Position numbers and translations under genes: made by a program
Assembly (NCBI GenBank): GCA_019744975.1
Contig: JAIETP010000021.1
Span: 1-48,896 of the forward strand
Length of the DNA: 48,896 bases
Source: Burkholderiales bacterium
GTDB lineage: Bacteria; Pseudomonadota; Gammaproteobacteria; Burkholderiales; SG8-41
Direction of reading: 5' to 3'
The notes under the pieces: model-generated
What the model was told of the DNA's origin: nothing
Database searches by the model: none
Seen by the model: only the letters and a program-made list of their open reading frames with translations
Shown: piece by piece, positions 1-48,896 of the stretch
Layout: each line of letters starts with the position of its first letter
Position numbering within the stretch: position 1 is the stretch's first letter

Positions 1-544
1 CGCGGGCCTTGGCCACGGTCACCAGCGCCGGGCGCACCACGCGGTCGTGCAGCACATAACCCTTCTGCAGCACCTGCACCACGGTGTTCGGTTCGGCGTC
101 GGCTTCGATCATGCTGATCGCCTGGTGGCGATGCGGATCGAATTTCTGGCCGGCGGGGTTGACTTCAACGAGCTTGAATTTTTCGAAAGCAGCCGACAAC
201 TGCTTCAGCGTCAGCTCGGCGCCGCTTTTCAGGCTCTCGACGGTCGCGGTCTCCACCGCCAGCGCGGCTTCGAGGCTGTCCTTCACCGCGAGCAGTTCGG
301 TGGCGAAATTTTCCACCGCGTATTTGTGCGCGTTGGCGACGTCGGTGATCGCGCGCTTGCGCACGTTTTCGGTTTCGGCTTTGGCGCGCAGGAAGGCGTC
401 GTGGTTTTCCTGGGCTTTGGCTTCGGCTTTTTGCAGCAGCTCTTCGGTGGACGGTGCGGCTTCTGCCGCCGGGGCTGCCGGTTCGGCGGCGGTGGCTGCT
501 GCTGCAGATTCGGGGGTGATTTGGTCTTGCTGTTCCTGCGACAT
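1..544 (-). CDS. grpE: Nucleotide exchange factor GrpE, 3' end cut by window edge
   Basis: GrpE releases ADP from DnaK in the DnaK-DnaJ-GrpE chaperone cycle in the cytoplasm. The minus strand opens with ATG at 544 and stays open for 181 codons to the edge. The first 35 residues are Ala/Pro/Glu-rich and disordered-looking. Next comes a charged helical stretch ([19 protein letters not shown]) typical of the long GrpE coiled coil, and the visible end [17 protein letters not shown] is the conserved C-terminal beta-domain signature. The family usually has 180-200 residues, so only the last few codons are missing. The upstream side has a sigma-32-like promoter. No strong Shine-Dalgarno is visible. 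hrcA, hemH and grpE all lie on this strand, the usual betaproteobacterial heat-shock order; dnaK would be expected just outside the window. Confidence 0.93.
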
Positions 545-579
545 GATTGTTTTGCTTGAATGATGGATGGATTTGGAGG

Positions 580-607
580 ATGTTGGGCTGACCCCTTGAA
601 TTTCAAG
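580..607 (-). promoter_or_regulatory. Sigma-32-type heat-shock promoter of grpE
   Basis: On the minus strand CTTGAAA (607 to 601) is followed by a 13-bp spacer and CCCAACAT (587 to 580), close to the sigma-32 consensus CTTGAAA, 11-16 bp, CCCCATNT. It lies 36-63 bp before the grpE start. The -35 sits inside a short palindrome (CCTTGAA, T, TTCAAGG). The assignment rests on the motif and on known grpE regulation in proteobacteria. Confidence 0.65.
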
Positions 608-623
608 GGTATTCTTTAATATT

Positions 624-643
624 TATAAGTATTTGATTTTATT
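624..643 (-). repeat. AT-rich dispersed motif, copy 1
   Basis: The minus strand reads AATAAAATCAAATACTTATA, matching the motif seen seven more times in this window (core AAAACAAATACTTA or AAAACAATAACTTA). It stands out in GC-rich DNA and lies upstream of the grpE promoter. Confidence 0.5.
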
Positions 644-1060
644 GATATTTTAAGTTCGCCGGGTGTAGCCCGGCGGCTAGTCCCTTTCTCTTGTCTCGCC
701 AAGAAAAGTAACCAAAGAGAAGGGGCGCCCCGGACTCGGAGTCGCGCAGCGTGGAGCGGGTAGGGGCGCCGGTGGCTGCGTTCAACAATCGTGGGCCGGG
801 GCTCCGGTGTCTGCTCCCGCAAACGGACCTGCGGCTAACGAGTCGCAGCCACCCCCAGGCTCGCCGGCCCTACGGGCTTCCCTGCGCTGCTCGCCGATTC
901 AGGCGGCTGCGGAACTCGCCCTTGCCTTCGGCAAGGACTCAGACAGTCCTCGCCGACGGCCCCTGAACCGGCTGCGCTGCTCGGCGGCTCACATGGGGGG
1001 GGCGGTGTGGTGGCCAGTGCAGTAGGGCGCAATAACCACAAGGCATTGCGCCGGATATAT

Positions 1061-1885
1061 TTACGGATGTTGTGCGAGGAACTTCAGCAACTCCGCCGTG
1101 CAGGCCTCGGGCACGATGTGATGCACCATGTGGTACTGGGTTGGCAGGTGTACGAGTTTGAAATTTTTCAGGTTTGCGGTCAGCAGGCGTTCCTGTTCGG
1201 CGTCGGTGATCGGCCCGCCGGTGGGGTAGAGCCCTAGCACGGGACATTGCACCTTGGGCAACCATTGCAGCGCATTGGCGTCGTTGACCAGTTGCACCAG
1301 CCGCAGCAGCACTTCGATGTCGCCTTTGGCGAATTCGTCGGCGTACCAGTTGAAAAACCCTTCTTCGGTCTCCGGCGGGAAACGGGTGGAGCGGTTGGTG
1401 GTATCGACCCATTTGCGGATGCCCATGTCGCGCATCGCGTCCGTGCGCGAACCGTGTTTGAGTGCGTAGCTCGCCTTCATCTTGTCGCTGATATAGACCG
1501 GTGTGGCGGCGATGGTCAGCGTGCGCACCAGATCCGGGTGCAGGGCGGCCAGTCCCAGGCCGATGATGCCGCCGGAGGATTCGCCGACAAAATGTACCTG
1601 GTCCACGCCGAGGTCATGGATGATCGCGACCAGGTCGGCGACACAGTGTTCTTCGGTCAGGCCCGTGGCGAGGTCGAAGTTGCGACCGGATTCGCCGAGG
1701 CCGCGCATGTCGGGGCGCACCACACGGTAGTGGCGGGCCAGCGCCGGCACCCACTGGTACCAGAATTTCGCCGAGCGGCCGTTGCCGTGCTGCAGCAGCA
1801 CGACCGGCGCGTCAGCCCAGGGATCGGTGAAGTCGTCGACAAGGTAGTGCAGCCGCGGCTGGCCTGTACGGTCAACGAAGGGCAT
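1061..1885 (-). CDS. Alpha/beta hydrolase
   Basis: A 274-residue single-domain alpha/beta hydrolase with no signal peptide. HGNGRSAKFW at residues 33-42 is the oxyanion-hole strand. GESSGG around Ser103 is the nucleophile elbow, and the C-terminal YHMVHH (251-256) supplies the catalytic His. RPDMRGLGESG (58-67) is the usual loop after strand 4. The start at 1885 lies 4 bp after the hemH stop, so it is probably the last gene of the hrcA-hemH unit. The substrate cannot be read from the sequence; esterases, haloperoxidase-like and C-C hydrolases share these motifs. Confidence 0.85.
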   Translation of the reverse strand: MPFVDRTGQPRLHYLVDDFTDPWADAPVVLLQHGNGRSAKFWYQWVPALARHYRVVRPDMRGLGESGRNFDLATGLTEEHCVADLVAIIHDLGVDQVHFVGESSGGIIGLGLAALHPDLVRTLTIAATPVYISDKMKASYALKHGSRTDAMRDMGIRKWVDTTNRSTRFPPETEEGFFNWYADEFAKGDIEVLLRLVQLVNDANALQWLPKVQCPVLGLYPTGGPITDAEQERLLTANLKNFKLVHLPTQYHMVHHIVPEACTAELLKFLAQHP

Positions 1886-1889
1886 GGCG

Positions 1890-2981
1890 TTATTTTTTTG
1901 CGCCGAGCTGCAGTGCGCGGTCGCGCGAGGCTTTCAGGCTGTCCGCCGTGATGCTGCTGCTCCATCCCAGCACATTCTTCAGCACGATGTCGGTCAGCGC
2001 GTGGATCCAGTCGTCGCGTTCGTTGAGGCAGGGGATGTAGTGCAGTTCCTTGCCGCCGGCATTCAGAAAATCCGCTTTGGCTTCGATGGCGATTTCTTCC
2101 AGGGTTTCCAGGCAGTCGCTGACAAAACCGGGGCAGACCACGTCGACGCGGCCGGTTTTCTTTTTGCCGAGCCCCTTGATCACTTCCGCGGTATACGGCT
2201 TCAACCATTCGGCGCGACCGAAGCGCGACTGAAAAGTCACGGAATAAAAGTCGGGTTTTAATCCGATTTGTTCGGCGATCATGCGGCCGGTCTTCAGACA
2301 TTCGCAGTGATAGGGGTCACCCAAGTCCAGCGTGCGCCGCGGCACGCCGTGGAAACTCAGCACCAGGTGATCACCGCGGCCGTGTTTGAACCAGTAATCC
2401 TGGATGTTCTGCGCTGCCGACTTGATATAACCCTCATGATCATGGAAATGCCGCACGGTGCGCACTGCCGGCTGGTTGCGCATGCGGCCGAGGATCTCGA
2501 ACGCGGTATTGAAGGCGGTGGCGGTGGTGCTGGCCGAATACTGCGGATACAGCGGCAGCAGCAGGATACGGTCGCAGCCCTGCGCCTTTAATGCGTTCAG
2601 CTTTTCGCGGATCGAGGGACGGCCGTACCGCATCGCGTGTTCGATCACATGCGGCTGTTTCAGGCGTTCGCCGAGATAACCGCGCAACATGTTGGCCTGG
2701 CGCTCGGTATGCACTTTCAGCGGCGAACCTTCCCTGGTCCACACCTGCGCGTAACGAGCAGCCGAAGCCTTGGGGCGTGTGGTCAGCACAAACAAATTAA
2801 GAATCAACCACCACACCGGGCGCGGGATTTCGACTACATAAGGATCGGACAGGAATTCGCGCAGATAGCTGCGCACAGCGCCGGGTGTCGCCGCATCAGG
2901 CGAACCGAGGTTGATGAGTAACACCCCGATTTTTGCGGAGGTGCCGTGGGTGTGCGGGGGTTCTTTGGTGAAGAGAGACAT
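1890..2981 (-). CDS. hemH: Ferrochelatase
   Basis: HemH inserts ferrous iron into protoporphyrin IX, the last step of protohaem synthesis, at the inner face of the cytoplasmic membrane. The 363-residue product fits the family. [13 protein letters not shown] (18-30) is the N-terminal signature, LSFHGVPRR holds the metal-binding His211, and the DCLETLEEI motif near 289-297 holds the conserved acidic residues. The C-terminal portion ends in a basic tail. It follows hrcA across an octamer-repeat hairpin (2995-3091) and is followed 4 bp later by the alpha/beta hydrolase. hemH between hrcA and grpE is common in betaproteobacteria. Confidence 0.95.
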
Positions 2982-2994
2982 GTTTCAGTGGGGC

Positions 2995-3091
2995 GTGAAC
3001 GGGCGAACGAGTGAACGAGTGAACGAGTAAAACAAGCAGCCAATCCGTAGGGGGGGGCTCCCGTTCACCCGTTCACGTTTCACTCGTTCAC
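2995..3091. repeat. GTRA-octamer inverted array, locus A (hrcA/hemH gap)
   Basis: The left arm 2995-3034 has five units in strict 8-bp phase: GTGAACGG, GCGAACGA, GTGAACGA twice, GTAAAACA. After a 26-bp spacer the right arm 3061-3091 has the complements CCGTTCAC twice, GTTTCAC and TCGTTCAC. The arms can pair into an imperfect hairpin of about 30 bp in the hrcA-hemH transcript. Confidence 0.8.
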
Positions 3092-3096
3092 CGGGT

Positions 3097-4131
3097 TTAG
3101 CGCTGTGTCAGCGCGCTAGAGAGCAGTTTCGCCGTGATGTCGACGATGGGAATCACGCGTTCATAGGCCATTCGCGTCGGGCCGATGACGCCGACAGTGC
3201 CGACGATCTTGCCGTCAACCTCGTAGGGCGCGGTGACCACGCTGCATTCGTCCAATGGCGTGAGTCCGGCTTCGCCGCCGATGAAAATCTGCACGCCCTG
3301 GGCGCGACTCGACACATCGAGCAGCTGCAGCAGCGTGGCGCGGTGTTCGAACAGGTTGAACAGGTCGCGCAGCTTGCTCATATTGGACGACAGGTCGTTG
3401 ATGCCGAGCAGGTTGATTTCGCCCGAGATCACTACGTCTTCGGCTGAATCGCTGACGGCCTGGTCGCCGGCGGCGAGTGCGGCGGCCATCAGCTGCGACA
3501 TGTCTTCGCGCAGTTGTTTCAGTTCGGACTGGATGCGGCGGCGGATTTCCTCGAAGGTGCAGCCGGCGAAATTCTGGTTGAGCATGTTGGCGGCCTCAAT
3601 CAGTTCGGACGGTGTATAGGCCTTCTCGGTCTGGATGATGCGGTTCTGCACATCGCCTTCGGCGGTGACGAGTATCAGCAGCAGGCGTTTTTCGGCGAGG
3701 CGCAGGAATTCAATGTGGCGGAAACCGGCGCTGCGCCGCGGCGTGACGACGACGCCGGCGAAACGGGTGATTTCAGACAGCACGTGTGACGCGGATGCCA
3801 CCAGTTTCTGCGTGTTCTCGACCTGCAGCTGGCCTTCGAGCTGGTTGATCTCAACGCGATCCAGCGGTTTGACGGTGAGCAGCGTGTCGACAAAAAAGCG
3901 GTAGCCGCGCGGCGTCGGGATGCGGCCGGCGGAGGTGTGAGGGCTGGTGATGAAACCCATGTCCTCGAGATCCGCCATCACGTTGCGGATGCTCGCCGGG
4001 GACAGATCGAGACCGGAGAATTTGGACAGCGCGCGCGAACCCACCGGCTGACCGTCAGCGATATAACGCTCCACCAGGGTTTTCAGCAGCAGCTGCGCGC
4101 GTTCGTTCAGCGCGTGTGTTTCATTCGCCAT
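3097..4131 (-). CDS. hrcA: Heat-inducible transcriptional repressor HrcA
   Basis: HrcA binds CIRCE operators and represses chaperone genes; GroEL modulates its activity. The 344-residue product begins with a winged-helix region ([20 protein letters not shown], then [28 protein letters not shown]). The HrcA signature [28 protein letters not shown] spans roughly residues 55-82, with the GAF-like and dimerisation parts after it. The ATG at 4131 is the natural start. A CIRCE-like inverted repeat 31 bp upstream (4162-4188) suggests autoregulation. Having both HrcA and a sigma-32 promoter at grpE is typical of betaproteobacteria. Confidence 0.95.
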
Positions 4132-4161
4132 GAATTGATTTTACACAAAAAGCACGGCATG

Positions 4162-4188
4162 CCAGCACTCTCTGCGTCAGAGCGCCAA
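4162..4188. promoter_or_regulatory. CIRCE-like HrcA operator
   Basis: CCAGCACTC (4162-4170), a 9-bp spacer, GAGCGCCAA (4180-4188). The CIRCE consensus is TTAGCACTC, 9 bp, GAGTGCTAA. Each arm matches at 7 of 9 positions and the spacer length is exact. It sits between the divergent hrcA and nadK genes, 31 bp from the hrcA start, so HrcA autoregulation is the simplest reading. Confidence 0.7.
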
Positions 4189-4272
4189 TGCATTGTTTTT
4201 AATGGGTTTCAACGGCACCGGGCGCCGAAGAATTATGGTTTAATGAGCGTCGAACAAAACAGCGGGTGACGC

Positions 4273-4320
4273 TCATCCCTCACCCCCGACCCCTCCCTTG
4301 AGGGCGAGGGGAGATGAGAG
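4273..4320. repeat. REP-like C-rich palindrome in the nadK leader
   Basis: A C-rich left half (CTCACCCCCGACCCCTCCC) is followed by a G-rich right half (GAGGGCGAGGGGAG), folding as a stem-loop just before nadK. It resembles the palindrome nested in locus C at 14863-14907, so the two are probably members of one REP-like family. Confidence 0.5.
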
Positions 4321-4364
4321 ATGAGCATGCATGTCCGCATGCTCACGAATCAACAACGGCCACC

Positions 4365-5249
4365 ATGCCCATTGCATTTCCCACTGTTGCACTGATCGGC
4401 AAATACAAGACGCCGGAGATTGCCGGGCCGGTGATGAAGCTCGCGCGTTTCCTCGAGGAGCGCGGCGTGAAGGTGCTGCTCGACCGGCTGACCGCAGCGC
4501 ATATCCAGAATTGTCCGTACGAAGTGCTGCTGCTGGAAGACCTCGGTCGCGAAGCGGATCTGGCGATCGTCATCGGCGGCGACGGTACCATGCTCAACAT
4601 TGCGCGCACGTTTGCGCCCTGTGATGTGGCGTTGGTGGGTGTCAACCAGGGGCGTCTCGGCTTCCTCACCGACATTTCGCTGGACACCATGTTCGAAACC
4701 ATGACCTCGATCCTCGACGGCCAGTACGTGACCGAGGAGCGCATGCTGCTGCAGTCCGAAGTCTGGAGTGGCAGCAACGGCAGCGGCCAGGAATGCGTGT
4801 TCGACGTGCTGGCCTTCAACGATGTGGTGGTGGCCAAGGGTTTTCGTGGCGGTCTGGTTGAAATCGAAGTGCAAATCGACGGCCAGTTCATCTACAACCA
4901 GCGTTCCGACGGTTTGATCGTGGCCACACCCACGGGTTCGACGGCTTACGCGCTGTCCTCCGGCGGCCCGATTGTGCATCCGGCACTGAGTGTGATGGCG
5001 CTGGTACCGGTGTCGCCGCATACGCTGTCCAACCGGCCGATCATCATCAGCGGCGACAGCACCGTTGAAATCGTCGTGCGCAGCGCCGACGACCCGCGTG
5101 CGCATTTTGACAGCCATTCCCATTTCGACCTGCGCGAGAACGATCGCGTGGTCGTGCGCCGTTATCCGCACAAGATCAAGCTGCTGCATCCCGTGGGCCA
5201 CAGCTATTACGCGATGCTGCGTGAAAAGCTGCACTGGAATATGGACTGA
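4365..5249 (+). CDS. nadK: NAD kinase
   Basis: NadK phosphorylates NAD to NADP in the cytosol. I take the ATG at 4365 (MPIAFPTVALIGKYK), giving 294 residues like E. coli NadK; an in-frame ATG at 4314 only adds a tail encoded by the REP-like leader. GGDGT at 71-75 is the diagnostic active-site loop, GRLGFLTD follows at about 94-101, FNDVVV corresponds to the NE-type motif, and TPTGSTAYALSSGGPIV is the second nucleotide-binding signature. It is divergent from hrcA. The stop is 4 bp before the left octamer array of the S23/IVP element. Confidence 0.95.
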   Translation: MPIAFPTVALIGKYKTPEIAGPVMKLARFLEERGVKVLLDRLTAAHIQNCPYEVLLLEDLGREADLAIVIGGDGTMLNIARTFAPCDVALVGVNQGRLGFLTDISLDTMFETMTSILDGQYVTEERMLLQSEVWSGSNGSGQECVFDVLAFNDVVVAKGFRGGLVEIEVQIDGQFIYNQRSDGLIVATPTGSTAYALSSGGPIVHPALSVMALVPVSPHTLSNRPIIISGDSTVEIVVRSADDPRAHFDSHSHFDLRENDRVVVRRYPHKIKLLHPVGHSYYAMLREKLHWNMD

Positions 5250-5253
5250 ATGC

Positions 5254-5293
5254 GTAAATGCGTGAGCGGGTGAACGAGTGAACGGGTGAACGA
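5254..5293 (+). repeat. Left octamer array of locus B
   Basis: Five perfectly phased 8-bp units: GTAAATGC, GTGAGCGG, GTGAACGA, GTGAACGG, GTGAACGA. The sixth unit would begin at 5294, and its GTG is the start codon of the S23/IVP gene. Confidence 0.85.
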
Positions 5294-5659
5294 GTGGCCC
5301 ATATCAAGCGTAAGCACAGGGATCTGCTGGTCTGGCAGGAGTCGGTTAACCTGACTGTTGCGATCTATGGGATTACAGAGTCATTTCCGAAATCTGAGCT
5401 GTTTGGGCTGACCTCACAACTGAGGCGATCGGCTGTATCGGTACCCGCCAATATTGCTGAGGGTGCGGCTCGTTCGGGAACAGCGGAACTTCTGAGGTTT
5501 TTGAGCATCGCCAATGGTTCGTTGTCCGAAGTGGACACGCATCTCGAAATTGCGGATCGGCTGGGCTATCTCCCCGACAGGAAAATACTGGATGAAAAGG
5601 TTGAGCGGGTATTTCGCTTGTTGTCTGGTCTAATCGCATCTTTAAAGAAAAAGCGTTGA
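5294..5659 (+). CDS. Four-helix bundle protein, S23/23S rRNA IVP family
   Basis: A 121-residue, mostly helical protein. DLLVWQESVNL (10-20), FPKSELFGLTSQLRRSAVSV (31-50) and PANIAEGAAR (51-60) are the signature of the S23 family, known from intervening sequences of 23S rRNA genes and related in fold to the Avd accessory protein of diversity-generating retroelements. The molecular function is not established. No in-frame ATG exists, and an in-frame TGA at 5279-5281 closes the upstream frame, so the GTG at 5294 is the only sensible start; it belongs to the repeat array itself. No good Shine-Dalgarno is visible. It is not inside an rRNA gene here but is flanked by inverted octamer arrays. The basic C-terminus (SLKKKR) could touch nucleic acid, which is inference. 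Confidence 0.85.
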   Translation: MAHIKRKHRDLLVWQESVNLTVAIYGITESFPKSELFGLTSQLRRSAVSVPANIAEGAARSGTAELLRFLSIANGSLSEVDTHLEIADRLGYLPDRKILDEKVERVFRLLSGLIASLKKKR

Positions 5660-5671
5660 CGCATGCCAATG

Positions 5672-5710
5672 CTGTTTACCCGTTCACCCGTTCACCCGTT
5701 CACGGCTCAC
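5672..5710 (-). repeat. Right octamer array of locus B
   Basis: CTGTTTAC, then CCGTTCAC three times, then the heptamer GGCTCAC: the inverted complement of the left array. The recN start codon is 4 bp beyond it. Confidence 0.85.
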
Positions 5711-5714
5711 TAAA

Positions 5715-7376
5715 ATGCTTTGCCGTCTCACCATTCAGGACTTCGTCATCGTCGAGCGCCTGGAGCTCGAGTTTGGCCCGGGCTTTACCGTGCTCACGGG
5801 GGAAACCGGCGCCGGCAAATCCATCCTGATTGATGCGCTGGCGCTGACACTGGGTGAACGTGCCGATGCCATTGCGGTGCGCCAGGGCGCGGCCCGCGCC
5901 GATGTCACCGCGGAATTCGATACGGAAGGTAACAAGCCACTGCAGTCATGGCTGACCGATAACGACTTGGCCGGCGACGAAGGCACATGCCTGTTGCGAC
6001 GTGTGGTTGAAGCCTCGGGCCGTTCGCGCGGTTTTATTAATGGCCATCCCGCCACTGCGGCACAGCTGCGCGGGGCGGCTGATTTCCTGGTCGACATCCA
6101 TGGCCAGCACCAGCATCAGTCGCTGAGCCGTCCGGCGACGCAGCGCGCGTTGACCGATGCTTATGGCGGCATGGCGGCACAGGCGGAACTGGTGGCCGAC
6201 CACTGGCGTACCTGGCAACGGCGGCGCGAGGAGCGGCTGGCGTTTGAGGGCAATGCAGCGGCGATCAAGGCCGAACGTGAACGTTTCGAATGGCAGTTGC
6301 AGGAACTCGATGCGCTGAAGCTTGAGCCCGGAGAATGGAGCAAGGTCGGCGCGGAACACGCGCGACTGGCGCATGCGGCCAGCCTGATTGAGGCGGCGCA
6401 GGCCGGTGTGGAAATGCTGACCGAAGGCGAGGGTGCGGCGCTGGCGCAGTTGAACAGCGTCATTGCCCGCTTGCGGCCCTTGCTGGCGCATGATGCGCGG
6501 TTGAAAGACATCCTCGACGCGCTGGAGCCGGCGCAGATCCAGCTGCAGGAGGGTGCCGGCGCGCTGCGCCGTTACGGCGAACGCACCGACCTCGATCCGC
6601 AGCGCCTGCGCGAGGTTGAACAACGACTTGATGCTTTGCATGCCGCCGCGCGCAAATACCGCGTTGATGCTGATGCGCTGCACGAACTGGCTGAACACAC
6701 GCGGCAACGGCTGGCGGAGCTTGGCGCCGGTGGCGACCCGGAAACCCTGCGCGCGCGCGAAACCGAAGCCGAATCGGCGTATCGCGAGGCCGCGAAAAAA
6801 CTGACGGCGGGCCGCAAAAAGGCCGCGAAAAAACTGGCTGATGCGGTCACTGCCGGCATGCAGGAGCTGGCGATGAAAGGCGGCGTGTTTGAGGTTGCAC
6901 TGGAGGCTCTGGAAACACCGGCTGCGCATGGCCTCGAACAGATTGAATTCCGCGTCGCACCCCACCAGAGCATGACGCCGCAAGCAATCGCCAAAACCGC
7001 TTCCGGCGGCGAACTGTCGCGGCTGTCGCTGGCGATACAGACGGTGCTGAGCCGCGTGGCGCGGGTGCCGACGCTGGTGTTTGACGAGGTCGATGTCGGC
7101 ATCGGCGGCGGTGTCGCCGAAATTGTCGGCCGCATGCTGCAGTCGCTGGGCGGCAAACACCAGGTGATGTGTATCACCCATCTGCCGCAGGTGGCGGCTG
7201 CCGCCGATCAGCAGTGGCAGGTGCGCAAGGTGACGGTCGGCGGCAAGCCGGCCTCGGCGGTGGTGGCGCTGGATGCCAAGGCGCGTGTCGAGGAAATCGC
7301 GCGCATGCTGGGCGGCGTGAAAATCACTGACACCACGCGCAAGCATGCGGCGGAGATGCTGGGTGTCAGAAAATAG
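5715..7376 (+). CDS. recN: DNA repair protein RecN
   Basis: RecN is an SMC-like ATPase acting in recombinational repair of double-strand breaks. The 553 residues match the family. The start MLCRLTIQDFVIVERLELEF is the classic RecN N-terminus, Walker A GETGAGKS is at 29-36, a long charged coiled-coil arm fills about 160-370, the ABC signature is SGGELSRLSLAI, and Walker B is LVFDEVDVGIGG near 453-464. The ATG at 5715 follows the right octamer array directly. In relatives recN often adjoins fur; here an EAL-domain gene and a repeat-bearing gap lie between them. Confidence 0.96.
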   Translation: MLCRLTIQDFVIVERLELEFGPGFTVLTGETGAGKSILIDALALTLGERADAIAVRQGAARADVTAEFDTEGNKPLQSWLTDNDLAGDEGTCLLRRVVEASGRSRGFINGHPATAAQLRGAADFLVDIHGQHQHQSLSRPATQRALTDAYGGMAAQAELVADHWRTWQRRREERLAFEGNAAAIKAERERFEWQLQELDALKLEPGEWSKVGAEHARLAHAASLIEAAQAGVEMLTEGEGAALAQLNSVIARLRPLLAHDARLKDILDALEPAQIQLQEGAGALRRYGERTDLDPQRLREVEQRLDALHAAARKYRVDADALHELAEHTRQRLAELGAGGDPETLRARETEAESAYREAAKKLTAGRKKAAKKLADAVTAGMQELAMKGGVFEVALEALETPAAHGLEQIEFRVAPHQSMTPQAIAKTASGGELSRLSLAIQTVLSRVARVPTLVFDEVDVGIGGGVAEIVGRMLQSLGGKHQVMCITHLPQVAAAADQQWQVRKVTVGGKPASAVVALDAKARVEEIARMLGGVKITDTTRKHAAEMLGVRK

Positions 7377-7385
7377 TAAAAAGTA

Positions 7386-7405
7386 TTTAAAAACAATAAC
7401 TTACT
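7386..7405 (+). repeat. AT-rich dispersed motif, copy 2
   Basis: TTTAAAAACAATAACTTACT fills most of the 27 bp between the convergent recN and EAL-protein genes and overlaps the stop codon of the latter. Confidence 0.6.
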
Positions 7406-10349
7406 AATGTTTTAAGGGTATGCAGGCTGACGCATGAACGAGTTTGCCGGATTCCCACAGTGCTTCGAGTTCGGCAGCGGGCTGCGGCTTGCAGTACAGA
7501 TAGCCCTGCCCTTCATCGCAGCCGAGTTCGCGCAGGCGGTCGACGTCCTCCGTGGTTTCAACCCCTTCGGCCACGACGCGCAGCCCGAGGCTTTGCGCCA
7601 TTGAAATCACCGAGGCGACAACCAGATAGGCACCCTGGTTTTTTCCCATTCCCGTGATGAAAGAGCGATCGATTTTCAGTGAATGTACGGGCAGGTTCAC
7701 GAGGTAGCTCAGTGACGAATACCCGGTGCCGAAGTCGTCGATGTAAATCCGGCAACCGAGGTCGCGCAGGCCGAGAAGTGTGTTTCTCGCTCCTTCGGGA
7801 TCCTCGATCAGTGAGGATTCGGTGATTTCCAGATCGATCAGGCTGGTGGGTACGCCGTTACGCGCGAGGATTTCGGAGAATCGCGGCACAAACTGCGGGT
7901 CGGCAAGCGAACGCGCTGCAAGATTCACGGCAATCGGTGTTTGCAGTCCGCGTGCCAGCCATGCCGCCTGTTGTCGTGCCGCCGCTTCGATGATGATGAA
8001 CGTCATTTGCCGGATCAGGCCGGTCTGCTCGGCGAGCGGAATGAATTGCGCTGGCGGGATCATGCCCTTTGCGGGATGTATCCAGCGTACCAGTGCCTCC
8101 ACAGCCAGCATTTTTCCGCTGAGGATGTCCACTTTGGGTTGATAGTGGAGTGTCAGTTCATTGAGCTCCATGGCCCGGCGCAGTTCGGCGACCATGGCCA
8201 GCCGCAGCGGGTTTTGGCGCTCGGTGGCGCCGGAGTAGACACTGGAGGACAGATCACGGCGCGCGGCCTCGCGCGCAGCCAGACCTGCACGGCGCAGCAG
8301 CAGATCAGGCTCGTCACCGTGATCCGGCATCATGGCCAGACCTATTGACACCTGAACTTCGATCAGGGCGCCCTGGATATCGACGGCCTGCTCGAACGCC
8401 CGTCGCAGTTGCATGACGACTGGCGCAGCTTCGTCGATATTGTTATGCGATAACGCCACGCCGAACTCGTCGAAAGAGATGCGCGCAATGAAGCCGCCAT
8501 AACTTTCAAACGCCTTCAACCGGGCCGCAAGAATTGCGAGAATCTGGTTGCTCGGGTCGTAACCCAGTCCGTCGAGCAGATCTTTCATCCGCGGCATGTG
8601 GGCGACCAGCAAGGTTGAGTGTGCGCCGCCGGACTGTGCGATCCGCAACAGATGCGACAGCCGTCTGACCAGCGTGGCCCTGTTGGGCAGTCCGGTTCCC
8701 GGATCGTGCCGCGCCGCATGTTCCGCCGCCGCGTAAGCGGCATCGCGCGCTGCTCTCGAACGGATGGTCTCGATGCCGAATGAGAGATCAGCAGCCATCT
8801 CTTCTAGCAGTTCGATTTCGTCGGTATCGAACGCCTCCGTCTCTGGCGCCGCGAGCGTGAAGGTGCCGATCACTGCGCCCTCCACCTTCAGTGGAAGTGA
8901 AATTACAGAATTGACTCCCAGGCTTTTTGCCATTTCGCGCCAAGGTTCAAACCGCGGCTCGGTCATGACATCGTGAATGACGTCCATGTTTCCGGTGCGT
9001 ACAGCGGTTCCCTCCGGTCCACGGCCGAGCCTGTTGTCGGCCCAGGTTAACTTCAGGGTGGGTACATCGATGTCAAGTCCGCCTGAATATGCTTGGATTA
9101 AAATGGTTTTTTCGTCATCGGTGAGCGCGTAATACACGATGGCCAGCGGGTAACCGCCTTTTTCGACGGCCACGGCGCACATGGCGTCGAGGAGTTCCTG
9201 TTCAGTCTGACGGCGGATGATGGTGCGGTTGCCGGCGCTCAACGCGCGCAATGCGCGGACACTGCGCTGCAGTCGCGCCGCCATGCCGTCAAAGGCGCCG
9301 GCGAGCTTTCCGATTTCGCTGCGGTCATCTGCGAGCCCTGTACGCAGTTGTATATCGCCGATACCCATGCGTTGTGTCGCGTCGATCAGTTTGCGCACCG
9401 GATCGACGACAAGTTTGCGCGTGGTAAACCAGGCAAAGGCGCCGGCCATCAGCCAGACCATGGCGAAGATTGTCAATCCGGAAATCAGTATGCTGCGGGC
9501 CTGGGCCTCAATGCTTGTGCGCGCCACGCCGGTGCGCAGATACAGCGGATTGTGCGAGTCACCGTCGAGCCTGACGAAAGCCACGATGCGGTCCACCGCA
9601 TCGTGGCCGACGTTTTCGATGATTCCCTCCGGTTGTTTTGCCGCTGCCGGGAGAAAAGTCGCGACGTCCGGTATCAGTTTCCCTGCTGTCTGCAACCATA
9701 GTGGGTAACGAAACACAATCATGCCTTCGCTGTCCACCAGCGAGACCAACATGCCCTCGGGAAGCTGGATGCGTTCGAACAGGCGTTGCAGCCACTCCAG
9801 ATCGATCGATACGGCCAGCGCACCGCGAACCCGGCCTTCCGGATCAGTGATGGGGTAACCGGCAGCTATTGTGCGTTTGCCGGTGGTCCTGCTGTACACC
9901 AATCCGCTGGTGGTGAAGGATTGGCTGGCCATGGCGCGCTGGAAGTAATCGCGATCGGCGATGGTGGAGCCTTCCGGCACCGGGTTTACCCCGCAGACAA
10001 TATGGCCGTCGGGCTGCGCGACAACAGCCTGAAGATAAAAAACCTGCTGCTCGACCATCTTGTGCAACAGCGGTTGGCACAGGGTGTGCAAGGGTGCGCT
10101 GTGATTGATGGTTGCTGCAAACAGCGCTAGTAACTGGCGGGTGTGGACCAGGGTCTTGGAAACATCCGCCGCTGCCAGTCGCGCCATCACCAGGGCATTT
10201 TCACCGCTTTCCTTGTATTCCAGGTTGCGGTCATTCCAGGCGGTCCATAAGGTGTGTCCCAGGAACGGCAGTGTGATCAGCATTGCGATCACGGTGAGTC
10301 GTTGTTGCAGCGTGAATCTGCGTCGGGGCGGGCCGGTGGCGGGTGTCAT
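7404..10349 (-). CDS. Membrane sensor with HAMP, GAF, degenerate GGDEF and intact EAL domain
   Basis: A 981-residue protein likely to hydrolyse cyclic di-GMP. Transmembrane helices near 14-34 and 285-310 enclose a periplasmic Cache-like sensor (motifs VPEGSTIADRDYFQRAM and GALAVSIDLEWLQRLFERI). A HAMP-like linker follows (RKLVVDPVRKLIDATQRMG), then a GAF-type domain at about 385-535. In the GGDEF domain the signature is ISFDEFGVAL (near 622), so the glycines needed for cyclase activity are missing. The EAL domain keeps the EALVRW motif near 749, DDFGTGYSS near 870 and AEGVE near 926, the expected metal and catalytic positions, so phosphodiesterase activity is likely. The gene separates recN from fur and looks like a lineage-specific insertion. 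Confidence 0.9.
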   Translation of the reverse strand: MTPATGPPRRRFTLQQRLTVIAMLITLPFLGHTLWTAWNDRNLEYKESGENALVMARLAAADVSKTLVHTRQLLALFAATINHSAPLHTLCQPLLHKMVEQQVFYLQAVVAQPDGHIVCGVNPVPEGSTIADRDYFQRAMASQSFTTSGLVYSRTTGKRTIAAGYPITDPEGRVRGALAVSIDLEWLQRLFERIQLPEGMLVSLVDSEGMIVFRYPLWLQTAGKLIPDVATFLPAAAKQPEGIIENVGHDAVDRIVAFVRLDGDSHNPLYLRTGVARTSIEAQARSILISGLTIFAMVWLMAGAFAWFTTRKLVVDPVRKLIDATQRMGIGDIQLRTGLADDRSEIGKLAGAFDGMAARLQRSVRALRALSAGNRTIIRRQTEQELLDAMCAVAVEKGGYPLAIVYYALTDDEKTILIQAYSGGLDIDVPTLKLTWADNRLGRGPEGTAVRTGNMDVIHDVMTEPRFEPWREMAKSLGVNSVISLPLKVEGAVIGTFTLAAPETEAFDTDEIELLEEMAADLSFGIETIRSRAARDAAYAAAEHAARHDPGTGLPNRATLVRRLSHLLRIAQSGGAHSTLLVAHMPRMKDLLDGLGYDPSNQILAILAARLKAFESYGGFIARISFDEFGVALSHNNIDEAAPVVMQLRRAFEQAVDIQGALIEVQVSIGLAMMPDHGDEPDLLLRRAGLAAREAARRDLSSSVYSGATERQNPLRLAMVAELRRAMELNELTLHYQPKVDILSGKMLAVEALVRWIHPAKGMIPPAQFIPLAEQTGLIRQMTFIIIEAAARQQAAWLARGLQTPIAVNLAARSLADPQFVPRFSEILARNGVPTSLIDLEITESSLIEDPEGARNTLLGLRDLGCRIYIDDFGTGYSSLSYLVNLPVHSLKIDRSFITGMGKNQGAYLVVASVISMAQSLGLRVVAEGVETTEDVDRLRELGCDEGQGYLYCKPQPAAELEALWESGKLVHASACIPLKH

Positions 10350-10422
10350 GAGTTGGCCCTGAAACCCGGGCGCCTGCCTTCATCCCGACCTGCCCGCTGC
10401 GGTTGGGTCAGTGCAAAATCAG

Positions 10423-10446
10423 CGCTGCGGTCAGCCGCAGCGTTTT
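10423..10446. terminator. GC-rich hairpin with T run, upstream of the EAL gene
   Basis: CGCTGCGG (10423-10430), loop TCAG, then CCGCAGCG (10435-10442) and TTTT. It has the form of an intrinsic terminator on the plus strand, but no plus-strand gene precedes it. It may instead be a leader structure of the minus-strand EAL gene. Confidence 0.35.
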
Positions 10447-10557
10447 GGACAAGGTTCCGGAGATCCTGCATGTGGGAGAGGCAATCCGTACTTTTTCATT
10501 TCGTTTTGCCCGGTTGATGTTTGTCTGCAGAATGCAGGCTGATCAATTCTATAAATG

Positions 10558-10591
10558 TAAAAATGGACGCCGTCGACCAAGAGTCCATATG
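10558..10591 (+). repeat. 34-bp direct repeat, copy 1
   Basis: Begins TAAAAATGGACGCCG and ends GAGTCCATATG. ATGGAC and GTCCAT inside it are inverted arms around a 14-bp spacer. Copy 2 differs at one base (T here, C there) and starts 58 bp later. Confidence 0.85.
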
Positions 10592-10615
10592 CACCACAAT
10601 TAACGCTATATAATC

Positions 10616-10649
10616 TAAAAATGGACGCCGCCGACCAAGAGTCCATATG
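10616..10649 (+). repeat. 34-bp direct repeat, copy 2
   Basis: Same 34-bp unit with one substitution. A TATAAT-like hexamer (10609-10614) lies just before it; the equivalent position before copy 1 is ATAAAT, so each copy may be preceded by an AT-rich promoter-like box. Confidence 0.85.
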
Positions 10650-10922
10650 TTGAAAGCAATACGGAATCAATCGCATGGTTTTTTTATTTGTCCTGGACGC
10701 ATGGCAGAAGGCCTGTTCATGACAACCCTGCCAGCCAGTTATCCGTAGACCGAAAGATCATGAAGAAACGGAGGCTCGGTCAGCACCCTGTGCGCGAAAT
10801 GGTGCATGCGGCTGCGTGCGGCAGGCAGGAATGCCGAGCGCGACGGCCAGCCGGACCCAGGACTGTTCATCAATCGGCATCAGCAGGTGTTCGGGGACAG
10901 TGCTGTCCCGGCTGGCAGTTGC

Positions 10923-11354
10923 TTATTTGCTACCGCGGTGCGTACAGTTCTTGCGGGTGCAGTCGGCGTAAATATGCAGCGAATGGTCGTGGATGGTGAA
11001 GCCGCGGTCCCTGGCAACTTTTTCCTGGCGTTTTTCGATTTCGGGGTCGTAGAATTCCTCGACATGTCCGCACTGCAGGCAGACCAGATGGTCGTGATGG
11101 CTGCCCTGGTTCAATTCGTAGACTGCCTTGCCCGATTCGAAATGGTGCCGCATCAGCAGTCCGGCCTGCTCAAACTGGGTCAGCACCCGATACACCGTGG
11201 CCAGTCCGGTGTCTGTGCCTTCTTCGACGAGTTTTTTGTAGACATCCTCTGCTGCCAGGTGTCGGACGTCGCTTTTTTCAAACAGTTCGAGAATCCGCAA
11301 CCGGGGCAGCGTGGCCTTGAGGCCGATGGTTTTCAGGTCTTGCGGAGAACTCAT
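10923..11354 (-). CDS. fur: Ferric uptake regulator Fur
   Basis: Fur is an iron-sensing repressor of iron uptake genes. I choose the ATG at 11354 ([20 protein letters not shown]), 143 residues, because AGGA lies at a good distance upstream and the longer frame adds 30 non-conserved residues. The winged-helix DNA-binding half ([29 protein letters not shown]) occupies about 1-70, and the metal-binding half has HHDH at 86-89, Cys92/Cys95 and Cys132/Cys137. It is divergent from bamE, the standard betaproteobacterial arrangement. Confidence 0.95.
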
Positions 11355-11494
11355 CGCGTTTCCTGTTGAAGAGAGGCGAAGGGGCCAGGGGGCTGAGAGT
11401 CGGGTCGGCGCCAGCGGGGGCGCAAGTGCTTTATCTGCAGCCAATCTCGGCTATGATATCAGCAATAATTGCTGTCGCCTGTTGCGGGCCGCCA

Positions 11495-11548
11495 GCCCCG
11501 GTATCACGGCCCCGGTATTACGGCCCCGTTATACAGCCCCGGTATCAT
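11495..11548 (+). repeat. Four tandem 14-bp repeats upstream of bamE
   Basis: Units GCCCCGGTATCACG, GCCCCGGTATTACG, GCCCCGTTATACA and GCCCCGGTATCAT follow head to tail and end 10 bp before the bamE start codon. The period is 14 bp (13 for the last two). They would lie in the bamE leader or promoter; no known operator comes to mind. Confidence 0.8.
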
Positions 11549-11558
11549 TTTTGTTCAC

Positions 11559-12787
<1,229 letters not shown>

Positions 12788-12790
12788 AAA

Positions 12791-13579
12791 ATGTTTATAA
12801 ACAATAAGTTAAAAAATTCATCTGGAGTGTGCCTCGGCATCGCTCTATGGCTTGCTGCCGTACCCGCCGTCGCAGCAAGCCCGACCGTTCGCGATGTCAC
12901 TTACCGCAACGGAGATGTCGAGGTTGGTGCGAAGCTGTATTTGCCGGCAGGTCAGGGGCCGCATCCCGCGGTGCTGTTTGTTCATGCGCGCCGCGGCTGG
13001 GATACTGAAGCCGATGGTCAGGTGCGGCGCATCGTTGCGCACGGCATCGCAGTGATAGCCCCGGATTATCACAGCCCGCGGTTTATCCCCGGCTGGCCGA
13101 TCGAACATGATCCTGCGACCGAGCGCGATGTCGAATTGGCGATCGACGCCCTGAAAAAAATTCCCGAGGTGCGTTCCGGGCGGATTTGCGTGGTCGGGTT
13201 TTCCCGTGGCGGTTATCACGCGGTGCTGCTCGCGGCGAAACGGAGCGAAGTCGCCTGCGTAGTGACTTATTACGGGCATATGGTCAATCCGAATGCGCCG
13301 GAACCGTGGCAGGTTTACCGTTATGCGCCGGAGATCGAAAAAATCAACGTGCCGGTGATGTTCATCGTCGGCGAGGAGGAGTTCGAAATTCGCCGCATGG
13401 GCATCCGCCGCGCCTACTACGCGCTGCTCCAGCGCGGCGTGCCGGTGGAAATGCTGATGTATCCCCATGCACGTCGCGCGTTTGACTTTCGGCAGGATCA
13501 GCGCGACGAAGAGAAGCTGGCCACCATTGATGCGGCGAAGCGTGCCGCCGCCTTTATCAAGATCGCGTTAAGCCGTTGA
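12791..13579 (+). CDS. Exported dienelactone-hydrolase-like alpha/beta hydrolase
   Basis: A 262-residue alpha/beta hydrolase of the dienelactone hydrolase type. The N-terminus (two lysines, a hydrophobic run, then AVAAS near 26-30) reads as a cleavable signal peptide, so it is probably periplasmic. VLFVHARRGWD (61-71) forms the oxyanion region, GFSRGG holds the nucleophile as Ser138 where classical dienelactone hydrolase has Cys, and His226 in MYPHARRAF is the likely general base. The acid may be a Glu in VGEEEFE (193-199), where Asp is usual. The ATG lies 3 bp after the dapB stop and inside an AT-rich dispersed motif, with no Shine-Dalgarno, so coupling to dapB or another start is possible. 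Substrate unknown. Confidence 0.75.
   Translation: MFINNKLKNSSGVCLGIALWLAAVPAVAASPTVRDVTYRNGDVEVGAKLYLPAGQGPHPAVLFVHARRGWDTEADGQVRRIVAHGIAVIAPDYHSPRFIPGWPIEHDPATERDVELAIDALKKIPEVRSGRICVVGFSRGGYHAVLLAAKRSEVACVVTYYGHMVNPNAPEPWQVYRYAPEIEKINVPVMFIVGEEEFEIRRMGIRRAYYALLQRGVPVEMLMYPHARRAFDFRQDQRDEEKLATIDAAKRAAAFIKIALSR
12794..12811 (+). repeat. AT-rich dispersed motif, copy 3
   Basis: TTTATAAACAATAAGTTA lies directly after the dapB stop and codes for the first residues (FINNKL) of the following hydrolase. Confidence 0.5.
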
Positions 13580-13605
13580 TTTATCAATGCGCTGTGCTGC
13601 GTGGT

Positions 13606-13634
13606 TTGTCCTGACCAGCGCCCTCGCGTATAAT
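13606..13634 (+). promoter_or_regulatory. Sigma-70-type promoter of carA
   Basis: TTGTCC (13606-13611), 17-bp spacer, TATAAT (13629-13634). The -10 is perfect and the -35 matches 4 of 6. The predicted leader is about 70 nt and contains the hairpin at 13652-13674. Confidence 0.7.
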
Positions 13635-13651
13635 TCCTGACTCAGCAACGG

Positions 13652-13674
13652 CGGAACGGGCCCCACCCGTTCCG
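13652..13674 (+). promoter_or_regulatory. Perfect 9-bp stem-loop in the carA leader
   Basis: CGGAACGGG, loop CCCCA, CCCGTTCCG. It forms within the predicted transcript, 38 nt before the GTG start. There is no T run directly after it, so it is not a simple terminator; a role in leader control or mRNA stability is inference. Confidence 0.6.
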
Positions 13675-13711
13675 CTTGTCGTATCAAACCCAATAAAATC
13701 AGGAGCTTGTC

Positions 13712-14854
13712 GTGTCCTCGCGTACGCCCGCCATTCTCATGCTGAAGGATGGCACGGTATTTCACGGCTCTGCGATCGGGGCTGAAGGGCTCGTTGCCGG
13801 CGAAGTCGTGTTCAATACAGCGATGACCGGTTATCAGGAAATCCTCACCGATCCGTCGTATTGCCGGCAGATCGTGACCCTGACCTATCCGCATATCGGC
13901 AACACCGGCGCCAATGCCGAAGATGTTGAATCGGAGAAGATCCAGGCCGCCGGTCTGGTGATTCGCGACCTGCCGCTGCTGTCCTCGAATTTCCGCGCAA
14001 CCTTGACGCTGGGTGATTACCTGAAGCGTGAAAAGATCGTTGCGATTGCCGACATCGATACCCGCAAGTTGACCCGCCTGCTGCGCGACAAGGGTGCGCA
14101 GGACGGCTGCATCATGGCGGGCCGGGTTGATGAAAAAGCAGCGCTCAAAGCCGCCCGCGAATTTCCGGGGCTGGTCGGCATGGACCTGGCCAAGGTGGTG
14201 TCCTGTAAAGGCCCGTACGACACCGATGAGACCGTGTGGCAGCTGGGTTCGGGTTACGGCAAACGCACGGAAGCGAAATTTCATGTTGTTGCCTATGATT
14301 TCGGCGTCAAGCGCAACATCCTGCGCATGCTCGCCGCGCGCGGCTGCAAACTGACGGTGGTGCCGGCACAGACGCCCGCTGCCGAGGTGCTGAAACTCAA
14401 ACCCGACGGCGTGTTCCTGTCCAATGGACCCGGCGACCCGGAACCCTGCGATTACGCGATCCGTGCCATCCGCGAGCTGCTGGATGCCGGTGTGCCGCTG
14501 TTCGGCATCTGCCTCGGCCACCAGCTGCTCGGCCTGGCCTGTGGCGCGAAAACGCTGAAAATGAAATTCGGTCATCACGGCGCCAACCATCCGGTGCAGG
14601 ATCTCGAATCGAAGCGGGTCATGATCACCAGCCAGAACCACGGTTTTGCGGTGGACGCGGCGACGCTGCCGGCCAATGCCAAGGTGACTCACGTATCGCT
14701 GTTCGACGGCAGCCTGCAGGGCTTCGCGCTGACCGACAAACCGGCGTTCTGTTTCCAGGGGCATCCGGAAGCGAGCCCGGGACCACATGATGTTGGTTAC
14801 CTTTTCGATAAATTTATGGAACTGATGAAGGGCGGTGAACGGGTGAATGGGTGA
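13712..14854 (+). CDS. carA: Carbamoyl-phosphate synthase small subunit
   Basis: CarA hydrolyses glutamine and passes ammonia to CarB for carbamoyl phosphate (arginine and pyrimidine synthesis). The start is GTG at 13712, with AGGAG 6 bp upstream. The product has 380 residues. The N-terminal CPSase domain ([20 protein letters not shown]) is followed by a class I glutamine amidotransferase domain with the nucleophile in [12 protein letters not shown] (about 264-275) and the His/Glu pair in GHPEASPG near 350. The last codons (GERVNG and stop) are encoded by the first two and a half units of octamer array C, so the repeat has replaced or extended the native 3' end. Confidence 0.96.
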
Positions 14855-14955
14855 ACGAGTGAGCCCCCTCTCCCCGACCCTCTCCCCCGGTAACGGGGGA
14901 GAGGGGGTAAGTCCCGGGGTTACCCGTTCACCCGTTCACCTGTTCACCCGTTCAC
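14835..14955. repeat. GTRA-octamer inverted array, locus C (carA/carB gap)
   Basis: The left arm has GTGAACGG (14835), GTGAATGG (14843) and GTGAACGA (14851) in 8-bp phase, overlapping the carA 3' end. The right arm, 14924-14955, has CCGTTCAC twice, CTGTTCAC and CCGTTCAC. Between them lies a REP-like palindrome (14863-14907). The carB start is 8 bp beyond the right arm. Confidence 0.85.
14863..14907. repeat. REP-like palindrome nested in locus C
   Basis: CCCTCTCCCCCG (14878-14889), loop GTAA, CGGGGGAGAGGG (14894-14905): a perfect 12-bp stem. The C-rich lead-in (CCCCCTCTCCCCGACCC) is like that at 4273-4320. Confidence 0.75.
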
Positions 14956-14963
14956 GAACTTAA

Positions 14964-18185
<3,222 letters not shown>

Positions 18186-18206
18186 CCCGTTATCCGGAGC
18201 ATATCC

Positions 18207-18680
18207 ATGGCGAAAACCCCATTGACGGTCAAGGGCGCAGAAATGCTGCGCAACGAACTGCACGAATTAAAAACGGTGCAGCGCCCGGCCATCATTGCCG
18301 CGATCGCCGAGGCGCGTTCGCACGGCGACCTGTCCGAAAATGCGGAATATGCCGCGGCCAAGGAACGGCAGAGTTTCATTGAAGGCCGCATCGCCGAGGT
18401 GGAATCAAAAATTTCCAATGCGCAGATCATTGATCCGTCGATGATGGATACCGACGGTCGCTGCGTGTTCGGCGCGACGGTGGATCTGGAGGAGGTGGGT
18501 GGTGCTGCGGTGACCTACCAGATCGTCGGCGACGACGAAGCCGACATCAAGTTGGGAAAAATCTCCATCAGCTCGCCGATCGCCCGCGCCCTGATCGGCA
18601 AATACGCCGGTGACATGGCCGAGGTCCAGGCGCCCAGCGGCGTGCGCGAATACGAAATCATCGACATTCGCTACGTTTAG
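18207..18680 (+). CDS. greA: Transcription elongation factor GreA
   Basis: GreA rescues backtracked RNA polymerase by stimulating transcript cleavage. The 157 residues are a standard length. The N-terminal coiled coil carries [16 protein letters not shown] (40-55), whose tip acidic residues act in the polymerase channel. The C-terminal FKBP-like domain ends with [15 protein letters not shown] upstream of the ATG at 18207 serves as ribosome binding site. carB-greA-yhbY-rlmE-ftsH is conserved synteny. Confidence 0.96.
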
Positions 18681-18687
18681 GGGATGT

Positions 18688-18729
18688 GTGAGCGGTAAGC
18701 AGTGAGCAGTAAACAGTAAGCGGTAAAAC
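18688..18729 (+). repeat. GTRA-heptamer array, locus D (after greA)
   Basis: Six units in strict 7-bp phase: GTGAGCG, GTAAGCA, GTGAGCA, GTAAACA, GTAAGCG, GTAAAAC. The unit keeps the GTRA start of the other loci but is one base shorter, and no clear inverted right arm follows. Confidence 0.75.
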
Positions 18730-18750
18730 CGTTTATCCGCACCGCCTGCA

Positions 18751-18795
18751 CGTGCCTGCCCGGGATCGCGCTGCCCACCTTGCAGGCACGAAAAA
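18751..18795. terminator. Candidate bidirectional terminator between greA and yhbY
   Basis: CGTGCCTGC (18751-18759) and GCAGGCACG (18782-18790) form a 9-bp stem around a 22-nt loop, followed by an A-rich stretch. It sits between the convergent greA and yhbY genes. The A run would act as U-rich only for the strand reading away from it, so efficiency is uncertain. Confidence 0.4.
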
Positions 18796-18800
18796 TAATG

Positions 18801-18820
18801 TTTAAAAACAAATACTTAGT
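18801..18820 (+). repeat. AT-rich dispersed motif, copy 4
   Basis: TTTAAAAACAAATACTTAGT, 5 bp before the yhbY stop codon in the convergent greA/yhbY gap; 18 of 20 bases match copy 6 (38748-38767). Confidence 0.6.
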
Positions 18821-18825
18821 ATATG

Positions 18826-19233
18826 TTAGCCCTGGAAGCTGCGTTTGGTGCGTCGCGGACCCGGCTTGGCAGTGCGCGATCCGGGTTTCGGCGGGCGCAG
18901 GGATTTTTTGGTGGCGGAACCGAGCTCGCGGCGCTGCAGGGATTTTGACGCCGGTTCCTCGGCGGGGCGCGGGCGAAAGAGCACCAGGATTTTTCCGATA
19001 TGCTGCACGGCCACGGCATTGAGCGGCGTGCAGATGGCCTCGATCATCGCGGCGCGCGCGGCGCGGTCATCACCAAACACGCGGATCTTGATCAGTTCAT
19101 GGCTTTTCAGATTGATGTCGATTTCACGGAGCACGGTCGGCGTCAGGCCGGCATCGCCGACCAGGACCACCGGTTGCAAATGATGCGCCCTGGCTTTTAA
19201 TGCGCGGCGCTGCGCAGGATTCAGAGTGAGCAT
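18826..19233 (-). CDS. yhbY: CRS1-YhbY (CRM) domain RNA-binding protein
   Basis: A 135-residue protein whose first 97 residues are a CRM domain, associated with pre-50S ribosomal particles in E. coli. LTLNPAQRRALKARAHHLQPVVLVGDAGLT and HELIKIRV are the family landmarks, and the GxxG-type loop is VGDAG. The C-terminal 40 residues are a basic, proline-rich tail (LRPPKPGSRTAKPGPRRTKR) beyond the usual length, probably extra RNA contact. Divergent from rlmE, another rRNA-maturation gene. Confidence 0.9.
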   Translation of the reverse strand: MLTLNPAQRRALKARAHHLQPVVLVGDAGLTPTVLREIDINLKSHELIKIRVFGDDRAARAAMIEAICTPLNAVAVQHIGKILVLFRPRPAEEPASKSLQRRELGSATKKSLRPPKPGSRTAKPGPRRTKRSFQG

Positions 19234-19246
19234 ACAGGCAGTTTAA

Positions 19247-19303
19247 CAGGCTATTAAGCAGACTATTGAAGCGCAGACTATTGAAACGCAGGCTATTAAA
19301 ACA
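19247..19303. repeat. 15-bp tandem repeats between yhbY and rlmE
   Basis: Four imperfect head-to-tail copies of CAGRCTATTRAARCG: a short 12-bp copy (19247), two full copies (19259 and 19274) and a degenerate last copy (19289). They occupy most of the 82-bp divergent gap, so both promoters must overlap them. Confidence 0.75.
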
Positions 19304-19315
19304 GGTTACTGTGCG

Positions 19316-19942
19316 ATGACCCGCAGCAAGACCAGCAAAGCGTGGATGCAGGAGCATGTCAACGATCCCTATGTGCGGCGCGCACAGACGGAAGGCATGC
19401 GTTCACGCGCGGCCTACAAACTGCAGCAGCTTGCCGAGCGCGACAAGCTGCTGAAACCGGGCATGACCGTGGTCGATCTGGGTGCTGCGCCTGGCGGCTG
19501 GTCGCAGGTGGCGGGCCGCATCGCCGGTGAAACCGGGCGCGTGGTGGCGGTGGACTTGCTGGAAATGACCCCTGTCGCGGGTGTGAAATTCATTCACGGG
19601 GATTTTGGCGAGGATGCCGTGCTGGCGGAGGTGCAGCAGGCCATCGGTGGTGGCGGGGTGGACCTTGTGCTTTCGGATATGGCCCCCAACATCAGTGGTG
19701 TTGCAAGCGTGGATCAGGCGCGCAGCGTGGCTCTGGCCGAACTGGCACTGGATTTTGCCGTCAACCATCTGAAACCTCAGGGGAATTTTCTGGTCAAAGT
19801 GTTCCAGGGCTCGGGGTTTGAGGCCCTGGTGGCGGACATCCGGCGCAAGTTTGTCCAAGTCATGATTCGCAAGCCCGAAGCTTCCCGCAGTCGCTCCAGC
19901 GAAGTCTATGTCGTGGCCAAAGGCCTGAAGGCCCGCGGCTGA
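19316..19942 (+). CDS. rlmE: 23S rRNA 2'-O-ribose U2552 methyltransferase RlmE (FtsJ/RrmJ)
   Basis: RlmE methylates U2552 of 23S rRNA in the 50S subunit using S-adenosylmethionine. The 208 residues match the family. The K-D-K-E catalytic set is visible: Lys35 ([11 protein letters not shown]), Asp121 (SDMAPNISG), Lys161 (FLVKVFQG), Glu196 (SSEVYVV). The SAM motif is [13 protein letters not shown] (52-64). It precedes ftsH, the usual rlmE-ftsH pair. Confidence 0.96.
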
Positions 19943-20058
19943 GGGTTCCGCAACCGGTGTTGATGCTGCAGCGCAGGGAAAAAGAGTCTAGAATTGAATC
20001 ACTTACGGTTATTTTGTGCGGCGGCGGTCCCCTGGGTCGCGCGCAACGAGGAGCGATA

Positions 20059-21948
20059 TTGAACAACCTGATGAAAAACATGGCGATCTGGCTGGTGATC
20101 GCGTTGGTGTTGATGACGGTATTCAACCAATTCAACGCGCGGCAGACCACGCAGAAGGCCATGGAATATTCCCAGTTCATCGACGAGGTGAAGCAGGGCA
20201 GGATTGCCAAGGTCACCATCGAAGGCCGCGTGGTGAAGGGCGTCAAGTCCACCGGCGAGAAATTCACCACCTATGCGCCCTCCGACATCTGGATGGTCAC
20301 CGACCTGCTGAAGAACGGTGTCATCGTCGAAGCCAAGCCCGAGGAGGAACCCTCGCTGCTGATGAATATTTTCGTCTCGTGGTTCCCGATGCTGCTGCTG
20401 ATCGGCGTGTGGGTGTTTTTCATGCGCCAGATGCAGGGCGGAGGACGCGGCGGCGCGTTTTCCTTCGGCAAGAGCCGTGCGCGCATGCTCGACGAAAACA
20501 ACAACACGGTGACCTTCGCCGATGTTGCCGGCTGTGAAGAAGCCAAGGACGAAGTTTCCGAGTTGGTCGAATTCCTGCGCGACCCGTCGAAATTCCAGAA
20601 GCTTGGCGGGCGTATTCCGCGCGGCGTGCTGATGGTCGGTAATCCGGGCACCGGCAAGACGCTGCTCGCACGCGCCATCGCCGGCGAGGCCAAGGTGCCG
20701 TTTTTCTCGATCTCCGGTTCGGATTTCGTCGAGATGTTCGTCGGTGTGGGCGCGGCCCGCGTACGCGACATGTTCGAGAACGCCAAAAAACATGCACCCT
20801 GCATTGTGTTCATCGATGAAATTGACGCAGTCGGTCGCCAGCGCGGCGCAGGCCTCGGCGGCGGCAATGACGAACGCGAGCAGACTTTGAATCAGTTGCT
20901 GGTGGAGATGGACGGCTTCGAGGCCAACTCGGGCGTCATCATCATCGCCGCGACCAACCGTCCTGACGTGCTGGATCCGGCGCTGATGCGTCCGGGCCGT
21001 TTCGATCGCCAGGTTGTGGTGCCGCTGCCCGACATCCGCGGCCGCGAACAGATTCTGCTGGTGCACATGCGCAAGGTGCCGGTGGCGCCCGACGTCAAGG
21101 CTGACATCATCGGCCGCGGCACACCGGGATTCTCCGGCGCGGATCTGGCCAACCTGGTCAACGAAGCTGCGCTGTTCGCTGCGCGCGGCAACAAGCGCCT
21201 GGTCGACATGGAAGACTTCGAGCGCGCGAAGGACAAGATCATCATGGGCGCCGAGCGCCGCTCGATGGTCATGCCGGAACACGAGCGTCGCAACACCGCC
21301 TACCACGAGGCAGGTCACGCGCTGGTCGCCCGCCGCCTGTCGCGGACCGATCCGGTGCACAAGGTCACCATCATTCCGCGCGGCCGTGCGCTGGGGGTGA
21401 CCATGCAGTTGCCGACGGAAGATCGCTACAGTATGGACAAGGAGCAGATCCTGCAGAACATCGCAGTGCTGTTCGGCGGCCGCATCGCCGAGGAGGTGTT
21501 CATGGGGCAGATGACCACCGGCGCCTCCAACGACTTCGAGCGTGCCACTGAAATGGCGCGCAACATGGTGATGCGCTGGGGCATGAGCGACAGTCTGGGG
21601 CCGATGGTCTACGGCGAGAACGAGGGTGAAGTGTTCCTCGGCCGTTCGATCACCACGCACAAAAACGTATCGGAGACGACCATGCAGCAGGTCGATGCCG
21701 AGATCCGTCGCATCATTGACCAGCAGTACGCTCTCGCGCGCAAGCTGATCGAGGAAGATCGCGAAAAGGTCGAAGCCATGGCCAAGGCGCTGCTGGAATG
21801 GGAAACCATCGATGCCGACCAGATCAACGACATCATGGAAGGCCGCCCGCCGCGCGCGCCCAAGCCGGTTGCTGCGCAGCCGCCGAAGCCGCCGCGGGAC
21901 AGCACGCCGGGTGCGACCGCGACCAGCAAACCGGCCGCAGAAGCTTAA
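20059..21948 (+). CDS. ftsH: ATP-dependent zinc metalloprotease FtsH
   Basis: FtsH is a hexameric inner-membrane protease that degrades sigma-32, LpxC and damaged membrane proteins. I choose TTG at 20059: GAGGAG lies 5 bp before it, and the protein then starts (M)[18 protein letters not shown] as betaproteobacterial FtsH does; the longer frame from 19957 adds 34 unrelated residues. The result is 629 residues: TM1 at 8-24, a periplasmic segment, TM2 at 103-123, Walker A GNPGTGKT 194-201, Walker B IVFIDEID near 250, the AAA second region of homology [18 protein letters not shown], and the zinc motif HEAGH near 416. The C-terminus is a Pro/Ala-rich tail. Confidence 0.95.
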
Positions 21949-21966
21949 GCGCGCCTGCGGCGCGCT

Positions 21967-22060
21967 GTGAAGGAGTGAATGTGTGAAGTGGTGAATGGGT
22001 AACGGCAGTTGTGCCGGTTTTTATTCACTTCTTCACTCCTTCACCTATTCACTCGTTCAC
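21967..22060. repeat. GTRA-octamer inverted array, locus E (ftsH/folP gap)
   Basis: The left arm 21967-22006 has GTGAAGGA, GTGAATGT, GTGAAGTG, GTGAATGG, GTAACGGC. The right arm 22021-22060 has TTATTCAC, TTCTTCAC, TCCTTCAC, CTATTCAC, TCGTTCAC. Both are five units in perfect 8-bp phase around a 14-bp loop. folP starts 1 bp after the array. Confidence 0.88.
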
Positions 22061-22061
22061 G

Positions 22062-22889
22062 ATGTTCCTCAACTGCGGCAGATTCCGTCTCACACTGGAC
22101 CGCCCATTGCTGATGGGCGTGATCAACGTCACCCCCGATTCTTTTTCCGACGGCGGCCTTTACCTGAATACTGCCGCGGCGGTGGCGCATGCCCGGCAAC
22201 TGATCGACGAAGGCGCCGACCTGCTTGACATCGGCGGTGAATCGACGCGGCCGGGCGCCGTGCCGGTGACGCTGGACGAGGAGCGCCGCCGTGTGCTGCC
22301 GGTGCTTGAAGCGCTGGCTGATGCCGGCGTGCCCCTGTCGATCGATACCCAGAAACCCGAACTGATGCGCGAAGCCGCGGCGGCCGGTGCGGCCATGATC
22401 AACGACGTCAACGGGTTTGAGGCCCAGGGCGCACTGGCCGCAGTCGCCGCCGGTCATTGTGCGATCTGCATCATGCACAAGCAGGGCAGTCCGCAGGACA
22501 TGCAGCAGTCACCGCAATACACCGACGTGGTGACCGAAGTCCGTGATTACCTGCAACAACGTGTTGCAGCGGCACAGCAGGCCGGCGTGAGCCGGGAACG
22601 ACTGCTGGTTGATCCGGGTTTCGGTTTCGGCAAGACGCTGAACCATAACCTCGAACTGCTGCGGCGACTGGATGAAATCGCAGCGCCGGGTGTGCCGGTG
22701 CTGGCGGGGCTGTCCCGCAAGTCGATGATCGGAAAACTCACCGGCAGAGACGCCGGTGACCGTCTGGCCGGCAGCGTTGCGGCGGCGTTGTTTGCCGTGC
22801 AGCGGGGTGCTGCCATCGTGCGGGTGCACGATGTGGCGGCGACGCGGGATGCGCTTGCTGTATGGGGTGCGGTAAACAAACCCCATTAA
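22062..22889 (+). CDS. folP: Dihydropteroate synthase
   Basis: FolP condenses p-aminobenzoate with dihydropterin pyrophosphate in folate synthesis and is the sulfonamide target. The ATG at 22062 gives 275 residues starting MFLNCGRFRLTLDRPLLMG; the in-frame ATG at 22011 would translate the repeat array. Motifs: GVINVTPDSFSDGG (pterin and phosphate loop 1), DIGGESTRPGA (loop 2), INDVNGF, DPGFGFGKT, and GLSRKSMIG near the C-terminus. It lies between ftsH and glmM as in many betaproteobacteria. No normal Shine-Dalgarno remains because the array abuts the start. Confidence 0.95.
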   Translation: MFLNCGRFRLTLDRPLLMGVINVTPDSFSDGGLYLNTAAAVAHARQLIDEGADLLDIGGESTRPGAVPVTLDEERRRVLPVLEALADAGVPLSIDTQKPELMREAAAAGAAMINDVNGFEAQGALAAVAAGHCAICIMHKQGSPQDMQQSPQYTDVVTEVRDYLQQRVAAAQQAGVSRERLLVDPGFGFGKTLNHNLELLRRLDEIAAPGVPVLAGLSRKSMIGKLTGRDAGDRLAGSVAAALFAVQRGAAIVRVHDVAATRDALAVWGAVNKPH

Positions 22890-23079
22890 CCGCCAAGGCG
22901 CAACTGCGTTTTCACCGCCAAGACGCCAAGAAGACAAAAAACGCGAACGGGTTTCAGGGCGGGCAACCGAGTTTTTCCCTCTTGGGTTTGCTGTTATTCT
23001 TCCGCTTTTCTTGTCGGCCTTGGCGTACCCGTCGAGCGGGTATTAAAAAGAATCTTGGCGGTAAAAAATTCTTGGTGTT
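22889..23079. repeat. CGCCAAG-type inverted repeat filling the folP/glmM gap
   Basis: On the left, ACCGCCAAGGCGC (22889) and CACCGCCAAGACGCCAAG (22913-22930). On the right, the inverted forms CCTTGGCGT (23018), TCTTGGCGGT (23053) and TCTTGGTGTT (23070). The core is about 8-9 bp (ACGCCAAG) and the loop about 85 bp. It is built like the octamer loci but with a different unit. Confidence 0.65.
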
Positions 23080-23085
23080 AAAAAA

Positions 23086-24429
23086 ATGAGCAGAAAATAT
23101 TTCGGCACCGACGGCGTGCGCGGCACGGTGGGTGTCGCACCGATCACCCCGGACTTCGTGATGCGTCTCGGTTATGCCGCAGGCAAGGTGCTGGCGCGCA
23201 AGGCCGGCCGCGAACGCCCGGCGGTGCTGATCGGCAAGGACACCCGGGTGTCCGGTTACATGCTGGAGTCCGCGCTGGAAGCCGGGCTGTCGGCCGCCGG
23301 GGTCGATGTATTGCTGGTGGGCCCCATGCCGACGCCCGGCGTGGCGTATCTGACCCGCGCGCTGCGTTTGTCCGCCGGCATCGTCATCAGTGCTTCGCAC
23401 AACCCATACCAGGACAACGGTATCAAGTTTTTTTCCGCTTCCGGCGCCAAGCTTGACGACGCGACCGAGTCTGCGATCGAGGCCGCACTCGACAAACCCC
23501 TGCGATGCGCTAAATCTGCGGGACTGGGCAAAGCGAGGCGCGTCGAGGATGCGGCGGGACGTTATATCGAATTCTGCAAAAGCACCTTCCCGGCCAATCT
23601 CGATCTGCGTGGTTTGCGCATCGCTGTGGACTGCGCGCACGGCGCCGGGTACCACATCGCACCCCATGTGTTTCATGAACTCGGTGCCGAGGTGGTCACG
23701 GTCGGTGCAGGCCCCGATGGCTTCAATATCAACAAAGGCGTCGGTGCGACGCATCCGGAGTCATTGCGGAATGCGGTGAAAAAGGCCAGGGCCGATGTCG
23801 GCATCGCACTTGACGGCGACGGTGATCGCCTGATCATGGCGGATGCCGCCGGACGCGTCTATGACGGTGATGAGTTGTTGTATGTCATTGCGGCGCATCG
23901 CAAACGTTCGCGGGTGCTGCAGGGGGGCGTGGTCGGCACGCAGATGACCAACCTGGCGATGGCGCAGGCGCTGGCCAGATTAAAAATCCCGTTCGCCCGC
24001 GCCAAAGTGGGCGATCGTCATGTGCTGGAGATGCTGGAGTCGCGCGGCTGGCAGCTGGGCGGCGAGAATTCCGGGCATATCGTTTGCCTCGACAGGCACA
24101 CCACTGGCGACGCAATAGTCTCGGCGCTGCAGGTGCTGCAGGCCTTGCTCAGTACAAAAAACACGCTGGCGAAGGCGGTGGATTTTGCGTTGTATCCGCA
24201 GGTGCTGATCAATGTGCGGGTAAACAAGGGTGCCGCGGGTCAGATTATTGCCGCTCCAGCGGTGCAAAAGGCGGTGGTGGCGGCGGAGCGTGCGCTGGGT
24301 GATGCCGGACGGGTGTTGCTGCGCTCCTCCGGGACCGAACCCGTGATCAGGGTCATGGTGGAGGGCAGCGCCCGCACTCTGGTGAAACGATGCGCCGCGG
24401 CTGTTGCAAAGGTGGTTGAGGCGCAGTAG
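23086..24429 (+). CDS. glmM: Phosphoglucosamine mutase
   Basis: GlmM converts glucosamine-6-phosphate to glucosamine-1-phosphate for UDP-GlcNAc, hence peptidoglycan and LPS. The 447 residues match the family. [14 protein letters not shown] is at 3-16. The phosphoserine loop is [16 protein letters not shown], with Ser near 103. The metal loop is LDGDGDRL (about 242-250), the sugar loop GGENSGH, and the phosphate-binding [15 protein letters not shown] is near the C-terminus. It converges with pstB. Confidence 0.96.
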
Positions 24430-24456
24430 GCGTTGGCCGCCTGAACAGCCGCCGGC

Positions 24457-25236
24457 TTATCCGAAACGGCCGGTGATGTAGTCTTCAGTCGCCTGTTTCT
24501 GCGGTTTGATGAAAAGACGGCTGGTTTCACCGTATTCGACCATTTCACCGAGATACATGTAAGAGGTGAAGTCGGAGACCCGGGCGGCCTGCTGCATGTT
24601 GTGAGTCACGATTGCCACCGTGTATTCCGATTTGAGCTCGTGGACCAGTTCCTCGATTTTGGCGGTGGAGATCGGATCCAGTGCGGAGGTGGGTTCATCC
24701 AGCAGGATCACCGACGGTTTCACCGCGACCGAGCGCGCGATGCACAGGCGTTGTTGCTGGCCACCTGACAGGGCAAGGCCGCTCTGGTTGAGTTTGTCCT
24801 TGGCCTCATTCCACAGCGCAGTCTTGGTCAGCGCCCATTCTACCCGCTCATCCATCGCGCCTTTGCCGAGATTTTCGTAAAGCCGCACACCAAAAGCGAT
24901 GTTGTCGTAGATCGACATGGGGAATGGGGTGGGTTTTTGGAAAACCATGCCGATCCTGGCGCGCAGCAGGTTCAGGTCCTGGCTGGAATCGAGGATGTTC
25001 TGGCCGTAAAAGTTGATCTCGCCCTCGGCTCGTTGACCCGGATACAGGCTGTACATGCGATTCAGCGTCCGCAACAGGGTGGATTTTCCGCAACCCGAAG
25101 GTCCGATGAAGGCAGTCACCTTGTGCTCGACGATGTCGAGATTGATGTTCCTCAGACCCTGAAATTTTCCGTAATAAAAATTCAGATTGCGGATTTGGAT
25201 CGCTGTCTTGAGTGCTGGTTGCGGGCTGTCGCTCAT
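24457..25236 (-). CDS. pstB: Phosphate ABC transporter ATP-binding protein PstB
   Basis: PstB powers high-affinity phosphate import through PstA/PstC. I take the ATG at 25236 ([20 protein letters not shown]), 259 residues as usual; the frame is open further upstream but that part is antisense-like. Walker A is GPSGCGKST, the Q-loop region [20 protein letters not shown] is a PstB hallmark, the signature is [14 protein letters not shown], and Walker B is [13 protein letters not shown]. Last gene of the pstSCAB operon. No phoU follows; glmM converges from the other side. Confidence 0.96.
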
Positions 25237-25295
25237 AACGGGCTCTTTGGGTTTTCTGCGGAAATGGTTGCGATCATCAAACAAGGCTGATGTTG

Positions 25296-26144
25296 TCAGC
25301 TGGAGATTTTTTCCCGGAAAAACACCCGGGCCAGGATGTTCAGCACCAGCACCGTCAGGGTGATCAGCAGGGCGCCGCCCCAGGCCAGACGCACCCAATT
25401 GTCGTAAGGACTGAGGGCGAACTGGAAGATCACCACTGGCAGGTTGGACATGGGGCCATTCATGTCCAGGGAGAAGAATTGGTTGTTCAGTGCGGTAAAG
25501 AGCAAGGGGGCGGTCTCGCCGCTGATCCGGGCAAGCGCCAGCAGTACGCCGGTGACAACACCAGCCTTGGCGGCACGCAAGGTGACCATGGTGGCCACTT
25601 TCCACCGCGGTGCGCCCAGGGCGAAAGCGGCCTCACGCAGGCTGCCCGGAACCAGCCGCAACATGTTTTCGGTCGTCCGGAGCACCACGGGAATCGCGAT
25701 CAGGGAGAGCGCTATGGTTCCCGCCCAGCCGGAAAAATGCTTCACCTGGGCAACCAGAATCGCATAGACAAACAGACCCAGAACGATAGAGGGCGCACTG
25801 AGCATGATGTCGGTCATGAAGCGGGTGATTTCGGCGGTCTTGCTGGTATCACCGTATTCGGCCAGATAGATGCCGGCAAGAATGCCGATGGGGGTGCTGA
25901 CCAGAGTTGCAAATCCGACCAGCATCAGGCTGCCGACGATGGCATTGGCAAGGCCGCCACCCTCGGTGCCGGGAGCCGGCGTCGAGTGGAAGAACATATT
26001 GAAGTCGAGTGCCTTGAAGCCGTTAATGAACAATACCGACAGGATCCAGAGCAGCACGAATAACCCCAGTGCCATTGCCAGCATCGACAGTGATATGCCG
26101 ATCCGGTTGATCAGGATGCGTTTGCGGTAGAGATTCTGGTTCAT
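25296..26144 (-). CDS. pstA: Phosphate ABC transporter permease PstA
   Basis: One of the two inner-membrane channel subunits of the Pst system. 282 residues with about six transmembrane helices, the first near 14-40 ([22 protein letters not shown]). The EAA-type loop that contacts PstB contains [24 protein letters not shown], and [12 protein letters not shown] is a PstA landmark. It ends 59 bp before pstB and follows pstC by 28 bp. Confidence 0.95.
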
Positions 26145-26172
26145 GGTGTTGGTTTGCCCGGTGTGACCCGGT

Positions 26173-27231
26173 TCAGGTTTTCAGGCCCTTGGCCCGTTCG
26201 GTGCGGATGATCAGGATTTTCGCGGCTGCCAGCACGAAGAAAGTAATCACGAACAGCAGCAGGCCGAGTGCGAACAGCGTTGACAGATGGAAATCCGCCG
26301 CCTCGCCGAACTCGTTGGCCAGTGTCGACGCAATGGATGAGCCGGGGGAGAACAGGGAGGCGCTGATGCGTTGCGAGTTGCCGATGACAAAAGTAACCGC
26401 CATGGTTTCACCAAGCGCCCGGCCCAGGCCCAGCATCACGCCGCCAATGACGCCCTGCTGCGTGTAAGGCAGCACGATGTGGCGCACCACTTCCCATGTT
26501 GTGCAGCCCACGCCGTAGGCTGATTCACGCAGGATCGGCGGCACAATTTCGAATACGTCACGCATCACCGCAGCGATGAAGGGCAGGATCATGAAGGCGA
26601 GTATCAGGCCCGCCGCGAGGATGCCGATGCCGTTCATGGCGCCGCCAAACAGCGGACCGATCAGGGGCATCTGGCCCAGGGTGGATTGCAGCGCGGGCTG
26701 CCCGTACTCGGCAAACAGGGGTGCAAAAATAAACAGGCCGAACATGCCGTAGATGATGGAAGGCACGGCGGCCAGCAGTTCAATGGCGGTGCCCAGCGGT
26801 CGGCGCAACCAGGTCGGACAGGTCTCGGTCAGGAAGAGCGCGATGCCGAAACTCAAGGGCATTGCGATCAATATGGCGATGGTCGCGCTGGCCAGCGTGC
26901 CGAAAATCGCGATCGCTGCGCCGAATTCTTCATTGATTATGTCCCACTCGACCCGCCAGATGAACTCGATGCCGAACTTCTTGAATGTCGGCCACGCCAC
27001 CATGGCGAGAGAGACCAGCAGGCCGATCAGCGAGACCAGCACAATCAGTGAAAAACTCAGGGTGACTTTATGAAATATGAAATCCTGGAGGCGCTGCTTT
27101 TTGACGGTTTGCAGGCGACGTTTGTCAAGCATGCCGCTGTCTGCGGTTGAGGGATCCATGATCTGTTCTTTGCTGAAGTTCAACGGATTTTTGTCAGCAA
27201 GGATACCGCTGTCCGCGGGTGACGTGTTCAT
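26173..27231 (-). CDS. pstC: Phosphate ABC transporter permease PstC
   Basis: Partner permease of PstA. 352 residues with about six TM helices starting near residue 57. The cytoplasmic EAA-type loop is [21 protein letters not shown], and [18 protein letters not shown] is conserved. I keep the ATG at 27231 because CCGGAG precedes it; a second in-frame ATG at 27159 has no clear ribosome site. The N-terminal cytosolic tail contains the same short phrase twice, ADSGILADK near residues 6-14 and ADSGMLDK near 30-37, as if duplicated. Confidence 0.93.
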
Positions 27232-27269
27232 GAACGCTCCGGAAATAAAACTTGAACCAGCATATTGCC

Positions 27270-27308
27270 TTTAAAAACAACAAGGAGTGCCCTTCCGGGC
27301 ACTCCTTG
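27270..27308 (-). terminator. Intrinsic terminator after pstS, before pstC
   Basis: The arms CAAGGAGTGCCC (27281-27292) and GGGCACTCCTTG (27297-27308) are perfectly complementary over 12 bp around a TTCC loop. On the minus strand the stem is followed by TTGTTTTTAAA. A partial terminator here would give more PstS than channel subunits, as is common for binding-protein operons. Confidence 0.85.
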
Positions 27309-27321
27309 TACGGCCTGAAGC

Positions 27322-28347
27322 TTATTTTGCGATCTGCGTCCAGACTTTTTCGGCAATTGCCTTGGTCAGAACATCCGGCAACGGAACATAGTCCAGTTCC
27401 AGCGCCATTTGTTTGCCATTCTTGAAGGCCCAGTCGAAGAACTTGAGCGCGTCCTGGGCCAGGGCCTTGTCGGTCGGGTTTTTGTACATCAGCACGAAGG
27501 TGGCGCCGGTGATGGGCCAGGAGTCGGCGCCCTTCTGGTTCACGAGCGAGACGCCCATGCCGGGTACGCTGAACCAGTCGGCGCCGGCTGCTGCTGCGGC
27601 GAAAGACTTGTCGTCAGGATCGACGTATTTGCCGTCACGGTTGCGCAATTGCAGATGCGGGATATTGTTTTTCTTGGCGTAGGCGTACTCGACATAACCA
27701 ATCGCACCCTTGACGCGGTTTACGTTGGCGGCAACACCTTCGTTACCCTTGCCGCCGACCGAGGTTGCGGCAGGCCATTTGACGGCGGCGCCTTTGCCGA
27801 CTTTGTTTTTCCATGCGCTGCTGACTTCGTTCAGATAGTCGGTGAAAATGAACGTGGTGCCGGAGCCGTCGGCGCGATGTACCACGGTGACCGACTGGTC
27901 CGGCAGCTTCTTGCCCGGGTTCAGCGCGGCGAGTTTGGGATCATTCCATTTCGAAATCGTGCCCATGAACAGTTCAGCAAGCACTTCGCCGGTCACCTTC
28001 AGCTCTCCGGGTTTGAAACCGTCGATGTTGATCACCGGCACCACGCCGCCCAGCACGGTGGGGAACTGCACCATGCCATCCTTGTCGAGTTCGGCGCCGC
28101 TAAGGGGGGCGTCGGTCCCGCCAAAGGTCACGGTTTTGGCACGGATCTGGCGGATGCCGCCGGAGGATCCGATGGACTGGTAATTGAGGCCGATGTTGGT
28201 GGATTTTTTATAGGCTTCGGCCCACTTGGCGTAAATCGGGTAAGGGAAAGTAGCGCCGGCTCCGGTAATGTCAGCAGCGTGAGCTGCGGATACCATCGCC
28301 AGGGCGGAGGCCGCGGCGACTGCAAATTTCTTGATGGCAGAATTCAT
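27322..28347 (-). CDS. pstS: Periplasmic phosphate-binding protein PstS
   Basis: PstS captures phosphate in the periplasm and delivers it to PstCA. The ATG at 28347 (MNSAIKKFAVAAASALAMVS) follows GAGGAA, giving 341 residues with a signal peptide cut after AHA; the longer frame is not supported. The mature protein begins ADITGAGATFPYPIYAKWAEAY, the PstS hallmark with phosphate-contact residues. SSGGIRQIRAKTVTFGGTDAPL and RADGSGTTFIFTDYL complete the site. It is the first gene of pstSCAB, 90 bp after acr3 ends beyond it, with a Pho-box-like site before it. Whether this PstS discriminates strongly against arsenate cannot be read here. Confidence 0.95.
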   Translation of the reverse strand: MNSAIKKFAVAAASALAMVSAAHAADITGAGATFPYPIYAKWAEAYKKSTNIGLNYQSIGSSGGIRQIRAKTVTFGGTDAPLSGAELDKDGMVQFPTVLGGVVPVINIDGFKPGELKVTGEVLAELFMGTISKWNDPKLAALNPGKKLPDQSVTVVHRADGSGTTFIFTDYLNEVSSAWKNKVGKGAAVKWPAATSVGGKGNEGVAANVNRVKGAIGYVEYAYAKKNNIPHLQLRNRDGKYVDPDDKSFAAAAAGADWFSVPGMGVSLVNQKGADSWPITGATFVLMYKNPTDKALAQDALKFFDWAFKNGKQMALELDYVPLPDVLTKAIAEKVWTQIAK

Positions 28348-28409
28348 ATGATTTTTCCTCGATAAATTTGAATAAGCGAATGAGACCATGTGGTTCACAG
28401 GCTGCATGG

Positions 28410-28443
28410 ACTCTACCGCTCAAATATTGCAGCAGGATGACAA
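28410..28443 (-). promoter_or_regulatory. Pho-box-like site and -10 of pstS
   Basis: Minus strand: TTGTCAT (28443-28437), CCTG, CTGCAAT (28432-28426). The PhoB consensus half-site is CTGTCAT with a 4-bp linker; the halves match 6/7 and 5/7. TAGAGT (28415-28410) lies 10 bp downstream, the position expected of a -10 when a Pho box replaces the -35. Confidence 0.55.
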
Positions 28444-28462
28444 TGTCACAATTCAATTAATC

Positions 28463-28483
28463 AAATAAAATCAATAAGTTACG
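28463..28483 (+). repeat. AT-rich dispersed motif, copy 5
   Basis: AAATAAAATCAATAAGTTACG, between the acr3 stop and the pstS promoter. Confidence 0.5.
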
Positions 28484-28497
28484 TAATCTCGGAGTGT

Positions 28498-29526
28498 TCA
28501 GTCGGCACGCGCCGATGATTTTTGGGGCTGCCAGGCATTGATCATGGCCACCAGTGTCAGCATCACCGGTACTTCCACCAGTACGCCGACAACCGTAGCC
28601 AGCGCCGCGCCGGAATTCAGGCCGAACAGGGAAATCGCGACAGCTACCGCCAGCTCAAAAAAATTGGAGGTACCGATCAGGCAGGCGGGGCCTGCGATGT
28701 TGTGCGGCAGCTTCAACCGCCTGGCCGCCCACCAGGCGATGAAAAAAATCCCGTATGTCTGCAGGACCAGCGGTACTGCAATCAATCCGATGATGGCCGG
28801 CTGCTTGACGATGGTGCCGGCCTGAAACCCGAACAACAGCACCACGGTGCCGATCAGTCCGCCCACCGACCACGATTTGAGCCGGGCTACGAATGTGCTG
28901 ACGGCATTCTGCGAACGCCTGACGAGGATGCAGCGGGTCGCCATGCCGGCCAGCAGTGGCAGCACCACGTAGAGCAGGGTGGAGAGCAGCAGGGTGGGCC
29001 AGGGCACGGTGATATCGGTCACGCCGAGCAACAGCCCGGCAATCGGGGCGAAGGCCACCACCATGATCAGGTCGTTGACCGAAACCTGCACCAGGGTGTA
29101 ACTGGCATCCCCCTTGACCAGCTGGCTCCACACAAAAACCATGGCGGTGCAGGGCGCCACCCCCAGCAGAATCATGCCGGCAATGTATTCGCTGGCGGAT
29201 TGTGGATCCACCCAGGCTGCGAACAGGTGGTTGAAAAAGAGCACGGCCAGCGCCGCCATGCTGAAGGGTTTGATCAGCCAGTTTATGACCAAGGTGAGTA
29301 CCAGGCCTTGCGGCTTGCGGCGCACCTGCCCGACCGCGCTCCAGTCAATCTGGATCATCATCGGATAAATCATCAGCCAGATGAAACCGGCGACCACCAG
29401 ATTGACGTGTGCGTATTCCAGCGATGCAATGATCTGGAAAAATCCGGGAACCATCAGGCCCAGCGCAACGCCGGCAGTCATGCCCAGGCCGATCCATGCG
29501 GTCAAATAACGCTCAAAAAATCCCAC
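28498..29526 (-). CDS. acr3: Arsenite efflux transporter, ACR3 family
   Basis: Acr3 exports As(III) across the inner membrane. 342 residues and about ten TM helices. The conserved cysteine is in [18 protein letters not shown], essential in characterised ACR3 proteins. [31 protein letters not shown] and [14 protein letters not shown] are further ACR3 landmarks. The BASS/ACR3 fold is unlike ArsB. It follows arsC on the same strand by 99 bp, making the reduce-and-export pair. Confidence 0.94.
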
Positions 29527-29625
29527 GCCCGCCCCTTTTGTTTAATTCTTTTTGTTCAAATCTTTTTATCCGGAATTTGTTGTTCCAGGCCCGGTGTCCG
29601 ACAGTGGGCGTAATCCGCAGCTTTT

Positions 29626-30126
29626 TCAGGACTTGATGTTGCCGATGCTGGCCAACTCCCTGCGCAGGGATATCTGATCCAGTTTTTCCAGCGGCAGGTT
29701 CAGGAAAATGGCGATACGCCGGTTAAGAACCATGTAGGCATCGGCAAATGCCCTCATTTTCTTTTCCTCGTTGCCTTCCACGGCAACCGGATCATCCACA
29801 CCCCAGTGCGCGGTTACCGGCTGACCCGGCCAGACCGGACAGACTTCACCGGCAGCCCTGTCGCAGACGGTCAGCACAAAATCCATTTTTGGCGCGCCCG
29901 GCGCGGCGAACTCGGCCCAATCCTTGCAGCGCAGATTCTGGGTGCTGATGTTGTGGCGTTCCAGATACGCGATGGCATGGGGATTTACCGCCTTCGCCGG
30001 GTGGCTGCCGGCGCTGTATGCAACAAACCGGCCTTTCCCGAGCTGGTTGAGTATGGCCTCCGCCATGATGCTGCGTGCGGTGTTTGCCGTGCAAAGGAAC
30101 AGCACATTGAAGACCCGGCTTTCCAT
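29626..30126 (-). CDS. arsC: Arsenate reductase ArsC, low-molecular-weight phosphatase type
   Basis: Reduces As(V) to As(III). 166 residues of the low-molecular-weight tyrosine phosphatase fold. The P-loop VLFLCTANTARS carries Cys12 and Arg18 (CX5R). Further cysteines in the LRCKDW and LTVCDRAAGEVCPVWPG segments fit the redox cascade of thioredoxin-linked enzymes. AHWGVDDP supplies the catalytic Asp. Which thiol partner is used is not visible. It sits between arsR and acr3. Confidence 0.92.
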   Translation of the reverse strand: MESRVFNVLFLCTANTARSIMAEAILNQLGKGRFVAYSAGSHPAKAVNPHAIAYLERHNISTQNLRCKDWAEFAAPGAPKMDFVLTVCDRAAGEVCPVWPGQPVTAHWGVDDPVAVEGNEEKKMRAFADAYMVLNRRIAIFLNLPLEKLDQISLRRELASIGNIKS

Positions 30127-30210
30127 GAGGTTTCCCCTGTTGGGTTGAGTTGCTGAAATAACTGTCTGCTTGCTTGCGGTTTTTCATGCCCGTTTACAGA
30201 CACGGATTTT

Positions 30211-30567
30211 TTACCAACCGGCGTGTGCGGAACAATCCATTGCCGGCATCGCGACGCAGGGTTCTCCATGGCAGCAGTGTGCGGTCATGAATTGCATCAG
30301 CTGCTGCATCGCTTGCATGTCGGCGCGATAGCGCAAAAAGCGACCTTCGCGTTCCTGTGTGATCAAGCCGCAGGCTTGCAGTTCTTTGAGGTGAAAGGAC
30401 AGCAGGTTCGCCGAAACGTCCAGTGTCGCGGCAATCTGGCCCGGGCACAGGCCGTCAGGCCCTGCGCCGACCAGCAGGCGGAATACCCGCAGGCGCGAAA
30501 CCTGGGCGAGGGCGGCCAGCGCCCTGACGGCGCCTGTTTCCCCGGCAAGGTCCAGGCCGCGCTTCAT
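30211..30567 (-). CDS. arsR: ArsR-family arsenic-responsive repressor
   Basis: A 118-residue winged-helix repressor. The recognition helix region is LDVSANLLSFHLKELQACGLI (49-69), followed by the wing QEREGRFLRY. The classical helix-3 cysteine pair is absent. A C-terminal cluster, Cys98-Cys99 and Cys104 (HCCHGEPC), plus Cys112, resembles the C-terminal As(III) site of the Acidithiobacillus ferrooxidans ArsR type. It lies third in the operon, 10 bp after arsJ. A likely operator is at 32892-32907 upstream of the first gene. Confidence 0.9.
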   Translation of the reverse strand: MKRGLDLAGETGAVRALAALAQVSRLRVFRLLVGAGPDGLCPGQIAATLDVSANLLSFHLKELQACGLITQEREGRFLRYRADMQAMQQLMQFMTAHCCHGEPCVAMPAMDCSAHAGW

Positions 30568-30577
30568 GCCGCCACCT

Positions 30578-31819
30578 TCATGTTGGTACTTTCTCAGTGT
30601 CCGAAAACCCTTCGGGCAACTTCAGCGTGATCAGCCAGCAGATGAACAACATGAGCGCGGAGCCAAGCAGCGTCCAGGTCAGGCCGCCCCACTGGTACAA
30701 CAACCCCGACAGCAGGGTGCCGAGGAAGCGGCCCAGGGCATTGGCGGCATAATAAAAACCCACATCCTCGGCCGCTTTTTCCGAGCCCGCATAGGCCAGG
30801 ATCAGATAACTGTGTACGGAAGAATTCACGGCAAAAACAAATCCGAAGACACCCAGGCCGCCGACAATGACCCATTGCAATTGCGGCGCAGCCAGGTATG
30901 CGGCGGCAGCCAAAGCCAGTGGAATGAGCATCAAGGCCGCCGACCATGCGCGGGCCGCCGGCACCTCGCTGCTCAAACCGTCATTGCTGCGACGGATCAG
31001 ATGCGGAGCGAGGGCCTGCACCAGTCCGTAGCCAATGGTCCATGCCGCGAGAAAGCCGCCGACCATGGAAAATGTCCAGCCGGCCGAGTAGAGAAAGACC
31101 GGCACACCCACCACAAACCAGACATCACGGGCGCCAAACAAAACGATGCGTGCCGCGGCCAGCGCGTTGATGCCGGGGTTTTTTGCGAACAGCTCGCGGG
31201 CGGATCTGGAGGCTTTGTTTTTTCCCATCATTGGCGGCAGTGCAAGCACCACACCCAGCAGGACCAGCGCCAGCAGTCCAGCCATGCACCATAACGACCA
31301 CTGGAAGCCCAGCGTCTCCAGCATCAGTCCGCCGAGGAAAAAACCGATGCCTTTCATCGCATTTTTGCTGCCGGTGAACCAGGCGACCCACTGGAACAAC
31401 TGCCCCGCGTCCCGGTCTCCGACCTGCGCCGCCGTGACCTTGATCGCCGATTTGCTGGCGGTTTTGGTCAGATCTTTCGCCACGCCGCAGATGCCCTGCG
31501 CGACCAGCACCCAGGCCACCGACATCGCGGCGGTCCATTCAGGATTGAGTTGGGAGAGCAGTGTGAAGCCGATGATCTGGGTGACCAGACCGACCATCAG
31601 CATTTTTGTAATACCGAAACGGGTGGCCAGCCAGCCGCCGATCAGATTGGCCACCACGCCGGCGGCTTCGTAGAGCAGAAACAGGAAGGCCAGGGTAAAG
31701 GGCGAGTAACCCAGCCGGTAGAAATGCAGCAACACCAGCATCCGCAACGCGCCATCGGTGAGGGTAAATCCCCAATACGCGGCGGTGACGATGGCGTAAT
31801 GGCGTGCGGCGGCCTGCAT
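30578..31819 (-). CDS. arsJ: Organoarsenical efflux MFS transporter ArsJ
   Basis: ArsJ exports 1-arseno-3-phosphoglycerate, the product that GAPDH makes when arsenate replaces phosphate; outside the cell it breaks down to arsenate. 413 residues, about twelve TM helices. The family-typical stretches HYAIVTAAYWGFTLTDGALR at the N-terminus and KDLTKTASKSAIKV in the loop after TM4 support ArsJ over generic MFS. I choose the ATG at 31819, one base after the GAPDH stop, with AGGA 7 bp before it; a second ATG at 31837 would overlap GAPDH by 17 bp. Pairing with a GAPDH gene is the diagnostic context. Confidence 0.93.
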   Translation of the reverse strand: MQAAARHYAIVTAAYWGFTLTDGALRMLVLLHFYRLGYSPFTLAFLFLLYEAAGVVANLIGGWLATRFGITKMLMVGLVTQIIGFTLLSQLNPEWTAAMSVAWVLVAQGICGVAKDLTKTASKSAIKVTAAQVGDRDAGQLFQWVAWFTGSKNAMKGIGFFLGGLMLETLGFQWSLWCMAGLLALVLLGVVLALPPMMGKNKASRSARELFAKNPGINALAAARIVLFGARDVWFVVGVPVFLYSAGWTFSMVGGFLAAWTIGYGLVQALAPHLIRRSNDGLSSEVPAARAWSAALMLIPLALAAAAYLAAPQLQWVIVGGLGVFGFVFAVNSSVHSYLILAYAGSEKAAEDVGFYYAANALGRFLGTLLSGLLYQWGGLTWTLLGSALMLFICWLITLKLPEGFSDTEKVPT

Positions 31820-31820
31820 T

Positions 31821-32864
31821 TCAGATTCCTGCTTCATTCATGTGGCAGGCGAGATCGACCATGCGGCAGGCGTAGCCCATTTCGTTGTCATACCAGGCAT
31901 AAACCTTGAGCAGGGTGCCGTCGGTGACCATGGTCGACGGTGCATCGATGATGCTGCTGCGGGTATCACGCGCGTAATCGGCGCTGACCAGCGGCCGGGT
32001 TTCATAACCGAGTATGCCGGCCAGCGCCCCCCGGGCTGCCGCGGCAAACAGGGCGTTGACCTCTTCCGCGGAGGTGGCGCGCTGCAACTCGAACACGCAA
32101 TCGGTCAGCGAGGCATTCAGTACCGGTGCGCGGACGGCGTGGCCATTCAACTTGCCCTTCAGTTCGGGGTAGATCAATGCAATCGCTGTTGCGCTGCCGG
32201 TCGTTGTCGGTGCCAGACTCAGCATCGCGCTGCGTGCCCGGCGCAAGTCCTTGTGCGGGGCATCCACCACCAGGTTGGTATTGGTGGGGTCGTGAATGGT
32301 GGTGATCTGCCCGTGCCGGATGCCCAGATTTTCATGCACCACTTTCACCACCGGTGCGAGGCAGTTGGTGGTGCAGGAGGCAGCCGTGACGATGCGGTTT
32401 TTGGCGGGGTCGTAGAGTTCATGATTGATGCCGACGACAATGTTCAATATTCCGCCAGTCTTGACCGGCGCGGCCACGATGACCCGTTTGGCGCCGCGCT
32501 GAAGATGGCCTTCCAGCGTTTCCGGTGTGAGGAATTTGCCGGTACATTCGAGAACCACATCGACGCCAAGATCACCCCAGGGAATTTCCGCGGCCGTGCC
32601 GTGAGCGCTGAACGAAAGGCGCCGGTCGTTGATGCGTATGGCCTGTTCATTTTCTGCGGCGATATCCGCGCGCCATTTTCCCTGGACGCTGTCGAAGGCC
32701 AGCAGATGCACGGTGGCCGCGGCGCCGCCCTTGAGTTCGTTGAGATGTGCGACTTCGAGACGGTTGCCGGCGCGGGGATCCTCTTCGGGTCGCTCCGCCG
32801 CGCCCATTGCCGCGCGCAAGGCCAAACGACCGATTCGCCCCATGCCGTTGATGCCGACTTTCAT
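31821..32864 (-). CDS. ArsJ-associated glyceraldehyde-3-phosphate dehydrogenase
   Basis: In ars operons this GAPDH forms 1-arseno-3-phosphoglycerate from glyceraldehyde-3-phosphate and arsenate for ArsJ to export. 347 residues: NAD-binding [10 protein letters not shown] (4-13), catalytic Cys164 in [11 protein letters not shown], and the ring [31 protein letters not shown]-type C-terminus. Residues 22-34 ([14 protein letters not shown]) are the acidic insertion typical of this clade. It is the first gene of the ars unit, with promoter and ArsR-type operator upstream, divergent from dapA. Tight packing with arsJ argues against a housekeeping glycolytic role. Confidence 0.9.
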
Positions 32865-32891
32865 GCCTGTCCCTTCAAAAAATATGGATGT

Positions 32892-32940
32892 TTCAATTAT
32901 TGTTGAACCTTTATGCGAGTGTATGAGCCGAATATGACAA
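32892..32940 (-). promoter_or_regulatory. Ars operon promoter region with ArsR-type operator
   Basis: A perfect inverted repeat TTCAA, TTATTG, TTGAA at 32892-32907 has the CAA-N6-TTG form of ArsR/SmtB operators. Upstream on the minus strand, TTGTCA (32940-32935) is a plausible -35, with GCATAA about 18 bp further as a weak -10. The operator would then overlap the transcription start, ideal for repression. Confidence 0.6.
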
Positions 32941-33034
32941 CACGGAGACAGGCTGCGCGGCGCCAGTCAGGTATCCCTTTACGACAGGCTTCGGCTACAA
33001 TAGCGGGATTATTCGATGCATTTGATATTTTCTG

Positions 33035-33964
33035 ATGAAAATCAATGATTTAACAGGGGTTCGCGGCAGCATGGTGGCCATCGTCACGCCAATGGCCGAT
33101 GACGGTGCGCTGGATGTTGCTGCATTCCGTAAGCTGCTCGACTGGCACATTGCTGAAGGCACCGACGGCATCGTCGTCGTCGGCACCACGGGTGAATCGC
33201 CAACCGTCGATTTCGACGAACATCGTCTGCTGATCGAGACCGCGGTCAAACATGTCGCGGGACGGGTGCCGGTGGTTGCCGGTACCGGCGCCAACTCGAC
33301 ACGCGAAGCCATCGAACTCTCGCACTACGCCAAGGCCGCCGGCGCCGACATGAGCTTGTCGGTGGTGCCGTATTACAACAAGCCGACGCAGGAAGGGCTG
33401 TACCGCCATTTCCGCGCGATCGCCGAGGCTGTGGACATTCCACAAATCCTCTATAACGTGCCGGGGCGCACCGTTGCCGATCTCGGCAATGACACCACGC
33501 TGCGGCTGGCTGAGGTGCCGGGCATCATCGGCATCAAGGATGCGACGGGGAATCTCGAGCGCGGCACCGACCTGCTGCGCCGCAAACCAAAATCTTTCCG
33601 TGTTTACAGTGGTGACGACGCCACCGGTATCGCGCTGATGCTGCTTGGCGGTGACGGCGTCATTTCGGTGACGGCCAATGTCGTGCCGCGCATGATGCAT
33701 GAGATGTGCGTTGCCGCCCTTGGCGGCAACGCGGCTGGGGCGGTGGCGCTGAATAACCGCATGATGGGATTGCATCGTCATCTGTTCTGCGAAGCGAATC
33801 CGATACCGGTGAAATGGGCGGTGCAGCAGCTCGGCCTGATGCGGGGCGGAATACGCCTGCCGTTGACGCCGCTGGCACCGCAATATCATGAACAGCTGCG
33901 CGAGGCCATGCAGCAGGCCGGCGCCGTAAAAGTTACGGAAGGCAAACGTCATGCAGTGGCTTAA
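33035..33964 (+). CDS. dapA: 4-hydroxy-tetrahydrodipicolinate synthase
   Basis: DapA condenses pyruvate with aspartate semialdehyde, the first committed lysine/diaminopimelate step. 309 residues if it starts at 33035; MVAIVTPM at residue 13 is an alternative start that gives the more usual length. GTTGESPTV (50-58), ILYNVPGRT with the proton-relay Tyr near 140, and GIKDATGNL with the Schiff-base Lys168 identify it. The 3' end overlaps the bamC start by 14 bp, the conserved dapA-bamC arrangement. Confidence 0.95.
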
Positions 33965-35090
33965 GCAGGCAGGTGCAGTTGCGGCAGTCGCCGCTGGATT
34001 GGTGCTGGCTGCCTGCGGTACAGTGGAAATACCAACCAAGAAAATCGACTACAAATCGACGACCAAGCTACCGAACCTGGAAATCCCCCCGGATCTGGCG
34101 CGCCCCGGCAGCGATGAGCGATTTGCGGTGCCGGACAGCGGTGCCGGCAAAGGCACGGCGACGTTCTCCGATTTCAACAAGGACCGGGCGTCACGTCCGC
34201 AGGCGGCTTCGGCACAGGCCGTGCTGCCGAACGTTGAAAACGTGCGCATCGAACGAGCCGGTACGCAACGCTGGCTGGTGGTGCCGGGCACACCCGAGCA
34301 GATCTGGCCTGCGGTCAAGGAGTTCTGGCAGCAAACGGGTTTTGTGGTCAATGTCGAGACGCCCGAAGCCGGGGTCATGGAAACCGACTGGAGCGAGAAC
34401 CGCGCGAAAATTCCGGAAACCGGGATTCGCGGTTTTGTTGGCCGCGCGCTCGACAGCCTGTATTCAACTTCCGAGCGGGATAAATTCCGCACGCGTCTTG
34501 AGCGCGGTGCACAGCCCGGAACGACCGAGATTTATGTCAGTCACCGCGGCATGGAAGAGGTTTACATCAACGAATACCAGGATCAACTGCGCTGGCAGCC
34601 GCGCAAACCGGATCCCGATCTGGAGGCGGAAATGCTGCGCCGGATGATGATCAGGCTCGGCGTCGATGGTGAGCGTGCAAAGACCCAGGTGGCTTCGGCC
34701 AAACTCGAACCGCAGGCCAAGCTCAATAAAGGCGGGGCTGCCGGCAGCATGCTGGCGCTGAACGACCAGTTTGACCGCGCCTGGCGGCGTGTCGGCCTGG
34801 CGCTGGACCGCGTCGGATTCACGGTCGAGGACCGGGATCGCTCGAAGGGGCTTTATTTCGTGCGTTACATTGATCCCGATGCCGATATCAAAACCACCGA
34901 AGAAAAAGGCTGGTTTTCCAAGCTGAAATTCTGGGGCAATACAAAAATCCAGAGCAAGGAGCAATACCGCATTCTTGTGCAGGCAGACGGTTCCGGAGCA
35001 GAAGTCCGCGTACTCGACAAGGATGGCACCCGTGAGCAGTCCGACACGGCCAATCGCATACTCACGCTGCTCTACGACCAGCTGAAGTGA
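33951..35090 (+). CDS. bamC: Outer membrane protein assembly factor BamC (NlpB/DapX)
   Basis: Lipoprotein of the BAM complex. 379 residues. The signal [20 protein letters not shown] ends in a lipobox with Cys22. The disordered N-terminal strand ([14 protein letters not shown], the segment that binds BamD) is followed by two helix-grip domains: [20 protein letters not shown]... near 98-120 and [24 protein letters not shown] near 274-297. The [12 protein letters not shown] strand is typical of NlpB. Translational overlap with dapA. A terminator follows. Confidence 0.92.
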
Positions 35091-35140
35091 GCGGCATCAG
35101 GTTGACGGGTTATTCCGTGCCGGTGCCGCGTTTTTCTTTT
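35091..35140 (+). terminator. Intrinsic terminator after bamC
   Basis: GCGGCA (35091-35096) pairs with TGCCGC (35124-35129). An inner pair ACGG/CCGT strengthens the stem, and the hairpin is followed by GTTTTTCTTTT. Confidence 0.55.
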
Positions 35141-35217
35141 CGACCGCTTTTTTCCCGCAGGCGCAGCTGGTCCTGCGTTTGGCTGTCGTGCGTTCTGCCT
35201 CCATGTGGCTCGCCTCC

Positions 35218-35985
35218 ATGCGTTTCGCGTCACTAGGCAGCGGCAGCGAGGGCAATGCGCTGGTGGTTGAGGCCGGCGATTCGCGCGTCCTGCTCGATTG
35301 CGGTTTCAGCGCGGCAGAAACGGTGCGCCGGCTGGCCCGTCTCGGGCTGGAACCGGATGCGCTGGATGCGATACTGGTGACCCACGAGCATGACGACCAT
35401 GTCGGCGGCGTGTCGCGCTTCGCCCGAAAATTCAATATCCCGGTTTACCTGTCCTACGGCACCCATGCGGCGACCACTGCCGCAGGAGGGATCTTTCCCG
35501 AAGTCGAGATCATCGACAGCCACACCCCTTTTGCCGTGGGTGACGTCGCGATTTTTCCCTATCCGGTGCCGCATGATGCGCGTGAACCGACGCAGTTTGT
35601 GTTCGGTGATGGCGCGTCCCGGCTGGGTGTGCTGACCGACGCCGGGGCGTCCACGCCGCATATCGAGGCCATGTTGTCCGGTCTCAAGGGACTGGTGATC
35701 GAATGCAACCACGACCGCGATTTGCTGATGGGCAGCAGCTACCCGGAATATCTGAAAAGCCGCATCGCGGGCCGTTACGGCCACCTCGACAACAATCAGG
35801 CTGCGCAGATCGTTGCCGCCATTGACCGGCAGTCGTTGCAGCACGTGGTGGCCGCGCATCTGTCGCAGAAAAACAATCGTCCGGAACTGGCCTGTGCTGC
35901 GCTGGCGGGTGCACTCAACTGTGCGCCGGACTGGATCGGCGTGGCCTCGCAGGCGGATGGTTTCGGCTGGCGCATGTTGAACTGA
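35218..35985 (+). CDS. MBL-fold metallo-hydrolase, YycJ/WalJ-like
   Basis: A 255-residue metallo-beta-lactamase-fold enzyme. RFASLGSGSEGNALVVEAG at the N-terminus is the YycJ/WalJ type. The metal motif is VTHEHDDHVGG near 61-71. Further ligands are His in PVPHDA, Asp in LTDAG and the late His near AAHLSQKNN. I start at the ATG 35218 (MRFASLG); the 13-residue extension upstream is not conserved-looking. These proteins act on nucleic acids or phosphoesters in some bacteria, but the substrate here is unknown. It runs into a bidirectional terminator. Confidence 0.82.
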   Translation: MRFASLGSGSEGNALVVEAGDSRVLLDCGFSAAETVRRLARLGLEPDALDAILVTHEHDDHVGGVSRFARKFNIPVYLSYGTHAATTAAGGIFPEVEIIDSHTPFAVGDVAIFPYPVPHDAREPTQFVFGDGASRLGVLTDAGASTPHIEAMLSGLKGLVIECNHDRDLLMGSSYPEYLKSRIAGRYGHLDNNQAAQIVAAIDRQSLQHVVAAHLSQKNNRPELACAALAGALNCAPDWIGVASQADGFGWRMLN

Positions 35986-36008
35986 GGCGCTGCCGCCCGC
36001 AACGGCAA

Positions 36009-36039
36009 TAAAAAAGCCGGCCCGCAGGCCGGCTTTTTC
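36009..36039. terminator. Bidirectional intrinsic terminator
   Basis: AGCCGGCC, loop CGCA, GGCCGGCT, with an A run on the left and TTTTT on the right, between the convergent MBL-fold gene and the alanine-rich lipoprotein gene. Confidence 0.9.
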
Positions 36040-36054
36040 TTGGTGCAGAGAAGC

Positions 36055-36351
36055 TTACTTCTTGACGGCGTCTTTGGCGGCGTCAGCAGCGCCTTTGGTG
36101 GCATCTGCCGCACCTTTGGCGGCGTCAGCAGCACCTTTGGCGGCATCGGCGGCGCCTTGGGCGGCGTCAGCGGCGCCTTTGGCGGCGTCGGCAGCCGGAG
36201 CGTCAGCTTTCGGGGCTTCCGGAGCGGGTGCCGGGGCCGGAGCCGGGGCAGGTGCCGGAGCGGGAGCAGGCGCGGGGGCCGGAGCCGGTTTTTCGCCGCA
36301 GGCGGTCAGACCAACCGCCAGCAGGGCGGCAATGAGGAGGGAGCGATTCAT
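36055..36351 (-). CDS. Small Ala/Pro-repeat lipoprotein
   Basis: A 98-residue predicted lipoprotein with no recognised family. The signal MNRSLLIAALLAVGLTAC has the acylated Cys at 18. Residues 22-42 are an almost pure Pro-Ala alternation, a stiff linker from the membrane. From about 50 to the end the seven-residue phrase GAADAAK recurs six times, encoded by 21-bp tandem DNA repeats (about 36067-36195); it predicts an amphipathic helix with Lys and Asp on one face. I start at the ATG 36351 because the lipoprotein signal begins there. Copy number probably varies between strains. Possibly a cell-envelope spacer, which is inference. Confidence 0.8.
   Translation of the reverse strand: MNRSLLIAALLAVGLTACGEKPAPAPAPAPAPAPAPAPAPAPAPEAPKADAPAADAAKGAADAAQGAADAAKGAADAAKGAADATKGAADAAKDAVKK
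36067..36195. repeat. 21-bp minisatellite inside the lipoprotein gene
   Basis: About six imperfect 21-bp units (for example GCACCTTTGGCGGCGTCAGC plus one base on the plus strand), each coding one GAADAAK heptapeptide. Changes are mostly at third positions (TCA, TCG, TCT), so the repeat is kept at protein level. Confidence 0.85.
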
Positions 36352-36508
36352 GATGATGACTATCCTTCGAAGGTAAAGAGGTTCATTCCAAATTTGGTTG
36401 GCATTTTGCGTATTGCAAAACCCGTAATGGCGCCTTGCAGCATTCATCATGCCGGGCCGGATTCTATCAGTGTTTTGAGCTTGTTTGACGGTCCCCGGCA
36501 ACTCCGAG

Positions 36509-37021
36509 TCACAACCCGGTGACGTTTGCCGCCAGCGGCGGGCCGGAGCATTCCTGGATTTCGCTGAACCGTTCGATCAACTGCTGGGCGCCGGCGGCGT
36601 CGTGTGTGCCCTGGGCAGCCCGCATGTGATCGTAATGGAAACGGTGCACATAGTGGCTGCCGTCAAAAATGACAAAGGGATCAGCAGCCTGTTTCGCCGC
36701 CCGCAGGGTTTCGCGGATGACGCAGGCATGGGTGAAGTACTGTGCCAGGGTGATCAGGCGCGGGCATTCGGTCGCCAGCGGCCGGATGTCGTGGAGCAGA
36801 ATCAGCAGCCGGTTGGCACGATTCGCCAGCAGGAACTGCCGCAGCAGTTCAATACGTGCCGTGCTGTTCCACGCGCGGCCCGCCGTTTTATCAAAAGTTT
36901 TGTCGAAAACGCGGATGATGTTCTGGGTCAGCGGGATCATCCGGTCGATGATCTCCTCGTATTCGCGGAAGCTTTCGAAACGCCGGTATTCGGCGTTGGG
37001 CGGGTTGCCGGTCAGTTCCAT
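36509..37021 (-). CDS. Conserved hypothetical protein, DUF7931-like
   Basis: A 170-residue soluble protein. RRFESFREYEEIIDRMI, NSTARIELLRQFLLANRANR, LLILLHDIRPLATECPRL and DPFVIFDGSHYVHRFHYDH are the recognisable blocks, which I associate with the DUF7931 family of betaproteobacteria. The overall pattern, helix then ILLHD then VIFD..HYVHRF, recalls phospholipase-D-like folds, but no HKD motif is present. It starts 3 bp after the roxA stop, so the two are co-transcribed. Function unknown. Confidence 0.65.
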   Translation of the reverse strand: MELTGNPPNAEYRRFESFREYEEIIDRMIPLTQNIIRVFDKTFDKTAGRAWNSTARIELLRQFLLANRANRLLILLHDIRPLATECPRLITLAQYFTHACVIRETLRAAKQAADPFVIFDGSHYVHRFHYDHMRAAQGTHDAAGAQQLIERFSEIQECSGPPLAANVTGL

Positions 37022-37024
37022 GAT

Positions 37025-38137
37025 TCAGGGCGCTGCATAACCGGCGCGGTACCAGGCGTAAAGCACGTCCATGCCGGCCGCAGGTACAACCGCTGGCGGC
37101 AGCCTGCGGTGGTCGGCGAACTGGCGGATGCGCGGTCGTGCGCGCGCGGGCACGACCCAGCGCTCGCCGTTGATGTAAAACGCGGCCTTGTCGTAGAGCA
37201 GTATCGATTGCGGCGCCAGACGCAGTCCCTTAATGCCGACGGCTTTGGTGAATCCGGCCATGGTCAGTGCGCGGCGCGGCGGCGCGTAGACCACGTGGTC
37301 TTTGGGCGCACTGAGGTCCTCACCGATGAAGCGCAGCAGGTCATCGCGGTTCCAGCGCGCGCCATCGAGCAGACGCAGCAGGCCCTGCGTCAGCCGGCTG
37401 TTGATCTCTGCGGGATGGCTTGTAGGTTTGAGGTCCGGATCGGTGTAAAGCCGCGGGGCATCCAGCCTGTCCTGCAGGTATTCGAGAAAACGGCCGCACA
37501 GATCCTGCGCCGACGGCGCGCGGAAACCGATCGAGTAGGTGATGCACTCGTCGAGCGCAACGCCGTCATGCGCGCAGCGTGGCGGCAGGTAGAGCATGTC
37601 GCCGCTTTCGAGTGTCCATTCGCGGCCGGCACGGAAACGGCTGAGTATTTTCAGCGGCGCATCCGGGACCAGCGCCAGATCGCGCTGGTTGCTGATCTGC
37701 CAGCGGCGGCGGCCTTCTCCCTGCAGCAGGAACACGTCATAGCTGTCGAAATGCGGGCCGACGCCGCCGCCGGGTGGGGCGTAACTGACCATCAGGTCGT
37801 CGAGGCGGGCATAGGGGATGAAGGCAAACTGCGCGAGCAAATCCTGCGCCTGCGGCAGCACATGATTCACGCCCTGCACCAGCAGCGTCCAGTTGCGCGC
37901 AGGCAGTCTGGCGAAATCGCGCCGGGTAAAAGGGCCGCGGCTGACCTGCCAGCGTCCACCCTTGCGCACGATCAGCCGCGATTCGGTATCGGCCGACCCG
38001 GCCATGTCCTGCAGGTCGCGGCGCGTCACCAGCGGCGCGAACTGCGGCAGGCTGGCACGGACCAGCAGCGGCTTTTTCTGCCAGTGCCGACGCAGGAATT
38101 GTGCCGGTGTCAAGCTGTTGAGCAGGAGGTTACGCAT
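37025..38137 (-). CDS. roxA: Cupin/JmjC 2-oxoglutarate oxygenase, ribosomal protein uL16 arginine hydroxylase
   Basis: RoxA (E. coli YcfD) hydroxylates an arginine of ribosomal protein uL16 using Fe(II), oxygen and 2-oxoglutarate. 370 residues. The iron triad is visible: His129 and Asp131 in VGPHFDSYDVFLLQ, His190 in YLPPRCAHDG, spacing as in YcfD. The N-terminal WQKKPLLVR (19-27) is also typical. The C-terminal winged-helix-like half is present. ATG 38137 is divergent from slyD. Confidence 0.9.
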   Translation of the reverse strand: MRNLLLNSLTPAQFLRRHWQKKPLLVRASLPQFAPLVTRRDLQDMAGSADTESRLIVRKGGRWQVSRGPFTRRDFARLPARNWTLLVQGVNHVLPQAQDLLAQFAFIPYARLDDLMVSYAPPGGGVGPHFDSYDVFLLQGEGRRRWQISNQRDLALVPDAPLKILSRFRAGREWTLESGDMLYLPPRCAHDGVALDECITYSIGFRAPSAQDLCGRFLEYLQDRLDAPRLYTDPDLKPTSHPAEINSRLTQGLLRLLDGARWNRDDLLRFIGEDLSAPKDHVVYAPPRRALTMAGFTKAVGIKGLRLAPQSILLYDKAAFYINGERWVVPARARPRIRQFADHRRLPPAVVPAAGMDVLYAWYRAGYAAP

Positions 38138-38245
38138 GTCACCCGATTATAAATTGGCCCGTGCTTGACCGCAGGACGCTTTGTTTACAGAATCCGGCAT
38201 CGGGCGCGGTACGGATCCGGCGCCACAACTGACCAGGAAACCTTG

Positions 38246-38725
38246 ATGCAAATCGCAAAAAACACGGTGGTGACGCTGACGTTCGAATTGATGGACGCGG
38301 AGGGCAACATGATCGAGAAGGCGGAGGCGCCGATTGCCTATCTGCATGGCGGCTTCCACGGCATTTTTCCGCTGGTCGAACAGGCGCTCGACGGCAAAAA
38401 AACGGGCGACAGCTGCAAGGTGCGCCTCGCACCAAACGACGCCTTCGGTGAATACGATGCCAAGCTGGTGCAGGTTGAGGGCCGTGACAAGTTCCCCCCC
38501 GATGTTGCCGTCGGCATGCAGTTCGAAGGCCGTGGCGAAGAGTCCGGTCATGCCATGGTCTATACGGTGACCGATGTCGCTGCAGACAAGGTGGTGGTGG
38601 ACGGCAACCATCCGCTGGCCGGGCAGACGCTGAATTTCAATTGCACGGTGACCGAAGTGCGTGCCGCGACCGGTGAGGAGATGGAGCATGGCCATGTGCA
38701 CGGCGCACACGGTCATCATCACTGA
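38246..38725 (+). CDS. slyD: FKBP-type peptidyl-prolyl isomerase SlyD
   Basis: A cytosolic prolyl isomerase and metallochaperone for nickel. I take the ATG at 38246 (MQIAKNTVVTLTFELMDAEG), with AGGA upstream, giving 159 residues; the 27 extra residues of the longer frame are not SlyD-like. PIAYLHGGFHGIFPLVEQAL and APNDAFGEYD frame the FKBP site, the insert-in-flap domain spans about 70-120, and the tail HGHVHGAHGHHH is a metal-binding His stretch. Converges with mutS. Confidence 0.93.
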   Translation: MQIAKNTVVTLTFELMDAEGNMIEKAEAPIAYLHGGFHGIFPLVEQALDGKKTGDSCKVRLAPNDAFGEYDAKLVQVEGRDKFPPDVAVGMQFEGRGEESGHAMVYTVTDVAADKVVVDGNHPLAGQTLNFNCTVTEVRAATGEEMEHGHVHGAHGHHH

Positions 38726-38747
38726 TTCAGTGTTAATCTAAAATATC

Positions 38748-38767
38748 AATAAAAACAAATACTTAGT
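38748..38767 (+). repeat. AT-rich dispersed motif, copy 6
   Basis: AATAAAAACAAATACTTAGT lies between the convergent slyD and mutS genes and overlaps the mutS stop codon, as copy 2 does with the EAL gene. Confidence 0.6.
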
Positions 38768-41351
38768 GTTTTTTGCCGGGATCATCCTGCGCCAGTTCGC
38801 GTAGCCGGTAAAGCAGGTCCAGCGCGTCGCGCGGTGTCAGTGCATCGGGGTCGCAATCGCGCAGGGCATCCACTGCCGGGTGCGGCTCCGGCGCCGCGGG
38901 TTCATGTATCGGTGCGGAACCCGAGAACAAATCGCCTTGCGGCACTTGCGCCGCAGCCGCTGCTTCGAGATCGGCCAAACGTTTTTTCGCGCTGCGGATC
39001 ACCGCCCCCGGTACGCCCGCAAGTTGCGCCACCTGCAGGCCGTAACTGCGGCTTGCCGGGCCTTCTTCGACGCTGTGCAGGAACACGATGCGATCCTTGT
39101 GTTCCACCGCATCGAGATGCACGTTTGCCACCTGCTTGAATTCGACCGCAAGCTGCGTCAGTTCGAAATAGTGGGTCGCAAACAGTGTGTAACAGGCATT
39201 GCGCTCGATCAGGTGGCGCGCGATGGCCCAGGCCAGCGCGAGACCGTCGTAAGTCGAGGTGCCGCGACCGATTTCATCCATCAGCACCAGGCTCTGCGGC
39301 GTCGCATGGTGCAGGATGTACGCGGCTTCGGTCATCTCGACCATGAAGGTTGAACGGCCGCCGGCCAGATCATCGGCGGCGCCGATGCGGGTGAAAATCC
39401 GGTCCAGCGGGCCGAGGCGCGCGCGCGTCGCCGGCACGAACGATCCGCAATGTGCAAGGAGAGCGATCAGCGCGGTTTGCCGCATGTAGGTGGATTTGCC
39501 GCCCATGTTCGGGCCGGTGATCAGCAGCATGCGGCGCGCCGCCGACAGGTGCGTATCGTTGGCGATGAAGGGACTGGTCTGGGCTTCGACCACCGGGTGC
39601 CGCCCGCCGCTGATGTCGATCACCGCTTCGTCGGTGAATTCGGGCGCTGACCAATTGAGTGCCGCCGCGCGTTCGGCGAAGGTCGCCAGCAGGTCGAGTT
39701 CGGCCAGTGCAGCTGCGATGCGTTGCAGTGCCGGCACCTCGGGTGCGAGTTTCGCCAGCAACTGGTCGTAGAGCAGTTTTTCGCGAGCCAGCGCGCGATC
39801 CTGTGCCGACAGCGCCTTGTCCTCGAAAGTCTTCAGTTCCGGCGTGATATAACGTTCGGCGTTTTTAAGCGTCTGCCGGCGGCGGTAATCGTCGGGCACT
39901 TTTTCCGACTGCGCGCGCGTGACTTCGATGTAAAAACCGTGCACACGGTTGAATTCCACTTTCAGTGTGGTGATGCCGGTGCGCGTACGTTCGCGGGTTT
40001 CGAGTTCGGCAAGAAAAGCACCGCAGTTGTCCTGAATGCCGCGCAGTTCGTCGAGTTCGGCGTCATAACCATCGGCAATCACACCGCCTTCGCGGATGAC
40101 GGAGGAGGGCTCGGGTTTGATTGCCGCAGCCAGCAGCGTCATCAGTTCATGCTGCGGGGCGAGATCGGTGGCCAGTGCGCGCAGACGTGCAGTGTTGGTG
40201 TTATCCAATGCCTGCACCAGTTCCGGCAGGCGCTGCAGCGAGCCGCGCAGGCCCGACAGGTCACGCGGGCGCGCAGTGGCGAGGGCGATGCGGGCGGCGA
40301 TGCGTTCGACGTCGGCAAAATGTTTCAGTGCGCCGCGCACGGCATTGTGGCCTTCGTTGTTGATCAGTTCGGCGACGGCCTGGTGCAGGGATTGCAACAG
40401 CGCGCGGTCGGTCAGCGGGTGGTGCAGGGCATGGCGCAGCCGGCGGCTGCCCATGCCGGTGGCGCAGGTATCGAGCAGCGACAGCAGCGTCGGCGCCGGT
40501 TCGCCGCGAATGGTTTCGGTGATTTCGAGATTGCGCCGCGTCGCCGGATCCATACGCAGGTAAGCGCGTTCGCTTTCCACGGTCAGCGCACGGACATGGG
40601 CAATCGCCGTGCCTTGGGTCGCCTTGGCGTAGTCGAGCAGCGCGCCGGCAGCGGCGATGGCAAGGTCCAGCGTTTGCGCACCGAAGCCGTTCAGATCATG
40701 GGTTTCGAATTGTGTGCACAGGGTCCGACGCGCGGTGTCGGTATCAAAACGCCAGGGCGGCAGGCGGCGGACTGCGGTGCCGTCGTTGATCAGGTCCAGC
40801 GTTGCGCCCTCGGCGATCAGGATTTCCGCCGGACGCAGACGCTCGATCTCGGCGGCAAAATTCGCCGGCGCGGTTTCCATCACGCAGAAACGCCCGGAGG
40901 CCAGCGACAGCCAGGCCAGGCCCAGCAGGTTGCCGCTGCGATGGGCGGCGAGCAGCAGGTTGTCACTTTTTTCGTCGAGCAGCGCCGATTCGGTCAGCGT
41001 GCCCGGCGTGACGATGCGCACCACCTTGCGCTCGACCGGGCCCTTGGAGGTGGCCGGGTCGCCGATCTGTTCACAGATCGCAACGGATTCGCCGAGTTTC
41101 ACCAGCTTGGCCAGGTACTGGTCGAGGGAGTGGTAGGGCACACCGGCCATCTTGATCGGCGTGCCCGCCGATTCGCCGCGCGAAGTCAGCGTGATGTCCA
41201 TCAGCCGTGCCGCGCGCTCGGCGTCGTCAAAAAACAGCTCGTAGAAATCGCCCATGCGGTAGAACACCAGCTGATCGGGATGCTCCGATTTGATCCGCAG
41301 GTACTGCTGCATCATCGGGGTATGCGCTGCGAAGGGCGTTTCCGGTTTCAT
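38763..41351 (-). CDS. mutS: DNA mismatch repair protein MutS
   Basis: MutS recognises mismatches and recruits MutL. ATG 41351 ([21 protein letters not shown]) gives 862 residues; upstream extension of the frame is not MutS. The mismatch-binding phenylalanine motif is [11 protein letters not shown] near 30-40, Walker [14 protein letters not shown] near 618, Walker [16 protein letters not shown], and the C-terminal dimerisation helix-turn-helix is [20 protein letters not shown]. Complete, with no frameshift. Divergent from the TPR lipoprotein gene by 46 bp. Confidence 0.97.
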
Positions 41352-41397
41352 GCGTCGTATTTTACGAGAAGCGTGGCGCGCTTGGTATGATCTGTCG

Positions 41398-42099
41398 ATG
41401 CCCTTCCATTTACCTGCTGAAATCCTGCGGCGCCTGCTGATCAGCGCGGTTGCAGTTTTGAGTGTGGCCTGCACGCCGCAGCAGATGCTGATGCAGGCAC
41501 TGATTCCGGACGGTACGGCTTCAATGCTGCTTTCGCATCTGCAGACTGTCGAAGACGGCAATCGCCGGCAAATCATCGAGATGGAGCAAAAGGGTGACTG
41601 GGCCGGGCTCGCCCGATTTGCCGATACCAACATTGCCACTGACCCGTTCAGCCCGGAGTGGCGGATGATCGGCGGTTACGCGCAGTTGCAGTTACGCGAT
41701 TATCCCAGGGCGATGGCTTATTTCGGCGAAATGATCCGGCTGGCGCCGGACGATGCGACGGGATATCACTTCCTCGCCGAGACGCAACGCGCCGCGGGCC
41801 AGCCGCAGCGCGCAGTGGCGACCTTGGAGCGCGCGCTGCTTGTGGTGCGTGAATCGCCGCTGACCCATCAACTGCTCGGCGAGGCTTACAGCGATCTGGG
41901 GCGTTACCGTCCGGCCGCCGAGTCGTATAACCGCGCGCTGGCGCTGGACCCGATGCTGGTGGATGCCTGGTTCGGCATGGGGCGTGCGTCAGTGCAACTG
42001 GGGCGCGCCGTGGATGCGCGGGATGCAGTGGCGGAGCTGGAGCGGCTGCGTTCGCCGCGTGCTGCGGAGCTGCGCGCTTTGCTCGCCAAGCAGCAGTAA
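41398..42099 (+). CDS. TPR-repeat protein, probable lipoprotein
   Basis: 233 residues from the ATG at 41398. The N-terminus [19 protein letters not shown] resembles a lipoprotein signal with Cys near 21-22, though the residue at -3 is Ser, so lipidation is uncertain. From about 75 on there are three or four tetratricopeptide repeats, for example [60 protein letters not shown] and [20 protein letters not shown]. TPRs mediate protein contacts; the partner is unknown. Confidence 0.82.
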
Positions 42100-42118
42100 A
42101 AATAACGGCCAACCCATT

Positions 42119-42175
42119 CCGTTCGGGCTGAGCTTGTCGAAGGGCGCTGGGCTTCGACAAGCTCAGCCCGAACGG
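42119..42175. repeat. Perfect 24-bp inverted repeat between convergent genes
   Basis: The arms 42119-42142 and 42152-42175 are perfect complements over 24 bp around the loop GGCGCTGGG. The arm core TTCGGGCTGAGCTTGTCGAA is a sequence I have met as a dispersed palindrome in many unrelated bacterial genomes. It sits between the convergent TPR and CocE genes and may serve as a bidirectional terminator. Confidence 0.85.
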
Positions 42176-42182
42176 CGTTTGT

Positions 42183-43943
42183 TTATTGTTGTGGTGGGAT
42201 TACCGGCAGCAGCAGGGCCGACGCCTGCCCTGACCCCATATGCAGCGTGACCTTGCCACCGAATATTGCCGGCGGCCGGTCCATCTCATCATCGTGTTCA
42301 AACGGGCCGCAGCCGCGCATCGGATGCTTCATGTTCGACAGCGTGGTTGCCGCACCATCCCAGACATAATCCTTGCCGCGGATGGTCAGTGCGACGCGGT
42401 AACCCTTGGGCACGACGATGCAGGTCGGCCAGATTTCAATGTCCAGCGCATACACGGTGCCCGGCGTCAGCAGTTGTTTTTCATCGTGGGTATGCCAGGG
42501 TCGGTACGGCAGTGAGCGTGCTAGGTCCAGTTTACGGTGCGAGGCGCGCAGCCAGCCCTGGCTGACGGGGGTGTGCGGATCGAGCGCACCCTGGAATACC
42601 ACTTCCTTGTTTTCCCGATCAAATACCCGCAGCACCACGAACAGGTCGGCATCGGTGGTCGATGAGGAAACAAACAGTCGCAGGGCAGACGGCCCGGTGA
42701 TCTCGGTATCTTCTTTCAGCGCAGGTGTGCTGAAGGTGAGGCCCTCACCCATGGCGTCGTAGGTCACGGTTTGATCTGTGGTTACCGGTGCAGGCGACAA
42801 AGTCATGTCGTGCGGATCGAGATACAGCTTGGTCCAGCGTGTGCGTGCCAGCGGCCATTCCTGTTCATGGCGCTCAAGGAAACGTTCTTTGCCATTCTCC
42901 GGCACCTGACGTACCTGCAGCAGCACCCGCGGCTGCTGCGCCCAGCCGGTGTCCTCGCCCTTGAGGAAATGACCAAAGAATTTTTTCTGCAGACCGACGC
43001 CGTAATCGGTGTAGAACGGCGCCCAGTGCGAACCGCCATGGACTTCCAGCCACTTGTCGCGCGACGCCGCGCGCTGAAAACCTTCAAAATTGCCGCGCGA
43101 ATGGAGGCCGAGGCCGCCCCAGTTCGCAGCCGACAGCAGCGGCACTTTAACTTTAGTCAGGTCCGGTGTGCGTTCGCGGTAGTACCCGTCTTCCATTTCG
43201 CGTGCCGAAATTTCCTGCCACATGTCTTCGCGGTTGGCGGCGAGTTCGGCTTCGCTCAATGTTTCCGGGCCACAGACCAGTTCGCCGGTGATGGCATTGC
43301 GCGCGCCGCGGTCGCCGACGCCGTGCTGCACAGTCTTGACCTGCATGTCCTGCCAGTTTTTGCGGAACACGCAGGCGATGCCGCCGTGGCGGTTGCCGTC
43401 GCGGTAAGAGTCCGACCAGCCTTCCCACACGCAGATCGCGGCAAGGTGCGGCGGTTGTGCGGCCGCGGCGCGCCACTGGTTGGAGGCGTAGTAGGAAATG
43501 CCGTTCATGCCGACCTTGCCGCTGCACCAGGGTTGTGCTGCCGCCCATTCGACGCAGTGATAAATATCCTGCGTTTCGCGAGTGTTGTTGTGGCGCAGAA
43601 AACCGGGGGAACGGCCGGCGCCGCGCGAATCGACGCGGATTACCGCGTAACCGTCGGGCACCCATTTTTCGGGATCGACCACTTCCCAGTTGGCGTAACG
43701 GTTGCTGGTGTTGGCGACCGCGTCAGGGTTTTCGCGGCACATGATTTCCCAGGCGGTTTTATAACCATCCTGGAAGGCGAGGCCTTTGCCGTAGGGTCCG
43801 TAGGAGAGCAGCGCGGGATAACGCCCCGGGGTGGCCGGCAGGAACACGTCGGCGCGCAGCACCAGGCCGTCGTCCATGGTGATGGGCACATCCCAGGCGA
43901 TGCGCATGCCGTCACGTGATTCGGTTTTTAAATCCTGTGACAT
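42183..43943 (-). CDS. CocE/NonD-family hydrolase (X-Pro dipeptidyl-peptidase S15 type)
   Basis: 586 residues. The N-terminal alpha/beta hydrolase domain has the nucleophile Ser150 in VGMNGISYYASNQW, preceded by VDSRGAGRSPG (105-115), and a His in VHGGSHWAPFY near 312. The C-terminal jelly-roll domain (ITGPSALRLFVSSSTTDADLFVVL to the end) is the X-Pro dipeptidyl-peptidase C-domain found in cocaine esterase and acyl-amide hydrolases. No signal peptide, so it is probably cytosolic. The substrate is not predictable. It lies 30 bp after the end of nothing on its strand except suhB upstream, which reads the same way. Confidence 0.88.
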   Translation of the reverse strand: MSQDLKTESRDGMRIAWDVPITMDDGLVLRADVFLPATPGRYPALLSYGPYGKGLAFQDGYKTAWEIMCRENPDAVANTSNRYANWEVVDPEKWVPDGYAVIRVDSRGAGRSPGFLRHNNTRETQDIYHCVEWAAAQPWCSGKVGMNGISYYASNQWRAAAAQPPHLAAICVWEGWSDSYRDGNRHGGIACVFRKNWQDMQVKTVQHGVGDRGARNAITGELVCGPETLSEAELAANREDMWQEISAREMEDGYYRERTPDLTKVKVPLLSAANWGGLGLHSRGNFEGFQRAASRDKWLEVHGGSHWAPFYTDYGVGLQKKFFGHFLKGEDTGWAQQPRVLLQVRQVPENGKERFLERHEQEWPLARTRWTKLYLDPHDMTLSPAPVTTDQTVTYDAMGEGLTFSTPALKEDTEITGPSALRLFVSSSTTDADLFVVLRVFDRENKEVVFQGALDPHTPVSQGWLRASHRKLDLARSLPYRPWHTHDEKQLLTPGTVYALDIEIWPTCIVVPKGYRVALTIRGKDYVWDGAATTLSNMKHPMRGCGPFEHDDEMDRPPAIFGGKVTLHMGSGQASALLLPVIPPQQ

Positions 43944-43973
43944 ACATGAACTCCCGGAGATGGTGTCGGTGGA

Positions 43974-44774
43974 TCAGACCCTTTTAAGCGCCGGTGTCAG
44001 ATGCGGCGCCAGCAGGGGCAGCAATTGGGCGAATACTTTCGGTGCGCCGGCAACAATGTTGCCGCTTTCGAGGTAATGGTCATTGCCCTGCAGGTCACCG
44101 ACCAGGCCGCCCGCTTCGGTAATCAGCAATGCGCCGGCGGCGATGTCCCATTTGCTGAGGCCCATCTCCCAGAACCCGTCTAGGCGACCGGCGGCAACAT
44201 AGGCGAGGTCGAGCGAGGCGGAGCCCGGACGACGGATGCCGGCGGTGTTTTTGATGATGTCGCGCATCATGCCGAGGTAAGCCTCGAGATGCTCAAGCTG
44301 GCGGTACGGGAAACCGGTGCCGATCAGGCAGGGTTTCAGGTGGTCGCGCTTGCTGACGCGCAACCGGGATTCGTTGAGAAAAGCGCCGCGGCCGCGGCTT
44401 GCCGTGAACAGATCGTTGCGCACCGGATCGTAAACCACGGCCTGGGTGATGATGCCCTTTTGCGCGAGCGCAATCGACACAGCGTATTGCGGAAAGCCGT
44501 GGAGAAAATTGGTGGTGCCGTCCAGCGGATCAATGATCCACTGGAATTCGGAAGTGCCGGAGGGGCCGGACTCCTCTGCTAAAATCGCATGGGTCGGATA
44601 GGCATCACGCAGTGTGCGGATGATGTCCCGTTCTGCTTCACGGTCCACTTCCGAGACAAAATCATTCGCGGCTTTTTCCCTGACGGCGATGACATCCAGA
44701 TTGCGCCCGGCGCGGTTGATGATGGAGCCGGCGCGGCGCGCGGCCTTGACCGCGATGGTGAGCATGGGATGCAT
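43974..44774 (-). CDS. suhB: Inositol-1-monophosphatase SuhB
   Basis: A magnesium-dependent phosphatase; in E. coli SuhB also acts in rRNA transcription antitermination. ATG 44774 ([20 protein letters not shown]) gives 266 residues like E. coli SuhB; the frame 11 codons longer is less typical. Metal site: Glu67/Glu68 in ILAEESG, Asp82 and Asp85 in [12 protein letters not shown], and the C-terminal [17 protein letters not shown]. Divergent from trmJ, a gene pair seen next to cysE and iscR in many betaproteobacteria. Confidence 0.94.
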
Positions 44775-44923
44775 GATGGTCAGCGATTTAAAGTGGACAG
44801 TGATCAATAAAGAGCGGGGTAAAGAGCAAACTGCCGAGCAGCCTGCAGTCTGATGCAGTTCCTGGAATGTTTTTCAGGGCCGGCTTGCCTGGCCCTTATT
44901 CCCATAATCGGGGCGTATTTTAC

Positions 44924-45664
44924 GTGAACACCACAGACCCGCTCAAAAATATTCGCATCGTGCTCTGCGGCACCGCGCATCCGGGCAACATCGGCGCCGC
45001 GGCGCGTGCCATGCGTACCATGGGCATCACCGACCTCGTGCTGGTGAATCCGCAGCGTTATCCCGACCCGCAGGCGGTGTGGATGGCGGCGGGTGCCACC
45101 GATGTGCTGGAAGCCGCGCGCGTCTGTGGCAGTCTCGGTGAGGCACTGACCGGCGTGGCATTCGCCGTGGCCTGTTCGGCGCGCCGGCGCGATGTCGCGG
45201 TGCCGATGGTCGATGCGCGCGCCGCGGCGGCCGAGGCGATGGCGATTGCGCAGGAACGTCCGGTGGCACTGGTGTTCGGCAACGAAACCTCCGGCCTCAG
45301 CAATGATGAGGTCGGCGCCTGTGGTTTGCTGGCGAGCATCCCGGTGAATCCGGATTTTTCTTCATTGAACGTCGCGGCCGCGGTGCAGGTGTTTTGTTAC
45401 GAGCTGCGCATGGCCTGTGGCGCGGCGCTGCTGCCGGACAAGGCGCAGGAGCTGGCGACCCATGACGAGGTGGAGGCGTTTTACGACCACCTTGAGCGCA
45501 CCATCACCGAGACCGGGTTTTTGAATCCCGCGCATCCGCGCAAGCTGATGTACCGGCTGCGCCGCCTGTTTGCCCGCACCCGGCTGCAAGTGGAGGAGGT
45601 CAATATCCTGCGCGGCATCCTCAGCAGCCTGATCACGCGCAAGGGCCCGCGCAAGTACGACTGA
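44924..45664 (+). CDS. trmJ: tRNA (Cm32/Um32) methyltransferase TrmJ
   Basis: SPOUT-class enzyme that 2'-O-methylates residue 32 of tRNA. I choose GTG at 44924 (MNTTDPLKNIRIVLCGTAHP), giving 246 residues; the ATG at 44867 adds 19 residues without family similarity. RIVLCGTAHPGNIGAAARAMRTMG and DLVLVNPQRYPDPQAVWMAAGA are the N-terminal blocks. The trefoil-knot SAM site is VALVFGNETSGLSNDE plus IPVNPDFSSLNVAAAVQV. The C-terminal helical domain ends LRGILSSLITRKG. Confidence 0.92.
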   Translation: MNTTDPLKNIRIVLCGTAHPGNIGAAARAMRTMGITDLVLVNPQRYPDPQAVWMAAGATDVLEAARVCGSLGEALTGVAFAVACSARRRDVAVPMVDARAAAAEAMAIAQERPVALVFGNETSGLSNDEVGACGLLASIPVNPDFSSLNVAAAVQVFCYELRMACGAALLPDKAQELATHDEVEAFYDHLERTITETGFLNPAHPRKLMYRLRRLFARTRLQVEEVNILRGILSSLITRKGPRKYD

Positions 45665-45670
45665 TCCTCG

Positions 45671-45689
45671 TAATCATTTGTTTTTATTA
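45671..45689 (-). repeat. AT-rich dispersed motif, copy 7
   Basis: The minus strand reads TAATAAAAACAAATGATTA, 7 bp after the trmJ stop. Confidence 0.5.
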
Positions 45690-45762
45690 GGTTATTCCGT
45701 TTCCCTTTATTCTTGATTAAAATGGTCGGTCATCATCGTCGCTAACCGATCAGGCAACGCCC

Positions 45763-46485
45763 ATGTTTGAACGCATCCAGGAAGAAATCGCCGTCGTTTT
45801 CGAACGCGACCCCGCGGCGCGCAGCACCTGGGAAGTGATGACCTGTTATCCGGGTTTTCATGCCTTGCTGGCACACCGGGTGTCGCACGGGTTGTGGACG
45901 CGGAACTTCAAGTGGCTGGCGCGCTGGATTGCGCATCTCGCACGCTGGCTGACCGGCATCGAGATTCATCCCGGTGTGCGTATCGGCCGGCGCTTTTTCA
46001 TCGATCACGGCATGGGCGTGGTGATCGGCGAAACCGCGGAGATCGGTGACGACTGCACGCTGTACCACGGCGTCACGCTGGGCGGCACCACCTGGAACAA
46101 GGGCAAGCGCCATCCGACGCTGAAAAACGGCGTGGTCATCGGTGCCGGCGCCAAGATCCTCGGGCCGATCACCATCGGTGAAAAAGCCAAAATCGGCTCC
46201 AACGCGGTGGTGGTCAAGGATGTGCCGGATGGCGCTACAGCCATCGGCATTCCGGCGCGTCTGGTGGAGAGCCATGAAACCGACGGTCGTTTCGCCGCTT
46301 ACGCCGTGGCGCGCGACGCCAACGACCCTGTGGCCAAGGCCATGCATGCATTGATCGACCACAGTGTCGATACCGACAAACGCATCGCCCAGATTCTTGC
46401 CGAGCTGAAACGTCTGGGACTGCAGGTTGAGTGCGCGGAGACCGAAAAATTTGATGCCGGGAAGCTGAACCAGATTGTTGATTGA
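45763..46485 (+). CDS. cysE: Serine O-acetyltransferase
   Basis: CysE makes O-acetylserine, the precursor sulfide turns into cysteine. 240 residues: a helical N-terminus with the active region [17 protein letters not shown] (29-45), then a left-handed beta-helix of hexapeptide repeats ([32 protein letters not shown]...) with HGVTLGGT and [22 protein letters not shown]. It lacks the longer N-terminal domain of enterobacterial CysE, as in many short-type enzymes. Its stop overlaps the -35 box of the iscR promoter. Confidence 0.94.
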
Positions 46486-46526
46486 ATTACTCGGATAAGG
46501 TATACTTGAGTAAATTCACAGGGTAT
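46478..46526 (+). promoter_or_regulatory. iscR promoter with type 1 IscR operator
   Basis: TTGATT (46478-46483), 17 bp, TATACT (46501-46506). A 25-bp site at 46502-46526 begins ATACTTGAG and ends CAGGGTAT. It agrees at 20 of 25 positions with the type 1 IscR consensus (ATASYYGACTRDWWYAGTC followed by RRSTAT), including both outer ends. The operator covers the -10 box, so holo-IscR should repress the operon. Confidence 0.75.
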
Positions 46527-46573
46527 TCGCAGATAATCAAAGAGTTACAGGCACGGGGTATAAGCGATTTCAT

Positions 46574-46594
46574 ATAAGTCATTGTTTTTTAAAT
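46574..46594 (-). repeat. AT-rich dispersed motif, copy 8
   Basis: The minus strand reads ATTTAAAAAACAATGACTTA and one further base, in the iscR leader 24 bp before the start codon. Here the motif is upstream of a gene, not downstream. Confidence 0.5.
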
Positions 46595-46618
46595 GATTTT
46601 TAAGATCAGAGGTGTGAC

Positions 46619-47095
46619 ATGAGATTGACGACCAAAGGCCGGTTTACGGTGACTGCAATGGTGGATCTGGGCATGCGGCATGGCAGCGGCCCGGTCACGC
46701 TGGCGGAAATCAGCGGCCGGCAGAAGATTTCGCTGTCCTACCTGGAACAGCTGTTCGGCAAGCTGCGCCGGCGCGGCATCGTTGATTCGGTGCGCGGCCC
46801 CGGCGGCGGTTATTGCCTGGCGCGCGACATGGCGCAGCTGACAGTGGCGGACATCATCCTCGCTGTTGACGAGCCGATCGACGCCACGCAATGCGCCGGC
46901 AAGGAAAACTGCAAGGACGAAGAAAAATGCCTGACCCACGACCTGTGGGCCAACCTGAACGAGCGCATTTTTGATTATCTCGGTTCGGTCACGCTGCGCC
47001 ACCTGGTGGAAAACCAGCGCGCCAAGGAAGCGGGCATTGCGCCGATGCATGACATGCGTATGGTGTCGCGCAAACGCGATCCGGCCACTGTCTGA
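46619..47095 (+). CDS. iscR: Iron-sulfur cluster regulator IscR
   Basis: Rrf2-family regulator holding a [2Fe-2S] cluster. 158 residues. The winged helix is at 1-60 (LTTKGRFTVTAMVDL, KISLSYLEQLFGKLRRRGIV), with the wing VRGPGGGYCLARD. The cluster ligands Cys92, Cys98, Cys104 and His107 are all present in QCAGKENCKDEEKCLTHDLW, matching the E. coli positions. It heads the iscS-iscA-sufB operon and should repress it through the operator at 46502. Confidence 0.96.
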   Translation: MRLTTKGRFTVTAMVDLGMRHGSGPVTLAEISGRQKISLSYLEQLFGKLRRRGIVDSVRGPGGGYCLARDMAQLTVADIILAVDEPIDATQCAGKENCKDEEKCLTHDLWANLNERIFDYLGSVTLRHLVENQRAKEAGIAPMHDMRMVSRKRDPATV

Positions 47096-47123
47096 GCAGA
47101 GACGGAAACTGCGAGACGCCGCT

Positions 47124-48269
47124 TTGAGCCATATTTATTTCGACCATAACGCCACCACACCGCTCGATGAGCGTGTGTTGTCGGCCATGCTGCCTTTTCT
47201 GAAGGATCAGCATGGCAATGCGTCGAGCCGCCATGAATTCGGCACGGTGGCGCGCAAGGCGGTGAATGACGCACGTGAACAGGTCGCGGCGCTGGTGGGC
47301 GTGCAGCCCATACAGGTGATTTTCACCGGCGGCGGCACGGAGGCGAACAATTTGTTTATTAAAGGTGCCGCCGGTTATCTGAAACCGGCGCAGGTCGCCG
47401 TCAGCGCCATCGAACATCCCTGTGTGGCGAAGCCCGCGCAGGAACTGCTGCGCCAGGGCTGGACGCTGCGCAAGCTGGCGGTGACGCGCAATGGCGCGAT
47501 CGATCTTGCCGATGTTGATGCCGCTCTGGCGACAACGACGGGCATTGTTTCGGTGATGCTGGCCAATAACGAAACCGGCGTGATCCAGGACGTCGCCGCA
47601 GTCGGTGAACGTGCTCGGCGTGCGAAGGCGGTCATGCACACCGATGCGGTGCAGGCGCTGGGCAAGATTGCGGTGGACTTCGCTGCGCTGAATGTCAGTG
47701 CGATGACGATTTCGGCGCACAAGATTTACGGACCCAAGGGCGCCGGTGCATTGATCATCGATAAACGTCTCGAACTGCGGCCGCTGCTGTCAGGCGGGGG
47801 GCATGAACGCGGTTTGCGTTCCGGCACGGAAAACGTGCCGGCCATCGTCGGTTTCGGCGCGGCCTGTGAACTGGCGGCCGGGCGTATGCAGGATCTCGGC
47901 AAACAAGCGCAGGTTTTGCGCGAGCGTCTGGAGCGCGGCCTGACTGGCATGGGCGCGACGATCTTCGGTGCCGGCGCAGCACGGGTGCCGAACACCAGTT
48001 ATTTCGCGCTGCAGGGCATCGACGGCGAAGCGCTGGTCATCGAACTCGACAAGGTTGGTTACGCGGTGGCGGCGGGCGCAGCCTGCTCCAGCACCAGTTC
48101 CGAACCGTCGGCGACGCTGCTGGCAATGGGTGTGGCGCCGGCAGTGGCGCGCGGCGCGGTGCGGTTTTCGCTGGGCGCGGCAAACACGGCGGAACAGGTG
48201 GACGGATTTTTGACGGCGCTGGCGGCAGTCGCGCAGCGTCTGCGGCGGCTGACCGCCGTAGCGGTGTAG
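47124..48269 (+). CDS. iscS: Cysteine desulfurase, IscS/NifS type
   Basis: PLP enzyme that passes sulfane sulfur from cysteine to scaffold proteins. The conserved start (HIYFDHNATTPLDERVL) requires TTG at 47124, 28 bp after the iscR stop; no ATG or GTG fits, and the longer frame inside iscR is out of family. 381 residues: PLP Lys near 200 in TISAHKIYGPKG, and catalytic Cys near 321 in AAGAACSSTSSEPS, on a long loop as in group I (IscS/NifS), not the short loop of SufS. So an ISC-type enzyme precedes sufB. Confidence 0.9.
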   Translation: MSHIYFDHNATTPLDERVLSAMLPFLKDQHGNASSRHEFGTVARKAVNDAREQVAALVGVQPIQVIFTGGGTEANNLFIKGAAGYLKPAQVAVSAIEHPCVAKPAQELLRQGWTLRKLAVTRNGAIDLADVDAALATTTGIVSVMLANNETGVIQDVAAVGERARRAKAVMHTDAVQALGKIAVDFAALNVSAMTISAHKIYGPKGAGALIIDKRLELRPLLSGGGHERGLRSGTENVPAIVGFGAACELAAGRMQDLGKQAQVLRERLERGLTGMGATIFGAGAARVPNTSYFALQGIDGEALVIELDKVGYAVAAGAACSSTSSEPSATLLAMGVAPAVARGAVRFSLGAANTAEQVDGFLTALAAVAQRLRRLTAVAV

Positions 48270-48302
48270 TAAGTAAATGAAATTAGATGCGGGAGCAATG
48301 AC

Positions 48303-48638
48303 ATGGCGATATTACTGACGGAAAACGCGGCACTGCAGATCAAGAACCAGCTCGCGAAGCGCGGCAAGGGTCTTGGCCTGCGCGTGGGCGTGAAGAAAAA
48401 CGGCTGCTCGGGCTGGGCCTATACCTATGACTATGCCGACGCGGTGAAGTCGGAAGACTTGGTGTTTGAATCGCACGACACCAAGCTGGTGGTCGACGGC
48501 GAAAGCCTCGGGGTTCTCGACGGCTCGACGCTGGATTTCGTCAAGGATGGGCTGAAGCAGGTGTTCAAGTTCAGCAATCCCAATGTTGATGCCACTTGTG
48601 GCTGCGGCGAGAGCTTCAGCGTTAAAGAGGGCAAGTAA
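48303..48638 (+). CDS. iscA: A-type iron-sulfur carrier, IscA-like
   Basis: 111 residues of the HesB/IscA family. The three ligand cysteines are at 35 (KKNGCSGWAY) and 99 and 101 (ATCGCGESF), the same numbering as E. coli IscA. RGKGLGLRVGVKKNGCSG is closer to IscA than to SufA, which carries an N-terminal extension. It probably carries clusters to target apoproteins. It lies 33 bp after iscS and ahead of sufB. Confidence 0.92.
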   Translation: MAILLTENAALQIKNQLAKRGKGLGLRVGVKKNGCSGWAYTYDYADAVKSEDLVFESHDTKLVVDGESLGVLDGSTLDFVKDGLKQVFKFSNPNVDATCGCGESFSVKEGK

Positions 48639-48641
48639 ATG

Positions 48642-48726
48642 GTGATTAGGTGATTAGGCACTCGCACCGCCCTCCAATTACTTGGTTACCTGATTACTTA
48701 ATCACCAGTTACCAGTCACCAATCAC
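48642..48726. repeat. GTRA-octamer/heptamer inverted array, locus F (iscA/sufB gap)
   Basis: The left arm has GTGATTAG twice (48642-48657). The right arm has four octamers (CCAATTAC, TTGGTTAC, CTGATTAC, TTAATCAC from 48674) then three heptamers (CAGTTAC, CAGTCAC, CAATCAC to 48726). The unit differs from the other loci but keeps GTRA/TYAC ends, and TTAATCAC mirrors GTGATTAG. Confidence 0.82.
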
Positions 48727-48747
48727 CGGTTTTTTACGGAAACGGAA

Positions 48748-48896
48748 ATGAGCACAGTTCTAGACAACCTGGTCAGCCAGCCCTACAAACACGGCTTCGT
48801 CACGGACATCGAGTCCGAGTCGGCGCCCAAGGGTTTGAGCGAAGACACCATCCGCATGATTTCGGCGAAAAAGAACGAGCCGGAATGGCTGCTGGA
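48748..48896 (+). CDS. sufB: Fe-S assembly scaffold SufB, 5' part only
   Basis: The 49 visible codons (MSTVLDNLVSQPYKHGFVTD, then IESESAPKGLSEDTIRMISA and KKNEPEWLL) are the SufB N-terminus; SufB forms the SufBCD scaffold that builds clusters. The gene runs off the window. AACGGAAATG gives a weak ribosome site. An ISC-type head (iscR-iscS-iscA) leading into sufB makes a mixed operon; sufC and sufD would be expected next. Confidence 0.9.
   Translation, partial: MSTVLDNLVSQPYKHGFVTDIESESAPKGLSEDTIRMISAKKNEPEWLL

Follow-up and report, generated by a model that had tools for sequence, protein, structure and literature searches.

Inverted arrays of short repeats enclose S23 family genes and are dispersed as gene-free pairs in a Burkholderiales genome

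The gap between nadK and recN in a Burkholderiales bacterium raises the question of why a small gene of the S23/IVP family should begin within one array of short repeats and be followed by the complementary array. We analyzed this locus in a stretch of 48,896 nucleotides (the window), which is contig C24 of a 3.69-Mb genome, here called G000, and compared it with relatives of the same genus, G001–G020, which together with G000 make 21 genus genomes. Beyond the nadK stop codon, read from the sequence at 5247–5249, a left array on the forward strand (5254–5293) consists of five phased GTRA octamers of the GTGAACGR type: GTAAATGC (5254–5261), GTGAGCGG (5262–5269), GTGAACGA (5270–5277), GTGAACGG (5278–5285) and again GTGAACGA (5286–5293). 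The S23/IVP gene (23S_rRNA_IVP, four helix bundle; 5294–5659, forward strand, 121 amino acids) starts with the GTG at 5294, which belongs to a sixth array unit and is the sole in-frame start found, and ends with a stop codon at 5657–5659. Its product belongs to the family by its matches to PF05635 (E = 4.6e-35, 120.5 bits against a cut-off of 33.8) and TIGR02436 (E = 3.9e-35). The right array (5674–5710, reverse strand) is the inverse complement of the left, extending from 5674 to 5703 and then to a final TCAC that ends at 5710, and TRF detects the arrays on both sides of the gene. The recN ATG stands at 5715, and four bases separate the arrays from their neighbors on both the nadK and the recN side, the two neighbors being identified by Pfam matches. 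A preliminary description had noted the phased octamers leading into the only possible start codon, the complementary array beyond the stop and the four-base spacing, and all of these are exact. It had also proposed that the arrays are the ends of a small mobile element whose protein may bind them as REP-associated proteins bind REPs, a proposal that holds in some parts only.

Arrays of this kind are a regular feature of S23 genes. PF05635 matches were found at four places in G000; by eye, all are inside inverted arrays, each with a different unit (GTGAACGR, GTGATTAR, GTGATGA and GGATTGA), the second arm of the GGATTGA locus being weak, at about two units. With 40 relatives added, 16 of the 41 genomes have a PF05635 match, 15 of them over the cut-off. 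The units GTRAGCG, GGTRATT, GTTCCAA, GCAAGAR and AGCTGAY were also seen by eye, uncounted, beside S23 genes at loci L063–L089, several of which are truncated by contig ends; at one of these loci, L077, where the PF05635 hit is below the cut-off, no array was seen by eye. The sole S23 match of G018 contains a stop codon.

We then asked how far the association extends, using the best 80 of 582 S23 loci from a scan of named genomes. These come from Pseudomonadota, Bacteroidota, Acidobacteriota, Planctomycetota, Chloroflexota, Nostoc, candidate phyla and others, and five of the 80 have a stop inside the matched stretch. An array was scored when flanks of at least 150 bases gave an inverted match of at least 12 together with an array of period 7–9 on at least one side, and same-length stretches placed elsewhere in the same loci served as controls. 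Among these best 80 of 582, the rule held for 50 of 76 S23 genes (26 did not satisfy it) and for 14 of 1,927 control placements (Fisher test, 3e-67). The preliminary description had reasoned that an absence of arrays from S23 genes elsewhere, if joined by the same nadK–recN gene with divergent flanks in all relatives, would mark the association as chance; such an absence did not occur. The two arms also correspond: in the 79 two-flank loci of the same best 80, the match of the left arm to its own inverted right arm outscored 95% of mismatched pairs at 59 loci and 99% of them at 39 (Mann–Whitney p = 2.6e-34), whereas same-strand comparison of the arms stayed near background (median 8.5 vs 8.0; 9 of 79 over the 99% line). 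Among arrays scoring at least 9 in this set, the period was 7 in 44 left and 38 right arms and 8 in 12 and 9, other periods accounting for 3 and 4. The arrays therefore go with S23 genes across phyla, which is neither chance nor a local peculiarity, and their units vary between S23 genes yet agree between both arms of one gene.

Other samples of S23 genes were also surveyed. Six plasmid genes were read from 37 matching plasmid records; by eye, five have inverted arms and the sixth has an inverted pair on one side. Three plasmid genes (L305, L307 and L308) lie between ribonucleotide reductase subunits in Nostoc and inside cas clusters in Pseudanabaena (cas6–cas4) and Picosynechococcus (cas10–cmr3). 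A phage collection gave no S23 match at E 1e-5, and at 18 loci whose inverted match is weak or absent, neither rRNA nor any other Rfam family was matched in the stretches searched. A control of random 206-bp windows from the same loci was dropped in favor of matched pairs and gene-length placements; its 99th percentile lies at 32.6 because a few of the windows contain long arrays, and 12 of 79 genes from the best 80 of 582 exceed it on either side and 4 on both.

Because units differ between genes, we compared them with the proteins, using only the left arm against the inverse right arm, a score of at least 14 as a match, and 103 of 110 genes; one of these loci, L194, is apparently the same as L071 (G010; near-identical protein) and is not independent of it. 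Matching units occurred in 1.3% of pairs below 35% S23 identity, 7.5% at 55–60%, 23.5% at 60–70% (85 pairs), and 75% and 67% in the classes above 70% (4 and 12 pairs). A Mantel comparison of protein identity with unit similarity gave a weak correlation (rho 0.036, p = 0.084, a value reached by 84 of 1000 permutations). The percentages suggest that units tend to be common to S23 proteins that resemble one another. In an S23 tree of 106 of the 110 rows, built on few columns and with many open forks, one clade with AGGATT-type units joins Chitinophaga, two Betaproteobacteria and two members of the source family.

A closer view of unit change comes from five Lysobacterales in which an S23 gene occupies the identical place between genes that we take, by recognizing their protein ends, to be accB and accC. 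The units are GGGAATC/GGGATTC in four of them and GTGATT in Luteimonas cucumeris (L171). Compared with L159, where the GGG type is present, L171 has GTGATT in three of four left and four of four right units, the difference falling at one and the same position of the unit. Since both arms have changed, this is a concerted change around an orthologous S23 gene. The Xanthomonas vasicola member of the accB–accC group matches XCC0516 (PDB 2gsc) with E = 9.7e-51, a close homology that places this solved structure within the GGGAATC system.

The tie between array and gene is not exclusive: it stands for S23 genes generally, although array pairs free of any gene occur in the same window. One GTGAACGR pair lies at the hemH–hrcA junction (2995–3092), a second between carA and carB (14834–14955), where it gives carA its stop codon, and a degenerate GTGAACGR-like pair (21966–22060) has an ftsH-type gene (AAA plus peptidase M41) on one side and the gene of a pterin-binding enzyme on the other. 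As RNA, all three fold far better than shuffles (z = −3.7, −8.6 and −7.1, respectively). A mosaic pair (48641–48727) has a left arm of the 8-mer GTGATTAG and a right arm of octamer units together with 7-mer GGTRAYT units. In the whole of G000, a three-unit GTGAACGR pattern occurs at no fewer than 24 places by our own grouping, one of which is the S23 locus; the elements read there are about 60 to 160 bp long, many with a CCCTCTCCCC/GGGGAGAGGG core. An automatic search of 325 kb from 20 genus genomes, comprising the window and syntenic stretches, found 16 inverted pairs and 0 direct pairs, and backward control patterns gave at most one match per genome and strand (4 for a looser pattern). Gene-free inverted pairs are thus dispersed between genes, as REPINs are.

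Several other repeat forms were seen among these elements. The CCCTCTCCCC...GGGGAGAGGG hairpin is a recurrent core at L043, L048, L054, L056, L059 and L061, and a similar hairpin stands alone between hrcA and nadK (window 4270–4330; G000, G018, G007 and G019), which suggests a second family of repeats nested within the arrays. Another family of inverted arrays, built on the 9-base unit CACAGAGNN, occurs at the L055 and L061 sites in G005, at the L051 site in G005 and G018, and at G000:C4:34199-34315. It is frequent in the G005 stretches read, and none of the S23 genes seen carries this unit. Arms mixing 7-mer and 8-mer units (GGTRAYT, GTGATTAR, GGTRATG) are found at window 48641–48727 and at L300, a site on G005:C27.

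Relatives show at which junctions elements have been gained. At nadK–recN in the 21 genomes, read by eye, G000 and G005 have S23 with GTGAACGR arrays; G018, G020, G014 and G019 have GGTRATT-type pairs; G010, G004 and G001 have GTRAGCG-type pairs; and the other 12 have a spacer of about 5–40 bp with no clear array. The gap considered in the preliminary description is thus filled with S23, empty, or occupied by a different unit. At hemH–hrcA, compared by eye in 16 relatives, the GTGAACGR pair is present only in G000; G005 and G018 have no array, G010, G014, G004 and G001 have one-sided GTRAGCG-type arrays, and G019 has a degenerate one. At carA–carB (11 relatives), the two genes share an overlap of 8 bp in G018, G020, G010 and G004; in G016, G006 and G013 they almost abut, and in G017 a 62-bp spacer free of arrays lies between them. 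The element parts the two genes in G000 and G005 and provides the carA stop; the same is done in G001 and G019 (L128 and L132) by an inverted pair whose unit is 10 bases long (CGCAGATAAA-like). Given the overlap in relatives, the direction is gain at an empty junction, twice, by different units. At about 90% identity, the edges of the junctions are blurred with respect to a target-site duplication, the hallmark that a MITE of a DDE transposon would show together with a parent transposase having the same ends. For the gene-free sites, carA–carB favors repeated insertion over replacement of units in situ.

Such repeated occupation extends beyond carA–carB. Of 23 G000 sites, 21 were readable in G018 (L050 and L058 have no usable G018 sequence), and automatic detection found array pairs at 10 of these 21 and at 0 of the 65 remaining orthologous gaps (p = 1e-7; 1 of 66, p = 8e-7, on counting a flagged gap which is one of the G000 sites), a background that may be somewhat low because the gap survey mis-cut some gaps, with ORFs running into arrays, and missed, for example, the G018 pair at L061. 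By eye, 12 of the 21 carry arrays in G018, two of them one-sided and all of another unit, and one additional site has decayed arrays of G000's own unit. The gap survey alone gave co-occupancy that was not significant for G018 (p = 0.14) and a value of p = 1.5e-6 for G005 that comes mostly from shared same-unit elements. The excess in G018 indicates that certain junctions have been struck repeatedly.

The gains that can be placed through empty relatives are gains of gene-free array pairs. The S23 genes themselves, the accB–accC orthologues among them, look long-resident and maintained by purifying selection: dN/dS for the G000–G005 pair is 0.045 at dS 0.54, it lies between 0.04 and 0.19 in four further genus groups taken as orthologous, and it is 0.136 at dS 1.6 in a fifth; comparisons with L089 are void, being out of frame. 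The suggestion of a mobile element finds its support in the array pairs without a gene, gained where relatives are empty, rather than in the S23 gene, which looks long-resident. An alignment of S23 proteins shows polar residues that do not vary, the invariant positions being R45, S49, N53, E56, G57, S76 and E79. To our knowledge, S23 has no motif of a nuclease or polymerase.

If gene and gene-free arrays are connected, unit counts should follow the S23 gene with the corresponding unit, whose bearers we assigned by eye from the flanks. Matches to two GTGAACGR units number 73 in G000, 37 in G005, 10 in G009 and 0–2 in the remaining 18 genus genomes, and only G000 and G005 carry an S23 gene with this unit. 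For pairs of GTGATTAR, bearers have 35, 27, 26 and 3 and non-bearers up to 28 (G007, no S23); for GTRAGCG, 74, 21, 2 and 1 against up to 112 (G001, no cognate S23 found); and for GGTRAYT, 76 and 37 against up to 410 (G018, no cognate S23 found). The fit is clear for GTGAACGR and poor for GTRAGCG and GGTRAYT. Cognate S23 went with higher counts for the four units in one-sided rank tests (0.0027, 0.0039, 0.013 and 0.065), with a combined permutation p of 1e-4 that treats the genus genomes as independent, and the presence of any S23 went with total unit counts (p = 0.0013); since these are related, incomplete genomes whose assemblies are broken at arrays, the statistics are support rather than proof.

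Taken with the analogy to known systems, these results lead us to a model, which we regard as somewhat more probable than its competitors combined, in which S23 would be the trans-acting partner of dispersed inverted short arrays, much as in REPIN–RAYT systems and with an unrelated protein. REPINs are reported to be hairpins made of two inverted repeats and scattered through intergenic space, and RAYT a vertically kept gene flanked by its repeats, with repeat type tied to protein lineage (PMC3116915, PMC8049555). The analogy drawn in the preliminary description fits: in both cases there is a kept gene between its own repeats, there are gene-free inverted doublets at gene junctions, and repeat type is tied to lineage. 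The differences are that the S23 protein is unrelated to RAYT, the window S23 having no domain other than PF05635 at E up to 0.001 and no Y1 HUH transposase domain, and that S23 arms are tandem 7–8-mers in variable number, whereas a REP is a single palindrome of 20–40 bp. In this model, a long-resident S23 gene placed between arrays of its own unit would encode a protein that recognizes that 7- or 8-base unit, probably several together, within the hairpin formed by the inverted arrays, as RNA or single-stranded DNA. The protein would then assist the copying of gene-free array pairs into intergenic gaps. Protein and unit would change together, giving each S23 lineage a unit of its own. Because no reverse transcriptase was detected in G000, our guess, and only a guess, is that host enzymes copy the arrays, by strand annealing or by template switching at the fork.

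A broader form of this model, which we put forward tentatively and with distinctly less confidence, is that S23 may be the core of a widespread repeat-writing system without a transposase or reverse transcriptase of its own, in which host replication or repair copies array pairs into junctions, specificity and units change in concert, and 23S rRNA intervening sequences and the heptamers of Xanthomonas and Nostoc are members. The Coxiella burnetii 23S rRNA intervening sequence is reported to have an S23 ORF within terminal inverted repeats that form a stem, with three tandem heptamers (GACAGAT) immediately 5' of the ORF (PMC4990558). The window S23 likewise lies inside terminal inverted repeats and behind tandem repeats; it differs in standing between the protein genes nadK and recN, in a window without an Rfam match, and in having arrays on both sides and many gene-free copies. 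With their heptamers and inverted stem, the rRNA intervening sequences would look like rRNA-resident members. Rehm et al. described intergenic 7-mer arrays of GGGAATC in Xanthomonas and GGGGA(C/T)T in Nostoc, with 70 convergent inverted pairs in X. campestris; they treated the heptamers as G-quadruplex repeats, generally without association with mobile elements (PMC4692102), and the terms "S23" and "four helix" are absent from the main text. Among our loci, the X. vasicola S23 gene closely related to XCC0516 carries GGGAATC arrays, and a Nostoc S23 gene carries GGGGAGT arrays. Beggiatoaceae have abundant intergenic arrays of TAACTGA, reported as 169 direct sets and one inverted (PMC4679880, whose main text does not contain "S23"); nearly all of these are direct, whereas S23 arrays are inverted. 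We found no published link between S23 and arrays in titles and the beginnings of abstracts, a search that covered few subscription papers or bioRxiv preprints.

The alternative that survives best, to which we would give about one chance in four were we to put it loosely, is that S23 is a domesticated nucleic-acid-binding regulator of RNA processing, stability or termination, with the arrays as its sites, spread by slippage, recombination and selection. Purifying selection on S23 at old sites and the highly stable hairpins at gene ends are what such a regulator would lead one to expect, and most Xanthomonas GGGAATC repeats are reported to be transcribed and to lie preferentially less than 50 bp from ORF ends (PMC4692102). 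This reading accounts poorly, however, for gains where relatives are array-free, one of which rewrote the carA C-terminus, for expansion in single lineages to hundreds of matches, and for gene-free copies between unrelated genes.

It is improbable that the arrays instead terminate independent mini-elements which some other enzyme moves, for example a Y1 transposase or RAYT, with S23 as mere cargo. Y1_Tnp (PF01797) does occur in 10 of the 21 genus genomes, with four matches in G000 and three in G005, but G010 (74 GTRAGCG matches), G020 (27 GTGATTAR matches) and G012 have no Y1_Tnp match, an absence that is not proof at completeness of 91, 93 and 98%. S23 is moreover found with arrays in many phyla, and units tend to track S23 similarity, which would not be expected of cargo.

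Retro-mobility, in which S23 would be Avd-like and the host would supply the reverse transcriptase, seems very unlikely to us. PF05635 resembles the Avd protein of diversity-generating retroelements, and the structures 4DWL and 2GSC are said to be homologous (PMC10053308). The reverse transcriptase family PF00078, which a diversity-generating retroelement would include, has matches in 3 of the 21 genus genomes and none in G000 or G005. Least credible of all is chance, or plain microsatellite slippage unconnected with S23: tandem arrays can grow by slippage and template switching can correct imperfect palindromes, but as an account of the association this is refuted by the 50 of 76 genes against 14 of 1,927 placements among the best 80 of 582 loci, and the preponderance of inverted over direct pairs (16 to 0 in 325 kb) and the near silence of the backward control patterns also speak against it.

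In summary, the model in which S23 partners dispersed inverted arrays would assign a large protein family, so far described just as "four helix bundle" or "S23", a role that experiments can test, and it offers a possible shared cause for heptamer arrays whose separate reports named none. The model makes a distinct prediction for every S23 gene, namely its own target word, and so lends itself to simple tests of binding; a structure has already been solved for one such protein (XCC0516, 2gsc). If the spread of the arrays depends on S23, bacteria would possess a further repeat-dispersal system, unrelated to RAYT.
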